Assembly (NCBI RefSeq): GCF_900604515.1
Contig: NZ_UWOS01000002.1
Location: 62,001 to 126,000 of the forward strand
Length of the DNA stretch: 64,000 nt
Direction: 5' to 3'
Origin: Arcanobacterium ihumii
Lineage (GTDB): Bacteria > Actinomycetota > Actinomycetes > Actinomycetales > Actinomycetaceae
The notes beneath the pieces are model-generated. The model was not told the DNA's origin. It worked only from the letters and a program-made list of their open reading frames with translations, and made no database searches. Made by a program: the position numbers and the translations under genes. This document shows, piece after piece, positions 1 to 64,000 of the stretch (positions within the stretch are counted from its first letter, which is position 1; each line of letters begins with the position of its first letter).

Positions 1-2
1 TG

Positions 3-398
3 ATGGAAAAGCATCACAATATTTCGGATACTGAGCTTGATCCCGATCTCAAAGAAAGACTTAAGTTCAATGATCAGGGATTGATTTTGGCTGTGATTCA
101 AGACTTCATTAACAAAGATGTTTTGATGGTCGCTTGGATGGACGACGTCGCTCTAGCCAAGACACTCACAACCGGTCGGGTTTGGTTTTGGTCACGTTCG
201 CGTCAAGAGTATTGGCGAAAAGGCGATACCTCTGGTCATATTCAGATAGTCCACCGAGTACAGGTCGATTGCGACGGCGATTCGCTTTTAGTTTTCGTTG
301 AACAACGAGGTAGTGCTTGTCATACGGGAGAGCGCACCTGTTTCATTTCTGGAGGGGACCTCCCGATCGTAATCCCGCCAAAAATCGATGGCGTGTGA
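3..398 (+). CDS. hisI: phosphoribosyl-AMP cyclohydrolase
   Basis: Third step of histidine synthesis: hydrolytic opening of the PRAMP ring to ProFAR, in the cytoplasm. The 131-residue protein has the family core [15 protein letters not shown] (about 60-74) and the three zinc cysteines C90 (DCDGD), C106 and C113 (CHTGERTCF). Length is normal for a stand-alone HisI; the HisE pyrophosphatase domain is not fused here and is encoded separately at 59649. The first bases of the window read TGATG, so the ATG probably overlaps the stop codon of an upstream gene, likely hisF by analogy with other actinobacteria (inference). trpE follows after 16 nt, so hisI and the trp genes look co-transcribed. Confidence 0.95.
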
Positions 399-414
399 AA
401 GGAGCGTAAATTTC

Positions 415-1950
415 ATGACGTATGACTTGGCGTGGGGCGATATCTGGCCAGCTCGGGATATTTTTTGCAAGATGGCTACTACCCACAAGGTACTTCCGAT
501 TGTCAAAAAACTTCTTGTGGATGACACTTCTCCAATCGGTATCTATCGCCTTCTATCTAAATCATTACCAGGAACTTTTCTTCTTGAATCGGCGGAGCAA
601 GATGGTCTAACATCACGTTGGTCATACGTGGGGGTACGGTCAAGCGCATCGTTGACTTCTAAAGATGGCAAAGCTCAATGGATTGGAGACGTACCTAAGG
701 GTATTCTGAGATCTGGATCTACAATAGATCTCCTTGCATCTGTATTAGGCGTGCTCAAAACTGAGAGCTTTTCACACTTACCTCCTTTTACAGGAGGTCT
801 TGTTGGCGCAATTGGCTGGGAAATAATTTCGGAATGGGAACCTTCTGTTAGAGCGCATGGGCGCAAAGATATCGATCTTCCAGACGTTTCGTTGAATCTG
901 GTTGATGATCTAGTGGCTATTGACCATAAAGAAAACGCAGTGTGGTTGATAGCCAATACGATCAATCACATGGATGAGGTTGATCCAGATCTGCTCAACC
1001 AACGCTATGATGATGCCCTAATGAGGATCTCGCAGATGTCTGCCGGGCTAGTTGAGCCAGATACGCTCCATATTTCGGAAAGTGGAGTGCCACAAGAAGA
1101 ATCGGTTACACATATCTTTCCGCAGGAAGATTTTGAAGATACGGTAGTTCGTTCTAAGAAGCACATCGTTGATGGCGATGTTTTCCAAGTCGTTATTTCT
1201 CAAAGACTCGATGTTGAGTGCCAGGCAGATCCGCTCGACGTATACCGTGTTTTGAGAACTATTAACCCAAGTCCATATATGTACTATCTGCAATTACACG
1301 ATCCCGATCGTAACGAAGAATTCTCTGTAGTAGGGGCGTCTCCTGAGACCTTAGTGAAAGTAGTAGACCGCGATATCATGACTTTTCCGATTGCTGGCTC
1401 ACGCCCGCGCGGAAAAAACTACAGTGATGATCAGAGACTTGCAGATGAGCTTGTGAAAGATCCGAAAGAACGCTCCGAACACATTATGCTAGTTGACTTA
1501 GCGAGAAACGACTTAGCAAAAGTCGCGATTCCAGGTTCAGTTAGTGTTGATGAGCTCATGGCGATTAAACGTTTTTCACACATCATGCACATAACTTCTA
1601 CCGTTACTGCCAAACTTAGTGAATGTAAAACTGCGCTTGATTGTTTAATGGCGACGTTCCCTGCGGGTACACTTTCGGGTGCACCGAAACCTCGAGCTAT
1701 CCAAATAATCGATGAATGTGAACCCGTACGGCGGGGATTTTATGGCGGCGTAGTTGGGTATTTCGATTTTAGTGGGAACGCCGATTTTGCCATTGCAATT
1801 CGCACTGCTGTGATTGAAGGAAAAACTGCCCACATTCAAGCTGGTGCGGGTATTGTGGCCGATTCTGATCCTTACACCGAGTATGTGGAAACTCGGAACA
1901 AGGGTGCTGCAGTGGTGAGAGCGGTAAACCTTGCGTCCTCTCTCAAATAA
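415..1950 (+). CDS. trpE: anthranilate synthase component I
   Basis: Converts chorismate plus ammonia/glutamine to anthranilate, the first committed step to tryptophan. The N-terminal regulatory domain carries the LLES tryptophan-feedback motif (about residues 56-59). The C-terminal chorismate-binding domain carries DLARNDLAKV, FPAGTLSGAPKPRA and AGAGIVADSDP. An upstream in-frame ATG at 388 exists, but GAAAGGAG at 397-404 sits 10 nt before the ATG at 415, so 415 is chosen (511 aa). The partner glutamine amidotransferase trpG, and trpD, are not in this window, so the pathway is split. An 81-nt gap separates it from trpC. Confidence 0.94.
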   Translation: MTYDLAWGDIWPARDIFCKMATTHKVLPIVKKLLVDDTSPIGIYRLLSKSLPGTFLLESAEQDGLTSRWSYVGVRSSASLTSKDGKAQWIGDVPKGILRSGSTIDLLASVLGVLKTESFSHLPPFTGGLVGAIGWEIISEWEPSVRAHGRKDIDLPDVSLNLVDDLVAIDHKENAVWLIANTINHMDEVDPDLLNQRYDDALMRISQMSAGLVEPDTLHISESGVPQEESVTHIFPQEDFEDTVVRSKKHIVDGDVFQVVISQRLDVECQADPLDVYRVLRTINPSPYMYYLQLHDPDRNEEFSVVGASPETLVKVVDRDIMTFPIAGSRPRGKNYSDDQRLADELVKDPKERSEHIMLVDLARNDLAKVAIPGSVSVDELMAIKRFSHIMHITSTVTAKLSECKTALDCLMATFPAGTLSGAPKPRAIQIIDECEPVRRGFYGGVVGYFDFSGNADFAIAIRTAVIEGKTAHIQAGAGIVADSDPYTEYVETRNKGAAVVRAVNLASSLK

Positions 1951-2031
1951 GTAATCGCTATTTCACAAGCTGGTCATCTGATGATTGCTAAGCGTGATTC
2001 GTTAGGATGGTGTTAGGCGAATGGAGGAAGA

Positions 2032-2850
2032 ATGACTGTCCTAGATGAAATTATCGTAGGTGTTCGAATCGACCTTGCAGATCGTGAAGCGCGGATTCCA
2101 CTCGATAAATTAAAAGAACGTGCGATGAAAACTCCTCCTGCTCTTAATGGGTATCGAGCACTGAAAACCGATGATCATCGAGCAGTTCGAATCATTTCAG
2201 AGATAAAGCGCAAGAGCCCATCGAAAGGTCATCTAGCAGATATCGTAAATCCAGAAGTACTTGCTAAGACGTATGAAGACGGGGGTGCTGCCGCGATTTC
2301 CGTTTTAACTGAACAGCGGAAATTTGGTGGTTCATTAGCGGATCTTGATGTGGTACGACGTAAAGTTGATGTCCCGATTTTGCGAAAAGATTTTATTGTG
2401 AGCCCATATCAAATTTGGGAAGCAAGGGCCCACGGGGCTGATATTGTCCTTCTAATTGTGGCTGCACTTGAACAAACAGTACTTGAGTCCTTTGTTGAGC
2501 GTGTTAAGTCATTGGGTATGACCGCGCTCGTGGAAACCCATAACCGTGAAGAAGCGGTCCGTGCGGTGGACGCCGGTGCCAGCGTAATCGGTGTTAATGC
2601 ACGTAACCTTAAGACGCTCGAGGTTGATCTCGATACTTTTGATTCCGTCGTCGACGTCCTTCCACGTGAAATCGTACGAGTAGCAGAATCAGGCGTTCGC
2701 TCGCCACAAGATGTACTTAACTACGCGCGAAGCGGAGCAGATGCTGTACTTGTGGGCGAAGCACTTGTAACTGATGGAAACCCAGGTCAAGCTATTCGGG
2801 ACATGGTAGCTATTGGCGAACACCCTTCTCTTACCGCAATGCAACGTTAA
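2032..2850 (+). CDS. trpC: indole-3-glycerol-phosphate synthase
   Basis: Cyclises and decarboxylates CdRP to indole-3-glycerol phosphate. TIM-barrel enzyme of 272 aa, usual length for the monofunctional form. The catalytic/phosphate-binding strand motifs are visible: [11 protein letters not shown] (about 60-70), [13 protein letters not shown] (about 115-127), [13 protein letters not shown] (about 188-200) and VAESGV. A GGAGG site at 2023-2027 lies just before the ATG. It is followed by trpB after 8 nt, so trpC-trpB-trpA form a tight operon. A separate trpF is not seen; actinobacteria commonly use the bifunctional PriA for that step (general knowledge, not shown here). Confidence 0.95.
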
Positions 2851-2858
2851 GGAAAACA

Positions 2859-4094
2859 ATGGAAAAGTTATCTGAAATTCAGGGTCCATACTTTGGCGAA
2901 TTCGGCGGAAGGTTTATTCCTGAAGCCCTGATGAAAGCCCTAGAGGACTTGGAACAAGGGTGGCAAAAGTTAAAGGTGGATCCCGGATTCGTTGCCGAAC
3001 TTGATTCTTTGCAAAGAACGTATTCAGGCAGACCATCAATCATCACCGAAGTTCCCCGTTTTGCACAATACTGCGGTGACGCTCGCGTTATTCTCAAGCG
3101 TGAAGATCTCAATCACACAGGATCACACAAGATCAACAATGTGCTTGGACAAGCTTTGCTAACACGCAGTCTAGGAAAGAAACGCGTTATTGCCGAAACT
3201 GGCGCTGGTCAACACGGGGTAGCTACTGCGACGGCGGCTGCTTTACTTGGGCTGGAATGCACAATTTATATGGGAGCGGTTGATGCTGAACGTCAAGCTC
3301 TGAATGTTGCGAGAATGGAACTCCTGGGGGCAACTGTAGTTGCAGTTGAGCATGGATCACGCACGTTGAAAGACGCCATCAACGAAGCTTTTCGTGATTG
3401 GGTGACGAACGTTGATTCGACGAACTACATCTTCGGAACTGCCGCAGGTCCGCATCCTTTCCCTGCTCTCGTTCGCGATTTGCAGAAGATTATTGGCGAA
3501 GAAGCGCGCGCACAGGTATTGGAACTTACCGGTGAACTCCCTGATGCCGTTATCGCCTGCGTTGGCGGTGGCTCAAACGCGATAGGTATCTTCAATCGAT
3601 TCCTAGACGATGACGGAGTTGCCTTGATTGGTTGTGAAGCCGCAGGTGATGGCATTAACACCGATCGGCATGCTTCTTCGATTTCCGGTGGAAGTCTGGG
3701 TGTCTTGCACGGTGCTAAAACTTTTGTGCTCCAAGACGAGGATGGCCAAACCATCGAATCTCACTCTATTTCTGCCGGTCTTGATTACCCCGGTGTTGGA
3801 CCGGAACATGCGTGGCTTGCGCAGACTGGCAGAGCATCATATGTCCCAATTTCGGATGCCGAAGCGATGGAAGCATTCCATCTTCTGTGTAAGACGGAGG
3901 GAATCATTCCGGCGATCGAATCGGCGCACGCTTTGGCTGGTGCAATGAAGTACGGCCGCGAAGAAAAACTTAAGCGTGAACAGAGCACAGGAAAGAAAAC
4001 TCCGCCGGTTATTTTAGTTTCGCTATCTGGTCGAGGCGATAAAGATGTTGAAACCGCGGCGCGTTACTTTGGAATTATGAAAGAAGGTCGATGA
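2859..4094 (+). CDS. trpB: tryptophan synthase beta chain
   Basis: PLP enzyme condensing indole with serine to give tryptophan, in complex with TrpA. The 411-residue sequence starts with the family-typical [17 protein letters not shown]. It has the PLP lysine in the GSHKINN segment (about residue 90), the [10 protein letters not shown] loop, and the phosphate-binding glycine loop [17 protein letters not shown] before the ATG is the ribosome-binding site, 8 nt after trpC. Its TGA stop overlaps the trpA ATG (ATGA), which favours translational coupling and equal amounts of the two subunits. Confidence 0.96.
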
Positions 4095-4903
4095 TGGCGA
4101 TTCGTACAGGCGAAACTATTGATGCCGCTTTGGCCAATGGGCGCCCGGCATTTATTGGCTATCTTCCAGTAGGATTTCCCACGGTTGATCGTTCGATTGA
4201 AGCGGCTAAGCAAATCGTTGCTTCCGGCGTCGACGTTGTGGAACTCGGATTCCCATACACTGATCCAACTATGGATGGATCAGTTATCCAACATGCTGCT
4301 CAGCAAGCGTTGGATAACGGCGTAAAGCGTGGTGACATTTTCCGCGCTGTAGAAAAAGTATCGGACTCTGGTGCCGCCGTCGTAGTAATGACTTATTACA
4401 ACCTTGTATTTAAATACGGAGTTGATAACTTTGCGCGCGATCTAGCTCAAGCTGGGGGAGCTGGTTTGATTATCCCAGACCTTATTCCAGAAGAAGCCAC
4501 AGATTGGATGGAAGTTTCGGATTCTTATAACCTTGATAGGATCTTCCTAGTTGCGCCTTTATCAACGGATGAACGAATCCGCCTAACTGCGGAGGCAAGT
4601 AGGGGATTTGTATATGCTGCTTCACGAATGGGAGTCACCGGTGTACAGAGTTCAGTAGGGAGTGACGCTGAAAACTTAGTGGAACGTGCGCGGAAGCAGG
4701 GAGCTCGGCGAGTCGCCGTCGGAATAGGAGTTTCCACTCCAGACCAGGCGAAAGAAGTTGGAAGATTTGCTGACGGTGTGATCGTAGGTTCGGCACTTGT
4801 CAAAGCACTCGAAGGCGATGATTACATAGAGTCATTAGATCGGCTCTCAAAGGTTACGTCTGACATCTTTAGCGGAGTGGAACAAGCGCGCCACGTCGCT
4901 TAA
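4091..4903 (+). CDS. trpA: tryptophan synthase alpha chain
   Basis: Cleaves indole-3-glycerol phosphate to indole, which is channelled to TrpB. TIM barrel of 270 aa. The catalytic glutamate and aspartate lie in the [17 protein letters not shown] segment (about 48-64). The flexible loop region [10 protein letters not shown] and the phosphate-binding GIGVSTPDQ and GVIVGSALV segments are present. The start overlaps the trpB stop (ATGATG at 4091-4096; a second ATG lies at 4094). It is the last trp gene of the cluster; lgt follows after 40 nt, the arrangement known from many actinobacteria. Confidence 0.95.
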
Positions 4904-4943
4904 CGCTAAGATAGACGGAGTTGTTCAAAAATAAGGAGCAAAA

Positions 4944-5888
4944 TTGTTTGCCTCAATTCCTTCTCCGCCTGAATCAGTTTGGTATCTGGGCCCACTTCCG
5001 ATTCGTGCCTACGCATTCGCAATCATTACAGGAATCATTGTTGCTGTTTATATTCTTGACCGTAGGTATACGAAGAAGGGCGGCCCCAAGGATACCTCTG
5101 TAGACGTGGCTGTATGGGCGGTCATCTTCGGTATCGTTGGTGCTCGCATCTACCATATTTTTACGACGCCGGCACCTTACTTCGGGGAAAACGGCGATCT
5201 TTCCAAAATTTTTCGTGTTTGGGAAGGTGGCCTTGGAATCTGGGGCGCGGTAGCCGCAGGTGGTTTAGGTATTTATATCGCCTTACATAGACGCGGCCTG
5301 AGGTTTGCTCCTTTCGCCGATTCGATTGCACCGGGAATTCTGATTGCTCAAGCGATTGGACGACTGGGCAACTGGTTTAATCAAGAGCTTTACGGTAGAC
5401 CGACAGACCTTCCGTGGGCTTTAGAGATTTCGCCGGAGCACATTGTGGGTGGATACCCACCAGGAACAACGTTTCATCCAACTTTCCTTTATGAATCGCT
5501 GTGGTGCCTTGCGATGGCGGTACTTCTGATTTATTTAGAGAAGCGATTCTTGTTGCGTGGAGGGCAAGCAATTGTTTGCTACATGTTGCTCTACACCCTC
5601 GGTCGAGTTTGGATTGAAAACCTTCGAATTGACGAGGCAGAGATCGTAGCAGGACTGCGTTTAAACGTTTGGACATCCATCTTGGTGTTTATCGGTGCAG
5701 TTATTGCTTTTGTTATTGTTACTCGAAACCTTAGAAAAAACCCGGCAGTAGACGATATCTATTTGCCGAAGAAAGAAATCGATCAAAATCAGAGCCTTCG
5801 AATCGACAAAGCTGGCACAGTTTCAAGTGCCGAAACTCAAACTAATCTTAGCGAGGACGGCGAAGAATCCCAGCTTTCGTCGAAGTAG
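4944..5888 (+). CDS. lgt: prolipoprotein diacylglyceryl transferase
   Basis: Transfers diacylglycerol from phosphatidylglycerol to the lipobox cysteine of prolipoproteins at the cytoplasmic membrane. The 314-aa protein has about seven hydrophobic segments. The Lgt signature is GRLGNWFNQELYGRPT (about 137-152). The membrane part is followed by a hydrophilic, non-conserved C-terminal tail from about residue 265, rich in Q, S and E. It starts with TTG at 4944, supported by AAGGAG at 4933-4938. A substrate is visible in this window (the lipoprotein at 59947), as is the last enzyme of the pathway, Lnt (49916). Confidence 0.93.
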   Translation: MFASIPSPPESVWYLGPLPIRAYAFAIITGIIVAVYILDRRYTKKGGPKDTSVDVAVWAVIFGIVGARIYHIFTTPAPYFGENGDLSKIFRVWEGGLGIWGAVAAGGLGIYIALHRRGLRFAPFADSIAPGILIAQAIGRLGNWFNQELYGRPTDLPWALEISPEHIVGGYPPGTTFHPTFLYESLWCLAMAVLLIYLEKRFLLRGGQAIVCYMLLYTLGRVWIENLRIDEAEIVAGLRLNVWTSILVFIGAVIAFVIVTRNLRKNPAVDDIYLPKKEIDQNQSLRIDKAGTVSSAETQTNLSEDGEESQLSSK

Positions 5889-5945
5889 CGATTTAATATC
5901 GCCAAACTAATAGTTGAAGCTGATATAGAAATGAATTTGATCAGG

Positions 5946-5951
5946 TAGAAT
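5946..5951 (+). promoter_or_regulatory. -10 element of leaderless pyk promoter
   Basis: TAGAAT ends 6 nt before the pyk ATG and there is no Shine-Dalgarno sequence. Transcription would therefore start at or within a base of the start codon. No convincing -35 box was found. Confidence 0.6.
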
Positions 5952-5957
5952 GGAAAT

Positions 5958-7385
5958 ATGCGAAGAGCAAAGATTGTATGTACTTTGGGCCCAGCAGTGG
6001 GCAGCAAAGAACGAATTGTAGAACTTGTTAAGGCGGGCATGAACGTTGCCCGGATTAATGCTTCCCATGGCTCGCACGCCGAACATGAAGAGCGTATTAA
6101 TTGGGTACGTGAAGCAGCCACTGAACTTGATACTCCGGTGGCAGTACTTGTTGATCTGCAGGGACCGAAGATTCGCCTCGGTAACTTTGCAGAAGGACCA
6201 GTTCTGCTTGAGAATGGTGACATCTTTACCATCACAACTGAAGATGTACCAGGAGATAAAGATCTAGTGTCAACCACCCACAAGGGGCTGCCGGGAGACT
6301 GCAACCCCGGTGACACTATTCTTATCGACGACGGCAAGGTTCAGGTGCGCGTCGTTGAGGTAGACGGTCCTCGGGTACGCACGGAAGTCATTGTTGGCGG
6401 TACAGTTTCGGATCACAAGGGTGTTAATCTCCCTGGTGTTGCGGTTTCGGTTCCCGCGCTTTCTGAGAAGGATAAGCTTGATCTGGAATGGGGGCTTGAA
6501 TACGGTTGTGACTTGGTGGCGCTCTCCTTTGTCCGTTCGCCAGCAGACGCCGCAGATGTTCATGCAGTTATGGACAAGGTTGGAAGGCGCGTTCCAGTCA
6601 TCGCCAAGATCGAGAAGCCGCAGGCTGTTACTGTTCTTGAAGATTTAGTTCAGGTATTTGATGGCTTTATGATCGCTCGTGGTGATTTGGGCGTTGAGCT
6701 ACCGCTACAGCAAGTTCCAATTGTCCAGAAGCGCGCTATCGCGATTGCACGTCGCCATGCAAAGCCAGTCATCGTCGCTACACAGGTTTTGGAATCGATG
6801 ATTAATGCTCCGACTCCTACTCGCGCGGAAACATCTGACTGTGCTAATGCAATTCTTGACGGTGCTGACGCAGTTATGCTTTCCGGTGAGACTTCGGTCG
6901 GTAAGTATCCAATTCGCTGTGTTGAAACGATGGCTTCGATCATTGAGTTCACCGAAGAACATGGTTTGGAATCCATTCCAAAGATTGGAAACCTCCACCG
7001 TACTCGCAATGGTGTAATGACGCGCTCTGCCATGGACATTGGCGAAGCACTCGGCGTTAAGTATCTTTCGGTATTTACTTCGTCTGGTCAAACAGCGCGA
7101 CGCATGGCTCGACTACGCGCACGCATTCCATTGCTTGTATTTACCCCGAATGAAGATATTCGTCAGCAACTTGCTTTGACGTGGGGAGTACAGTCCGTTC
7201 TTGTTCCGCCGGTGAAACATACCGACGATATGGTCGACCAGGTTGACCACTCACTGCGTGAGCTTGGTTTGGCTGTAGATGGTGACCGCGTAGTTATCAT
7301 CTGTGGTATGCCACCTGGACAGGTAGGCTCCACAAACACGATTCGAATTCATAAGATGGGTGAGACCTTTACGAATCTCGGCTAA
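5958..7385 (+). CDS. pyk: pyruvate kinase
   Basis: Last step of glycolysis: phosphoenolpyruvate plus ADP to pyruvate plus ATP. The 475-aa protein begins with MRRAKIVCTLGPAV and contains ARINASHG (about 34-41), the catalytic-lysine segment VIAKIEKPQA (about 215-224) and MIARGDLGVELP (about 239-250), and ends in the allosteric C domain without an extra PEP-utiliser domain. Full family length. Initiation appears leaderless (see the -10 element at 5946). It stands alone between lgt and tRNA-Leu. Confidence 0.96.
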   Translation: MRRAKIVCTLGPAVGSKERIVELVKAGMNVARINASHGSHAEHEERINWVREAATELDTPVAVLVDLQGPKIRLGNFAEGPVLLENGDIFTITTEDVPGDKDLVSTTHKGLPGDCNPGDTILIDDGKVQVRVVEVDGPRVRTEVIVGGTVSDHKGVNLPGVAVSVPALSEKDKLDLEWGLEYGCDLVALSFVRSPADAADVHAVMDKVGRRVPVIAKIEKPQAVTVLEDLVQVFDGFMIARGDLGVELPLQQVPIVQKRAIAIARRHAKPVIVATQVLESMINAPTPTRAETSDCANAILDGADAVMLSGETSVGKYPIRCVETMASIIEFTEEHGLESIPKIGNLHRTRNGVMTRSAMDIGEALGVKYLSVFTSSGQTARRMARLRARIPLLVFTPNEDIRQQLALTWGVQSVLVPPVKHTDDMVDQVDHSLRELGLAVDGDRVVIICGMPPGQVGSTNTIRIHKMGETFTNLG

Positions 7386-7424
7386 GTTTGTGAGATTTGT
7401 GACGAAAACACTGGTCAAATGGAA

Positions 7425-7453
7425 TTGAAGCTGGGCGATTAGATCTATAAACT
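7425..7453 (+). promoter_or_regulatory. tRNA-Leu promoter
   Basis: TTGAAG (7425-7430) and TAAACT (7448-7453) are spaced by exactly 17 bp and end 16 nt before the mature tRNA. This is a standard housekeeping sigma-factor promoter layout. Confidence 0.6.
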
Positions 7454-7469
7454 TTGATTGTCCAGTCAT

Positions 7470-7552
7470 GCTCCTGTGGTGGAATTGGTAGACACACTGC
7501 ACTCAAAATGCAGCGCCCACAAAGCGTGCGGGTTCGAGTCCCGCCGGGAGCA
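7470..7552 (+). tRNA. tRNA-Leu, anticodon CAA
   Basis: Complete cloverleaf of 83 nt. The acceptor GCTCCTG pairs with CGGGAGC (one T-G pair). The anticodon stem CTGCA/TGCAG encloses the loop CTCAAAA with anticodon CAA at 7504-7506. A long class II variable arm follows, then the T arm GCGGG/TTCGAGT/CCCGC and discriminator A. The 3' CCA is not encoded. It decodes UUG. Confidence 0.96.
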
Positions 7553-7558
7553 CTGTAT

Positions 7559-7604
7559 ATCCGGATATCAACGGATTACCCGTTTGATATCCGGATTTAC
7601 TTTT
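7559..7604 (+). terminator. intrinsic terminator after tRNA-Leu
   Basis: A 13-bp perfect inverted repeat (ATCCGGATATCAA at 7559-7571 against 7584-7596), a 12-nt loop and a downstream TTACTTTT tract. Confidence 0.8.
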
Positions 7605-7640
7605 AACCGTTCATAAACCAGATGCCGAAGGAGGCAAACG

Positions 7641-8291
7641 ATGGCAGTTGAAGAAAACGCAGCACGTGACGCCATTTCTGGTGCGGAATTCGAAAAAATC
7701 GAAGATTCTACGGATCGTCGGTCCGTGCGAGTGCTCGTTGTAGAAGACGAAACACTTATTCGGCTTGATATCGTAGAGACTTTGACAGACGCTGGATACA
7801 ACGTCGTTGGTGAAGGAACTAATGGCGATGAAGCCATTAAGTTAGCCGGCGAACTTGAACCAGAACTAATTGTCATGGACATCAAGATGCCTGGAACAGA
7901 TGGCATCACTGCAGCAGAGCGTATTCTCTCTGAACGTCACTGCGCTGTAGTTATGCTAACTGCATTTTCGCAAAAAGATCTTGTGGATCGGGCTCGCGAC
8001 GCAGGCGCAATGGCTTACGTGGTTAAGCCTTTTACTCCTGCAGATCTACTTCCAGCCGTTGAAATCGCAATTTCGCGTAGCCAAGAAATCGCTGCACTTG
8101 AATCCGAAGTTGCATCTTTGACAGAGCAGTTTGAAACTCGCAAGCGCGTGGATCGCGCTAAGGGTCTGCTCCAAGAGAAGATGGGACTAACCGAGCCGGA
8201 AGCGTTCCGTTGGATTCAGAAGACCTCCATGGATCGTCGTCTTACCATGCGCGAAGTAGCTGACGCTGTAGTCGAACAGGTTGGGAACTGA
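7641..8291 (+). CDS. pdtaR: ANTAR-domain response regulator, PdtaR-like
   Basis: Predicted transcription-antitermination regulator: phosphorylation of an N-terminal receiver domain by a histidine kinase (PdtaS in mycobacteria) activates a C-terminal RNA-binding ANTAR domain. Receiver at about 29-145: VLVVEDE acidic pair, phospho-acceptor D in LIVMDIKMPG (about residue 79), T in VVMLTAFS and K in YVVKPF. A helical linker follows, then ANTAR at about 155-215 with RVDRAKGLLQEKMGLTEPEA and the RWIQKTSM helix. GAAGGAGG stands before the ATG. The kinase partner is not in the window. It sits between tRNA-Leu and polA, close to pyk as in other actinobacteria. Confidence 0.9.
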   Translation: MAVEENAARDAISGAEFEKIEDSTDRRSVRVLVVEDETLIRLDIVETLTDAGYNVVGEGTNGDEAIKLAGELEPELIVMDIKMPGTDGITAAERILSERHCAVVMLTAFSQKDLVDRARDAGAMAYVVKPFTPADLLPAVEIAISRSQEIAALESEVASLTEQFETRKRVDRAKGLLQEKMGLTEPEAFRWIQKTSMDRRLTMREVADAVVEQVGN

Positions 8292-8341
8292 GATAATTCT
8301 TTCTTAGGAAAGATACGGTCGGTCTTGGCGGAATTTTTCGA

Positions 8342-8347
8342 TAGACT
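8342..8347 (+). promoter_or_regulatory. -10 element of leaderless polA promoter
   Basis: TAGACT ends 6 nt before the polA GTG. No Shine-Dalgarno sequence lies between them, so a leaderless mRNA is likely. Confidence 0.55.
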
Positions 8348-8353
8348 CACATT

Positions 8354-11053
8354 GTGAACTCGAATAATTTGCTCCTTATTGACGGCCACTCGATGGCATT
8401 TCGTTCGTTCTTTGCGCTTCCTGCGCAATCTTTTAGGACTCCACAAGGAACCTACACCAATGCTGTTCACGGATTTCTTAGCACCCTGTTGCGGTTAATC
8501 AAGGATTACGATCCGAGTCATATTGCCGTCGCATTCGATTTGCCAGGCGGTACGTTCCGCACGCGCGAATTCCCAGAATACAAGGGAGGTCGCAAAGCAA
8601 CGCCCGAAGAGTTCAAAGGGCAGATTTCGCTAATCCAAGAGTTGCTCGATACGATAGGTATTTCGTGGCTTACGGTCGAAGACTACGAAGCCGACGATAT
8701 CGTTGCAACGCTAGCAAATAAGGGTGCTGCTCAGGGTATGCGAGTCTACATCGCTTCTGGAGATAAGGATTCGTACCAACTCGTAAACGGTGATGTGTCT
8801 GTGCTCTATCCAATGCCACGATCACAAATGCTCCTAATGACGCCTGAGGTAGTAGAGCAACGCACCATGGTGCCCCCTACGCTGTATTCCGATCTTGCTG
8901 CGCTAGTTGGGGAGGGTGCGGATAATATCCCTGGAGTTCCTGGTGTCGGCCCAAAAACTGCGGTCAAATGGATTAAAAAATATGGTGACCTTGAAGGAAT
9001 TTTAGAGCACGCCGATGAAATATCAGGAAAGGTTGGTGAGGCTCTTCGCGCCCACCTTGACCAGGTCCGACTCAACCGTAAACTCAACGATCTGGTCCGT
9101 GATCTTCCCATTGGCGAAGACTTCGACGAGTTCACTCCTCGAGGCGTTGACCGTAAAGCTTTCCACGAACTATGTGATGCCTTAGATTTTTCCAGCCTCC
9201 GTTCCCGAGTTCTCAACGAATTAAATGTCAAGTCTGATTCGGGGGATCAAGATACCTGTGACACCATCGATGCAAGCCGTTCAACTAAGCTAGTTGATGG
9301 CGCATTGGCAGATTTTCTTACCTCACTGTCAACGACTTCAGGATTGTACGTCGACGGTGATTTTGCACCCGGTAAAGGTACTGTACGACGTTTTTCTATC
9401 TCAGACGATTCAGGTAAGACGTACACCTCAGATCTAAGCGCTCTGAATGATACTGATAAATCATCACTTCGAGCATGGCTCGCAGATGACTCCAAGAAGA
9501 AAGTTGTCTTCGGAGCCAAGGGTATCGCACACGCATGGAATGGCGTAGGTTTCGGCTTTTTTGGTGTCCAGACTGACGTTGAACTCCAGGCTTATCTTCT
9601 TCACCCAGACCAGCGTAAATACGATTTCTCCGAATTAGTTCAACGATACTTAGCAATTGATCTCGTGGAGCAAGCAGATGATTCCCTTGGGATCACGCTC
9701 AATGGAGAACTACTAGCAGATAATATTTCACAAAAATCCGTGGCTATCTTGGACTTGGCTGATCGGTTTTCTGCTGAAATGAAGAAGCAGGCAATGACGG
9801 ATGAGATCTTGAATCTTGAATTGAAGGTTTCCCAAGTTCTCTTCGATATGGAGAATCGTGGTATTGCCGTCGATACTGATCGTCTAAACGAATTAATTGA
9901 AGAATTTTCGGCTAGAGTTGATCACGCAGCTCAACGTGCATTTATGGCTATTGGCGACTATTCAGTTAACCTTTCAAGCCCGAAGCAGCTCCAAGGCGTA
10001 CTTTTTGATCGACTCAATCTTCCCAAGACGAAGAAGACGAAGTCAGGCTACACCACTAATGCTGATGCGCTTGCCGAACTTTTGGTCAAGATTGACAGTC
10101 GAGAGGACGATGACGCCCAGATGGGTAAAGCCTTCCTTACGGCTTTGCTCGATCACCGAGATGCCGTTAAATTGCTTCAGTCAGTTGAAGGTTTGGCTAA
10201 GTCTATCCAAGATGATGGACGTATCCACACCACGTACCAGCAAACTGTTGCGGCTACTGGGCGACTCTCATCGACTGATCCGAATCTTCAAAATATTCAT
10301 GCCCGCACCGAAGAAGGTCAACAAATTCGTGAAGTCTTTGTACCGGGTGAGGGATTTGATTCCTTAATGACGGCCGACTATTCGCAGATCGAAATGCGAT
10401 TGATGGCCCATCTTTCTGAAGACCAAGCTCTGATTGATGCTTTCAATGCGGGTGCAGACCTTCACAGCTTTGTAGCAAGCCGCGTCTTTAACGTGCCCGA
10501 AGATCAAGTTACTCCTGCTCAGCGTTCAAAAATTAAGGCGATGAGCTACGGTTTAGTATATGGTCTTTCGGCTTATGGTCTTTCGGCACAGCTTCATGTT
10601 TCGGTGCCCGAAGCATCTAGGTTGATGGAAGGCTACTTCTCCAGATTCGGCAAGGTAAAAGAATACTTGGATAGCGTAGTTGAAACAGCACGAAAACTAG
10701 GCTATACGGAAACGATTCGAGGACGCCGTCGGTACCTACCTGAGCTCACATCTAGCAATCGTCAATTGCGTGAAGCAACCGAGCGTATGGCTCTCAATGC
10801 ACCAATTCAGGGTTCAGCCGCAGATTTGATTAAAGCTGCGATGCTTGATGTAGAAAACGCATTGACTGAGACCGGCTTAAAGTCGCGAATTCTGCTTCAA
10901 GTTCATGACGAACTCATCCTCGAGATCCTTGATTCTGAGGCAGATAAGGTCGAAAAGATCGTACGCGAAAAGATGGGCAGCGCTGAAAAACTGTCTATTC
11001 CTCTTTCCGTGGGCGTTGGAACCGGTAAGAGCTGGCGTGCAGCGGCACACTGA
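8354..11053 (+). CDS. polA: DNA polymerase I
   Basis: Repair and Okazaki-fragment polymerase, 899 aa. Residues 1-290 form the 5'-3' exonuclease (LLLIDGHSMAFRSFFAL; DYEADDIVATLA; GEGADNIPGVPGVGPKTA). Residues about 310-500 form a degenerate 3'-5' exonuclease-like domain in which the DEDD carboxylates are not evident, as usual for actinobacterial Pol I. Residues about 500-899 form the polymerase domain: TGRLSSTDPNLQNI, motif A MTADYSQIEMRLMAHLS, motif B KAMSYGLVYGLSAYGL and motif C LLQVHDELILEI. GTG start from a probable leaderless promoter. Its 3' end converges on a methyltransferase gene. Confidence 0.97.
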   Translation: MNSNNLLLIDGHSMAFRSFFALPAQSFRTPQGTYTNAVHGFLSTLLRLIKDYDPSHIAVAFDLPGGTFRTREFPEYKGGRKATPEEFKGQISLIQELLDTIGISWLTVEDYEADDIVATLANKGAAQGMRVYIASGDKDSYQLVNGDVSVLYPMPRSQMLLMTPEVVEQRTMVPPTLYSDLAALVGEGADNIPGVPGVGPKTAVKWIKKYGDLEGILEHADEISGKVGEALRAHLDQVRLNRKLNDLVRDLPIGEDFDEFTPRGVDRKAFHELCDALDFSSLRSRVLNELNVKSDSGDQDTCDTIDASRSTKLVDGALADFLTSLSTTSGLYVDGDFAPGKGTVRRFSISDDSGKTYTSDLSALNDTDKSSLRAWLADDSKKKVVFGAKGIAHAWNGVGFGFFGVQTDVELQAYLLHPDQRKYDFSELVQRYLAIDLVEQADDSLGITLNGELLADNISQKSVAILDLADRFSAEMKKQAMTDEILNLELKVSQVLFDMENRGIAVDTDRLNELIEEFSARVDHAAQRAFMAIGDYSVNLSSPKQLQGVLFDRLNLPKTKKTKSGYTTNADALAELLVKIDSREDDDAQMGKAFLTALLDHRDAVKLLQSVEGLAKSIQDDGRIHTTYQQTVAATGRLSSTDPNLQNIHARTEEGQQIREVFVPGEGFDSLMTADYSQIEMRLMAHLSEDQALIDAFNAGADLHSFVASRVFNVPEDQVTPAQRSKIKAMSYGLVYGLSAYGLSAQLHVSVPEASRLMEGYFSRFGKVKEYLDSVVETARKLGYTETIRGRRRYLPELTSSNRQLREATERMALNAPIQGSAADLIKAAMLDVENALTETGLKSRILLQVHDELILEILDSEADKVEKIVREKMGSAEKLSIPLSVGVGTGKSWRAAAH

Positions 11054-11087
11054 TTCAATCTGTGTTGAAGTTTCTCATATGGGATGC

Positions 11088-11891
11088 TCAGTTTTTGAAT
11101 GCGCGCACCAGTAGAGTTCCCGGAATATAAGGGGAGCGCTGGGGACCCCAGCCTCCCCAGACCACAGTGCGATCGCTTGGCCACTTTGGCTCGATAACTT
11201 CATCAATCCGGAAATTGGCTTCCACTAATGCATTTATGTGGTCGGCGAAAGTGTGGTGAAATTCTGCGTATTCGAGTTTTCCGGATGCCTTGCGTTCTAG
11301 GTATGGATCATCACCAAAGTACGAAGACGTTACCTTCATACCTCGTGGAGTAGGGTCGTCTGGAAACATCCAGCGAACCGGATGTATAGCTGAAAATGCC
11401 CATAATCCGCCTGGCACAAGAACTCGATTTACTTCCTTGTGAAGGGTAAGAAGGTTATCGATGAACGGAATGACTCCGAAGGAGGTAAAAACTACATCGA
11501 ATTGTGCCACGTCGAAAGGCAGGTTTTGAGCATCGGCTTCCACAAGTGGAAAATCTACTTCATAATCACTATTGAGTGATTTTGCTTGTTCCAGCATGCG
11601 CCCTGAAAGATCTGAGGCGACGACGTTAAATCCCTTGCGCGCCAAGTGGCGTGAGCATTGAGCTGCGCCACAGCCAATTTCCAAAATTCGGGCATCCTTT
11701 AACTGGGTGGGTGATCCTAAGAACTGGAGATCAGATTCCAAGATGCCTTCTGGTCCCCACATGAATTCTGCGGCACCGAGAATGCTTCCATGCTCCCTTA
11801 TGTAATCGCTGGCATTTGCATCCCACCACTCCCGATTTGCAGAGACCGGATCATCACAGTTTTCTATGGGCATTCGGCCGGCAAATTTCAT
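11088..11891 (-). CDS. class I SAM-dependent methyltransferase
   Basis: 267-aa cytoplasmic methyltransferase of the Methyltransf_11 type; substrate unknown. The SAM-binding motif I is ILEIGCGAAQCSRHLA (about 69-84), the acidic residue ending strand beta2 is in VVASDLSG, and the post-I segment is VEADAQNLPFDVAQFDVVF. The ATG has AAGGAG 7 nt upstream (minus strand). It stands alone, convergent with polA and divergent from rpsA. A close functional assignment is not possible from sequence; small-molecule or quinone-type methylation are options. Confidence 0.85.
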   Translation of the reverse strand: MKFAGRMPIENCDDPVSANREWWDANASDYIREHGSILGAAEFMWGPEGILESDLQFLGSPTQLKDARILEIGCGAAQCSRHLARKGFNVVASDLSGRMLEQAKSLNSDYEVDFPLVEADAQNLPFDVAQFDVVFTSFGVIPFIDNLLTLHKEVNRVLVPGGLWAFSAIHPVRWMFPDDPTPRGMKVTSSYFGDDPYLERKASGKLEYAEFHHTFADHINALVEANFRIDEVIEPKWPSDRTVVWGGWGPQRSPYIPGTLLVRAFKN

Positions 11892-12137
11892 ATGGAATCT
11901 CCTTAGAAGACGAGCAATCGGTAATAGGAAGGTAAAAACTCCGCTTAGAACTGGATGAGTTAATAGTATCGACTCTGTTAATTAAATATGTGGTGCACTG
12001 ATCACCACACGGCATTTTAAAGCTTGCTTTCTAGTGCGTTTTCACCGTAAAGTGATCTATTGGTGTGCCGGAACTATATCCTCACACCATTGTCCGAAAT
12101 CAAATCTAGTTTTATCCGTAACGGAGTCACCAACTCT

Positions 12138-13613
12138 ATGACCGCTAATAACACATCCTCCACGTTCCCGGAGGTAGCAATCAACGACATCGGCACCAAA
12201 GAAGATCTCATTGCCGCCGTTGACGAAACAATCAAGTACTTCAACGACGGGGACATCGTCGAGGGTACCGTAGTCAAGGTCGATCGAGACGAAGTTCTTC
12301 TCGATATCGGCTACAAGACCGAAGGTGTAATTCCTTCGAAGGAACTTTCCATCAAGCATGACATCGATCCTGAGGACGTCGTCAAAGTTGGTGACAAGGT
12401 AGAAGCACTCGTAACGCAGAAGGAAGACAAAGAAGGTCGCCTTATGCTTTCGAAGAAGCGCGCACAGTACGAGCGTGCTTGGACCGAAATTGAGGGTGTT
12501 AAGGAAGCAGACGGCGTCGTTACCGGTACCGTCATTGAAGTTGTTAAGGGTGGTCTTATCCTTGATATCGGTCTTCGTGGCTTCCTCCCAGCTTCGCTTG
12601 TTGAAATGCGTCGCGTTCGCGATCTTCAGCCTTACATTGGTAAGCAGATCGAAGCTAAGATCATCGAGCTTGATAAGAACCGCAACAACGTTGTTCTTTC
12701 ACGCCGTGCATTCCTCGAGCAGACCCAGTCTGAAGTTCGTTCCCACTTCCTCAACACCCTTCAGAAGGGCCAGGTTCGTGAGGGCGTTATCTCCTCGATT
12801 GTTAACTTCGGTGCATTCGTTGATCTTGGTGGCGTAGATGGTCTTGTTCACGTCTCCGAGCTTTCTTGGAAGCACATCGACCACCCATCAGAGGTCGTTG
12901 AAGTTGGAACCCCTGTTACCGTTGAGGTCCTTGACGTTGACTTCGATCGTGAGCGTGTTTCGCTCTCGCTCAAGGCAACCCAAGAGGATCCATGGCAGAC
13001 CTTCGCTCGTACCCACGCTATCGGACAGGTTGTTCCAGGCAAGGTTACGAAGCTCGTTCCGTTCGGTGCATTCGTTCGCGTTGAAGATGGCATTGAAGGC
13101 CTCGTTCACATCTCCGAACTTGCTCAGCGTCACGTTGAGCTTCCTGAGCAGGTCGTTAAGGTTAACGACGACGCATTCGTTAAGGTTATTGATATTGACC
13201 TAGAGCGTCGTCGCATTTCCCTCTCGCTCAAGCAGGCCAACGAGGGTGTTGACCCAACTTCTGAAGACTTTGATCCATCGCTTTACGGCATGGCTGCAGA
13301 GTACGACGAAGAAGGTAACTACAAGTACCCAGAAGGTTTCGATCCAGAGACCAACGAGTGGATGGAAGGCTTCGAAGCTAACCAGGCCGCTTGGGAGAAC
13401 GAGTACGCACAGGCTGAAGCTCGTTGGCAGGCACACAAGACCCAGGTTGCAAAGGCTCTCGAAGCAGATGCCAGTGCAGCTGCTGAGTCCGCAGCACCTG
13501 CAGCTGAAGAAGAAGTAGCTCCTGCTTCCTACTCTTCAGGTAACGATGCATCCGGCACCCTTGCTTCCGACGAAGCACTTGCGGCTCTTCGTGAGAAGCT
13601 TACTGGAAACTGA
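12138..13613 (+). CDS. rpsA: 30S ribosomal protein S1
   Basis: Binds mRNA and aids initiation on the 30S subunit. The 491-aa protein has four S1 RNA-binding repeats (about residues 35-105, 122-190, 208-278 and 293-363), the last two with the typical FGAFVDLGGVDGLVHVSE and FGAFVRVEDGIEGLVHISE cores, followed by an acidic Ala/Glu-rich tail. The reading frame is open 26 codons further upstream, but family alignments start at MTANN..., so ATG 12138 is chosen, with GGAG 11 nt before it. Codon use is strongly biased, as expected for a highly expressed gene. The untranslated leader holds a small inverted repeat (TGGTGTG at 12061 against CACACCA at 12082), a possible autoregulatory structure (inference). 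Confidence 0.95.
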   Translation: MTANNTSSTFPEVAINDIGTKEDLIAAVDETIKYFNDGDIVEGTVVKVDRDEVLLDIGYKTEGVIPSKELSIKHDIDPEDVVKVGDKVEALVTQKEDKEGRLMLSKKRAQYERAWTEIEGVKEADGVVTGTVIEVVKGGLILDIGLRGFLPASLVEMRRVRDLQPYIGKQIEAKIIELDKNRNNVVLSRRAFLEQTQSEVRSHFLNTLQKGQVREGVISSIVNFGAFVDLGGVDGLVHVSELSWKHIDHPSEVVEVGTPVTVEVLDVDFDRERVSLSLKATQEDPWQTFARTHAIGQVVPGKVTKLVPFGAFVRVEDGIEGLVHISELAQRHVELPEQVVKVNDDAFVKVIDIDLERRRISLSLKQANEGVDPTSEDFDPSLYGMAAEYDEEGNYKYPEGFDPETNEWMEGFEANQAAWENEYAQAEARWQAHKTQVAKALEADASAAAESAAPAAEEEVAPASYSSGNDASGTLASDEALAALREKLTGN

Positions 13614-13629
13614 ATAGCTTAGTTTTCTA

Positions 13630-13671
13630 GGGTGGGGCGAGATCAAACGATCTCGCCCCACCCTTTTATTT
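13630..13671 (+). terminator. rpsA terminator
   Basis: 15-bp perfect stem GGGTGGGGCGAGATC (13630-13644) against 13649-13663, loop AAAC, then TTTTATTT. Confidence 0.92.
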
Positions 13672-13690
13672 ACCACGTCATTGAGCAGTT

Positions 13691-13717
13691 TTAGGTTAAC
13701 CTAAGTTTTGCTAGACT
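13691..13717 (+). promoter_or_regulatory. probable DtxR-type iron box and leaderless promoter
   Basis: The perfect 14-bp palindrome TTAGGTTAACCTAA (13691-13704) resembles the DtxR/IdeR operator (TWAGGTWAG core and its mirror), although the spacing of the half sites is shorter than the classical 19-mer. It overlaps the expected -35 position of a TAGACT -10 box (13712-13717) that ends 6 nt before the next ATG. Iron repression of the downstream gene is inferred. Confidence 0.6.
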
Positions 13718-13723
13718 GAAACT

Positions 13724-14554
13724 ATGGTTGAAATTTTTGGCAAAACCAAGAAAAAGCACAAGTTAAAAATGCGGCGTGGTAACGTTACCGGAATTAGCAC
13801 CATTGACAACAGATTCGCTCGGATTGCTGTGGTCGGTGAAGATTTTGACGATATGTCACTCGAGGGTCCGTGCGATCATTTTAAACTTGCATTGCCACGA
13901 ACCGACGGTTCGTGTTTAACCTTTGACGAACAATCGTTGAAGTTCCTTGGTGGAGAAATTACACGCGATATTACCGCAAAGCGTTCGATCCTTGGTGGAG
14001 TCGAAATCGAAGTCGCCCTTCATGCCGGTGGCGAACTGTATTCTTGGATCTCGAAACTACAAAAATACGAAGGCAACGAGTATCCACAAGAGCTTTCAGA
14101 AATCTTGCTTCTTGGGCCCAAGAGCTCAATTATTCTTCCTAAAATCGATCACCTTGTAATCGCGGTTGATCATGCAGCATATCCCGCATTAACTCGCTGG
14201 TTAGATTTGCTTGGAGAAGATGAGGATGTAGACATTTTCTTAATCTCTGACTGGGATCAAAACCAAGAGTATTTCGGCAAACATTGGCAGCGTCAGAACC
14301 TTAAATTCAATGTTATTAGCCCCGACCACTCGGGCGAAACTTTATTACAGGCTATTCAGTCGGTTTACTTATATCCTGATCATTATATTTGGTTTGCCGG
14401 CGAAGCAACTACTTTGATCAAAGCGCGTAAATGGCTCCGAACTAATTCCGTAGTGCCAAAGGAAAATATGAAGATCGACGGTTATTGGAAAGAGGGTATT
14501 GCGGGACGCTCCCACCATGACCCTATTGATCCGAACGAACCTGAATTAGGCTGA
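13724..14554 (+). CDS. siderophore-interacting (ViuB-like) ferric reductase
   Basis: 276-aa flavoprotein of the siderophore-interacting family, thought to release iron in the cytoplasm by reducing ferric siderophores with NAD(P)H. The N-terminal half is the FAD-binding barrel (RIAVVGEDF; the usual RxYT-type flavin motif is not obvious). The C-terminal half is the nucleotide-binding domain with the family signatures WFAGEATTLIKARKWLR (about 223-239) and GYWKEGIAGRSHHDP (about 250-264). Start codon follows a leaderless-type promoter under a probable iron box. No siderophore transporter is adjacent; pcp follows after 18 nt but has its own -10 box. Confidence 0.88.
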   Translation: MVEIFGKTKKKHKLKMRRGNVTGISTIDNRFARIAVVGEDFDDMSLEGPCDHFKLALPRTDGSCLTFDEQSLKFLGGEITRDITAKRSILGGVEIEVALHAGGELYSWISKLQKYEGNEYPQELSEILLLGPKSSIILPKIDHLVIAVDHAAYPALTRWLDLLGEDEDVDIFLISDWDQNQEYFGKHWQRQNLKFNVISPDHSGETLLQAIQSVYLYPDHYIWFAGEATTLIKARKWLRTNSVVPKENMKIDGYWKEGIAGRSHHDPIDPNEPELG

Positions 14555-14560
14555 GTAAAG

Positions 14561-14566
14561 TAGAAT
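14561..14566 (+). promoter_or_regulatory. -10 element of leaderless pcp promoter
   Basis: TAGAAT ends 6 nt before the pcp ATG, with no Shine-Dalgarno sequence. It lies only 7 nt after the preceding stop codon. Confidence 0.55.
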
Positions 14567-14572
14567 TGTGTT

Positions 14573-15160
14573 ATGCGTATATTGATTACCGGTTTCGGAG
14601 TTTTTGCGAATAACACCCACAACCCTACAGAAACTCTAGTTTCTAGCATTTCTCAGACCAAAAATCCTGCGTCACTGCTCAACTTAGACGATCTAACGCG
14701 GGGACACCCATTAACTATCGATGCCGAAATTTTACCGGTTGAATACGCCAGAGCTAGGCAACGCTTAGAAGAACTCGGAACATACGATTTACATATTGCA
14801 CTTGGCTTGGCAGCAGATCGTAGAAAAATCACAATCGAGCGTTTTGCTATGAATAAGCAAGATTCCCGAACTGCAGATATGACTGGATACATTGCGCATA
14901 ACGAAGCCATTGACGACGGCGTTTTAGCTCTTGAAGCTTCGATTGATGTGCCCGCTCTAGTGGAAGCAGCACGTCAAACTGGGTTCGATGTAGCTGAATC
15001 GTTATCCGCCGGTCTCTACGTGTGTAACACTGTTTATTACACCGCTTTGCAAACATCTCGTTCAGCAGTTTTTGTTCACATCCCGCCACAGGAATATTCT
15101 TCGTTAGAAACCAATCTTGATTTTATTCGATGGATTGTGCGCAAGCTGCTGAATGCTTAA
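14573..15160 (+). CDS. pcp: pyroglutamyl-peptidase I
   Basis: Cysteine peptidase (family C15) removing N-terminal pyroglutamate from peptides in the cytoplasm. The 195-aa protein is slightly short but carries the whole triad: E in ITIERFAMN (about residue 84), C in SAGLYVCNTVYY (about 145) and H in VFVHIPPQ (about 164). The N-terminal ITGFGVF and NPTETLV segments match the substrate-pocket region. It probably has its own leaderless promoter. Confidence 0.87.
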   Translation: MRILITGFGVFANNTHNPTETLVSSISQTKNPASLLNLDDLTRGHPLTIDAEILPVEYARARQRLEELGTYDLHIALGLAADRRKITIERFAMNKQDSRTADMTGYIAHNEAIDDGVLALEASIDVPALVEAARQTGFDVAESLSAGLYVCNTVYYTALQTSRSAVFVHIPPQEYSSLETNLDFIRWIVRKLLNA

Positions 15161-15285
15161 CCCCACATTGAAATCACCATCAATTGAGAGGGATGAGCTA
15201 CTCTGGCTTCGAGTTCCATGAAAGAGCCTTTTGGATAATTCCTCTTAGTCCAGAAATAATAATTGAGTACTTGGGGAGGTGTTCG

Positions 15286-16176
15286 ATGTTAGTTCTCGCT
15301 TTAACAGGCGGTATCGCTGCCGGAAAATCTTATTTCGCCAAGGCACTTGCGCACTTTGGTGCACAAATTATCGATTACGATGTTCTCGCTAGAAAAGCGG
15401 TTGAGCTAGGTTCGCCTGCACTAGAGAAGATTGCTGCAACGTGGGGGAGAGAAGTTCTATTGCCTAATGGGACACTTGATCGCGCCAAACTTGCTCAGAT
15501 CGTATTCTCTTCATCAGATGATTTAGAATTACTCAACTCAATAACTCACCCACGAATTACTGAACTCGCATACGAAGCCGAGCAAGCCGCACAGAAACGG
15601 AACCCGAGCGTCGTCATCGTTCATGATATTCCATTGCTCAGGGGGAGCGACATTGAAAAACGAGCACAGGGTATCGTGGTTATTGCTGCCGACGAAAATG
15701 TGAGACTCGAACGGATGATACGGGAACGTGGTATGACTACCGACGACGCTCGCTTGCGTATGTCCCAACAACTTTCGAACGTAGAGCTCGCGCGTCACGC
15801 CGACGTCGTTGTTGATAATTCGAATGTGGAGCACAGCGAGCAGATCCTCGAATGCCTGTGGAACCGTTGGGTGATGCCCTTTGAAAAAAACTTGAGTTCT
15901 CGATCAAGAACACACGTATCGTCCGCCGCATTGATGCCAGTCGAGATCCGAATGCACCCCAATTTAAGCACCACCTTGGAACGGTTAGAACGTCGCGGAT
16001 TCGATTGCAAACAACTTGCGGATGACATGATAGAGGCACGAAATCCTTCAGGGAGTATTCAAGACATACGAGAAAGGCTAGCAAGAGCCGGTTTTGTGCC
16101 CTCAGGAGAATCTTTTGAATCTGCCAATCCGGTGACTAGACTTAAACTTCGGCTAGTTCACTGGGAAGAAGAGTAG
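15286..16176 (+). CDS. coaE: dephospho-CoA kinase with C-terminal extension
   Basis: Final step of coenzyme A synthesis, phosphorylating dephospho-CoA. P-loop GGIAAGKS at about residues 8-15, followed by the DYDVLARKAVE substrate region, the THPRI motif and the LID arginines in RMIRERGMT. The frame is open further upstream, but GGGGAGG at 15273-15279 fixes ATG 15286 (296 aa). Residues after about 205 form a roughly 90-residue extension of unknown function (NLSTTLERLERRGFDC..., Arg/Glu rich, helical). Some actinobacterial CoaE proteins carry C-terminal domains such as GrpB, but this one was not recognised as such. uvrB starts 3 nt after its stop. Confidence 0.9.
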   Translation: MLVLALTGGIAAGKSYFAKALAHFGAQIIDYDVLARKAVELGSPALEKIAATWGREVLLPNGTLDRAKLAQIVFSSSDDLELLNSITHPRITELAYEAEQAAQKRNPSVVIVHDIPLLRGSDIEKRAQGIVVIAADENVRLERMIRERGMTTDDARLRMSQQLSNVELARHADVVVDNSNVEHSEQILECLWNRWVMPFEKNLSSRSRTHVSSAALMPVEIRMHPNLSTTLERLERRGFDCKQLADDMIEARNPSGSIQDIRERLARAGFVPSGESFESANPVTRLKLRLVHWEEE

Positions 16177-16179
16177 TTT

Positions 16180-18228
16180 ATGAGGCCAATTTCGGATATC
16201 GTTCGGCAAGATTCAAAGTTTGAAGTCATCTCCGAATACTCTCCCTCTGGTGATCAGCCTCAAGCAATTAAAGAGCTCACCGAACGTATTAACGCCGGAG
16301 AAAAGGACGTCGTCTTACTTGGCGCAACCGGTACAGGAAAGTCGGCCACAACTGCTTGGCTGATTGAACAGATCCAGCGCCCAACTCTCATTTTAGAGCC
16401 GAATAAAACCCTTGCGGCCCAGATGGCTGCAGAATTCCGAGAGCTTCTCCCACACAATGCAGTTGAATATTTTGTTTCTTACTACGATTACTACCAGCCA
16501 GAAGCATACGTACCTCAAACTGATACCTTTATTGAAAAGGATTCATCAATAAACGACGAAGTCGAGCGCTTGCGGCACTCGGCAACGAACTCACTTCTTA
16601 CTAGGCGCGATACCGTCGTCGTCGCATCTGTGTCGTGTATCTACGGTCTTGGCACTCCACAGGAATACGTTGATCGAATGGTCCGGCTTGAAGTTGGGCA
16701 AGAAATCGAGCGCGACGAGCTCTTAAAGAAGTTCGTGACAATGCAATACACCAGAAATGACCTTGCATTCACTCGTGGTACGTTCCGCGTTAGGGGAGAC
16801 ACTGTAGAGATTATCCCGGTATACGAGGAACTTGCAGTACGTATCGAATTTTTCGGCGACGAAATCGACGCGCTTTCCTACCTTCATCCGCTCACCGGAA
16901 ACGTCATAGAAACAACCGACCACGCTCATGTTTTCCCGGCTTCGCACTATGTTGCCGGACCAGAACGAATGTCACGTGCGATCAGCACAATTGAAGCCGA
17001 ACTTGGGGCTCGGTTAACTCAGCTGCGTGAACAAAATAAATTGCTCGAAGCTCAGCGCCTAGAAATGCGAACCACGTACGATATCGAAATGATGAAAAAT
17101 CTCGGTACTTGTGCCGGTATCGAAAACTATTCGCGCCATATTGACGGTCGTGCCCAGGGAACTCCGCCAAACACACTACTTGACTATTTTCCTGAAGACT
17201 TCGTGTTGATTATTGACGAATCACACGTCACCGTGCCTCAGATTGGTGCGATGTATGAGGGGGATATGTCTCGTAAGCGTACACTCGTAGACTTCGGCTT
17301 CCGTTTGCCATCAGCAATGGACAACCGTCCGCTCAAGTGGACCGAATTCCTCGAGAGAATCGGTCAAACTGTTTATCTTTCGGCGACACCGGGTAAGTAT
17401 GAGCTTGAGCAATCGGATGGCTTCGTCGAACAGATTATTCGACCAACTGGTCTGATCGATCCTGAAATTATTGTTAAGCCCACCAAGGGGCAAATTGATG
17501 ACCTTCTTGAAGCTGTTCATGAACGTGTTGATAAAGACGAACGTGTACTTGTTACCACGCTGACAAAGAAAATGGCAGAAGATTTAACAGAATATCTCCA
17601 CGATCGCGGCGTACGGGTAGAGTACCTTCATTCCGACGTCGATACACTGCGTCGTGTAGAACTCTTACGCGAGCTTCGACTTGGCAAATTTGATGTGCTT
17701 GTGGGTATCAACCTGTTACGCGAGGGGCTTGATCTTCCTGAAGTTTCTTTGGTGGCAATTTTGGATGCCGATAAGCAGGGTTTCCTTAGATCTACAACAT
17801 CCCTCATCCAAACTATTGGACGTGCGGCTCGAAACGTTTCGGGTCAGGTATATATGTATGCGGACACGATTACGCCCAATATGAAGGATGCAATCGAAGA
17901 AACAAATCGGCGCCGCGAAAAGCAAATTTCCTATAACACTGAGCACGGCATTAATCCGCAACCATTACGAAAGAAAATCGCGGATGTAACAGATATGCTC
18001 GCACGGGAAGATGTTGACACCAAAGAACTGCTCGAAGGTGGCTACCGCAAAGAAAAGAAGCAAACAGCGTCGTCCGCGCCAGATGGCGTGGAGATCGCGG
18101 AGCTACTCGAAGATCTCACCGCTCAAATGCACGAAGCAGCCGAACATCTGCAGTTCGAATTAGCTGCCCGGTTACGTGACGAGATCAACGACGTTAAGAA
18201 AGAACTCCGTAAAATCCGTAACGGTTAA
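16180..18228 (+). CDS. uvrB: excinuclease ABC subunit B
   Basis: Damage-verifying helicase-like subunit of nucleotide excision repair. The 682-aa protein has Walker [16 protein letters not shown] (about 44-58), the beta-hairpin [20 protein letters not shown] (about 101-120), helicase motif II in LIIDESH, the motif V/VI region [16 protein letters not shown] and TIGRAARN, and the C-terminal UvrC-binding UVR motif at about 642-677. Directly follows coaE, an order common in actinobacteria. UvrA and UvrC lie nearby at 21058 and 23950. Confidence 0.97.
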
Positions 18229-18305
18229 ATCGATAGAGATCGGCAACACACCTTTGCGTGTTTAGGATCATGTATTCAAAACTGCGGATCTAAAAATCGA
18301 GGTTG

Positions 18306-18311
18306 TAGAAT
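18306..18311 (+). promoter_or_regulatory. -10 element of terC leader promoter
   Basis: TAGAAT lies about 7-9 nt before the first bases of the conserved riboswitch fold, so transcription should start right at the aptamer. No clear -35 box. Confidence 0.45.
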
Positions 18312-18320
18312 ATAAACAAT

Positions 18321-18410
18321 GGAGGGGAGTATTCCCACGAAATAACGGCTCGTCAGTACGATGGTTCTGCCATCCGGGTCGTAGCCCTCGCATGGCGGGA
18401 AGAGACCTCC
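18321..18410 (+). ncRNA. yybP-ykoY manganese riboswitch
   Basis: The 5' strand GGAGGGGAGTA (18321-18331) can close onto GAAGAGACCTCC (18399-18410) through GGAGG/CCTCC. Between them are CGTCAGTACG, the hairpin ATGG/CCAT and CCGGGTCGTAGCCC, in the order seen in yybP-ykoY leaders. This class binds Mn2+ and typically precedes TerC/Alx-type and other metal-handling genes, as here. A downstream hairpin, CCGGTA (18409-18414) with TACCGG (18429-18434), overlaps the GGAAAGGG ribosome-binding site, so translational control is plausible. Confidence 0.75.
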
Positions 18411-18445
18411 GGTATTTGACTTTACCAGTACCGGAAAGGGCGATT

Positions 18446-19540
18446 GTGACGCTGTCATCTTTACTATCACATTCCTGGGCACAACAGATGTTCCAAGCTA
18501 CCCAAACTAATTCATTGTCTGATATGCACGTATATCTTTGGGAATGGTTTGCACTTGGAGCTTTTGTGCTCTCACTCATTTTGTTCGATCTGCTCGGTCA
18601 CGTTCGCAAGGCACATGAACCAACAATCAAAGAAGCCGCTATTTGGAGTAGCATCTATATCTCCTTAGCGATTATATTTGGCATCTCTTTGCTTGTGCGC
18701 CATGGATCGCAATTCGCCACGGAGTACTTCGCGGGTTATATCACCGAATATTCATTGTCACTAGACAATATCTTCGTCTTTATCATCATCATTTCAGCCT
18801 TTAAAGTTCCGCGTATCTATCAGCAAAAAGTATTGATGTACGGAATTATAATTGCTTTGACCTTGCGATTCGTATTTATCTTGCTAGGTGCTGCACTTGT
18901 AGAACGCTATATTTGGGTATTCTTCATCTTTGGTGCTTGGATGCTCTACACCTCGATAAAACAGGTTATTGACGGCGTAAACGAAGCACGTGAACGTGAC
19001 TCTCAACTCGAGCCTAGTGAAGAATACGAACCAAACTTCACCACTCGTTTAATTTCAAAGTACATTCCCACGACGGACGGCTACGTAGGCGATCGCCTTA
19101 TCACACGGCACGCGGGAAAGACAATGATCACGCCACTTCTACTCTGCATCGTATCTATTGGTTCAGTTGATCTTATGTTCGCGTTGGATTCAATTCCTGC
19201 AATTTACGGTCTTACTAAAGAACCGTTTATCGTCTTTGCAGCTAACGCCTTTGCGCTGTTGGGTCTACGCCAGCTGTTCTTCTTAATTGATGGTTTGCTC
19301 GAAAAGCTAATTTACCTTCACTTCGGCCTTGCAGCAATTCTCGGTTTCATAGCGGTTAAACTCATCGTTCATGCTTCACACGGATACGGTTACTTGGAAG
19401 CTATTCCAGAGCCATCGATCTTGTTCTCAGTCTTGTTCATTGTTTTCTCGATCATTATTACTGTGATTGTTTCAGTAATCGGTGCAAGAAAAATAGAAGC
19501 CCACTTAGGCAAACAGGACGATCCCGCAGAAGATGAGTAA
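18446..19540 (+). CDS. TerC-family integral membrane protein
   Basis: Multi-pass membrane protein of the TerC/Alx family, linked in other bacteria to Mn2+ export or metalation of exported proteins. Nine or so hydrophobic segments; family signatures are ITEYSLSLDNIFVFIIII (about 109-126 in this model) with the acidic metal-site residues, and DLMFALDSIPAI further down, each with the conserved D in a helix. The start is uncertain. GTG 18446 has a strong GGAAAGGG 5 nt upstream and fits the riboswitch expression platform. Homologues tend to begin near MHVYLWEWF (ATG 18524), which lacks a ribosome-binding site. A Mn2+ riboswitch precedes it. Confidence 0.85.
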   Translation: MTLSSLLSHSWAQQMFQATQTNSLSDMHVYLWEWFALGAFVLSLILFDLLGHVRKAHEPTIKEAAIWSSIYISLAIIFGISLLVRHGSQFATEYFAGYITEYSLSLDNIFVFIIIISAFKVPRIYQQKVLMYGIIIALTLRFVFILLGAALVERYIWVFFIFGAWMLYTSIKQVIDGVNEARERDSQLEPSEEYEPNFTTRLISKYIPTTDGYVGDRLITRHAGKTMITPLLLCIVSIGSVDLMFALDSIPAIYGLTKEPFIVFAANAFALLGLRQLFFLIDGLLEKLIYLHFGLAAILGFIAVKLIVHASHGYGYLEAIPEPSILFSVLFIVFSIIITVIVSVIGARKIEAHLGKQDDPAEDE

Positions 19541-19589
19541 TTGACCAGGATCTGTTTTATATAGGTTTCGGTCACAATGAAAATTATCT

Positions 19590-19631
19590 GGTGGGGCGGT
19601 TTACGGTTTCAAAACTGTAAACCGCCCCACC
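19590..19631. terminator. shared hairpin between convergent genes
   Basis: 20-bp stem GGTGGGGCGGTTTACGGTTT (19590-19609) against 19612-19631 with one wobble pair, between the convergent TerC and SBF-like genes. No long U tract on either side. Confidence 0.75.
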
Positions 19632-19638
19632 ATGTCTG

Positions 19639-20592
19639 TTAGATAGACTTATTGGATAATCGCCGCGCAATGATGGCACAAACAAAAAGTTGTAACTGGT
19701 GAAAGAGGATTACTGGAACAACTAAGGTGGCAACCGCCGAGCCTGTGAAAAGTGCTTTTGCTATCGGAAGACCACTGGCAAGTGATTTCTTCGAACCACA
19801 CATGAGCAGCACAATTTGACGCTCACGATCTAAGTGTAAAGCTCTTCCTCCATGCCAGGTAGCAGATAGCATCAGGATAAGGAGCGCGCCCAGAACCATG
19901 AAGAGCACAAAAAGTTGACCTAGGGTAACGCTTGTCCATACGCCGTCATTCGTTGCACTGGTGACCGCCGAAAATACGACGATTATGATAGCTAAGTTAT
20001 CGGTGATCTTCGTAATCGACCGGTACTTACGCATAAAATTTCCTAGGAGTGGTTGCAGGACTTGACCAATAATAAAAGGGAGTAAAAGCTTAACAAGTAC
20101 TGAATTAAAGCCTTGACTGTTGCTCGCCATACCTCCAATGAAAATAAACACCAGAAGAGGGGTAATGAAAATCCCTAAAATATTCGAAATGGTTGCTGCA
20201 CAAACCGCACCGGCAACATCTCCTTTTGCGATTGAGACGAAGGTTACCGAGGACTGGACCGTAGATGGCAGAAGGCTGAGAAATAAGATGCCAAGAGCAA
20301 AATTTTCGCCTATAAACCCACGCAAAATGAAGTACAGCACCCATCCAATTATTGGAAAGAGCAGGTATGTGCTTGCTAGTACAGAAAGCTGGAGCTTGAG
20401 ATCTTTGAGCCCAAGAATAACCTCGGATGAGTGCAACCTCATGCCGTAAAAAAGGAAAACTAATGCTACGGCCACATCTCCAATGAGAGATAACGACTGT
20501 TCATAGCGCACATCGGGTGGGAAAAGTATTCCCACCACAAACGCTATTAAAATTCCCGAAACAAGAAAATCTGGTTTGAAACGATAACGCAC
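19639..20592 (-). CDS. bile acid:sodium symporter-like (SBF-like) membrane protein
   Basis: 317-aa membrane protein with about nine to ten hydrophobic segments, matching the SBF-like family (bile acid:sodium symporter superfamily; relatives include YfeH). Recognisable parts are the LFYGMRLHSSEV segment, SLLPSTVQSSVTFVSIAKGD in the first crossover region and FTGSAVATLVVPVILFHQLQLFVCA near the C terminus. Natural substrate not known; organic anions are likely. GTG start with TAAATT ending 6 nt before it and no Shine-Dalgarno, hence a leaderless transcript. Confidence 0.82.
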   Translation of the reverse strand: MRYRFKPDFLVSGILIAFVVGILFPPDVRYEQSLSLIGDVAVALVFLFYGMRLHSSEVILGLKDLKLQLSVLASTYLLFPIIGWVLYFILRGFIGENFALGILFLSLLPSTVQSSVTFVSIAKGDVAGAVCAATISNILGIFITPLLVFIFIGGMASNSQGFNSVLVKLLLPFIIGQVLQPLLGNFMRKYRSITKITDNLAIIIVVFSAVTSATNDGVWTSVTLGQLFVLFMVLGALLILMLSATWHGGRALHLDRERQIVLLMCGSKKSLASGLPIAKALFTGSAVATLVVPVILFHQLQLFVCAIIARRLSNKSI

Positions 20593-20598
20593 GTAGTT

Positions 20599-20604
20599 AA
20601 TTTA
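20599..20604 (-). promoter_or_regulatory. -10 element of leaderless SBF-like gene promoter
   Basis: On the minus strand TAAATT is followed by AACTAC and then the GTG start: the 6-nt spacing seen at other leaderless genes in the window. Confidence 0.5.
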
Positions 20605-20644
20605 CTCTATAGCTAATGTGGTTAAGAGCTAATTAGCTTGAAAA

Positions 20645-20929
20645 TTACGCCCAAGGACCCAAAACAGGATCCCACATCAAAGCCTTACGTTCAAGGATAA
20701 TGCCATCCACATTGAGCGGATCATTATCTAGAAGTGCAAGTGCAGCGTCGGCATCTTCAGCACGAACAATTAGCATTGCTCCACCGTCTAGGAATGGACC
20801 AGAAGCGAGCAATTCTCCGTTGTTCAAAAGAGCACGTAAGAACTCGCGATGAGCTGGTCGTACACGGGCGAGGTCGTCTGGACGAGCTGGATCGTAGGTA
20901 TAAAACACAGAGGCAATATTCATAGACAT
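20645..20929 (-). CDS. YciI-like protein
   Basis: 94-aa protein of the YciI-like ferredoxin-fold family: PAHREFLRALLNNGELLASGPF (short of a catalytic name), then GGAMLIVRAEDADAALALLDNDP and the terminal VDGIILERKAL segment. The conserved His (in RPAHREF) and Asp typical of the family are present. Cellular role unknown; the fold is also used by muconolactone-isomerase-like enzymes. ATG at 20929 has a G-rich site upstream; a second ATG lies at 20923. Transcribed divergently from uvrA. Confidence 0.85.
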   Translation of the reverse strand: MSMNIASVFYTYDPARPDDLARVRPAHREFLRALLNNGELLASGPFLDGGAMLIVRAEDADAALALLDNDPLNVDGIILERKALMWDPVLGPWA

Positions 20930-21022
20930 GCCCCCATGATAGTCCGAATAGGTGTTGGACGGTTAGAATTTTTACGCTCTTGGGGATATTTTGTGAGATC
21001 AGAATAGAACTCTCTCGAACGT

Positions 21023-21051
21023 TTGTTTGTATATCGTTAGGAGATTAAGCT
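21023..21051 (+). promoter_or_regulatory. uvrA leaderless promoter
   Basis: TTGTTT (21023-21028) and TAAGCT (21046-21051) are 17 bp apart, and TAAGCT ends 6 nt before the GTG start. An AGGAG lies 14 nt from the GTG, too far to serve as a normal ribosome-binding site. Confidence 0.6.
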
Positions 21052-21057
21052 TTACTT

Positions 21058-23943
21058 GTGCATGATTCGATTCATATTCAAGGTGCCCGAGAAAATAACC
21101 TCAAGAATATTACGGTTGATATTCCTCGAGACAAGCTAGTCGTTATCACCGGTCTTTCCGGATCGGGCAAATCCTCAATTGCTTTCGATACCATTTTCGC
21201 CGAAGGTCAACGTCGGTATGTGGAATCCCTCAGTGCCTATGCACGCCAGTTTCTCGGGCAAATGGATAAACCTGACGTTGATTTCATTGAGGGTCTATCG
21301 CCTGCAGTATCTATCGATCAAAAATCAACGAACCGAAATCCGCGTTCAACCGTCGGTACCATCACTGAAGTCTATGACTATTTGAGGCTTCTTTTTGCGC
21401 GCGCTGGAACCCAGCTTTGCCCACAATGCGGGGAAAAGATTGAGGCTCAATCGGCTGAACAGATTGTTAATCGATTAGAAAAATTTAAAAATGGCACGCG
21501 TTTTCAGATTCTCGCGCCGATTATTCGTGGTCAAAAAGGCGAACACGTTGATGTATTTAAGGAACTCGTTAAAGACGGTTACTCACGAGTCATCGTAGAT
21601 GGTGAACCAACGCGACTTACTGACATTCCGAAGCTTGCTAAGACTCGGAAGCACACGATTGACGTCGTTATTGATCGAATCGGATTAAAAGAAGGTATTA
21701 GAAGTCGCCTCAATGATTCCATCGAAACTGCGTTGCGGTTGTCGCATGGTATTGTCGTCGTCGATTTCGTAGATCTTGGAGAAGACGATCCGAATAAGTT
21801 GATGCGTTTCTCGGAAAAGCGTGCTTGCCCTAACGATCATCCGCTCGAACTTGAAGAAATCGAACCTCGTACCTTTTCTTTTAACGCTCCATACGGTGCT
21901 TGCCCCGACTGCGAAGGCATTGGATTCAAAGCACAGGTTTCTCCAGACCTCGTTATCCAAGATCCAGAACTTTCCATTGCTGATGGCGCAATCGTCCCTT
22001 GGTCCGTCACGGCTTCTTCACAAGCAAGGGAATACCACTTACGGCAGTTGGAGTCCCTAGGTGAAGAACTCGGTTTCGATTTGAAGACACCATGGAAGGA
22101 CATCCCTGCTCAAGCACAAGAATCGATCCTTCACGGTCACGATTTTAAAGTGAAGATGAAATATCGAAATCGTTGGGGACGCGAGAAGATGTATTCATCC
22201 GGCTTCGAAGGCGTCATGCACTTTGTTGAACGGAAATTTAACGAGACGGAGTCCGACTATGCCAAGGAGCGCTATGCCGGCTTTATGTGCAATATCCCAT
22301 GTAAAACTTGTGGGGGAGCGAGACTGAAGCAAGAAGTCCTCGCTGTACGTGTTGGCTCGGTGAATATCTCTGAGCTCACTAATATGCCAATCTCCGAATC
22401 TTTAGAATACATGCAGAATCTCGAGCTTGGTCAACGTGAACAAAAGATCGCTTCTCAAATCTTGCGCGAAATTCTAGAGCGGTTAAACTTCCTTGTAACC
22501 GTCGGGCTCGGTTACCTTACTCTCTCGCGTTCTGCTGGGAGCCTTTCCGGTGGAGAAGCGCAAAGAATTCGACTTGCCACCCAGATCGGATCAGGTCTGG
22601 TTGGTGTACTCTACGTCCTTGATGAACCTTCGATCGGTCTTCACCAAAGAGACAATGATAAGCTACTTGAGGCTCTTTTCCGGCTACGAGACTTAGGAAA
22701 CACTCTCGTCGTCGTAGAACATGACGAAGACACGATCCGCCGATCCGATTGGCTTTTGGATATCGGTCCTTATGCCGGCGAACACGGTGGCGAAGTCATC
22801 TATTCGGGTCCGCCAGAAGGAATTGTGGACGCAGAGCGTTCGATAACCGGTGCATATTTATCTGGAAAGCGTGACATCACTGTTCCACGAAACCGTAGGA
22901 AGATTGATAAGAAGCGACAGATTACTGTTGAAGGCGCAGAGGAAAACAACCTTCAAAACATCACTGTAAAATTCCCGATTGGTGTTTTTACGGTCATTAC
23001 TGGTGTATCCGGATCAGGAAAATCTTCCTTGGTAAATTCGATCCTTTACCAGGTGCTCGCTAATAAACTTAATCGGGCACGGCATCTTCCCGGTAAGCAT
23101 AAGCGTGTCACGGGACTCGACGAACTAGATAAAATTGTGCACGTTGACCAGTCACCGATCGGGCGGACTCCTCGTTCAAATGCAGCTACATATACAGGCA
23201 TGTGGGACCAAATTAGAACGCTTTTTGCTCAGACACCTGACGCAAAAATCCGCGGTTATGGACCTGGTCGATTTTCTTTCAACGTCAAGGGCGGACGTTG
23301 CGAAGCCTGTCACGGCGATGGAACTTTGAAAATTGAGATGAATTTCCTTCCGGACGTGTATGTTCCGTGCGAAGTTTGCAACGGTGCACGTTATAACCGT
23401 GAAACTTTGGAAGTACACTACAAGGGCAAGAACGTGGCTGAAGTTCTCAATATGACGATTTCCGAAGCAAAGGACTTTTTTGCATCCGTTCCACGTATTA
23501 CCAAGTACCTCGAACTACTAGAATCGGTTGGACTCGGATACATCCGTCTAGGTCAACCTGCAACTACATTATCGGGCGGTGAAGCACAGCGTGTAAAACT
23601 TGCTTCGGAGCTTCACAAACGCTCGACGGGTAAAACAGTGTATCTTCTCGATGAGCCCACCACCGGACTCCACTTTGAGGACGTACGAAAGCTCTTGCAG
23701 GTTTTACAAGGGCTCACCGATAAGGGCAATACCGTGATAGTGATTGAGCACAACCTCGACGTCATTAAGACTGCTGACTGGGTAATCGATCTCGGCCCTG
23801 AAGGAGGAAAACACGGAGGTCTTGTGGTAGCCGAAGGTACTCCAGAAGTTGTTGCCGGAGTTAAGGAATCTTTCACCGGGCAATACCTCGCTCCGATTCT
23901 TAACAAGGCAGGCACACTCACTTCGAAAAAGAAAAAGTCTTAA
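21058..23943 (+). CDS. uvrA: excinuclease ABC subunit A
   Basis: Damage-recognition ATPase of nucleotide excision repair, 961 aa with two ABC modules. First Walker [15 protein letters not shown] (about 31-44), first zinc-finger region from [11 protein letters not shown] (about 120), CP..CP-type cysteines near 258 and 281, first ABC signature [13 protein letters not shown] (about 496-508). Second Walker [16 protein letters not shown] (about 648-662), zinc finger CEACHGDG...CEVCNGARY (about 748-780), signature [13 protein letters not shown] (about 838-850). GTG start behind a leaderless-type promoter. uvrC follows after 6 nt, so the two are one unit. Confidence 0.97.
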
Positions 23944-23949
23944 GGAACA

Positions 23950-25953
23950 ATGGCTGATCCTCAAAGCTATCGTCCACGAACTCAGGATATTCCGGAGAAC
24001 CCAGGCGTTTATCGATTTATCGACGACGACGGTCGCGTTATTTACGTCGGTAAGGCAAAGAACCTTCGTAAGAGGTTGCTTTCCTATTTTCGTGATCCCG
24101 TCGTCCTTCACCCACGCACTCGGCAAATGGTGTTTACTGCTGTACGCGTGGTGTGGGTGGTAGTGAAATCAGAGCTCGAGGCACTCACGCTTGAATACGC
24201 ATGGATTAAAGAATATAACCCACGATTCAACGTCATGTATCGCGATGATAAATCGTATCCATATCTTGCGGTAACAATGAGCGAAGAGTTTCCTCGATTA
24301 ATGGTTACTCGCGATTCGCATAAACGCGGTACTAGATATTATGGTCCATATACTCAGGTGTGGGCGGTACGCGAATCTCTTGAATTGTTGTTAAGAGTTT
24401 TTCCGGTTCGATCGTGTACCAAGGGAGTGTTTAACAGCGCTAAGAAGAGTGGGCGTCCATGCCTCAACGGGTATATTGATCGATGTAGTGCGCCCTGTGT
24501 AGGACGAGTTTCAGCGGAGGAACACAGAGAACTTGTGAACTCCATCGTGAAATTTTTAGATGGAACCGGAGAAGCTCTAATCAAGCAAAAAACTCTAGCA
24601 ATGCAGTCGGCTTCAGAAAACCTCGAATTTGAATTAGCAGCTAAGTTACGGGACCAAGTTCAGGCACTCCAAACAATTGCTCAGAAGAACACGGTGGTGC
24701 TTGATGCGAATATCGATGCCGATGTTTTTGGACTCGAATTTGATGAGATAGAAGCAAGCGTACAAGTTTTCTATATTCGAGGTGGACGGATTCGAGGGCA
24801 GCGAGGTTGGGTTACTGACACCTCGGGTACGGGCCCCGAAGAGTTGCTTTCTGAGCTTCTTATCCAAGTCTATGGAACCTACTCGAACGCTGGAAGTATG
24901 AACGTTAAAGAAGATGCGAAATCGGTGGACGACGTCGCCCACACTGCAACAAAGGCGATTCCGCGTCAAATTTGGCTACCATCAATTCCATCCGATGCGC
25001 AAACCCTACAGACATGGCTCACTTCATTACGCGGAGCGAAGGTGGAAATTCGCACCCCCCGAAAAGGATTGAAAGCTCAGCTGATGAGCACGGTTCATCT
25101 CAACGCGGTTCAGGCATTGCGACGCCACAAACTACACCGCTCGGGAGATATTACTGAACGCTCACAAGCTCTTGAAGAATTACGGTCTGGGCTTTCCCTG
25201 GATCGAGCACCACTTCGAATCGAATGCTACGACATTTCACATACCCAAGGCACCCATCAGGTGGCGTCTATGGTTGTCTTTGAAGATGGCCTAGCCAAAA
25301 AACAAGATTATAGGCACTTTATTGTGCGCGGTCCTGACGGAAATGGTGCACGAGATGATACTGCGGCTATGGACGAAGTCCTACACCGGCGCCTTCAACG
25401 CCTCGCAAGTGGAGCGGACGCTGCCGATGCCTCCGATGATGAACCGACGTCTGGGCCGGAGACAGAAGCTGATCGAAAGCCACACAGGTTTGCATATCGA
25501 CCTGATCTCATTGTCGTTGACGGTGGTTTACCGCAGGTGAATGCGGCGCAACGAGTGGTCGATGAACTTGGAGCAGATATCCCAGTGATCGGATTGGCAA
25601 AAAGATTAGAGGAAATCTGGATACCAAACGAGGATTTTCCACTCATTCTTCCGCGCACCTCACCCTCTTTGCGAATGCTCCAGTATTTGCGAGATGAATC
25701 GCACCGATTCGCTATCACCTTCCATCGAAAGAAACGATCAAAAGCAATGACGCGATCAATCTTGGACGATGTGCCGGGTCTTGGGCCTGTAAGGCAGAAA
25801 GCTTTGCTTAAACACTTTGGTTCCGTTTCACGCATTCGGAAAGCTAGCGTAGAAGATCTTAGTGCCGTTAAAGGTATCGGATCCACTTACGCTACAACCA
25901 TCTACAATTTTTTGGCGAAACCAACCGAACCGGGAGATCCACGGCAAGCGTGA
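23950..25953 (+). CDS. uvrC: excinuclease ABC subunit C
   Basis: Makes both incisions around a UvrAB-marked lesion. The 667-aa protein has the GIY-YIG domain (NPGVYRFIDDDGRVIYVGKA, about 17-36), a cysteine cluster in CLNGYIDRCSAPCVGRV, the UVR motif that meets UvrB (about 215-250), an RNase H-like endonuclease domain (IECYDISHTQGTHQVASMVV, about 421-440; VVDGGLPQVNAAQ) and a C-terminal helix-hairpin-helix pair (LDDVPGLGPVRQKALL). An acidic Ala/Asp/Glu-rich insertion at about 490-515 interrupts the nuclease domain, as in other actinobacterial UvrC. Confidence 0.96.
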   Translation: MADPQSYRPRTQDIPENPGVYRFIDDDGRVIYVGKAKNLRKRLLSYFRDPVVLHPRTRQMVFTAVRVVWVVVKSELEALTLEYAWIKEYNPRFNVMYRDDKSYPYLAVTMSEEFPRLMVTRDSHKRGTRYYGPYTQVWAVRESLELLLRVFPVRSCTKGVFNSAKKSGRPCLNGYIDRCSAPCVGRVSAEEHRELVNSIVKFLDGTGEALIKQKTLAMQSASENLEFELAAKLRDQVQALQTIAQKNTVVLDANIDADVFGLEFDEIEASVQVFYIRGGRIRGQRGWVTDTSGTGPEELLSELLIQVYGTYSNAGSMNVKEDAKSVDDVAHTATKAIPRQIWLPSIPSDAQTLQTWLTSLRGAKVEIRTPRKGLKAQLMSTVHLNAVQALRRHKLHRSGDITERSQALEELRSGLSLDRAPLRIECYDISHTQGTHQVASMVVFEDGLAKKQDYRHFIVRGPDGNGARDDTAAMDEVLHRRLQRLASGADAADASDDEPTSGPETEADRKPHRFAYRPDLIVVDGGLPQVNAAQRVVDELGADIPVIGLAKRLEEIWIPNEDFPLILPRTSPSLRMLQYLRDESHRFAITFHRKKRSKAMTRSILDDVPGLGPVRQKALLKHFGSVSRIRKASVEDLSAVKGIGSTYATTIYNFLAKPTEPGDPRQA

Positions 25954-26024
25954 TGTAATCACTGGAACAACCGTGGGCTTAATCTAGATAGGCACCTGCG
26001 GCATTTACATGGCAACATAGATAT

Positions 26025-26969
26025 ATGGGTGAAATATTCGATATTAACGACACTGCGAAAATCCCAGTTGGCATCGCGAAGTTAGATGGGCAAACCGATC
26101 TTCCCGCCGTCGATGTGCCTGAAATTATTATAATTACTGGGATGTCTGGAGCGGGACGCACTCGTGCAGGTGCAACACTCGAGGATCTGGGGTGGTACGT
26201 TATCGATAATCTTCCACCACGTCTTTTGCCGGCAATGGCTGGACTTGTTACAGCACAAAGCGGGGTAAAGAAGCTTGCTTGTGTGGTTGATGTTCGCACC
26301 CGCGAGTTCTTCCAAGAACTTATGGGCATACTCAAAGAACTTGACGATAACAACACGAATTACCGTATTCTTTTCCTCGATGCCAGCAATGAAGAGCTTG
26401 TTCGTCGCTATGAATCTGTTCGCCGCCCACATCCGCTCCAGGGCGGTGGTCGTCTACTCGATGGCATCATGTACGAGCGGAACGTTATCGAAGGACTGCG
26501 GTTACGTTCCGACGTCGTCATTGATACCACCACGATGTCTATCCATGACCTCGCTCGAAAGGTACGCAACCTAGTAACCGCCGACGGTGAGGCGCGCGTC
26601 CATTTAACCGTTATGTCCTTCGGCTTCAAATACGGTCTTCCCGTCGATGCCGATCACGTCGCTGACGTTCGTTTTCTTCCAAACCCCTATTGGGTAACTG
26701 AACTTCGGCATTTAACAGGTAAAGATGAACCGGTTCGTGATTTCGTCCTTTCCATTGACGGTGCCCAAGCTTTTGCAAATCAGTACGTTGATCTACTTTC
26801 TAGAATCGTTAATGGTTACGAACGCGAGCTCAAGCCATATGTAACGATCGCGATCGGATGTACAGGTGGAAAGCACCGTTCCGTTGCGATGGCCGAAGAG
26901 ATCGCAACTCAATTCGGTACCCTTGGTCTTCCAGTCCGTACGATCCATCGCGATCTTGGCAGAGAGTGA
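26025..26969 (+). CDS. rapZ: RapZ/YvcJ-family nucleotide-binding protein
   Basis: P-loop protein that in Escherichia coli targets small RNAs to RNase E and binds UDP-GlcNAc precursors; in Gram-positives (YvcJ) the role is less defined. 314 aa. Modified Walker A TGMSGAGRTRAG (about 38-49), then WYVIDNLPPRLLPAM (about 57-71), VDVRTREF, FLDASNEELVRRY, RRPHPL, and the C-terminal RapZ signature IAIGCTGGKHRSVAMAE (about 276-292). Start ATG lacks a clear ribosome-binding site and CAACAT ends 6 nt before it, so it may be leaderless. Followed by yvcK after 4 nt. Confidence 0.93.
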   Translation: MGEIFDINDTAKIPVGIAKLDGQTDLPAVDVPEIIIITGMSGAGRTRAGATLEDLGWYVIDNLPPRLLPAMAGLVTAQSGVKKLACVVDVRTREFFQELMGILKELDDNNTNYRILFLDASNEELVRRYESVRRPHPLQGGGRLLDGIMYERNVIEGLRLRSDVVIDTTTMSIHDLARKVRNLVTADGEARVHLTVMSFGFKYGLPVDADHVADVRFLPNPYWVTELRHLTGKDEPVRDFVLSIDGAQAFANQYVDLLSRIVNGYERELKPYVTIAIGCTGGKHRSVAMAEEIATQFGTLGLPVRTIHRDLGRE

Positions 26970-26973
26970 ACAT

Positions 26974-27924
26974 ATGCCGAATTCGTACATTGGTTCGCGC
27001 GGGCAACGTGTCGTTGCACTGGGTGGCGGTCACGGACTCTATGCTTCTCTTTCAGCGCTAAAAATTCTTACACGCAATATCACGGCTATTGTTACTGTTG
27101 CAGATGACGGTGGTTCATCGGGACGCCTCCGCGAAGAACTCGGAGTTCTTCCACCCGGCGATCTTCGCATGGCTCTTTCAGCTCTTTGCGATGATGGGGA
27201 ATGGGGGCAAACCTGGCGTGACGTTCTCCAACATCGTTTCAGCTCAGAGGGGCCACTCAACGGTCATTCTTTGGGAAATTTGTTGATCTCTGGATTGTGG
27301 GAATTGCTTGGCGATTCGATGGAGGGGCTCGACTGGGTTGGGCGGCTACTCGATACTAAGGGCAGGGTAGTGCCAATGGCTACGGTTCCGATTGATATCG
27401 AGGCCGATATTCGCACAGATGAAGGCATGAAAACAATTTATGGACAAGTGTCTATTGCCCAATCCCATGCAGATATCGAATCTATCCGAATTAACCCGCC
27501 TTATCCGCCTGCAGAACCAGAAGCAATCAAAGCACTTAACGATGCTGATTGGGTAATCTTCGGTCCAGGATCGTGGTATACCTCGGTCATTCCACATCTC
27601 ATGGTCCCAGATTTACGCAAAGCCGTAGTTGAATCTCAAGCTCGCAAAGCACTTGTGATTAATTTGGTGGCAGATGCAGAAACGACGACGATGACTCCCG
27701 CCGATCATGTACGGAGTTTTCATGATCATGCACCCGATCTTCAGCTCGATGCGGTTATTATGGATCGTAGCGCGGAGTGTGATTGGACTGATTTATCGGC
27801 AGCTGCACAGTTGTGTGGTGCGAAAGTGGTTGCCAAAAATATTTCTGATCCGCATCGACGCGGTTGCCATGATCATCTCAATCTAGCTGCGGCTTACCGG
27901 CAGCTGTTTGTAGATTTGTCTTGA
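26974..27924 (+). CDS. yvcK: gluconeogenesis factor YvcK / CofD-like protein
   Basis: 316-aa protein of the YvcK (CuvA in mycobacteria) family, which binds UDP-sugars and is needed for cell-envelope synthesis and growth on gluconeogenic carbon. N-terminal VVALGGGHGLYASLSALK (about 13-30), VADDGGSSGRLREELG (about 46-61), GPGSWYTSVIPHL (about 195-207). The frame is open upstream into rapZ, but ATG 26974, 4 nt after the rapZ stop with GAGAGTG upstream, matches the family start. Middle gene of the conserved rapZ-yvcK-whiA set. Confidence 0.94.
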   Translation: MPNSYIGSRGQRVVALGGGHGLYASLSALKILTRNITAIVTVADDGGSSGRLREELGVLPPGDLRMALSALCDDGEWGQTWRDVLQHRFSSEGPLNGHSLGNLLISGLWELLGDSMEGLDWVGRLLDTKGRVVPMATVPIDIEADIRTDEGMKTIYGQVSIAQSHADIESIRINPPYPPAEPEAIKALNDADWVIFGPGSWYTSVIPHLMVPDLRKAVVESQARKALVINLVADAETTTMTPADHVRSFHDHAPDLQLDAVIMDRSAECDWTDLSAAAQLCGAKVVAKNISDPHRRGCHDHLNLAAAYRQLFVDLS

Positions 27925-28018
27925 ACTGACTAATCTACTTTAAGTATTTCGCTATTTCTTAAATAATAATCGTCAGACACAACATTCATTCGCATTTCAC
28001 GAAGGGAACCAGAGGGCT

Positions 28019-29002
28019 ATGCCAGCATTAACTCAACCTGTCAAGGATGAAATTGCAGGTATATATCCTCAACTTGCATCGTCTATGGTCGCCGAGATCT
28101 CTACAATGTTTCGGTTCGCCGGTGGTCTGCACATTAATTCAGGGGTTGTAACACTCCAAGCTGAGCTTACTCATCCAGGTGCGGCTCGCCATCTTTGGGA
28201 GCTCGTTCATAAGATCTATCGAATTGAACCTGAGCTCATTGCCGTCAAAAACTCCATGCGCAACGGTAACCATTACATCCTTCGCATTGTGAATAATGGC
28301 GAACGGATTGCACGTAGGCTCGGGCTTCTCGATCCCAAAGGACGCCCTGTTCGCGGCCTTCCTCCGCAGATCGTGGGCGGATCTAAAGCAGATGCTGCTG
28401 CAGCTTGGCGTGGAGCTTTCTTAGCTCGTGGCACTTTGCTTGAACCGGGTCGAAACGCTTCTCTTGAGATTACGTGCCCGTCTCTCGAAGCGGCATACGC
28501 CATTGGTGGGCTTGCTCGGCGTCTCGAAATTCCTTATCGTGCCCGCGAATCACGTGGCGCACACCGCGTCGACATCCGTGAAGGGGATGCGATTTCAGCC
28601 ATGCTTGCACGCATGGGAGCGAGCGATGCCGTGATTCGCTGGGAAGAGTTACGAACCGAACGTGAAGTTAACGGAAACGCCAATAGGCTAGCGAATTTTG
28701 ACGATGCCAATATGCGTCGAAGTGCCGACGCTGCTGTAGTTGCTGTGATTCGTGTTAAACGTGCCTTTGAGATTCTTGGCGACGACGTGCCGGCAAACCT
28801 GCGCGAAGCCGGAGAATACCGCATCCAGTATCCTGAAGATTCGTTGAATCTGCTAGGGGAACGGCTTAATCCGCCTGCGACGAAAGATGCAGTGGCTGGT
28901 AGGTTGCGTCGTCTTAATACAATGGCGGATAAAAAAGCCACTGAGCTCGGCATCCCAACAACGATGGACGTTGTTGCCGAGTCCGGAGCCGACGCCTTTT
29001 AG
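28019..29002 (+). CDS. whiA: sporulation/cell-division regulator WhiA
   Basis: DNA-binding protein with an inactive homing-endonuclease-like (LAGLIDADG) N-terminal domain and a C-terminal helix-turn-helix; in Streptomyces it acts with WhiB on division genes. 327 aa. The N-terminal part (MPALTQPVKDEIA, MVAEISTMFRFAGG) and middle AAWRGAFLARGTLLEP segment match WhiA; the C-terminal HTH is at about 255-320 (NLLGERLNPPATKDAVAGRL). An organism of this type is unlikely to sporulate, so a division or envelope role is inferred. A 94-nt gap separates it from yvcK. Confidence 0.94.
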   Translation: MPALTQPVKDEIAGIYPQLASSMVAEISTMFRFAGGLHINSGVVTLQAELTHPGAARHLWELVHKIYRIEPELIAVKNSMRNGNHYILRIVNNGERIARRLGLLDPKGRPVRGLPPQIVGGSKADAAAAWRGAFLARGTLLEPGRNASLEITCPSLEAAYAIGGLARRLEIPYRARESRGAHRVDIREGDAISAMLARMGASDAVIRWEELRTEREVNGNANRLANFDDANMRRSADAAVVAVIRVKRAFEILGDDVPANLREAGEYRIQYPEDSLNLLGERLNPPATKDAVAGRLRRLNTMADKKATELGIPTTMDVVAESGADAF

Positions 29003-30323
<1,321 letters not shown>

Positions 30324-30346
30324 TCACCTACTGTCATGAAAAATGT

Positions 30347-30379
30347 ATGAGTGCCCGTGCTTTTTGTGCGGGCACTCAT
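30347..30379 (+). other. gapA-pgk intercistronic hairpin
   Basis: ATGAGTGCCCG (30347-30357) pairs perfectly with CGGGCACTCAT (30369-30379). No U tract follows, so it may act as partial terminator or mRNA-stability element between gapA and pgk. Confidence 0.6.
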
Positions 30380-30408
30380 CATCTTAGGTCAATTGATTAA
30401 GGATTTTT

Positions 30409-31602
30409 ATGAGGACTATCGATACCCTCGGCGATCTCAACGGAAAGACCGTATTTGTCCGTTCAGATTTTAATGTACCGCTCGATTCCAACAAGAACAT
30501 CACCGATGATGGTCGTATTCGTGCGGCTTTGCCAACTATCAACAAGCTTCTCGACGCTGGTGCAAAGGTCGTCGTTGCAGCTCACCTCGGCCGTCCAAAG
30601 GGTGAAGTGGACCCAGAGTTCTCGCTCGCTCCTGTGGTAGGTCGCCTCTCAGAACTTCTTGGTAAGGAAGTTAAGCTCGCAGCTGATACCGTTGGCGAAG
30701 ATGCCCACGCTCTCGTTTCCAAAATGGAAGCTGGTGAAGTCGTTCTGCTCGAAAACGTTCGCTTTGGCAAGCGTGAAACTTCTAAGGACGACGCCGAACG
30801 CGAAGCCCTAGCAAAAGAATATGCTTCGCTCGCAGATGTTTTCGTTTCCGACGGATTCGGTGTTGTTCACCGCAAGCAGGCTTCGGTTTATGACATTGCA
30901 AAGGAACTTCCGTCAGCTGCCGGCGAATTGGTTTTCAAGGAAATTGATTCTCTATCCAAAGCCACCAACAACCCAGAACGTCCATACACCGTCGTCCTCG
31001 GCGGATCAAAGGTTTCAGACAAGCTCGGGGTTATCGATAACCTTATCGAAAAGGCCGACCGTCTTTTAATCGGTGGAGGAATGGCATACACATTCCTTAA
31101 GGCACAAGGCTACGAAGTCGGTTCCTCTTTGCTTGAAGAGGACCAGGTAGAAACCGCTAAGTCTTACATCGATAAAGCAAAGGCAAACGGCGTTGATCTA
31201 CTCCTTCCAGTTGATAACGTAACTGCTAAGGAATTTAAGGCTGACGCTCCTGCATCGGTTTATGATTCTGAAAGTATGCCGTCCGACGAGATGGGTTTGG
31301 ATATTGGTCCAAAGTCAGCTGAGCTATACGCAAAAACTATTGCCGAGTCGAAGACAATCGTTTGGAATGGACCAATGGGCGTTTTCGAATTTGAAGCATT
31401 TTCTGCAGGAACTCGTGCGGTTGCACAGGCTATGCAGGACGCTGAAGGATTTACGATCGTAGGTGGTGGCGATTCCGCAGCCGCGGTCCGTACCCTCGGT
31501 TTTGATGAAAGCAAGTTCAACCACATTTCAACTGGTGGAGGTGCTTCCCTTGAATATCTCGAGGGCAAGGTACTTCCTGGAATTTCCGTTTTGGAGGATT
31601 AA
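30409..31602 (+). CDS. pgk: phosphoglycerate kinase
   Basis: Transfers phosphate from 1,3-bisphosphoglycerate to ADP. 397 aa. N-domain [13 protein letters not shown] (about 16-28), [14 protein letters not shown] (about 62-75) and [13 protein letters not shown]-domain [14 protein letters not shown], the nucleotide-binding WNGPMGVFE, and [13 protein letters not shown]. Weak site TAAGGA before the ATG. It ends 2 nt before tpiA, so pgk and tpiA are co-translated. Confidence 0.97.
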
Positions 31603-31604
31603 TC

Positions 31605-32381
31605 ATGACACGCACCCCACTTATGGCTGGAAACTGGAAGATGAATCTTGATCATCTTGAAGCTACCGCTCTTGTTCAAAAGCTTGCTTGGACTCTCAAG
31701 GATCTCAAGCATGATTACTCGAAAGTAGAAGCTGCTGTTATCGTTCCTTTCACTGACATTCGTTCTGTACAAACACTGATCGAAGCTGATGAACTGGAGC
31801 TAAAGTACGGCGCTCAGGACGTCTCGATCCACGATGCAGGTGCATACACCGGTGAAATTTCCACTGCTATGCTCACGAAGCTCGGCGTTACCTACGTCGT
31901 CGTAGGACACTCAGAGCGTCGCGAGTACCATGGTGAAACCAGCACACTTGTTGGACAAAAGGCTAAGAAAGCCCTTGATGCGGGTATGACTCCCATCATG
32001 TGTTGCGGCGAAGCGCTTGAGATCCGTAAAGAAGGTACTCACGTTGAGTACGTTCTTTCGCAGATCGAAGAGATGCTTGCTGGTCTTTCTGCCCAAGAAG
32101 TTGCCAAGTCCGTTATTGCCTACGAACCAATCTGGGCTATTGGTACCGGCGAAGTTGCAACCCCAGAGAACGCACAAGAAGTTTGTGGAGCAATTCGCTC
32201 CAAGGTTGCTGACCTTTACGATGGACCTACTGCTGAAGCAGTTCGTATCCAGTACGGTGGATCGGTGAAGTCTTCTAACGTGCAAGAGATTATGTCTCAG
32301 CCAGACGTTGACGGCGCACTCGTTGGTGGAGCTTCATTGCAAGCGGACGAATTCGCAAAGATCGTCACCTACCAGGCATGA
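31605..32381 (+). CDS. tpiA: triosephosphate isomerase
   Basis: Interconverts dihydroxyacetone phosphate and glyceraldehyde 3-phosphate. 258 aa TIM barrel: GNWKMNLD with catalytic K (about 10-17), catalytic H in [14 protein letters not shown] (about 97-110), catalytic E in [17 protein letters not shown] (about 167-183), and phosphate-binding [27 protein letters not shown] precedes the ATG inside the end of pgk. A strong terminator follows, ending the glycolytic operon before secG. Confidence 0.97.
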
Positions 32382-32390
32382 TTTTCGATA

Positions 32391-32431
32391 GTTTGTGGGT
32401 TACGAATTAATTTTCGTAACCCACAAACTTC
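32391..32431 (+). terminator. tpiA terminator
   Basis: 16-bp perfect stem GTTTGTGGGTTACGAA (32391-32406) against 32413-32428, loop TTAATT, then TTCTTG. Confidence 0.8.
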
Positions 32432-32494
32432 TTGTAAGATGTGCCTAGTATTGTTTTAGTCAGCGCATAGACTGCAATCTGAAAGTAGCAAACT

Positions 32495-32740
32495 TTGAAA
32501 ACCATATTGATTATCTGCTCAGTCCTCCTCGTCATCACCAGCCTTTTGCTCATTGCGACGGTGCTCCTTCACAAGGGACGCGGTGGCGGAATTTCAGATA
32601 TGTTTGGTGGAGGATTGTCAACGTCCATGCGTTCATCAGGGGTTGCTGAACGGAACTTAAACCGCATAACTATTGGCGTTGCCATTACTTGGATCATCGT
32701 CATTTCGTTGATCGGTCTGATCATGAAATTCGGTTCCTGA
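32495..32740 (+). CDS. secG: preprotein translocase subunit SecG
   Basis: 81-aa accessory subunit of the SecYEG channel. Two transmembrane segments (about 4-24 and 58-76) flank the conserved cytoplasmic loop LLHKGRGGGISDMFGGG and the RSSGVAERNLNRITI segment. It starts with TTG at 32495; a weak GAAAG lies 10 nt upstream and a TAGACT -10-like box at 32468-32473. Location after tpiA is conserved in actinobacteria. Confidence 0.93.
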   Translation: MKTILIICSVLLVITSLLLIATVLLHKGRGGGISDMFGGGLSTSMRSSGVAERNLNRITIGVAITWIIVISLIGLIMKFGS

Positions 32741-32812
32741 TCCTAAAAACTGGCTTCGCTGTTTTTAAACTTAAGCATAAGCACTCGTTTTCTATTTGTG
32801 CCAATGTAAAAG

Positions 32813-32847
32813 ATGGGGCGGGTATCTTTGATAGATACCCGCCCCAT
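32813..32847. terminator. bidirectional terminator between secG and tal
   Basis: 15-bp perfect stem ATGGGGCGGGTATCT (32813-32827) against 32833-32847, loop TTGAT, between convergent genes. Only short U runs follow. Confidence 0.8.
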
Positions 32848-32869
32848 TCTGGTTTCCGATTGCCAAACC

Positions 32870-33967
32870 TTAGCTCATTGCTTCTTCAACAGTCTCAATG
32901 AGCTCATTCCAAGCAATCTCAAACTTCTCAACACCTTCATTTTTCAACTTGATCATTGCCTTATCGAAGTCAACGCCAAGCCGAATAATCTTTTCAATCG
33001 TGCGTTGGCCTGCATACACTGAATCCCGGATCGTATCACCGGTGATCTCAGCGCGATCAAGCGTTGCATGAAGAGTTTTCTCAGGCATCGTATTGACGAC
33101 GTTCTTCGAAACCAACTGGTCAACATAGAGCGTGGGGGAGTAGTTGGGATTCTTAACTCCCGTCGATGCCCACAGTGGACGCTGCACGTTAGCACCAAGC
33201 TTTTGGAGCTTTAGGAACTCGTTGGATTCTTCGAAGATCTCCATGTATGCACCATAAGCAACGCGAGCATTCGCTACACCTGCACGCCCTCTCATAGCGA
33301 GTGCGTCGGGTGAACCCATAGCTTCAAGCTGGGCGTCGATTTCAGTATCTACCCGCGAGATAAAGAACGAAGCCACCGAGTGAATCACAGAAAGGTCAAT
33401 CCCCGCCTCGTATGCTTTATGAAGACCTTCAATATAAGCTGCAGCTACTTCGCGGTACCGTCTCTCGGAGAAAATCAAAGTGACATTCACTGAGATACCA
33501 TGTGCAATCGCATGGGTGATAGCCGGTAGACCTTCCTTCGTCGCGGGGATCTTAATCATCAAGTTAGGACGATCAATCGTCTCCCACAGCTTCTGCGCCT
33601 GAATGAAAGTTTGTTCACCTTTTCGAGCAAGGCGAGGATCAACTTCGATAGATACTCGGCCATCAACTCCACCGGTTTCAGCGTAAACCTGGGCAAAAAC
33701 ATCGCAAGCTTGGCGAACGTCGTCGGTAGTGAGCTTAAAGATCACATCGTCAGCATTCTTTCCTTTAGCTGCTAGAGCAGCGATGTCCGATGCATACCCG
33801 ATACCGTTGGAGATAGCTGCTTGGAAGATCGATGGGTTCGTCGTAACGCCGACGATTCCAGAATTATCCACTAGATTTTGCAGGTTTCCAGAGGTCAGAC
33901 GTTCGCGAGACAAATCATCTAACCATACCGAAACGCCTTCGTTATGAAGTTCATCAATTGTACTCAT
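32870..33967 (-). CDS. tal: transaldolase
   Basis: Non-oxidative pentose phosphate enzyme moving a dihydroxyacetone unit between sugar phosphates. Actinobacterial long form. Family signatures are GVTTNPSIFQAAI (about 40-52), IKIPATKEGLPAI with the Schiff-base lysine region (about 138-150), NVTLIFSERRY and WASTGVKNPNYSP. A GTG at 33988 (overlapping the tkt stop as GTGA) would add 7 residues; ATG 33967 matches the MSTIDELHNEG family start and is chosen. Coupled to tkt. Confidence 0.94.
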   Translation of the reverse strand: MSTIDELHNEGVSVWLDDLSRERLTSGNLQNLVDNSGIVGVTTNPSIFQAAISNGIGYASDIAALAAKGKNADDVIFKLTTDDVRQACDVFAQVYAETGGVDGRVSIEVDPRLARKGEQTFIQAQKLWETIDRPNLMIKIPATKEGLPAITHAIAHGISVNVTLIFSERRYREVAAAYIEGLHKAYEAGIDLSVIHSVASFFISRVDTEIDAQLEAMGSPDALAMRGRAGVANARVAYGAYMEIFEESNEFLKLQKLGANVQRPLWASTGVKNPNYSPTLYVDQLVSKNVVNTMPEKTLHATLDRAEITGDTIRDSVYAGQRTIEKIIRLGVDFDKAMIKLKNEGVEKFEIAWNELIETVEEAMS

Positions 33968-33984
33968 ATCGATTGACCAGCCTT

Positions 33985-36060
33985 TCACTGCTGGGCTGCA
34001 GTAATTGATTCTTTCGCTGCTGTGACCACGGCCTCAGCAGTGATTCCATACTTCTCGAACAACCGCGTTCCTGCTGCCGATTCGCCAAAATGATTGATAC
34101 CGATCGATCGTCCCGCATCGCCAACTATTCCTGCCCAGCCGAAAGTGGCGCCAGCTTCCACGGATACTCGGGCCTTCATTGCACTCGGAATAACGGATTC
34201 CTTGTACTCAGCCGACTCATCATTAAACCACTCGAGTGACGGCATCGAAACCACGCGCGCCGAAATACCTTCGGTAGCAAGATTGGTACGTGCTTCGAGT
34301 GCTACGGATACTTCCGATCCCGTCGCGATTAGTATCACGTCCTCGCCATCAGCTACTACGTAAGCGCCACGAAGAACACCTTCAGCGCTTGCATATGCGC
34401 CTTCACCACGTTCGATGACGGGAAGGTTCTGACGTGAAAGAACGATTCCTGCCGGACGATCGGTACGCTCTAAGATACCACGCCATGCATATACAGTTTC
34501 ATTGGCATCTGCTGGACGAACGAGATCGAAATTAGGAATGCAACGGTATGCCCATAGGTGTTCGACAGGCTGATGAGTTGGGCCATCTTCACCAACGCCA
34601 ATGGAATCATGAGTCCAGACGAAGATTGAAGGAACGTTCATGATTGCGGCCAAGCGAACCGCGGGACGCATGTAATCGGCAAAGACGAAGAAGGTTCCGC
34701 CATAAACTCGGGTCAGACCATGGAGCGTAATTCCGTTAAGAATTGAGCCCATAGCATGTTCGCGAATACCAAAGTGGAGAGTACGGCCGTATTCGTTACC
34801 AGTAAATACCTTTGAAGAACGATCTGCCGGAAAGAACGAAGGTTCGCCCTTCATAGTAGTGTTATTCGATCCGGCGAGATCAGCAGACCCACCCCAGAGT
34901 TCTGGCAAAACATCTTTGATTGCGGTAAGAACTTCGCCTGACGCGGCTCGAGTTGCGATTGACTTTCCACTTTCAAAAATTGGAAGGGAGTCCTCCCAGC
35001 CCACCGGAAGTTCCTTCTTCAGCAGGCGCTCAAGCAAACGTGCCTTTTCAGGGCGGTCGTTCTTCCACGCATCGAACTTCTTCTGCCAAATATCACGAGC
35101 TTCCTTAGCGCGCGTTGCTGCTTGTTCACGCGTGTAACCGATAACGTCATCAGCGACGTTGAAGGAAACTTCAGGATCCAATCCGATTGCTTCCTTAAGT
35201 GCGCGGATTTCTTCGTCTCCAAGCGCATTGCCGTGTGCGCTTGCCGTATTTTGTTTTGTTGGTGCTGGCCAACCAATAATGGTCGAAAGCTTAATGATAG
35301 AAGGCTTATCGGTCACCTTCTGAGCCTCGAGAATTGCATTGTATAAAGCGTCAAGGTTTTCATTGTAACCGTCGGCTTGGCGCCAGTTCACTGACTGTGT
35401 ATGCCAGCCGTAAGATTCGTAACGCTGGAGAACATCTTCTGAGAATGCGATCTTGGTATCGTCTTCGATAGAAATCTCATTTTCATCAAAAATAAAGATC
35501 AAGTTACCAAGCTTTTGGGTACCCGCAAGTGAGGATGCTTCCGATGTTACGCCTTCTTGAAGACATCCTTCACCAGAAACTACATAGATGAAGTGATCAA
35601 ATGGACTCTCACCGGCAGGTGCATCTGGATCAAGTAATCCACGTTCGCGGCGTGCCGCCATCGCCATTCCGACGGCGGAAGCGAGACCTTGTCCGAGCGG
35701 ACCGGTGGTCATTTCGACGCCCTTAGTATGCTTGTATTCCGGGTGTCCGGGAGTAAGCGAGCCTTCGGTTCGGAGAGCTTCAAGATCTTCGAGCTCTAAT
35801 CCGTAACCTGCAAAGTAAAGCTGGTTGTAGAGCGTTAGCGAGGAATGCCCTGCCGAAAGCACGAAGCGATCGCGACCTAGCCATTCGTCGTCTGAAGGAT
35901 CGTGGCGCATTACTTTTTGGAAAAGAGTGTAGGCGAGAGGGGAGAGTGAAATCGCAGTACCCGGGTGACCGTTGCCTACTTTTTGCACTGCGTCAGCAGC
36001 TAAGGCACGACCGGTTTCTACGGCGCGTTGATCGAGAGTGGTCCAGTTAAGGTTTTCCAT
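33985..36060 (-). CDS. tkt: transketolase
   Basis: Thiamine-diphosphate enzyme transferring two-carbon units in the pentose phosphate pathway. 691 aa. N-terminal GNGHPGTAISLSPLAY (about 28-43), ThDP/Mg site SGEGCLQEGVTSEASSLAG (about 160-178), the pyrimidine domain with FGIREHAMGSILNGI (about 428-442), the VWTHDSIGVGEDGPTHQP segment, and the C-terminal domain. AAGGAG precedes the ATG on the minus strand. First gene of a tkt-tal pair. In many actinobacteria tal and tkt continue into zwf, opcA and pgl; none of these is here. Confidence 0.97.
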   Translation of the reverse strand: MENLNWTTLDQRAVETGRALAADAVQKVGNGHPGTAISLSPLAYTLFQKVMRHDPSDDEWLGRDRFVLSAGHSSLTLYNQLYFAGYGLELEDLEALRTEGSLTPGHPEYKHTKGVEMTTGPLGQGLASAVGMAMAARRERGLLDPDAPAGESPFDHFIYVVSGEGCLQEGVTSEASSLAGTQKLGNLIFIFDENEISIEDDTKIAFSEDVLQRYESYGWHTQSVNWRQADGYNENLDALYNAILEAQKVTDKPSIIKLSTIIGWPAPTKQNTASAHGNALGDEEIRALKEAIGLDPEVSFNVADDVIGYTREQAATRAKEARDIWQKKFDAWKNDRPEKARLLERLLKKELPVGWEDSLPIFESGKSIATRAASGEVLTAIKDVLPELWGGSADLAGSNNTTMKGEPSFFPADRSSKVFTGNEYGRTLHFGIREHAMGSILNGITLHGLTRVYGGTFFVFADYMRPAVRLAAIMNVPSIFVWTHDSIGVGEDGPTHQPVEHLWAYRCIPNFDLVRPADANETVYAWRGILERTDRPAGIVLSRQNLPVIERGEGAYASAEGVLRGAYVVADGEDVILIATGSEVSVALEARTNLATEGISARVVSMPSLEWFNDESAEYKESVIPSAMKARVSVEAGATFGWAGIVGDAGRSIGINHFGESAAGTRLFEKYGITAEAVVTAAKESITAAQQ

Positions 36061-36189
36061 TTACTTGCTCCTTACAACCATACAATTTTGCTGGTTAAAT
36101 TAGCGTTAGAAATAAGTGTCTTCCACTGTCAAGAATATAGTCTTTGAGATCAAATTGTGTAGGACGTCAAGTATTGAAAGGTGTGTCTG

Positions 36190-37134
36190 GTGAGAGGTTT
36201 ATCAGAAGAAATATCAGATATGCTGGCAAAACCCTGCCGGCAATATTTGGCACATTTGCGGGTAGAACGCGCTCTTTCTCGACATACCGTCGATGCCTAT
36301 ACCTCAGACCTTAACTACTACGTGGAACACCTTACACAGCAAGACATAGGCAATTTTTGTGATGTTTCCGAAACAACTATTCAGGAATTCATCGACGACC
36401 TTCAAAGCTCGCAGTGTAAAAAACCATTTTCTCGATCCAGTGTGAACCGCATGCTTGCTTCGATTCGAGGGCTTCACAAATTTCTAGTATTAGAAGGCAT
36501 CGTTCACAATAACCCAGCCGCGGATATCAAACCACCAAAGATGCCTCAGCGTCTTCCAAAAGCAATTTCAATTGCTCAGATGCAACGACTTATTGAGGCA
36601 ACAATGGCGGAAGAAGAAGTAATCGCGTTGAGGAACAGAGCTCTCTTTGAATTGCTTTATGGTACTGGAGCCCGAGTATCCGAAGCCGTCGGTTTAAGTA
36701 TTGACGACGTCGATTTCAATCAGGCGACTATTCGACTTTTCGGAAAAGGGAATAAGGAAAGAATTCTGCCGCTTGGTCGTTTCGCCATCGATGCTTTGAA
36801 TGCGTATCTAGTTAGATCTCGACCAGTGCTGTCACGGAAGGGCCGAGGAACACCAGCTCTCTTTTTGAACAAACGGGGTCAGACGCTTTCTAGGCAATCT
36901 GCATGGGAAACGATCCAAAATGTTGCTCAAAAAGTGGGATTAGAAGGTATTTCACCACATACCTTCCGTCACTCCTTTGCGACGCACCTGCTACAAGGCG
37001 GGGCAGACGTACGTATTGTCCAAGAAATGCTCGGTCATTCTTCAGTAACTACGACTCAGATCTATACGAAAGTGACGAGGGAAACACTCCAAGAGGTATA
37101 TGCAAATGCTCATCCAAGAGCACGGCGTAAATGA
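36190..37134 (+). CDS. xerD: site-specific tyrosine recombinase XerD
   Basis: Resolves chromosome dimers at dif together with a partner recombinase. N-terminal SAM-like DNA-binding domain (about 10-95) and catalytic domain (about 115-300) with R in GTGARVSEAVGL, K in FGKGNKERILPLG, HxxR in SPHTFRHSFATHLL, H in EMLGHSSVTTTQIYTKV with the nucleophile Y: all catalytic residues are present. GAAAGG at 36176-36181 points to GTG 36190; GTG 36181 is an alternative. Followed by parA, scpA and scpB, a conserved segregation cluster, which supports XerD rather than a phage integrase. Confidence 0.92.
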   Translation: MRGLSEEISDMLAKPCRQYLAHLRVERALSRHTVDAYTSDLNYYVEHLTQQDIGNFCDVSETTIQEFIDDLQSSQCKKPFSRSSVNRMLASIRGLHKFLVLEGIVHNNPAADIKPPKMPQRLPKAISIAQMQRLIEATMAEEEVIALRNRALFELLYGTGARVSEAVGLSIDDVDFNQATIRLFGKGNKERILPLGRFAIDALNAYLVRSRPVLSRKGRGTPALFLNKRGQTLSRQSAWETIQNVAQKVGLEGISPHTFRHSFATHLLQGGADVRIVQEMLGHSSVTTTQIYTKVTRETLQEVYANAHPRARRK

Positions 37135-37153
37135 GGAATCAGAGATTTTCAGG

Positions 37154-37159
37154 TAGATT
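37154..37159 (+). promoter_or_regulatory. -10 element of leaderless parA promoter
   Basis: TAGATT ends 6 nt before the parA GTG, with no Shine-Dalgarno sequence. Confidence 0.5.
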
Positions 37160-37165
37160 ATTACT

Positions 37166-38023
37166 GTGAGCGCAGAACAAACTTCAATCCTTAATGAAAT
37201 TAACGCGGAACGGGATTTCCCACTACCATCGGATATTTCCGAGCATGGTCCCGCCCGCATCATTGCCATGTGTAACCAGAAAGGTGGCGTTGGTAAAACG
37301 ACGACGTCGATTAACCTCGCTGCCGCTTTAGCAGGTTATGGGCGTAAGGTTCTCCTTGTTGATTTTGATCCCCAAGGAGCTGCATCTGCAGGATTAGGAA
37401 TTAATGCAAATGCTTTGGAGCGTACCATCTACAACGAGATGATTGCTGTGAAGCCTGATGTTCGCGAGGTTATTTGCGGAACATCGGTTCCAAACTTAAA
37501 CATTGTTCCAGCAAACATTGAACTCTCGGCCGCTGAAATTCAACTAATTAACGAAGTCGCCCGTGAGCAGTCCCTGGCCCGGGTTCTTCGTCCAGTCATG
37601 GGCGAATACGATGTGATCATCGTTGATTGCCAACCGTCGCTTGGTCTCCTCACGGTAAATGCACTCACTGCCGCTCATGGAGTGTTGATTCCACTCGAAG
37701 CCGAGTTTTTCGCGATGCGCGGTGTGGCTTTGCTAGTCGATCAAATCGAACGAGTCCAAGATCGGCTTAATCCGAAACTCCACATCGACGGTGTTCTGCT
37801 CACGATGGTTGACACCCGAACGATCCATGCCCGTGAGGTAATTCAGTTGGTCGAAGAGCGATTCGGCGATTTGGTTTTCGATACTAAGATCGCGCGCACC
37901 GTAAAGTTCCCCGATGCCACCATCGCCGCGGAACCAATTACCACGTATGCGCCAAACCACGCTGGCTCTCTTGCCTATAAACGGCTTGCTAGAGAGTTGA
38001 TTGCACGTGGCGCAAGCGCATAA
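37166..38023 (+). CDS. ParA/Soj-family partition ATPase
   Basis: 285-aa deviant-Walker P-loop ATPase. QKGGVGKTTTSINLAAAL (about 38-55), switch I VLLVDFDPQGAAS (about 64-76), Walker B VIIVDCQPSLG (about 150-160). It sits between xerD and scpAB, the place of a second chromosomal ParA-like protein in actinobacteria (Rv1708 type), distinct from the origin-linked parAB; no parB is adjacent. A role together with condensin ScpAB in chromosome organisation is inferred from context. Probable leaderless GTG start. Its 3' end overlaps scpA. Confidence 0.9.
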   Translation: MSAEQTSILNEINAERDFPLPSDISEHGPARIIAMCNQKGGVGKTTTSINLAAALAGYGRKVLLVDFDPQGAASAGLGINANALERTIYNEMIAVKPDVREVICGTSVPNLNIVPANIELSAAEIQLINEVAREQSLARVLRPVMGEYDVIIVDCQPSLGLLTVNALTAAHGVLIPLEAEFFAMRGVALLVDQIERVQDRLNPKLHIDGVLLTMVDTRTIHAREVIQLVEERFGDLVFDTKIARTVKFPDATIAAEPITTYAPNHAGSLAYKRLARELIARGASA

Positions 38024-38921
38024 CGATTCTCTCGTTCAAGATGACCTCTTTGCTGAATCACGGGATAAATTTGCCGTTGATCTAGATATTTTCCAAGGCC
38101 CCTTTGACGTACTCTTATCGTTAATTGCACGCCATCGATTGGATATTACAGAAGTAGCGCTTGCTCAGGTCACAGACGATTTTTTAGCTTTTGTTTCATT
38201 ACATGATGAATTAGATCTTTCCCAAGCTTCAGAATTTCTGGTGGTTGCGGCAACGCTCCTAGATCTTAAAGCCGCGCGTCTACTTCCGCATTCTGAAGAC
38301 GATCCAGAAACACTTGAACTCCTCGAAGCGCGCGACCTTCTCTTTGCGAAACTCCTGCAATACAAAGCGTTCAAGGACGTGGCAACAGATATTTTTGTTC
38401 GTATGGAGAGACAAGGACTGGCTTTTGCGCGTGAAGTTGATTTGGAGCCACAGTTCAAAAAGATGCTTCCAGAACTTCAATTAAATGCCGATCGGACTGA
38501 TTTGGCGATCTTTGCTGCTCGGGCATTTTCAAGGAAAGCGGATGGAGTTACGCTTGATCATTTGCATGATCCCTTAGTTTCAGTGGACTCCCAAGTGACC
38601 TTAATTCGAGAAAAATTAATAGTCGGAGATAGAATCTCTTTTCTTCACCTTTGTGAAGATGCTCAAAATGTCCCAACTGTAGTGTCACGATTCCTAGCGA
38701 TTCTTGAGCTTATTCGATCAGGAGAGATTAAAATTGAACAAGATTCTCCACTTGGTTCGTTGATTATTCACAGGATCAGCCCTGCAAAATCAGCAAGTTC
38801 GCTGTTGAAAGAATCGTTTATTTCTTCGCAAATACCTTCGGAGAAACAAGCAAAGAAACCGAATGAAGGCAGCGCCTCAGCGCCGTCGGAAAGTATAAAC
38901 GGAGACGAGGGACGTCAATGA
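38001..38921 (+). CDS. scpA: segregation and condensation protein A
   Basis: Kleisin subunit that bridges the SMC heads in bacterial condensin. 306 aa. The conserved N-terminal part is FQGPFDVLLSLIARHRLDITEVALAQVTDDF (given in position: about 30-60), followed by SEFLVVAATLLDLKAARLLP and, after a variable middle, a C-terminal winged-helix region (about 200-265). The Ser/Glu-rich tail is not conserved. Start is TTG 38001 or GTG 38007, both inside the end of parA with AGAGAG upstream. Overlaps scpB by ATGA. Confidence 0.92.
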   Translation: MHVAQAHNDSLVQDDLFAESRDKFAVDLDIFQGPFDVLLSLIARHRLDITEVALAQVTDDFLAFVSLHDELDLSQASEFLVVAATLLDLKAARLLPHSEDDPETLELLEARDLLFAKLLQYKAFKDVATDIFVRMERQGLAFAREVDLEPQFKKMLPELQLNADRTDLAIFAARAFSRKADGVTLDHLHDPLVSVDSQVTLIREKLIVGDRISFLHLCEDAQNVPTVVSRFLAILELIRSGEIKIEQDSPLGSLIIHRISPAKSASSLLKESFISSQIPSEKQAKKPNEGSASAPSESINGDEGRQ

Positions 38922-39484
38922 ACGACTCGATGTTTTTCCGAGGCGCTCTAGAAGCGATCCTCATGGTTGCCAGCGAGCCCGTTTCTTCGGCGCTTCTAGC
39001 TAATTCCCTAGGAATTTCTGAAGCTGAAACAGACTCTCTACTACGTGCTCTTGCTCATGAATACGAGTCCGGTAGTACTACGCCTCGTGGCTTCACGCTT
39101 CGTGAAGTCGGAGGAGGCTGGCGGTTCTACTCACACCCTCGTTATGCCGATTTAGTAGGGAACTTTGTAACTGCCGGTCAATCAAATAAACTTTCGGTAC
39201 AGGCATTAGAAACACTTGCTGTGATAGCCTACCGTCAACCTGTCACTCGTGCGCAGATTGCGGCTATTCGCGGAGTTGAGGTAGATTCGGTGGTTCGAAC
39301 TCTGCAAACGCGAGGTCTCGTGGAGCAGGTAGGAACCACGGCTGCTACCGGTGCCGGTCTATATGGAACAACTGATTACTTTTTGGAACGAATGGGTATG
39401 AATTCTTTGGCGGAATTGGCTCCGCTTGCACCCTATTTGCCCGAGAATGAAGACTTAGAAGACGTCGAAAAGGAAATAAGATGA
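38918..39484 (+). CDS. scpB: segregation and condensation protein B
   Basis: Winged-helix partner of ScpA in the SMC-ScpAB complex, 188 aa. Two WH domains (about 1-85 and 86-165): GALEAILMVASEPVS, GFTLREVGGGWRFYSHP, LSVQALETLAVIAYRQPVTRAQIAAIRG (second WH, about 95-122) and VVRTLQTRGLVEQVG. Start overlaps the scpA stop (ATGA at 38918) and its stop overlaps rluB (ATGA at 39481), so the three are translationally coupled. Confidence 0.95.
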   Translation: MNDSMFFRGALEAILMVASEPVSSALLANSLGISEAETDSLLRALAHEYESGSTTPRGFTLREVGGGWRFYSHPRYADLVGNFVTAGQSNKLSVQALETLAVIAYRQPVTRAQIAAIRGVEVDSVVRTLQTRGLVEQVGTTAATGAGLYGTTDYFLERMGMNSLAELAPLAPYLPENEDLEDVEKEIR

Positions 39485-40236
39485 GTCGAATTGTACAGAA
39501 TCTCCACGATCCCCAAGGGGAGCGTCTCCAAAAGGTACTCGCTCACGCGGGTGTCGGCTCACGCCGAGCATGCGAAGACCTCATTGAAGAAGGACGCGTG
39601 ACCGTCGACGGTCACGTCGTTTCACAGCTCGGAATCCGCGTCAATCCGGAAACCGCCGTCATCCACGTTGATGGCAATAGGATTCAAAGCGACGAATCAA
39701 AACTTACCATTGCCCTTTATAAGCCGCCAGGGGTCGTCTCCACCATGCACGACGATCAGGGTCGCCCAACCTTGCAAGATTTCGTTCAGGATCGCACCGA
39801 ACGCCTATTCCACGTGGGAAGGCTCGACGTCGATACCGAAGGTCTCATTCTTCTTTCTAACGACGGCGAACTCACGCATCGTTTGACCCACCCATCCTTC
39901 GAAGTGCCCAAGACGTACATTGCGCGTGTTGAGGGAACAGTAACGCGTGGTCTTGGAAAGGTGCTCGAAAAAGGTATTACCCTTGAAGACGGACCCGTCA
40001 AGGTCGATAGCTTTGTATTGCGGGAAGCAGCCCGGAAAAACTCGATTATTGAAGTAACTTTGCATTCGGGGCGTAATCGAATTGTTCGACGCATCATGGA
40101 AGAAGTTGGGCACCCGGTTATGGAACTAGTTCGTACCCGGTTTGGAAACATCACGGTTGGTCGCCTTAAACCTGGTCAGACACGTATTATCGGTGGTACT
40201 GAGCTCAGTGCGCTAATGAATTTGGTTGAACTCTAA
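39481..40236 (+). CDS. rluB: 23S rRNA pseudouridine synthase, RluB-type
   Basis: Isomerises uridine in 23S rRNA (position 2605 by analogy). 251 aa with an N-terminal S4 RNA-binding domain (GERLQKVLAHAGVGSRRACEDLI, split at about 12-34) and a catalytic RsuA-family domain: KPPGVVSTMHDDQGRPT, catalytic D in GRLDVDTEGLILLSNDG (about 115-131), and LHSGRNRIVRRIMEEVGHPV. Typical gene order scpB-rluB-cmk-der. Its TAA stop overlaps the next ATG (TAATG). Confidence 0.93.
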   Translation: MSRIVQNLHDPQGERLQKVLAHAGVGSRRACEDLIEEGRVTVDGHVVSQLGIRVNPETAVIHVDGNRIQSDESKLTIALYKPPGVVSTMHDDQGRPTLQDFVQDRTERLFHVGRLDVDTEGLILLSNDGELTHRLTHPSFEVPKTYIARVEGTVTRGLGKVLEKGITLEDGPVKVDSFVLREAARKNSIIEVTLHSGRNRIVRRIMEEVGHPVMELVRTRFGNITVGRLKPGQTRIIGGTELSALMNLVEL

Positions 40237-42029
40237 TGTGCATCAACTCTCCGGCTCTTACAAAATCTCCGGTGCTTATTATCGGTACCGGTCTTTTGGG
40301 TACCTCAATTGCGCTGAGACTCAGGACTAGGGGAGTACAGGTTCACCTTGAAGATATCTCTCCGATCGCTGCACTATTAGCTCAGGACCTTGGCGCAGGA
40401 ATAATTGAGCCGGTTGAAGACCCTTCCCTCGTCGTCATTGCAGTTCCGCCAGATGTCGCCACTCAGACGATCTCAAACACTCTAGCCAAGTACCCCAACG
40501 CAATCGTCACCGATGTTTCCTCAGTCAAATCAAAAATTGTTGGAGAAATCGAAGGTTTTCCTGGGGCCAACCGCTGGGTAGGTTCGCATCCAATGGCAGG
40601 GAAAGAGCGATCGGGTGCGATAGCAGCCGATTCTGATCTTTTTATCGGACGTCCGTGGGTGGTTGTGCCATGCCAATCCTCCTCGGCAGTGGCGATCAGT
40701 ACAATACGCGACCTCGCGCTTGATATGGATGCCTCAGTCGTAACCATGTCCGCTAAAGAACATGATCACGCCGTTGCAGTAGTTTCTCATGTACCACAAA
40801 TAATGAGTTCGCTAGTTGCAGCTTCACTTGTTAATGAGCCTGCTACCGCACTTGGGCTCTCTGGTCAGGGGATTCGAGATGTTACTCGTATCGCACAATC
40901 TGATCCCCTGCTCTGGACCTCAATTATTTCGGAAAATCGCAAGGAGATTTCCTCGGTTCTGCACTCCATTGAAAACAAGTTATCGACTTTGATCAATGCG
41001 GTGGATTCACCGTCGAGCCTCCACGTGATTTCTGAGACCATTGCCAGTGGAAACGAAGGAGTTTTTAGGATTCCAGGCAAACACGGAGGAGCTCCTGCTC
41101 AATATGCAGAAGTCATCGTACTGGTTCCTGATAAGCCTGCCGAGCTTGGTCGATTGTTCACTGAAGTAGGTGAAATCGGCATTAATATCGAAGATTTTGC
41201 ACTCGAACATTCACCGCAGCAACCAGCTGGACGAGCACAACTTTCCGTGTTGCCGGCTTATGCTCGAGACCTCGAATTAGGACTTGAAAAGCGGGGATGG
41301 CAAGTTATTAACATGTCTAGGAAGGACATCATGCCTCTGGTTGTAGCTATTGACGGACCATCCGGTTCTGGTAAGTCTACAGTTTCGCGTAATTTAGCTA
41401 AGAAATTAGGCTTGGCTTACCTCGATACCGGTGCTATGTATCGCGCGGCAACATGGTGGGCTCTAAACCAAGGCATTAGCCTCGACGATGTCCAAGCAGT
41501 TTCTGAAGCTACCAAGACCATGCCACTTGACATCAGCTTAGACCCTGAAGAACCCCAATTCTTCTGCGATGGTCATGATATCTCTTCCGATATCCGCACC
41601 TCAGAACTCTCAAAAGTTGTTTCTAAGGTGGCCACGAACCTCGAGGTTCGTGCGAATATGAAACAGCGTCAGCGCGACCTCATCAAGAAAGCTACTCAAG
41701 CTCAAGGCCCATCAGGTGGAAAGGGTATCGTCGCTGAAGGTCGAGATATTACCACTGTTGTAGCGCCCGATGCCGATGTGAGAGTTCTATTAACGGCGTC
41801 AGAAAATGCCCGCTTGCGGCGCCGTGCACTTGAAGTCCGTGGTAGCGATGACGAAAGCACTCTTGCTGCAACGCGTGACGAAGTGATACGCCGTGATCGC
41901 GATGATTCTACGGTGTCTGATTTTATGACTGCTCAAGATGGCGTCACGACGATCGATTCTTCGGAATTAACGATTGATCAGGTTGTCGCTACCATCGAAG
42001 CGCTAACAACGGAGGTCCCACGTGGCTGA
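40236..42029 (+). CDS. fused prephenate dehydrogenase - cytidylate kinase
   Basis: One uninterrupted 597-aa frame contains two enzymes. Residues about 10-290 are TyrA (tyrosine synthesis): NAD-binding [17 protein letters not shown] (about 14-30), catalytic-region [13 protein letters not shown] (about 114-126), [19 protein letters not shown]. Residues about 300-355 are an ACT-type regulatory domain ([20 protein letters not shown]). From residue 366 it is Cmk, phosphorylating CMP/dCMP: P-loop [55 protein letters not shown]. There is no stop between them. AGGAAGGA at 41319-41326 precedes the codon M366 (ATG 41331) by 4-5 nt, so a separate Cmk could also be made. Adjacent separate genes are the usual state. 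Confidence 0.9.
41319..41333 (+). promoter_or_regulatory. internal ribosome-binding site and start for Cmk
   Basis: AGGAAGGA followed by CATC and ATG (41331) inside the tyrA-cmk frame, exactly where stand-alone Cmk proteins begin ([16 protein letters not shown]). It would yield a 232-aa Cmk. Confidence 0.6.
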
Positions 42030-43506
42030 TGATTTTACCGAAGAATTCGACGATGAGATGGAGTTCGACGAAGCGCAGCAACGCGCGGAAATGATGAAGT
42101 CCTTTTTAGAGGACTACGAACTAGACGATGAAGACTTTACTTATCTTGAAGAAGACTTCGCGTTTTCTTCGCAAAACGAAGATCCTGGATATCCAGTTCT
42201 TGCCGTTGTCGGCCGTCCAAACGTCGGTAAGTCTACGCTGGTTAACCGCATTGTTGGAAAACGTGTTGCGGTTGTGCAAGACGAGCCTGGAGTTACTCGT
42301 GATCGCGTACGCTACGATGCTCAATGGAACGGCCGTACCTTTACACTGGTAGACACAGGTGGTTGGGAACTCGACGTCCAAGGTATAGATCGTTCGGTTG
42401 CAGAACAGTCTGAATACGCCATTGATCAGGCAGACGCTGTACTCCTAGTTGTAGACGCAACCGTCGGCGCAACTGATACAGATGAACAGATCGTTAGACT
42501 TCTTCGTAAGAGTGGAAAGCCAGTTATTTTAGCTGCGAATAAGGTTGACGCACCTGGACAAGAATCCGATGCCTCTTATTTGTGGTCACTAGGGCTAGGG
42601 GAGCCATACCCGATTTCAGCGCTTCACGGTCGTGGTACAGGCGATATTCTTGACGCTGTTATCAATATTTTACCCGAAGTTTCTGCAACCGCTACGCTTC
42701 GCCCGAAGAATGGTCCGCGCCGGATAGCACTGATTGGCCGGCCAAATGTTGGTAAGTCTTCACTTCTTAACCGCCTCGCAGGAGAAAATCGCGTCGTGGT
42801 TGATCCACTAGCTGGAACGACGCGCGATCCAGTCGATGAGATTATCGAGCTCGACGGACAGCAGTGGATGTTCGTCGATACCGCAGGTATCCGACGTCGT
42901 GTTCACCTCACTCACGGAGCTGACTACTACGCTTCGCTTCGTACTCAAGGTGCGCTGGAAAAGGCTGAGCTTGGTTTGGTCCTGATTGATGCCTCCCAGG
43001 AACTCACAGAGCAAGATATTCGCGTAATGCAGCAGGTAATCGACTCTGGGCGAGCTATGGTCATCGTTTGTAACAAATGGGATCTGGTCGATGAAGAACG
43101 CCGACTTATGCTTGATCGTGAGATTGATCGCGAGCTTGTTCAGATGCCATGGGTAGAACGTGTAAATCTTTCGGCAGCAACTGGGTGGCACACCAACCGC
43201 CTTACGCGAGCCATGGAAACTGCGCTTGAATCTTGGGACAAGCGTATTTCTACTGGAAAGCTCAATTCCTTCCTGGGCGAAATTGCAGCCGCCAACCCGC
43301 ATCCTGTACGCGGCGGTAAACAACCACGCGTCCTGTTTGGAACTCAAGTTGCAAACCGTCCTCCGAAATTCGTTCTTTTTGCATCTGGCTTCATCGAGCA
43401 CGGTTACCGTCGATTCTTGGAGCGGCGCCTACGCGAAGAATTTGGATTCGAAGGCAGCCCTATCCAGATTTCAGTTCGTGTGCGCGAAAAGCGCAAGCGC
43501 AAATGA
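42022..43506 (+). CDS. der: ribosome-assembly GTPase Der (EngA)
   Basis: Double GTPase needed for 50S maturation. 494 aa: an acidic, poorly conserved N-terminal extension (about 1-55, rich in D and E), G domain 1 with [19 protein letters not shown] (about 61-79), DTGGWE and NKVD; G domain 2 with [19 protein letters not shown] (about 237-255), [15 protein letters not shown]; and the C-terminal KH-like domain (from about 410). GTG start with GGAGG at 42011-42015; it overlaps the end of cmk by 8 nt. Normal position in the scpAB-rluB-cmk-der string. Confidence 0.96.
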
Positions 43507-43519
43507 GCCCGTACCGAGA

Positions 43520-43531
43520 GTTAGATCTAAC
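43520..43531. promoter_or_regulatory. 12-bp palindrome before the SMR pair
   Basis: GTTAGATCTAAC is a perfect palindrome in the 57-bp gap upstream of the exporter genes, just before TTTTAAGCTATAGG. It could be an operator; no regulator is adjacent. Confidence 0.3.
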
Positions 43532-43563
43532 CTGATTTTAAGCTATAGGAAAGTGGCACAACC

Positions 43564-43878
43564 ATGTCTTGGTTAATCCTCGTACTCTCCGGCTTTGCTG
43601 AATCCATATGGGCTTTGGCACTCGGGGAGTCTGATGGATTTAAAAAACGGATCCCAACCGCCATCTTCGTTGTTTTTCTAGCGTTATCTATGCTTGGTCT
43701 GGCATTTGCGATGACGGCTATACCTACTGGAACAGCGTATGCGGTGTGGACCGGTATTGGAGCGTCGGTGACCGTCGTCGTTTCGATTCTTCGTGGTAAA
43801 GAAAAAACTTCGGTTTTCAAGATACTCTTACTGATGCTTCTCATCGGTTGCGTAGTCGGGTTAAAGGCGGTGGCCTAA
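43564..43878 (+). CDS. SMR-family transporter subunit 1 (Gdx/SugE-like)
   Basis: 104-aa protein with four transmembrane helices. The membrane-embedded glutamate lies in SGFAESIWALAL (about residue 13), and PTGTAYAVWTGIGASVTVVV (about 55-74) is the signature region. The WA.AL and GTAYAVWTGIG patterns resemble the Gdx (SugE) guanidinium-exporter branch more than EmrE-type multidrug pumps; substrate is inferred. GGAAAG precedes the ATG. It overlaps the second subunit by one base (TAATG), and such paired genes usually form heterodimers of opposite topology (YkkCD/EbrAB type). Confidence 0.87.
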   Translation: MSWLILVLSGFAESIWALALGESDGFKKRIPTAIFVVFLALSMLGLAFAMTAIPTGTAYAVWTGIGASVTVVVSILRGKEKTSVFKILLLMLLIGCVVGLKAVA

Positions 43879-44261
43879 TGCCTTGGTTAGTGCTGATCCT
43901 AAGCGCAGTATGTGAAGCAATTTGGGCAACCGCACTCAGTTTTTCGAATGGTTTGAGCAGTTTCGCACCGACGATGGTTTTCTTCCTCGCGCTCACGGCT
44001 TCAATGCTCGGGCTCGGATATGCAAGCAAAACCATCTCAATTTCGGTGGCGTATTCCGTTTGGGTTGGGATTGGCTCAGTCCTAACTATGCTGACTGCCT
44101 TTGCCTTCGAGCAAGAAAATCCCACCGCACTAAAAATCATGTTCTTAGCAGGAATAGTGCTCGCAGTGATCGGATTGAAGGTACTTTCGGTACGTGAAGA
44201 ATCAGATAAAGAATTAAGTCATAGTGTTGAAGTAGGCGTGGCTGATCATTTTGGAAACTGA
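43878..44261 (+). CDS. SMR-family transporter subunit 2
   Basis: 127-aa partner of the preceding gene: four transmembrane helices, glutamate in SAVCEAIWATALSF (about residue 13), SVAYSVWVGIGSVLTML (about 56-72), then a hydrophilic C-terminal tail of about 22 residues. ATG 43878 overlaps the upstream TAA; an in-frame ATG at 43848 lies inside the first gene and would add residues not found in the family. The pair is likely one transporter; the distribution of positive residues in loops could show the opposed topology. Confidence 0.86.
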   Translation: MPWLVLILSAVCEAIWATALSFSNGLSSFAPTMVFFLALTASMLGLGYASKTISISVAYSVWVGIGSVLTMLTAFAFEQENPTALKIMFLAGIVLAVIGLKVLSVREESDKELSHSVEVGVADHFGN

Positions 44262-44296
44262 AACAAATCTAGTCATCATGTTTCCTAAAATAATTA

Positions 44297-44326
44297 AAGA
44301 GCTCAGAGTTAAACCTCTGAGCTCTT
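44297..44326. terminator. bidirectional terminator (SMR pair / tRNA-Pro)
   Basis: 12-bp stem AAGAGCTCAGAG (44297-44308) against 44315-44326, loop TTAAAC. On the plus strand GCTTT follows; on the minus strand, after tRNA-Pro, TTAATTATTTT follows. Confidence 0.8.
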
Positions 44327-44335
44327 GCTTTATCG

Positions 44336-44409
<74 letters not shown>

Positions 44410-44531
44410 CCGGCTTAAATATCCATTCGAGCCGTAGTCTTGTGACTCATCGATAATAGCCCATTGGCGCTTGGTAATGCCAATTGATTTGGAGATTTGC
44501 ATACAGATGAGAAACATTATTGAATTGAGAT

Positions 44532-47075
44532 ATGTCTGAGAATCTTGCCCGCCCTGAAGCACAATTGCGTAGCCACGCGCTAACAATCGACTCCTACGAA
44601 ATCCGACTCGATGTGGGGGAGGCACAAAGCGATCAGACGACATTTAACACATATTCAAAAATCAACTTCACCAAACACAACGATGCGCCGACCTTCATTG
44701 ATTTCATCGGCGAATCTGTAACATCTGTTCACGTTGACGGCGAGGCCCGAGCTTTTGATTTCGACGGCGCACGAATCACTTTCTCGCCCCTCACATCAGG
44801 TGAACATAGTATCGAAGTTGAAGCTATCGGTATCTATTCAACTTCTGGAGAGGGTCTGCATCGTTTTAAGGATCCTCTCGACAGCGAAACTTACCTATAC
44901 ACTCAATTCGAACCGGCAGATGCACGCCGAGTTTTCCCAAACTTTGAACAGCCAGATCTTAAGGCTTCTTTCCATATCTCAATTCGAGCTCCCCGTAGCT
45001 GGGTTGTTTTATCAAATGGAGTCGAAGTCGATTCTCGTGAAGACGGAGTTAACTCACTCGCAGTCCCGTGTTCTATTCGTTCCTTTGCGCCAACCGAACG
45101 GATATCTACATACCTCACCGCGTTCATCGCAGGCCCATATGTTTCGTTCAAAGATTCGGTGGAGACTGACTCTCAACATATTGACCTTGGTTTCTATTGT
45201 CGTTCTACCCTTGCCGAATACTTTGATATTGAAGATATTTCGACTGTCACGAAGCAAGGGCTTCACACTTTCCCTGTGGCCTTCGGCGTCGACTATCCGT
45301 GGGGAAAATACGATTCTGTTTTTGTTCCCGAATATAATCTCGGCGCGATGGAAAACCCTGGTTGTGTAACTTTTAATGAAGCAATCTATATCCACCGAGG
45401 GCAATCGACCCGTGCTCAGCGTGAAAGCCGAGCAAATACAATTCTGCATGAGATGTCCCATATGTGGTTCGGCGATTACACCACTCCCCAGTGGTGGGAT
45501 GATCTTTGGCTGAAAGAATCCTTTGCCGAGTTCATGGGTGCATGGGGATGTGCGACAGCAACTCAATACACAGAAGCTTGGCAGAGTTTTGCAGGGCGCA
45601 GGCTCGCATGGGCACTACAAAACGATCAATATCCAACCACCCATCCAATAGTTGCTGATGTCCCAGACCTCGAAGCAGCAGACCAAGTATTCGATGGGAT
45701 TACTTACGCCAAAGGCGCAGCTGTTTTACGCCAGCTCGTTGCTTGGGTAGGGGAGGACGCCTTCTTCGCGGGCGCACGCGCTTACTTTGCTTCGCATCCT
45801 TTCTCCAACGCCACTCTTGATGATTTGTTGGTTGCTCTTGAAAAATCTTCTGGTAAAGACGTACGTGAGTGGGCACGTCAATGGCTACAAAGCGCGGGTG
45901 TCTCCAGTATCGAAGTCCAACGCGGTGCCGATGGCGTTCACCTTCGCCAAGTAGGAAATGAGCCTTTGACCGGTGAGCAAATAACCCGTCCTCATCACAT
46001 CAAAGTTTCAGCTTGGAAGACTCAAGGAACCGTTCTGCATAAGGTCTCTTCTGTGGACGTTGACCTCTCAACCACAGCTTTTATCCCGTGGGATGAGCTC
46101 GGCGGGCAAGAGGTAGACGCAATTCTTCCTAATGATGAAGCTCTAACTTACGCAAAAATTATTTTCGACGACGTCTCCCTCCAGAGTTTCCTTCACCACG
46201 ATGTTAACGACGACTTGTCACGTTCAGTTGTTACGACGGCGATTTGGCAAGCTGTTCGTGACGGTTCCATCTCGCCACGCGATTACCTTTCGTTTGTGGC
46301 ATTGGTACCTGGCTTGAGGGACTCAGCTCTGCTCGCGCAGCGGTCTCAAACCGCTTTATTCGCAATTAGAAACTACGAACCTGCACAAACACGCGTGACT
46401 TTGCTCCGTGAGCTTTTCGAGCTTGCAAAGGACGAAGTGACGTCCGCTGGAATGGGGGAGAGTGACCAATCACTGACTTGGTTACGGATTATGGCTACAA
46501 CTGGAAGTTTGCTTCCAGAAACTGTTCCTACCATGCGCAACCAACTTGAAAAACTTAAAGATCAAGATCTTAGGTGGCAATTCTTATCGGCACTCGCTGC
46601 ACACAACGAGATCACAAGAACAGATCTCGATGCGGAACTCGCGATGAGCGGAAGTGCTTCCGATGCAGTTTCGCATCGCCTAGCGATGGCTACGTTGCCT
46701 GGAGACCGCTCCACGACGATTGAGACCTTACTTGAGTCGGCAAATTTGATGTCCAACACCCATGTTCAAGCCATGGTGGACGGCTTTGCACATCCTCTCC
46801 ATTCTGATGAAGCACATGAAGCCTTCCCAAACTACTTTAACCACATCGAATCTATTTGGAATCGATATTCGCAAGAGATTTCTGAGCGAATTATCTACGG
46901 TTTATATCCGAGTACCGATTGGAACTTTGTGGCTACGACGAGCAGCGAGCTCGACGCCGCAAATCACTGGCTAGATAACGCTGAGGCTCCAGCTGCTTTG
47001 CGGAAAATTATTCTTGACTGTCGCGACGAACACCAGCGGAAAATTAAAAACCAGCAGTTAAATTCGCCCAAGTAA
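44532..47075 (+). CDS. pepN: aminopeptidase N (M1 family)
   Basis: Zinc aminopeptidase of broad specificity, 847 aa, cytoplasmic (no signal peptide). Exopeptidase motif GAMENPGCVTF (about 275-285), zinc site HEMSHMWFGDY (about 308-318) with the second glutamate in LKESFAEFMGAW (about 327-338), catalytic tyrosine region FDGITYAKGAAVLRQL (about 390-405), and a long helical ERAP1-like C-terminal domain. No Shine-Dalgarno sequence; TTGAAT ends 6 nt before the ATG, so initiation may be leaderless. Single-gene unit divergent from tRNA-Pro. Confidence 0.95.
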   Translation: MSENLARPEAQLRSHALTIDSYEIRLDVGEAQSDQTTFNTYSKINFTKHNDAPTFIDFIGESVTSVHVDGEARAFDFDGARITFSPLTSGEHSIEVEAIGIYSTSGEGLHRFKDPLDSETYLYTQFEPADARRVFPNFEQPDLKASFHISIRAPRSWVVLSNGVEVDSREDGVNSLAVPCSIRSFAPTERISTYLTAFIAGPYVSFKDSVETDSQHIDLGFYCRSTLAEYFDIEDISTVTKQGLHTFPVAFGVDYPWGKYDSVFVPEYNLGAMENPGCVTFNEAIYIHRGQSTRAQRESRANTILHEMSHMWFGDYTTPQWWDDLWLKESFAEFMGAWGCATATQYTEAWQSFAGRRLAWALQNDQYPTTHPIVADVPDLEAADQVFDGITYAKGAAVLRQLVAWVGEDAFFAGARAYFASHPFSNATLDDLLVALEKSSGKDVREWARQWLQSAGVSSIEVQRGADGVHLRQVGNEPLTGEQITRPHHIKVSAWKTQGTVLHKVSSVDVDLSTTAFIPWDELGGQEVDAILPNDEALTYAKIIFDDVSLQSFLHHDVNDDLSRSVVTTAIWQAVRDGSISPRDYLSFVALVPGLRDSALLAQRSQTALFAIRNYEPAQTRVTLLRELFELAKDEVTSAGMGESDQSLTWLRIMATTGSLLPETVPTMRNQLEKLKDQDLRWQFLSALAAHNEITRTDLDAELAMSGSASDAVSHRLAMATLPGDRSTTIETLLESANLMSNTHVQAMVDGFAHPLHSDEAHEAFPNYFNHIESIWNRYSQEISERIIYGLYPSTDWNFVATTSSELDAANHWLDNAEAPAALRKIILDCRDEHQRKIKNQQLNSPK

Positions 47076-47153
47076 CTTCTTGAACAAAGATGCATTCTAG
47101 GTGGTTCTCCGCCTAAGATAGAAGAAATAAAAGACCATGGTGAGGAGAGTGAA

Positions 47154-47612
47154 ATGTCGACCGAGGAATTTAATGCACATTTGACTTCTAATTCGCAGGA
47201 TCCTTCGTCGACGTCGCGTTTTACTGTTACTAGCAATTCTCAGCCGCTTGGTGAGGTTAAAGGGCTAGATGCTGATGACCGCGCAGCAATTGAAGCTCTT
47301 CCAGAATCATCTGCGCTTCTTATTGTGCGTCGTGGACCAAACTATGGAGCTCGGTTCTTACTCAACTCGGATCTGACTGTTGCAGGACGCCACCCTAAGT
47401 CCGATATTTTCCTAGATGACGTCACGGTGTCGCGCCGTCACGCTCATTTTATTCGCAAAGGTAATCAGTTCTATGTGTGTGATGCTCACTCCTTGAATGG
47501 CACCTACGTTAACCAAAAGCTTACCGATGAATCTCTTCTTTCTAATGGAGATGAAGTACGAATCGGGAAGTATCAACTCACATTTTTCGCATCTCCAAAG
47601 GCAACTCAATGA
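47154..47612 (+). CDS. garA: FHA-domain protein, GarA/OdhI-like
   Basis: 152 aa: a non-conserved Ser/Thr-rich N terminus and an FHA phosphothreonine-binding domain at about 65-145 (LLNSDLTVAGRHPKSDIFLDDVTVSRRHAHF given by position 69-99; SLNGTYVNQK). GarA/OdhI inhibits 2-oxoglutarate metabolism in mycobacteria and corynebacteria when an N-terminal ETTS motif is phosphorylated. Here no ETTS is visible; the nearest is SSTSRF at about residues 18-23. The name rests on gene order with ftsR and the second MerR gene. GAGGAGAGTG precedes the ATG. Overlaps ftsR by ATGA. Confidence 0.85.
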   Translation: MSTEEFNAHLTSNSQDPSSTSRFTVTSNSQPLGEVKGLDADDRAAIEALPESSALLIVRRGPNYGARFLLNSDLTVAGRHPKSDIFLDDVTVSRRHAHFIRKGNQFYVCDAHSLNGTYVNQKLTDESLLSNGDEVRIGKYQLTFFASPKATQ

Positions 47613-48358
47613 CGCCTCAGGTAAAGGCAGAGCAATTTAACGCGGAACAAGTTACCTGGCCACAAAATGTCTCCCATGAGCCGACTCTAAAGATAGGGGA
47701 GGTCTTGGCAGCTTTAAACAGTGAGTTTCCTTATTTAGCCGCATCGAAGATTCGATATTTCGAAAGTCAAGAATTGGTAGAACCACATCGCACGGGTTCT
47801 AATCAAAGGCTTTTCTCACACGCAGACGTGGAGAGGCTTCGTTTTATTCTGATTGAGCAGCGCGATCGCTACGCTCGGCTTCCTCAAATTAAAGAAATGC
47901 TTAAGCAACTCGATATGGGAGAGGCAAAGTCTGAGCATCCGGGCAAGATGCGAATTATTCGTGAAACTGATATCCATACGCCAAGACCTGGTACACGTCT
48001 ACGCAAAGAAGAACTGGCCACGCTTACCGGCGCTTCGATCATACAGATCGACGAATTCGTCAATGCCGGCCTCCTAGCTGTTGATTCGCGTGGCAGGCTC
48101 ACTGCCCAAGCAGTCGATATCGTTCGATACGCGCTACTTTTGGCAAATGAAGGCGTCGATTTTAGGAACTTACGCGCCGTACGCAACTCCGCCCATTCCC
48201 ACGCAGTCAATATTGTGAATCTCCTTGCGAATGAACGAGCCAAGAAATCCTCTGTTGCAAGGGAAAGAGTAATTGCTGAAACAGGGGAGCTCAGTACAAT
48301 GCTCACCAATTATTATCGAGCGCTTTTACTCGAAAGCATAGATGTTGAACTGCGCTAA
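47609..48358 (+). CDS. ftsR: MerR-family regulator FtsR
   Basis: 249-aa transcription factor with an N-terminal MerR-type winged helix (LKIGEVLAAL, SKIRYFESQELVEPHRTGSNQRLFS by position about 27-71) and a C-terminal helical region with a second MerR-like part (LRKEELATLTGAS). Matches the Rv1828/FtsR family, an activator of ftsZ in corynebacteria. Start overlaps the garA stop (ATGA). In mycobacteria a DUF151 nuclease gene follows; here it is absent and a 143-bp gap leads directly to the next MerR gene. Confidence 0.88.
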   Translation: MTPQVKAEQFNAEQVTWPQNVSHEPTLKIGEVLAALNSEFPYLAASKIRYFESQELVEPHRTGSNQRLFSHADVERLRFILIEQRDRYARLPQIKEMLKQLDMGEAKSEHPGKMRIIRETDIHTPRPGTRLRKEELATLTGASIIQIDEFVNAGLLAVDSRGRLTAQAVDIVRYALLLANEGVDFRNLRAVRNSAHSHAVNIVNLLANERAKKSSVARERVIAETGELSTMLTNYYRALLLESIDVELR

Positions 48359-48501
48359 TGCTTTTCACTTATCTCACAGAAGTTAAAGTAATACTTAAGA
48401 CACTCCGCTACGACACGCCAACTAAAGTTAGAGCTTTAGCGTTGAAATAGTAGGGATTACGGTCTAACCTTAAACCTAGTAGACCAACAAGGAGGGCTGA
48501 C

Positions 48502-49074
48502 GTGACAAGTGACGCAACCGCGCATGGCGTCCATCCGCAGCGGGCACAGCAGATGCTTTTCGGAGACGACTTACCAGATCTAGATAACGAAACAGGTTAT
48601 CGTGGTCCGGCTGTATGTCGCGCCGTCGGTATTACCTACCGTCAGCTTGATTACTGGGATCGTACCGGTCTAGTCGTACCAACTATTCGCTCCGCGCAGG
48701 GATCAGGCTCTCAACGTCTTTATTCGTTCAGGGATATTCTCGTGTTGAAAGTCGTTAAGCGCCTACTCGATACAGGTGTTTCCCTTCAGCAGATCCGCAC
48801 CGCAGTTGAACAACTTTCGACTCATGGTGTGGATGACCTCGCTGGCATCACTCTGATGTCCGATGGGGCATCGGTTTACCTGTGCACCTCGAATGATGAA
48901 GTAATTGACCTTATCAATGTTGGACAAGGTGTCTTCGGAATCGCCCTCAGTCGTGTTTGGCGTGAAGTCGAGGGCTCGCTATCAGAGCTTCCAACCGAAC
49001 GTCTTTCTGGAACATCGGATGTTGCTATTGTTGACGAACTCGCAGCGCGACGTGCAGCTCGCAGCGCAATGTGA
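48502..49074 (+). CDS. MerR-family regulator, Rv1830 (ResR/McdR) type
   Basis: 190-aa transcription factor. The MerR helix-turn-helix is at about 35-105: GPAVCRAVGITYRQLDYWDRTGLVVP, then GSGSQRLYSFRDILVLKVVKRLLDTGVSLQQIR (described by position). The C-terminal part is short and holds no metal-cysteine motif. Orthologous in context to Rv1830, which affects growth and division in mycobacteria. GTG start with GGAGGG 6-7 nt upstream. A clear terminator follows. Confidence 0.87.
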   Translation: MTSDATAHGVHPQRAQQMLFGDDLPDLDNETGYRGPAVCRAVGITYRQLDYWDRTGLVVPTIRSAQGSGSQRLYSFRDILVLKVVKRLLDTGVSLQQIRTAVEQLSTHGVDDLAGITLMSDGASVYLCTSNDEVIDLINVGQGVFGIALSRVWREVEGSLSELPTERLSGTSDVAIVDELAARRAARSAM

Positions 49075-49095
49075 ATAGCAATTTGAAACATAGTT

Positions 49096-49134
49096 ATGAT
49101 CCTTCGTCCACAACGGTGAAGGATCATTTCTTTT
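49096..49134 (+). terminator. terminator after the second MerR gene
   Basis: 10-bp perfect stem ATGATCCTTC (49096-49105) against 49118-49127, 12-nt loop, then TTTCTTTT. Confidence 0.88.
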
Positions 49135-49474
49135 GTCAACGCTCCAAAATCGCTGTCCTTCATCATGTAGGAGAGTGCTCGAATCAGACAATATTTGCCA
49201 TCCGGCACAGCCATTAGAATTTCTGACATAATATACATTATCGGCGTGCCGTATTTTTCTTTTACTGTCTCAAAGACTTCGTTAGAACTAACACTATGCG
49301 GGCATCTAATTCTTTCCGATGCAACAAATACGATAGACTGTAGACGCTCAAGAAACGATCCGTTCGACGTTCTAGGCAGATACAAAATTGTATCGATGAA
49401 ATAAATGCGGTTAGTTGTGCGTTGTAGGCAACGTACAGTCTAAACAAATTTGTAGAGAGAGAAAAAATAGACTT
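49135..49474 (+). promoter_or_regulatory. 340-bp non-coding stretch ahead of rbpA
   Basis: No convincing gene. It holds an imperfect inverted repeat (TTAGTTGTGCGTTG near 49409, mirrored by CAACGTACAGTCTAA after TAGG) shortly before rbpA, a TAGACT box only 1 nt from the rbpA ATG, and AT-rich sequence. Short open frames on both strands lack homology and ribosome-binding sites. It may be rbpA leader or promoter sequence, or a gene remnant. Confidence 0.35.
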
Positions 49475-49828
49475 ATGGTTGAACGCTCACTACGTGGCAT
49501 GAAAATTGGCGCGAATTCTTTAGAGTCGGACATCGGCGTCGCTCTGGTAGATCGTCGCGAGGTAACGTATGAGTGCCTAGAAAACCAACAGCGTTTTATA
49601 GTGACTCTAGCCGCTGACGCCGAAGCACCTGCAACATGGGAATGCCGTTGCGGCTCTGAAGCACATTTGGTTGGCGCACATGTGGACGAAGAAGAGAAAA
49701 ACCAGAAGCCTGTGCGCACTCACTGGGACATGCTGCTTGAACGCCGCACCACTGAAGAACTTCAAGAGCTTCTTGATGAACGACTTAAACTATTACGTGA
49801 AGGAAAGCTATACAAGCGAATTCGCTAG
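49475..49828 (+). CDS. rbpA: RNA polymerase-binding protein RbpA
   Basis: Actinobacterial factor that binds the housekeeping sigma factor and RNA polymerase and stabilises open complexes. 117 aa: N-terminal MVERSLRGMKIGANSLESD tail, core domain with TYECLENQQRFIV and PATWECRCGSEA (about 62-73), basic linker and C-terminal sigma-interaction helix (THWDMLLERRTTEELQELL by position about 87-105). Upstream open frame is ignored because ATG 49475 fits the family start. An AGAGAGAG run is the only candidate ribosome-binding site. Confidence 0.94.
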   Translation: MVERSLRGMKIGANSLESDIGVALVDRREVTYECLENQQRFIVTLAADAEAPATWECRCGSEAHLVGAHVDEEEKNQKPVRTHWDMLLERRTTEELQELLDERLKLLREGKLYKRIR

Positions 49829-49849
49829 GACTTTTCCTTGTCAAATCTC

Positions 49850-49903
49850 TAATTGGTTGTGGGTGTGGAAAAACGGAGGTTTTTCCACACCCACAACCAA
49901 TTA
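49850..49903. terminator. bidirectional terminator between rbpA and lnt
   Basis: 25-bp perfect stem (49850-49874 with 49879-49903) around a GGAG loop; the inner stem ends in a run of A/T (GGAAAAAC/GTTTTTCC). The longest hairpin of the window. Confidence 0.85.
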
Positions 49904-49915
49904 ACCACAGCATAA

Positions 49916-51463
49916 TCAGCGGTTACGCTGTCTATTTCGCAAAGAAATTCCGAACATTGCGATAATCATCGCTATTCCGGCAATAAAAATTCCAGTTTCG
50001 CGAATTTTTGCACTCCTTACAGCAAAAGTAAGAGTTTCATAAAGCGGGACGTTAATAGTTTTGGCAGCCTGTTCGAATAAGTCGGATTGATAGCGTACCA
50101 CTCCCCTTGCCGATACCACTGCTGAAGTGCCGGACGTAGAGGCCTGTATAGCTGATTTGCGCAGTTCCACAGCTCTGAATCGAGTCATGGCTAATTGCTG
50201 TAAAGGTTCTCCTGAGTACCCAAAAGACGCATTATTTGTTGGCACTACCAGCAGATTCGCATTTTTAGCACCTTCTGAAACGATTGAGGTATAGGCAACT
50301 TCGAAGCAAATCGGAACTGCTGCTCGTACTACCCCATTCGCCGTCTTCACTGATAAATATGCAGGTGAATCCCCTGACACCATGTCAACCGAGATTTTCT
50401 TGGCTTCCGGCACTATTTTTTCAATAAAAGAGCGCCAAGGAAGATATTCTCCAAAAGGAACCGGGTGCTGCTTTGAGTAAGTGCCAACAACCTCACTGTT
50501 CTCAATGGCTAGGACATCATTCGTACGTGTAGTCCCCATGTACTTCTGGGTCCCCAGCAGCATCGGTGTACCCGTAGTTTCCTCCAAAACAGCATCGAGA
50601 ATTGCCTTTGCTTCCGAGTCGGAACGAATGTCTCTATCAGACGAAGATTCAGGCCAAATAATTAGGTCGGGCTTATCTCGCACAATCTTACTGGTTACAT
50701 CAGCATGGTTTTGAGTAACGATTAAAGCTCGCGATTGTTTAGGACCTAGCTTTTCTTCGTCGGGTACATTTCCTTGCACTACGCCAACTTTGACTTCGCC
50801 AGTTGGCAGCGCGTATTGACCAATAAACGTTGGAGCAAGGATCAACGCAACCGCAGTCACCGCCGTCGTAATCACTGTGAAGAATCGAAGCCTAGTGAGT
50901 GAAACGAATGCTTGAGCTATGAGCACGGCACTCAACACGGCACAAAAACCTACAAGTTGCGTAGAACCAAACGAGGCTAAATTGATTAAAGGCGAGTCAA
51001 CTAACGAAAATGCAAGGGTTCCCCATGGCATTCCACCAAAAGGAAAGGAACTACGGCACTGTTCAACGAGCACCCAAGCAAAAGCATCGAGAATAAGAGT
51101 GACCGATAAAATTATGGCTTGGTGGCGGCTACTTCGATTAACCAAGCGGTGCCACAAGGTCCATATGACCAGTAGTAGGCCTATAAAAATACTTTGGCTT
51201 AGAGCTAGAGCCACGCGAGCTAGCTCGGTTTTCGAAGCAATAGTTGCCCAGTCGAAAAGAAGGTAAAAATAGGTGAAGCCACTAAGCACTCCACAGCAAA
51301 ATCGCGAGAACACACCACCGGTGGAGAGTAACCATAGAAGGGCAATTCCAATAATTCCCAGTAGCCACAGATTAAGTGGCGGAGCCGCGCAATACAGTAG
51401 TCCCCCAGCACCGAGGCTGAACAATAACGAGGCTAAAAAACCGTATTTGCGCGGAAAATTCAC
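49916..51463 (-). CDS. lnt: apolipoprotein N-acyltransferase
   Basis: Adds the third acyl chain to lipoproteins at the membrane; also found in actinobacteria. 515 aa: about six N-terminal membrane helices (1-210), a nitrilase-like domain (about 225-470) with the triad E in LIIWPESSSD, K in TYSKQHPVPFGEY and C in VPICFEVAY, and a last helix at about 485-505. The PFGGMPWGTLAF segment is typical. GTG start with TAGAAT ending 6 nt upstream and no Shine-Dalgarno, so leaderless. Confidence 0.93.
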   Translation of the reverse strand: MNFPRKYGFLASLLFSLGAGGLLYCAAPPLNLWLLGIIGIALLWLLSTGGVFSRFCCGVLSGFTYFYLLFDWATIASKTELARVALALSQSIFIGLLLVIWTLWHRLVNRSSRHQAIILSVTLILDAFAWVLVEQCRSSFPFGGMPWGTLAFSLVDSPLINLASFGSTQLVGFCAVLSAVLIAQAFVSLTRLRFFTVITTAVTAVALILAPTFIGQYALPTGEVKVGVVQGNVPDEEKLGPKQSRALIVTQNHADVTSKIVRDKPDLIIWPESSSDRDIRSDSEAKAILDAVLEETTGTPMLLGTQKYMGTTRTNDVLAIENSEVVGTYSKQHPVPFGEYLPWRSFIEKIVPEAKKISVDMVSGDSPAYLSVKTANGVVRAAVPICFEVAYTSIVSEGAKNANLLVVPTNNASFGYSGEPLQQLAMTRFRAVELRKSAIQASTSGTSAVVSARGVVRYQSDLFEQAAKTINVPLYETLTFAVRSAKIRETGIFIAGIAMIIAMFGISLRNRQRNR

Positions 51464-51469
51464 AACTTA

Positions 51470-51475
51470 ATTCTA
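51470..51475 (-). promoter_or_regulatory. -10 element of leaderless lnt promoter
   Basis: Minus strand TAGAAT, then TAAGTT, then the lnt GTG: the same 6-nt spacing as at other leaderless genes here. Confidence 0.55.
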
Positions 51476-51506
51476 ACGTCAGCATAGAAAGAACGGTTAA
51501 ATGACA

Positions 51507-51569
51507 CAAGCTCTAAAACATTCCCTCGGACCGTCAACGACGTTTTCTATCGGAATACCTTAGAGCTTG
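51507..51569 (-). ncRNA. candidate structured RNA or terminator after helY
   Basis: On the minus strand CAAGCTCTAAGGTATTCC (51569 down to 51552) pairs over all 18 positions with GGAATGTTTTAGAGCTTG (51524 to 51507), including three adjacent G-U pairs, around a 27-nt loop containing GTCGTTGAC. The wobble pairs would be A-C mismatches if the plus strand were read, so the minus-strand RNA is the likely product. No U tract follows. Confidence 0.4.
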
Positions 51570-51643
51570 CGAACACATAAAAATGAACTGCGTCCCCATC
51601 TACGCTAGAGAATCAAAGCACGATTAGCAAGTCATTTCCTTAA

Positions 51644-54253
51644 TTACAGCCATTCCCAACGCCGAACTTTCGTAATTGCTTGAGCAGCTAAATCACCCAG
51701 CCAAAAACCTGATCCTACTATCGTGAACTGGCCTAATAGATCAACAAGGCGACGTGCAGCACTGATAAAATCACCAACATCGATATGCGACTTAAGTAGC
51801 GCGGTTTCAAGATTCACACCGTTTGCCCAATTTTCGAAAGCTTCTATCCCTCCGGGGTTCGGCTCGATGGTTCGTTTGATTCCGAATCCATCTTCTAGTT
51901 CGATCAGGTACTCGAAGTTACGGTCGATCGCCGCCCACGCAGCCCGAAGAGTCGGTTTACGCGGAAATCCTTTGCCCAAGCGACGGTCCCCAAGAAATGC
52001 CGAACATATCCCAGCAAATTCAGCTGGAGTAAGCTTTGCGAAGGATTGTTCGTTGAGACAAAGTGAAATGAGGAGATCCGATTCGTTATGAATCCCACGA
52101 AGTAAATGAGCGCCTCCCGCCAACTTGTAATCTTGCAGATAGCCTAAATAACTGAGAATTTCAGCGGTAGCATCAAATTCTCGCGCCACCGAATCTTCGA
52201 ACTCGCCAGCAAGTTTTTCCATTTCTGCAAGACGCGAATCAAGAGAGAGGAACTCCGTAGCCGATTTCAAGATGTTTTTCAGTTCTTTATTCGTGTGAAC
52301 AGGGTGCGTGACTAACTCAGAATTTTCCCGAACAGCAAACCGATCCCAAGAGTCCATCAAGTCGCGGTCGGTTCCCAGCTCAGTTCGATCTTCAACTGCT
52401 TCGATAATCGATTCCGCAATATCTTCTCGCACCTGTGGATCTTTAGGCGAAACACCGAAAGGCATATCGATCACACCGAGGTCACGAAGTTCAGAGGAAA
52501 CCTCACGTTCATGGAGCCAAACCAGCTCCGCGAAAATATTGATGAAGCGAATTTTTGATGGGGAAACCGAGAGCGCAACGCCGTATTCAAGTTCCCCATC
52601 ACGCGCATAGGCATAAAGGTGACCCGTAGTTGCACTTTTCCAACTTTGCTTTACAACCTTGCGGTATTCCTCTTTTGCTACACGACGCTGTGCCTTTGAG
52701 GCTCTCCCAGACTTTTGCCGGAGCTCGAGGTATCCAACGACGTCAACACCGGGGTACTGTGCTTCTAATTCAGATTGTAGCTCAGCTTTCTTTCGCAGAA
52801 TTCGCTGGATACGACCTTGAATCTGGCCGAGATCGGCGTTCCTTTGGAACTGAGCGAAGGAGGTCCCCATAATGGCACGAGCTTGTTCACGTCCATAGCT
52901 TGCAAGCAAACTCACGACAGTGTTGTATGACGGATAAAATGCCGATTCTAAAGGCTCCACAGCCCCATGAGCGAGCCGTGCCAGCGTCTCTGGATCGATG
53001 TCTCCCGAAGCGACGACAACGGCATAACCGTGGTCATCTTTTCCTCGACGTCCCGCACGTCCAATAAGCTGAGTATATTCAGTAGCGGTTAGGTCTGAGA
53101 ATCCAGTTCCGTCCCATTTGCGCAGCTCTTCAACGACGACAGCCCGTACCGGCATATCGATACCCAACGAGAGCGTTCCGGTTGCGTAAACCAGCCTAAT
53201 CAGGCCACGCACCATAAGGCGCTCAGTTAACTCTTTAATTGCTGGGAACATTCCTGCGTGATGTGCACTAAAGCCGCGTTGCAGGGCTTTGGACCACAAT
53301 CCAAATCTCACTGCGCGAGCATCTTCATCACTGAGCGTTTGCCGTAGCTTATTAAGCTCCTCTTTAATAAGAACTTTTTGTTCAGAATTAGTTAGGTCAA
53401 TCCCTGAATCCAATAGATCTTTAACGGCGTTATCACAACCTTTTCGAGAAAAAATAAATTCGATCACTGGAAGATAATTACGTTCTGAAAGAACCGAAAT
53501 TATTCTTTTGCGTTGCGCAAGTCCGATTTTCTTTGTCCGGCTTCGGTGATCATTACGTGACCGTTCGTGTGCACGGCTCAGAACTCGCCCTGCATTTTTG
53601 CTAAATTCACCATTACGATCAAGGATCGAAGTGATCTCCGACCGGTCAAGTAAGAACTGTTGTAGCGGAACCGGACGGTGGAAGCTAGTGACCGTCGTCG
53701 TTCTACCACGAACAGATTTAAGCCATTGTGAAAATTCTTCGACGTTTGCGATCGTTGCAGAAAGCGAAACAAGCCTAATGTGTTCAGGCAATTGCAGGAT
53801 AATTTCCTCCCACACCGGGCCACGGACCTTATCTGAAAGATAGTGAACTTCGTCCAGCACAACATAGCCGATATCTGGAATTCCCACTTCGTGCTGAAAG
53901 AGCATATTGCGCAGAACTTCGGTGGTCACAACAATGATCGGGGCATCTCGATTGATGGTGGTATCACCGGTGAGAAGCCCAACCGTTTCGTCACCGAAAA
54001 CCTTCGCAAACTCACGGTACTTTTGATTTGAAAGCGCCTTAATTGGTGCTGTGTAAACACACCTCATACCGGTGGCCAACGCTAATTCGACAGCGAACTC
54101 AGCCACAATGGTTTTTCCGGAACCGGTTGGAGCACAAACTAACACATCGGATTTTGATGCTAGAGCGTGAATCGCTTCAGATTGAAAATTATCGAGCTCG
54201 ATGCCACGATACCCCAATGAATCAACGAAGTTGTCGATGACGAAATTTTGCAT
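51644..54253 (-). CDS. helY: Ski2/Mtr4-like DEAD/DEAH-box helicase HelY
   Basis: 869-aa RNA helicase of the Ski2-like family, actinobacterial HelY; thought to act in RNA processing or decay. Q-motif region then Walker A VCAPTGSGKTIVAEFA (about 37-52), AGMRCVYTAPIKALSNQK-type motif Ia, DEVHYLSD (about 134-141), SATIANVEEF, helicase C motifs ATGTLSLGIDMP and QLIGRAGRRGKDDHG (about 397-411), and a C-terminal DSHCT domain (about 690-865). ATG start; it follows the lipid-kinase gene after 6 nt in the pafB-pafC...helY unit. Confidence 0.92.
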   Translation of the reverse strand: MQNFVIDNFVDSLGYRGIELDNFQSEAIHALASKSDVLVCAPTGSGKTIVAEFAVELALATGMRCVYTAPIKALSNQKYREFAKVFGDETVGLLTGDTTINRDAPIIVVTTEVLRNMLFQHEVGIPDIGYVVLDEVHYLSDKVRGPVWEEIILQLPEHIRLVSLSATIANVEEFSQWLKSVRGRTTTVTSFHRPVPLQQFLLDRSEITSILDRNGEFSKNAGRVLSRAHERSRNDHRSRTKKIGLAQRKRIISVLSERNYLPVIEFIFSRKGCDNAVKDLLDSGIDLTNSEQKVLIKEELNKLRQTLSDEDARAVRFGLWSKALQRGFSAHHAGMFPAIKELTERLMVRGLIRLVYATGTLSLGIDMPVRAVVVEELRKWDGTGFSDLTATEYTQLIGRAGRRGKDDHGYAVVVASGDIDPETLARLAHGAVEPLESAFYPSYNTVVSLLASYGREQARAIMGTSFAQFQRNADLGQIQGRIQRILRKKAELQSELEAQYPGVDVVGYLELRQKSGRASKAQRRVAKEEYRKVVKQSWKSATTGHLYAYARDGELEYGVALSVSPSKIRFINIFAELVWLHEREVSSELRDLGVIDMPFGVSPKDPQVREDIAESIIEAVEDRTELGTDRDLMDSWDRFAVRENSELVTHPVHTNKELKNILKSATEFLSLDSRLAEMEKLAGEFEDSVAREFDATAEILSYLGYLQDYKLAGGAHLLRGIHNESDLLISLCLNEQSFAKLTPAEFAGICSAFLGDRRLGKGFPRKPTLRAAWAAIDRNFEYLIELEDGFGIKRTIEPNPGGIEAFENWANGVNLETALLKSHIDVGDFISAARRLVDLLGQFTIVGSGFWLGDLAAQAITKVRRWEWL

Positions 54254-54259
54254 CTTTTC

Positions 54260-55171
54260 CTACAGAGCTAATTTGATGGCTTTTTGTTTAACGCGAATCG
54301 TGGCTGGCAAGGTGCATATATACTCACCGTCGGCCATTACAGCCGGCGGGAAATCTCCTTGGCTGACATCGGGCTCCACGGTAATCTCTCGTGTACGGAA
54401 ACGGTGAACACGCGGATCTAAAGTATGCTTACCAAGTGTAAGCTTGGGCAAAAGCGAACCGAATTCCTTGAGTGATAGTCCCCTAGTAATTACCACATCG
54501 AGCAGTCCATCGTTTGGCTTCGCTTCGGGTGCAAGTGCAAAACCGCCTCCTGCATAACGCGTATTTGCCAAACAGAGCAGAGTCATTGATCCTGAGCCAG
54601 AATGACCATTGGCATGAATTTTCACGCCGTAGGGAGAATAGTTGCGAATACTTTGACCAATGGCTCGAATATAGCGCATATTTCCCTTTGGCCACTTCAT
54701 ACGATTGGTGCGTTCGTTGACATCCGCATCCAGACCGAGGCTTACAATCGCCATCGCTCGTTTTATTCCTTCTTCGGATTCAATTTCGATAGCGTCAACC
54801 TCATAAAAACGCCGAGCGAAGAGAGACGCGATGACTTGGTGAAGTGAGTCCTCGAGGTTATGAATTGGAAGTTTAAATTCACGGGCGATATCGTTTCCCG
54901 AACCAGCCGCAACAATTCCTAGTGGGATACCGGAGTCACCGACTGCTTCAACGCCAAGATGAATCATTCCATCCCCACCGACGACTACAAGGGCATCGAT
55001 TTCGCCCGAATTAACGCTAGCCTGCATATTATTTACGGCTTCGCTAGCGCTCTCAGCATCGAGCCAGACGACGTCTACCGGGTATTCGTTCACGACCTTA
55101 AGGAGCTGTGTTCGATACTTTTCAGCTCGCCCAGCCCCTGACTCAGGGTTAAGTGCAATCCCAATGATCAC
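54260..55171 (-). CDS. diacylglycerol/lipid kinase family protein
   Basis: 303-aa protein of the DagK/YegS family that phosphorylates diacylglycerol or related lipids. Catalytic-domain motifs IALNPESGAGRA (about 4-15), VVVGGDGMIHLGVEA (about 62-76) and GIVAAGSGNDIAREF (about 84-98); C-terminal beta-sandwich with ALAPEAKPNDGLLDVVI and VMADGEYI. GTG start overlapping the upstream stop (GTGA at 55171-55168), with GAGG about 10 nt before it. Substrate not known; phospholipid recycling is likely. Confidence 0.88.
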   Translation of the reverse strand: MIIGIALNPESGAGRAEKYRTQLLKVVNEYPVDVVWLDAESASEAVNNMQASVNSGEIDALVVVGGDGMIHLGVEAVGDSGIPLGIVAAGSGNDIAREFKLPIHNLEDSLHQVIASLFARRFYEVDAIEIESEEGIKRAMAIVSLGLDADVNERTNRMKWPKGNMRYIRAIGQSIRNYSPYGVKIHANGHSGSGSMTLLCLANTRYAGGGFALAPEAKPNDGLLDVVITRGLSLKEFGSLLPKLTLGKHTLDPRVHRFRTREITVEPDVSQGDFPPAVMADGEYICTLPATIRVKQKAIKLAL

Positions 55172-55539
55172 TTTTTGTTTTCCTCTCGAACTCTCCGAGC
55201 TTGTTCACGCCGTTCCTGGCTAAACCTAGTCTCGAAGTCGACGTCATCACTCCAACGTTGTGTAGCACGTGACAGCCTCAATGTGCGGATGTCGGTGCGC
55301 TCTCCGACCAACTCGCGATGCTTTTTCGCCGCTGAAATCCGGCGCTGCGGATCGTCATAGACGTTTGCCGAGCGGACGTATTCTTTCAAATGCGGAAGCG
55401 CGTGGATAGAGAAAGCTTGTGCAAAGGCTCCACCAGCTAATAATAGCGCCTTAAGGGACTTCCACAGCCGCCAAAGCAACATTGAGCAATATATCCCCAG
55501 AGCAATCAAGCCGATAAATAAAATCCAAAAAATTAACAT
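55168..55539 (-). CDS. small membrane-anchored protein of unknown function
   Basis: 123 aa with one N-terminal transmembrane segment (about 2-24) and possibly a second short hydrophobic stretch (about 31-42), followed by a charged cytoplasmic tail rich in Arg and Glu (RREQARRVREENKK at the end). No family recognised. It overlaps pafC by 7 nt and the lipid kinase by GTGA, so it is translated with them. In mycobacteria tatA and tatC occupy this position between pafC and helY; the protein has a TatA-like size but no TatA signature. Confidence 0.75.
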   Translation of the reverse strand: MLIFWILFIGLIALGIYCSMLLWRLWKSLKALLLAGGAFAQAFSIHALPHLKEYVRSANVYDDPQRRISAAKKHRELVGERTDIRTLRLSRATQRWSDDVDFETRFSQERREQARRVREENKK

Positions 55540-56510
55540 CTTTCCTCAAAGCTCGCATAATGTTGCAAAACTCTATCGATACCCTCGTATTCTGCGGAAA
55601 CGATTGAATAGGGCTCAACTGAATGCACCGACTCCCCCAGCCGCACCAATAGACTCATGAACCATGCTCGATTCTTCACATTCATGGTCAACACTAGTTC
55701 ATCCTCGCTGAGACTTGCCTCTACGCCCGGCACAGATTCAAGTACCCACCGAGCACGGAAATCGCAATGTAATGTTACTCGGATACCGTCGAAATCCTGA
55801 CCTAGATTCTTCGCCTGGCGCTGTGCTTTTTGGAAGATCTTTACTGCAAGAATATTTAATCCCAATTCCACATCCGCCATGCGATCAAGGCGGAAAGAAC
55901 GGATACTCACTTCACCATCGAAAACTTCAACTATTGGATGATGTCCAGACCGCAGCATCACTGGATAACCGTGTACAGATACAGGTAACGCATTGCCTTC
56001 TTGAGTGGTCTTCCAATATTGAAAAGATACTTCACAGCGCGTCTCGATCGCCTGATCAATAGTTGATGTGACGCCATGAGCACGGACCAGAGCCGGAGGC
56101 TGCCAAAGTACAGCGCCGTATCCGGCTCTGTTCGTTGAATCAACCAACAGCGATCGAAGATCGTAAAGGGAAGAATACTGTGGTTCTTCCACTGCGTTAA
56201 GCAAGAAATCAATTGCTCCGATCAGGGAAATGACTTCCGCCAATGTGAAGGACGGACTTTCCATATTCGATACATCGTTGATGGAGACGAAGCTATCGGG
56301 ATCGGCATCATCGTCAATGGAAATCGCCAACGTCGATTCATACCAGCCTCCTGAATCAACGAATTCGACTACAAAGAGCTCAAAGAGTTCTTTGTGAAGG
56401 TCTGCAACCGACATTTGATAGTGCTTTGCTAATTTACCAAGTTCAACAGGACCGTTTGAATAAAGATACGAAAGAATTGAGATCTTTCGGGCAAGGGAAA
56501 GATCAATCAT
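55533..56510 (-). CDS. pafC: WYL-domain regulator PafC-like
   Basis: 325 aa: N-terminal helix-turn-helix (LARKISILSYLYSNGPVELGKLAKHY by position 5-30), central WYL domain (about 140-215) where the WYL motif is degenerate (VSFQYWKTTQEG; GYPVMLRSGHH), and the C-terminal WCX extension. PafB and PafC form a heterodimer that, in mycobacteria, activates LexA-independent DNA-damage genes and is thought to sense damage through WYL. Start overlaps the pafB stop by 8 nt. No proteasome or Pup-ligase gene is nearby. Confidence 0.85.
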   Translation of the reverse strand: MIDLSLARKISILSYLYSNGPVELGKLAKHYQMSVADLHKELFELFVVEFVDSGGWYESTLAISIDDDADPDSFVSINDVSNMESPSFTLAEVISLIGAIDFLLNAVEEPQYSSLYDLRSLLVDSTNRAGYGAVLWQPPALVRAHGVTSTIDQAIETRCEVSFQYWKTTQEGNALPVSVHGYPVMLRSGHHPIVEVFDGEVSIRSFRLDRMADVELGLNILAVKIFQKAQRQAKNLGQDFDGIRVTLHCDFRARWVLESVPGVEASLSEDELVLTMNVKNRAWFMSLLVRLGESVHSVEPYSIVSAEYEGIDRVLQHYASFEERC

Positions 56511-57480
56511 TGTTTACCTCTGTACTAAGCATTTCGTTAATGTGCCTCAGCCTGGTTAAGAATTCCTCACGCAACCAATCAGGTGATTCAAGGTAAACAT
56601 CGGTGCCGTAGAAAAGAAGGTAATCAAAGAGGTCGTGTTTATCAACACCATTGACATCTAGTCGATCGAAGCCCTCACGACGAATATGTGGGTCTCCACT
56701 TAATGTCAAAGATACAAGGTTTCGAAGTGGCACAGCTGTGCCTTCTTTCACCAGCAACGTAGCTCTCACCAGTTGGAATGCTTCTGAATCGGGAATATCT
56801 ACGGCATCGTGCACTGCCTGCTCCCCTATGGTCTTAGGAGCTGAAACAATGCGGTCTACTTTAAAAATCCTCGGAGCCCCAGTCGGTTTCCCATCCACAC
56901 TGATTTCCCAACCCGAAAAATAGAATGCGTCAAAGTAAACGTGTAATTTTTGAGGATCAACTACGTATGTAGCCACGCCTTGCTTTGAGGTCGATTGGTA
57001 AGTGAAAGACAGACGTTGTGATCGCTGCAATGCATTGGCAATGTTTCCGATAAATTCCCCGGTTGGAACGTTGGTACGGTAAGCCTGTGAAGTCTGGCTC
57101 TGGGCGGCATCAGCGAGCAACTTATTCATACCTGATTGCATAATTTGCTCTGTATTCGTTCTACCTTTATGCCCGAGCACTCCTTTGAGCACGCTAAGGT
57201 CTAGTCCGTGGGAGTTCACCTCAATATTGCTAGACTGGTCAACCCAGTACTCGTAGTCATTCATAGGGCTCAGTGCTTGTTCAACGCTATAGCCGGAATC
57301 TCGCAAGATTCTAATATCTTTTTCAACCAGCTCGCGAGCTGCCTTCGGCGATTTATTAGCCACTGCAGCCGAATAAATTGGTAAACGAAGAATATCGTCT
57401 AAAGAGGCCTTTCCTCGCATCAGATACAGCGCCAGAGTGATTCTGCGCTCTCCTGTGCGATTATCTTCGTGGTTTGCCAT
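56503..57480 (-). CDS. pafB: WYL-domain regulator PafB-like
   Basis: 325 aa, paralogue of the next gene: N-terminal winged helix (RRITLALYLMRGKASLDDIL; ELVEKDIRILRDSGYSVEQ by position 13-70), WYL domain (about 150-225) with LSFTYQSTSKQG and LHVYFDAFYFSGWEISVDG, and a WCX domain. The ATG has no Shine-Dalgarno sequence; on the minus strand TAAACT ends 7 nt before it, inside a 24-bp palindrome shared with the divergent DUF3866 gene. Likely first gene of the unit pafB-pafC-membrane protein-lipid kinase-helY. Confidence 0.86.
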   Translation of the reverse strand: MANHEDNRTGERRITLALYLMRGKASLDDILRLPIYSAAVANKSPKAARELVEKDIRILRDSGYSVEQALSPMNDYEYWVDQSSNIEVNSHGLDLSVLKGVLGHKGRTNTEQIMQSGMNKLLADAAQSQTSQAYRTNVPTGEFIGNIANALQRSQRLSFTYQSTSKQGVATYVVDPQKLHVYFDAFYFSGWEISVDGKPTGAPRIFKVDRIVSAPKTIGEQAVHDAVDIPDSEAFQLVRATLLVKEGTAVPLRNLVSLTLSGDPHIRREGFDRLDVNGVDKHDLFDYLLFYGTDVYLESPDWLREEFLTRLRHINEMLSTEVNND

Positions 57481-57484
57481 GTGT

Positions 57485-57508
57485 TTTAGTTTAGTGCACT
57501 AAACTAAA
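57485..57508. promoter_or_regulatory. 24-bp palindrome with two divergent -10 boxes
   Basis: Perfect 24-bp inverted repeat centred on GTGCAC (57494-57499), filling most of the 31-bp gap between pafB and the DUF3866 gene. Each arm contains TAAACT read outward: plus-strand 57500-57505 (6 nt before GTG 57512) and minus-strand 57493-57488 (7 nt before the pafB ATG). The two leaderless promoters therefore overlap and may be controlled by one dimeric regulator. Confidence 0.65.
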
Positions 57509-57511
57509 TAT

Positions 57512-58621
57512 GTGATTATTTGGCGGCAAGGCAAAGTAACAGAATTCTTAGGTTCTTGGGGGCAGTCGGGCGAATACCGAGTAGAGCTCGAGGATGGCAC
57601 GCTCGGCAAGGGGCTAGCTTACTACCAGATGGTGGGGCAACCACAGGTTGGGGACTCCGTGTTGCTCTCCACCGCCGCTGTCAAACGCGGTCTTGGCACG
57701 GGCGGATACATGTTTATCGTTGCAATCCCGGATCGCTTACCTGCTGATCCACCTCCTCAACCTGGACACATAGTTAAGAATCGATACACACCAACTCAAT
57801 TCATGGTTCAAGGCGTCGATGAACAAGAGTCTCCTTACCACGACGTTCTTGAAGACGCCGATGATCTCGAAGGTATGTACGTGGTTGCGGCGGACTTGCA
57901 TTCAGCTTTACCTGCAATTGTGGCAGGTATTCGCGAAGCATCACCACACGCTCGGATTGCCTATGTTATGGGCGACGGTGGCGCTCTCCCCGCATGGTTT
58001 TCACAAACCGCAACGAAGATGGTCGATAACGGCGATATCCTAGGAATAATTTCTTACGGTCAAGCGTTTGGCGGAGATCTAGAAGCCGTCAATATCTACA
58101 CTGGTTTGTTGGCTGCTAAACACGTGTGGAATGCAGACGTTGCAATCGTTGCTCAAGGACCGGGAAACCTTGGCACAGGTACAAAGTGGGGCTTTTCCGG
58201 AACGACTATTGGGGAAGCAATTAATGCAGCCGGTATTCTGAGCGGAATACCGATTGCAGTTCTGCGTATGTCCCAAGCCGATAATCGCTCACGCCACTTT
58301 GGAATTTCCCATCACACCCTGCGTATCCTCCATGATATCGTCCACGTACCTTGCGTCATTCCTTCCCCAAGTTTCGACTCTTCTTTCGAGGGGACAACGT
58401 CAGAAGAGCTCATCCAGACCGTCACGGCACAATTAGATGAACTTCGCGATGTGGGCAATTTAGAGGTTCATGAAATCGACGCTAATGGACTCTATGATGT
58501 GCTGGCAGGATCGCCGTATTCGCTTCGCACGATGGGTAGAAACCTAGACCAAGACACCATAAACTTCATTGCTGCAGCTGCTGCGGGACGATGTGTTGGC
58601 AGGCTCATTGTGCAGCGTTAA
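57512..58621 (+). CDS. DUF3866 family protein
   Basis: 369-aa protein of the DUF3866 family, widespread in Actinobacteria and some Firmicutes, function unknown. Starts WRQGKVTEFLGSWGQSGEY; the middle has IAYVMGDGGALPAWFS, GIISYGQAFGGDLEAVNIYTGL-type glycine-rich segments and VAQGPGNLGTGTKWGFSG (about 214-231), followed by RHFGISHHTLRIL. No signal peptide or membrane helix. GTG start from a leaderless-type promoter in the palindrome shared with pafB, which suggests a link to the PafBC regulon (inference). Confidence 0.85.
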   Translation: MIIWRQGKVTEFLGSWGQSGEYRVELEDGTLGKGLAYYQMVGQPQVGDSVLLSTAAVKRGLGTGGYMFIVAIPDRLPADPPPQPGHIVKNRYTPTQFMVQGVDEQESPYHDVLEDADDLEGMYVVAADLHSALPAIVAGIREASPHARIAYVMGDGGALPAWFSQTATKMVDNGDILGIISYGQAFGGDLEAVNIYTGLLAAKHVWNADVAIVAQGPGNLGTGTKWGFSGTTIGEAINAAGILSGIPIAVLRMSQADNRSRHFGISHHTLRILHDIVHVPCVIPSPSFDSSFEGTTSEELIQTVTAQLDELRDVGNLEVHEIDANGLYDVLAGSPYSLRTMGRNLDQDTINFIAAAAAGRCVGRLIVQR

Positions 58622-58703
58622 ACAGCAGGTCAGTCAGCATAAAACGAGATGAACACATAGCGTATAGGTAGCTTTCTACTCAGTTATTTCACTCGAGAAA
58701 CGA

Positions 58704-58741
58704 TTCTAGCCCATGAACCGTTGGAGGTTCATGGGCTAGAA
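58704..58741. terminator. bidirectional terminator between DUF3866 gene and hisG
   Basis: 16-bp perfect stem TTCTAGCCCATGAACC (58704-58719) against 58726-58741, loop GTTGGA, with ATTT beyond on the plus strand. Confidence 0.82.
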
Positions 58742-58758
58742 ATTTCGAGTATCAAGTT

Positions 58759-59604
58759 CTATATACGCGACGTTAAAAGCGGTGTGACAATAATTCCTCG
58801 GGCCCCAGCAGCATAAAGCTCATCCATAACTCGGTTCATATCTCGCTTCGGTACCATTGAACGTACCGCAACCCAACCATCGTCGTGCAATGGCGAAATG
58901 GTTGGTGACTGGAATCCCGGAGTCAGCTTGACGGCTTCACTAAGAATCTCTTCTTTGCAATCGTAGTCAATAAGTACATAGCTTCTGGCAACGATCACAC
59001 CTTCGAGACGCCCATCGAGGATTTTAAGCTCACGTGAAATCTCGGCGTCGGCATTTCGAATAAGGACAGCTTCGGAACGAAGCAAAGGCTCTCCGAAAAC
59101 TTCTAGACCCGCTGCACGAAGCGTTGATCCAGTTTCGACGACGTCAGCAATCGCGTCAGCGATACCTAGGCGAACCGAAGACTCAACCGCTCCATCTAAA
59201 TGAACAACTGTTGCTTCGATACCATTATCTACTAAGTATTTCTTCAAAAGGTAGTCATACGATGTAGCTATGCGTTTACCAGCGAGATCCCCGATTTGAC
59301 GGGTTTGACCTGAAGGCCCCGCGAAACGGAAGGTGGATCGGGCAAAGCCAAGGGAACGATGCTCAATTGCATGTGCACCTGAATCCAAAAGAAGATCTCG
59401 ACCGGTGATACCGACGTCAACAGTTCCGGCACCAACATAAACTGCCACGTCGCGCGGGCGGATGAAGAAAAACTCAACATCGTTTTCTTCATCAACTAGC
59501 ACGAGCTCACGAGATTCACGACGCTGACGATAGCCGGCTTCGCGAAGCATCTGTGATGCAGGTTCGGACAGTGCTCCCTTATTAGGGACAGCAATTCTTA
59601 GCAT
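58759..59604 (-). CDS. hisG: ATP phosphoribosyltransferase
   Basis: First, feedback-inhibited step of histidine synthesis. Long-form HisG of 281 aa: [19 protein letters not shown] (about 2-20), [21 protein letters not shown]-type PRPP/ATP region (by position 52-72), the P-loop-like [22 protein letters not shown] segment (about 151-172), and the C-terminal regulatory ACT-like domain ending in [14 protein letters not shown] at 59613 would add 3 codons; ATG 59604 has AAGGGG 8 nt upstream and matches the family start. Last gene of the ribX-ribY-hisE-hisG series. Confidence 0.94.
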
Positions 59605-59648
59605 TGCGTCCACCCCTTCTTGTTTTTATAGGTATCGATCCTTGAGGC

Positions 59649-59921
59649 TTATAGGAATCGATAGATATCTTCAGGCTTGAGACCACGGGCAATCATCATC
59701 ACTTGGGCATGGTAGATAAGCTGCGAAATCTCTTCAGCGAGTTCGTCATCGCTCTGATATTCGCTCGCAATCCACACTTCGCCAGCTTCTTCAACAATTT
59801 TTTTGCCAATGAAGTGGATTCCGGCTTCAAGTTCTTTCACAGTACCTGACTGTGGGTCAGCTTGATCCGCTTTTTCTTTTAACTCTTGGTAGAGGTCTTC
59901 AAAGTCTTTCACAAGAACCAC
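59649..59921 (-). CDS. hisE: phosphoribosyl-ATP pyrophosphatase
   Basis: Second step of histidine synthesis, hydrolysing PR-ATP to PR-AMP. 90-aa MazG-like helical protein: [23 protein letters not shown] (described by position 30-52) with the metal-binding EExxE-type glutamates, and [24 protein letters not shown] 59921 has GGAAAG 6 nt upstream; a second GTG at 59912 is possible. It lies 25 nt after the lipoprotein gene with no terminator between, and 44 nt before hisG. Confidence 0.94.
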
Positions 59922-59946
59922 AATACTCTTTCCAGAAAAAAGCTAA

Positions 59947-60966
59947 CTACTCGTTCCGTTTCTTAAGAACAACATCTGTATGAGCCTCGGTAGCCTCCAC
60001 TAAAGTCTTCGTGATGTCGGCCCTTTTCATAAACTCCGCCATATTCTTCCAAACGGCATCATCTTGAACTCCGAATCCCTTGGTACCTTCGTAGAGAAGG
60101 ACGGTTCGTGCTAACACTTCCTTAGCAGTTGCTCGTTGCTCAGATCCAGAAAGTGAGGGAACATAGTTCGCAACAATATCCAAAGTTCCCTCAGGATCTT
60201 CTTTTGCATCCTTCACTCCTTTTTCGACAGCGTTGAGGAACTTCGCGTATGCTTCCGGGCGAATATTGTTCGAAAGAGAACCAAACCCTACACCTACAAG
60301 AGGTATCCGAACGTCGTCGGCAATTGGGAAGATATTAACGGAAAAACCAGCTTTCTCAAGCGCGACCGGATCATTATTCGCAAAACCAACAATGGCATCA
60401 ACTTTCTTGTCCTTAAGCGCTGCAGCTTGGGTATAGCCAATGAAACTGGTTTGAAATTTTCCTTGTAGACCATTGAGCTCAGCGCCGGCAAGTAAACCAA
60501 AGTAGTTTTCGCCGTATGGGCCAGGAAGCCCGATCGTCTTTCCTTGAAGATCTTTCCAGCTCTTGATGCCCGATTCCGCTACTGTAGCAACAACCACGGG
60601 ATACTTTTGATACATCGTTGCCCAGTTAACGACGTCGATACCAGTCGATCGCGCCTGCATCATTTCATCTCCACCAGCAAATACCACGTCTTCTTCACCA
60701 GCGGACAGAGCACCAAACAGATTCTCTTGGGCACCGTGATGACGCAGTTTCACATTGAGACCCTCACTCTTAAAATAACCTTTTTTCTCAGCAACATAGA
60801 GAGGTGCGAACTGCACGTCTGGGATGTATGTAAGACCCACCGTCATTGTATTTGAGGTTGAAGAATTTGAATTCGAAGACGCTGATTCGCTGGCACCTGT
60901 GCCAACGGTTGAGCATCCAGCCGCAAGAAGTGCTACTCCTGCGATTAAGGAAGAAATTTTTTTCAT
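59947..60966 (-). CDS. ribY: riboflavin-type ABC transporter substrate-binding lipoprotein
   Basis: 339-aa lipoprotein: signal MKKISSLIAGVALLAAGCS with lipobox LAAGC, a Ser/Asn-rich linker (about 25-40), then an NMT1/THI5-like binding domain (TVGLTYIPDVQFAPLYVAEKKGYFKSEGL by position 42-70; GKTIGLPGPYGENYF at about 143-157). The family binds thiamine precursors, nitrate, sulfonates and, in the RibXY branch, riboflavin. Riboflavin is proposed because the operon starts with an FMN riboswitch. ATG 60966 has AGGA 7 nt upstream. No ATPase gene is present in this window, so one must be supplied from elsewhere. Confidence 0.82.
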   Translation of the reverse strand: MKKISSLIAGVALLAAGCSTVGTGASESASSNSNSSTSNTMTVGLTYIPDVQFAPLYVAEKKGYFKSEGLNVKLRHHGAQENLFGALSAGEEDVVFAGGDEMMQARSTGIDVVNWATMYQKYPVVVATVAESGIKSWKDLQGKTIGLPGPYGENYFGLLAGAELNGLQGKFQTSFIGYTQAAALKDKKVDAIVGFANNDPVALEKAGFSVNIFPIADDVRIPLVGVGFGSLSNNIRPEAYAKFLNAVEKGVKDAKEDPEGTLDIVANYVPSLSGSEQRATAKEVLARTVLLYEGTKGFGVQDDAVWKNMAEFMKRADITKTLVEATEAHTDVVLKKRNE

Positions 60967-61013
60967 CGTCGATCCTATCAAGTTGAGCTATAGCATAACG
61001 AGGATAACTGCGA

Positions 61014-61778
61014 TCAGCTACGACGGTCCGAAACAGCGCGGACTATCCTTGTTTCTACAGCTAAAAGGGTTAAATATACGACTACTGCCACAATGGAAAG
61101 GAGTGCGATCGTGGCGAACATTGCCGGAGTATCGTTCAAGTGTTGAGCTGTAACCAGTTCAATGCCTAAACCTAGGTTTCCACCAATAACCATCTCCCCC
61201 ACGACTGCACCTGTCATTGCGAGCGTGAAGCCGGTACGAAGACCTGCCAGGATATTTGGCGCAGCAAGTGGGAGTTCGATCTTGGTAATTAACGACCAAC
61301 CGTGACTACCATCAAGTTTTGCGGCGTCGACGATATCTCGATCGAGCGACCTGATACCTACAGCGGTGTTAATGATGACGGGGAAAATAACCATAATCGC
61401 GCACAAAGTGACGATCGGTGCTGTTCCGTAGCCAATCCACATAACAAGCAGTGGCGCAATTGCTACTGCGGGAATCGCTTGAGACATCGCCAAATAGGGC
61501 TCAATGGTGGAACTGAGAGTAGAAAAATGGGCGATTGTGAACCCGAGTGGAATACCGATGAGAGCAGCGAGGATACAGCCCCATGCTGCTTCAACTACGG
61601 TTTGCCAAAGCGATGCCAGCAAGTATCCGTCGCTAAGACCACCCGCCAGGTTACCCACTACTGACTGTGGAGTAGGCAAAGCATATGGTCCAATAATTCC
61701 ACCAGTAGTTACCGCACCCCAGAGTAAGAGCAACACAAGACCAAGGATTGTTGGTCCAAGCCACTTCCGATCCGGCAT
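61014..61778 (-). CDS. ribX: riboflavin-type ABC transporter permease
   Basis: 254-aa permease with about six transmembrane helices and the binding-protein-dependent transport signature in AAKLDGSHGWSLITKIELPLAAPNILAGLR (EAA loop, about 150-180). Belongs to the SsuC/TauC/ThiX type. Substrate is inferred from the FMN riboswitch just upstream and the neighbouring NMT1/THI5-like lipoprotein. ATG with AGGAA about 8 nt upstream. First gene after the riboswitch. Confidence 0.85.
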   Translation of the reverse strand: MPDRKWLGPTILGLVLLLLWGAVTTGGIIGPYALPTPQSVVGNLAGGLSDGYLLASLWQTVVEAAWGCILAALIGIPLGFTIAHFSTLSSTIEPYLAMSQAIPAVAIAPLLVMWIGYGTAPIVTLCAIMVIFPVIINTAVGIRSLDRDIVDAAKLDGSHGWSLITKIELPLAAPNILAGLRTGFTLAMTGAVVGEMVIGGNLGLGIELVTAQHLNDTPAMFATIALLSIVAVVVYLTLLAVETRIVRAVSDRRS

Positions 61779-61828
61779 TAATCATTTCCTGTTTCTCAAT
61801 TTTCCATAGAGCGCCAGGAATGGACCAC

Positions 61829-61848
61829 AAAAAAGCGAATTTCTTCGC
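61829..61848 (-). terminator. FMN riboswitch terminator
   Basis: Minus strand GCGAA-GAAA-TTCGC followed by TTTTTT, between the aptamer and ribX. A short intrinsic terminator that fits a transcriptional expression platform. Confidence 0.75.
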
Positions 61849-61854
61849 CGAATC

Positions 61855-61979
61855 GTGCGCCTCCCATCCGGACTTTAACCGTCGGTAAAGGAATTTCACC
61901 TTTTCAACCGTAAACCGAAATCGGAATACGGGTCGCGGACTATCACCGCCGGTTCAGACTTTCACTGACCCTGGAGCAC
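61855..61979 (-). ncRNA. FMN riboswitch (RFN element)
   Basis: Read on the minus strand, it contains the nearly invariant blocks GGGTCAGTGAAAGTCTGA, ACCGGCGGTGATAGTCCGCG, ACCCG, GGTGAAATTCC, ACCGACGGTTAAAGTCCGG and ATGGGAGG in order, closed by GTGCTCC with GGAGGCGCAC-type pairing. This is the FMN aptamer. With FMN bound, the downstream hairpin would terminate transcription before ribX-ribY. Confidence 0.96.
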
Positions 61980-62071
61980 TTCTGTACAAAACAATTAATA
62001 CCACAACATGGAGCGATACGAAAAAATTGAGACTAAGAAACTCGCAATCCTTCAACTATTTGGAGCCAAGA

Positions 62072-62737
62072 TCACACGTGATGGTGAGCCTGCGCGAGCG
62101 AACGTAACGTCTCTACCTCGGCAAAAGCATCGTCAGACTTGTAAACAGCCGATCCTGCTACGAAGGTATCAGCGCCTGATTCAGCGGCCAGTGCGATAGT
62201 ATCGCGCGAAATACCGCCATCTACTTGGATCCATACATCGAGTCCAGATTTATTTACAGCTTCACGGGTTTTACGTAGCTTATTCATCATCGAGCTGATG
62301 AACTTTTGCCCGCCAAATCCAGGTTCAACGGTCATAATCAAAATCATGTCGAATTCATCTAGGATGTCAATAAGCGGTTCAATTGGAGTAGCAGGGCGTA
62401 ATGCTATTCCTGCGCGTGCGCCCTGAGCACGAAGCTCACGAGCAAGGCGAAGTGGTGCTGTTACAGCTTCAGCGTGGAAGGTTACTGATTTCGCACCGGC
62501 ATCAACGTACTGGGGTGCCCATACATCGGGATTTTCGATCATAAGATGGCAGTCGATCGGAATCGGAGAAACTCTCGAAATGGATTCAACAACTGGCAAA
62601 CCGAGGGATAAATTCGGAACGAAATGGTTATCCATCACGTCAACATGCGCCCAGTCGGCATTCTTGATTTTGTCCAATTCTCCTCTCAGATCAGAGAAGT
62701 CACAATTCAAAATCGAAGGGCTAATTCGCATTTCCAC
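62072..62737 (-). CDS. rpe: ribulose-phosphate 3-epimerase
   Basis: Interconverts ribulose 5-phosphate and xylulose 5-phosphate. 221-aa TIM barrel: [18 protein letters not shown] (about 5-22), metal/catalytic [16 protein letters not shown] (about 32-47), [24 protein letters not shown] (about 136-148), VDGGIS and phosphate-binding FVAGSAVYK. Start is GTG 62737 (AGGAT upstream; TAGGAT also ends 6 nt before it) or ATG 62731. It follows rsmB closely, as in many actinobacteria, where riboflavin synthesis genes usually come next. Confidence 0.94.
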
Positions 62738-62741
62738 TTGT

Positions 62742-64000
62742 CTATCCTATCTTTCTAAGAAGCGCCATGTACATAGCATCCGAGTAATGCAAATCTGGCC
62801 ATAGTTGCAGGTGTCCATTTGTTCCGAGGTCACCTATCAACGCTTCTTTTTCGGCAATTGCTGGCGTATCGAGAAGCTCAGCATCTGCGTGTTCACCTAG
62901 GAATGCATCAATGATTTCGTGGGTTTCGGATAAATGCGGTGAACAGGTCGAATACGCTACTACCCCACCTATGCGAAGGGCCTTCCAACTAGACTCCAAC
63001 AACTCGCCTTGGAGTTTGGTTAGGTCTACGGCGTCGCCAGCAGATTTTCTCCAACGAGCCTCAGGTCGACGCCGTAGTGCTCCGATTCCCGTGCATGGCG
63101 CGTCCACAAGGATTCTGTCATACGATTCCGGTTCTAAATCTCCTACTTCACGACCATCTCCGAGCCTGAGATCAACGATATCATCCCACGGTGCAACCGC
63201 TTCGGTGACTAAATCAAGGCGATGTTCGTGAGGTTCGTTGGCATGGATTCGCGCTCCACGCTGCGCAGCGATAGCCGCCAAGGTCGCAGTTTTTCCACCT
63301 GGACCAGCACACATATCTAGCCAAAGTTTATCTGGACCATCGAGTGGAGCCATAGCTAGTGTGCGCGCTACCAATTGTGAACCTTCATCTTGAACTCCAG
63401 CTTTAAGATCCTGTACCGCGAATACTCGATGCGGGTCGCCTCCACTGAGTAAGACGGCGGAATCTACGAGTTTTCCGCGCTCACTGTGCATTTTTCCGCG
63501 TTTAATATCAGCTTGAAGATCATCGATCGTAATTTCGCGAGCAACGAGCGCTACATCAGCAGGAGTGTTGTCCGACTTCAGAACACTGAGAATATCCTTT
63601 TTCGAACGACCGTTCTCAAGAAGCGACCTTGCAAGAACTCTGACGATCCATTCAGGGTGAGAATACCAGGTAGAGATAAAACTCAAAGATGAACCGTTAG
63701 CGCTACGTTCTTTTAAGATGCGTTGCCATTGAGCCAAGCTACGTTCAGAAACTCGGCGAAGAACGGCATTGACGAAGCCTGACGCACCTGAACCAAGAAT
63801 ATTCCTTGCCAGCTTCACGGTTTCGTAAATAGCTGCATGAGGCGGAGTTTGAAGCTCTAAAAGTTGGTGTGCACCCATCCGTAACAGGATTAATACCGGT
63901 AGATCAATCGAAGCTAAGTCACGGCCAGCAGTACCTTCAGCGATAATGGCATCCCATCGTCCTTGCAAACGGAGTGTTCCGTAGCAAAGATTCGTTGCAT
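62742..64000 (-). CDS. rsmB: 16S rRNA (cytosine-C5) methyltransferase RsmB, 5' part beyond window
   Basis: SAM-dependent m5C methyltransferase of 16S rRNA. The N-terminal NusB-like RNA-binding domain is followed by the methyltransferase domain with motif [40 protein letters not shown] (motif IV cysteine; described by position) and the nucleophile region [20 protein letters not shown] at 63968 could start it, but the frame stays open to the window edge and encodes [16 protein letters not shown], typical of the NusB-like domain. The true start therefore lies beyond 64000. Confidence 0.92.

Follow-up and report, generated by a model that had tools for sequence, protein, structure and literature searches.

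The intergenic gap between pafB and a divergently oriented gene of the DUF3866 family (57481-57511, 31 bp) is mostly taken up by an inverted repeat. This locus therefore raises the question of whether a symmetric sequence between two divergent genes marks the operator of a dimeric regulator, possibly PafBC, or arises from the promoters of the genes themselves. The gap was analyzed within the window, i.e. the whole 64,000-nucleotide stretch of Arcanobacterium ihumii DNA, and in the context of the 2.0-Mb genome and of related genomes (Table 1).

The palindrome and its neighbours

A previous reading made from the sequence only had described a perfect inverted repeat that nearly fills the divergent gap, and this description is confirmed: the two 12-nt arms (57485-57496 and 57497-57508) are 100% complementary, with a loop of 0 nt. 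The number of perfect 24-bp palindromes expected by chance is about 0.12 for the genome and about 5e-7 for a gap of 31 bp, and the present one ranks 8th by length among the loop-free perfect palindromes of the genome. When up to 3 mismatches are allowed, neither the window (0 in 100 shuffles) nor the 2.0-Mb genome contains a further copy. Palindromes of parS-like type that contain GTTTCACGTGAAAC occur at genome positions C4:893881, 895099 and 895787.

Table 1. Features of the pafB-DUF3866 region (window coordinates).
Feature	Position	Strand	Remarks
pafC	55533..56510	-	Overlaps the end of pafB; WYL domain and weak HTH_PafC match
pafB	56503..57480	-	WYL and WCX domains; ATG at 57480, predicted first transcribed base
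24-bp perfect palindrome TTTAGTTTAGTGCACTAAACTAAA	57485..57508	.	Arms TTTAGTTTAGTG/CACTAAACTAAA
-10 box TAAACT of pafB	57488..57493	-	7 nt before ATG
Palindrome core TAGTGCACTA (10 bp)	57492..57501	.	Identical in 13/24 related genomes, three genera
Inter-box hexamer GTGCAC	57494..57499	.	Two back-to-back SRN-type triplets, CAC outward on each strand
-10 box TAAACT of DUF3866 gene	57500..57505	+	6 nt before GTG
DUF3866 protein gene	57512..58621	+	PF12982, E=6e-117; GTG at 57512, predicted first transcribed base

The pafB and pafC genes presumably form one operon. The neighbourhood of pafB and DUF3866 is old, since a WYL domain is encoded by the upstream divergent ORF in 45 of the 50 cases scanned. 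Two adjoining genes of the Pup-ligase family (PF03136), presumably dop and pafA, are located at genome C3:57107-60208, just beyond the window and about 59 kb from pafBC, and therefore pafBC is unlinked from pafA here. A search by sequence for a relative of DUF3866 with a solved structure found none. In a structure model of the protein encoded at 57512-58621 (pLDDT 84.8), the N-terminal domain is OB-like and resembles IF-1 (Z ~9.5, residues 1-75), and the C-terminal domain has middling similarity to ParA-type NTPases (Z ~9.7, rmsd 3.8). Likeness of a modelled fold to IF-1 or to ParA-type NTPases is no proof of function.

The -10 boxes and their register

Genome-wide, the last T of TANNNT falls at -7 for 183 candidate starts and at -8 for 91, while other offsets have between ~18 and 55 (about 37 per offset). 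This represents an enrichment before start codons of roughly fivefold at 6 nt and two- to threefold at 7 nt, in a leaderless set that includes false positives because the gene starts of the 2.0-Mb genome were taken from a simple ORF caller. The boxes of pafB and DUF3866 both lie exactly at these enriched offsets. The earlier statement that each arm supplies one TAAACT box 6-7 nt from one start codon thus holds and matches the genome-wide leaderless register. There are fourteen divergent box pairs within 120 bp in which each box is in leaderless position; the one of pafB and DUF3866, with 6 bp between its boxes, is the tightest. A second overlapping divergent leaderless pair, with boxes 9 bp apart, occurs at genome C4:849946-849980.

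Actinobacterial -10 boxes often carry an SRN triplet ([GC][AG]N) upstream; in M. tuberculosis SRN precedes 49% of TANNNT boxes and no -35 motif was found (PMC3898074). At this locus CAC precedes the box on both strands. In this genome SRN is weakly enriched at -15 (S ~51%), and a purine occupies position -14 in 69% of the candidate leaderless sites and in 54/64 of those checked by orthologs.

Taken together, the palindrome probably represents two near-identical minimal leaderless core promoters that directly adjoin each other tail to tail, an assignment made from sequence features. From the centre outward, each arm would contribute CAC as SRN-type triplet, TAAACT as -10 box and AAA as the start of the discriminator. 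Transcription would begin at or beside the start codon, giving leaderless mRNAs of pafB(-pafC) from one strand and of DUF3866 from the other, with RNA polymerase carrying the housekeeping sigma factor binding in either one orientation or the other. The 6 bp between the boxes would be the tightest packing that allows one triplet per promoter; it is no absolute minimum, as some other genera have boxes just 5 bp apart. Where two SRN triplets adjoin in opposite orientation the result is NYSSRN, and the complete arrangement would thus read ANNNTA-NYS-SRN-TANNNT. Hence the shared spacing of 6 bp would force dyad symmetry on this segment, and the palindrome would be symmetric because two minimal core promoters abut. 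In the outer arms, which comprise the NNN of each box and the first discriminator bases, symmetry is confined to this species and is a species-specific extra.

With 32 bp between the predicted starts at 57480 and 57512, occupancy of one promoter would sterically preclude occupancy of the other. This had been put categorically by the sequence-only reading; what stands is that the boxes lie within the footprint of one RNA polymerase, and the mutual exclusion itself is deduced from polymerase size. How far it matters in vivo is a question of promoter strength, and the effect may be nil, since the basal output of five tested E. coli bidirectional promoters is too low for polymerase competition (PMC12825309).

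Conservation of the gap and candidate binders

In order to follow the arrangement across relatives, the gap was read in 89 loci of the family and order. In all 24 genomes of the genera g1, g25 and g27 with a readable DUF3866 start region, the order start-(6/7)-box-6 bp-box-(6/7)-start is unchanged, with 6-7 nt separating TANNNT from the start on both sides. Outside these genera paired boxes occur 5, 7, 8, 9 or 10 bp apart, some with wider spacing, and in 25 of the 89 loci such a box pair is not present. The 24 inter-box hexamers are GTGCAC (13), CTCGAC (3), ATGCAC (2), GTGGAC (2), GTCGAT (2), ATCGAG (1) and ATCTAC (1). All but one (23/24) fit NYSSRN, i.e. SRN before the box on both sides; the central pair is complementary in 21/24, switching between GC and CG. 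Position -14 is A on both strands in 24/24, and at the other leaderless promoters of this genome G is at least equally common there; like the 13 exact GTGCAC hexamers, this is more uniformity than a pair of degenerate SRN triplets calls for. The sequence-only reading had named conservation of the palindrome in close relatives as a test; its central 10 bp are conserved in part of the clade and the full 24 bp are not, the genomes other than the 13 with GTGCAC having imperfect dyads.

The divergence against which this conservation is seen is saturated, with fourfold-degenerate sites of DUF3866 showing 0.21-0.35 identity to all relatives and 0/66 being invariant. On the DUF3866 tree, parsimony assigns 14 changes to the six columns of the hexamer together, compared with ~10 per column at fourfold sites, 6-10 in the spacers and 4-9 in the NNN of the boxes. 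Change in the hexamer is thus far slower than at neutral sites, and a chance origin of the core was rejected on the saturated sites and parsimony counts. Thirty further leaderless promoters, set against their orthologs in a single relative (400 kb of G115), served as a control. The median promoter retained ~2/6 hexamer bases and 0/30 retained all six, as the pafB-DUF3866 gap does. A hexamer serving two promoters should be doubly constrained, and the conservation observed seems to exceed this expectation, which makes an additional binder possible; such a binder is not needed to explain the symmetry.

This excess bears on an alternative in which TAGTGCACTA is also an operator, where a putative dimeric regulator covering both -10 boxes shuts or switches both leaderless promoters. 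We regard this as possible but considerably less probable than promoters alone. It is favoured by the identity of the core in 13 genomes of three genera despite saturation, by the low number of changes in the hexamer relative to single fourfold sites, by the invariance of T at position 2 and A at position 5 (24/24) and by the lack of equal conservation at the 30 control promoters. However, hexamers are non-palindromic or differently centred in three genomes of the own genus and in most of g27, no local regulator besides PafBC was seen, and the double constraint would be expected anyway. Also, TTAGTGCACTAA has 5 copies in the genome with up to one mismatch, near the chance level, and 7 relatives show no conservation of the sole promoter-placed copy tested, which precedes a guaB-like gene; as there is no second exact copy of the palindrome either, a wider regulon was rejected. 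The more specific proposal that the regulator of this operator sets the supply of PafBC together with DUF3866, and so links the family to the DNA-damage response, is somewhat more doubtful still. The sequence TTAGTGTACTAA, one mismatch off the core, occurs at genome C4:792401, ~45 nt upstream of a CRP/GlxR-like gene. The least probable of the readings considered takes the symmetry as accidental, with no role apart from the two promoters, or sees in the palindrome a hairpin or terminator at the RNA level: the outer arms are indeed symmetric in this species alone, but the core is conserved over three genera at saturated divergence, and a hairpin or terminator was rejected since the site lies upstream of both predicted starts and would be in neither mRNA.

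The regulator suggested by the sequence-only reading was PafBC itself, which would bind the palindrome and autoregulate pafB together with DUF3866 upon DNA damage. The mycobacterial PafBC motif is TTGTCRGTG-N8-TANNNT, in which the -26 motif precedes TANNNT by ~8 nt. That one of the two genes is pafB and that its neighbourhood with DUF3866 is conserved speak for this proposal, but the best match to the -26 motif on either side of the gap is 5/9, a score equalled by 22% of TANNNT sites under the mycobacterial consensus, whereas recA reaches 6-7/9 in most genomes checked (6/9 in g1, the same genus, and 7/9 in g25; 4/9 in G004). In three relatives (G002, G003 and G006; loci L213, L212 and L214) DUF3866 was not found, and the dyad is gone yet the -10 box is kept, as TAAACT or TAAAAT 6-7 nt before the ATG of a fused pafBC gene. 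PafBC is furthermore an asymmetric heterodimer whose motif is non-palindromic (PMC6789036), it fails to bind double-stranded promoter DNA unless RNA polymerase is present (PMC11804915), and in M. smegmatis its levels do not change on DNA damage (PMC5656591). The suggestion of PafBC as dimeric binder is therefore abandoned as highly improbable.

Two further observations concern these genes. In the three relatives without DUF3866, pafB and pafC are apparently fused into one gene of 818-871 codons, which in G002 and G003 has hisG directly upstream. Upstream of recA (loci L215-L221), a conserved block with a PafBC-like -26 motif lies near AGGTCGGGC-TAANNT.

Significance and comparison with known systems

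If the palindrome is a pair of abutting promoters, the gap suggests that two leaderless core promoters can fit in 31 bp and persist from genus to genus, and that promoter elements can produce a striking palindrome with no regulator required. It also offers a clean natural experiment on competition between divergent promoters that overlap. That pafB and DUF3866 stay paired points to a role of the latter near the actinobacterial DNA-damage response.

With PafBC-dependent (RecA-NDp) promoters the gap shares the TANNNT -10 box, but it has no -26 motif at the proper distance, and the published motif is non-palindromic. A classical divergon, in which a dimeric operator lies over both promoters, resembles this locus in its compact dyad and in its divergent genes, one of them encoding a regulator. 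Here, in contrast, the operator is putative, the site is single and promoter elements suffice to explain the symmetry.

Bidirectional promoters (Warman/Grainger; PMC12825309, PMC10268837) likewise consist of symmetric DNA from which transcription starts both ways, with one binding event excluding the other. They differ in having one shared -10 element and starts usually 18 bp apart, and by definition the class has starts separated by 7-25 bp (PMC10268837) and reciprocally overlapping -10 elements, whereas the present gap has two separate boxes 6 bp apart and predicted starts ~32 bp apart.

There is also a likeness to the leaderless TANNNT promoters of Actinobacteria, as in M. tuberculosis, which have TANNNT ~7-12 nt before the start, an SRN triplet and no -35 element, and whose mRNA begins with the start codon; divergent promoters in close juxtaposition are described as common (PMC3898074). 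The difference here is that two such promoters would be packed almost maximally tight, in an arrangement kept in 24 genomes of three genera.
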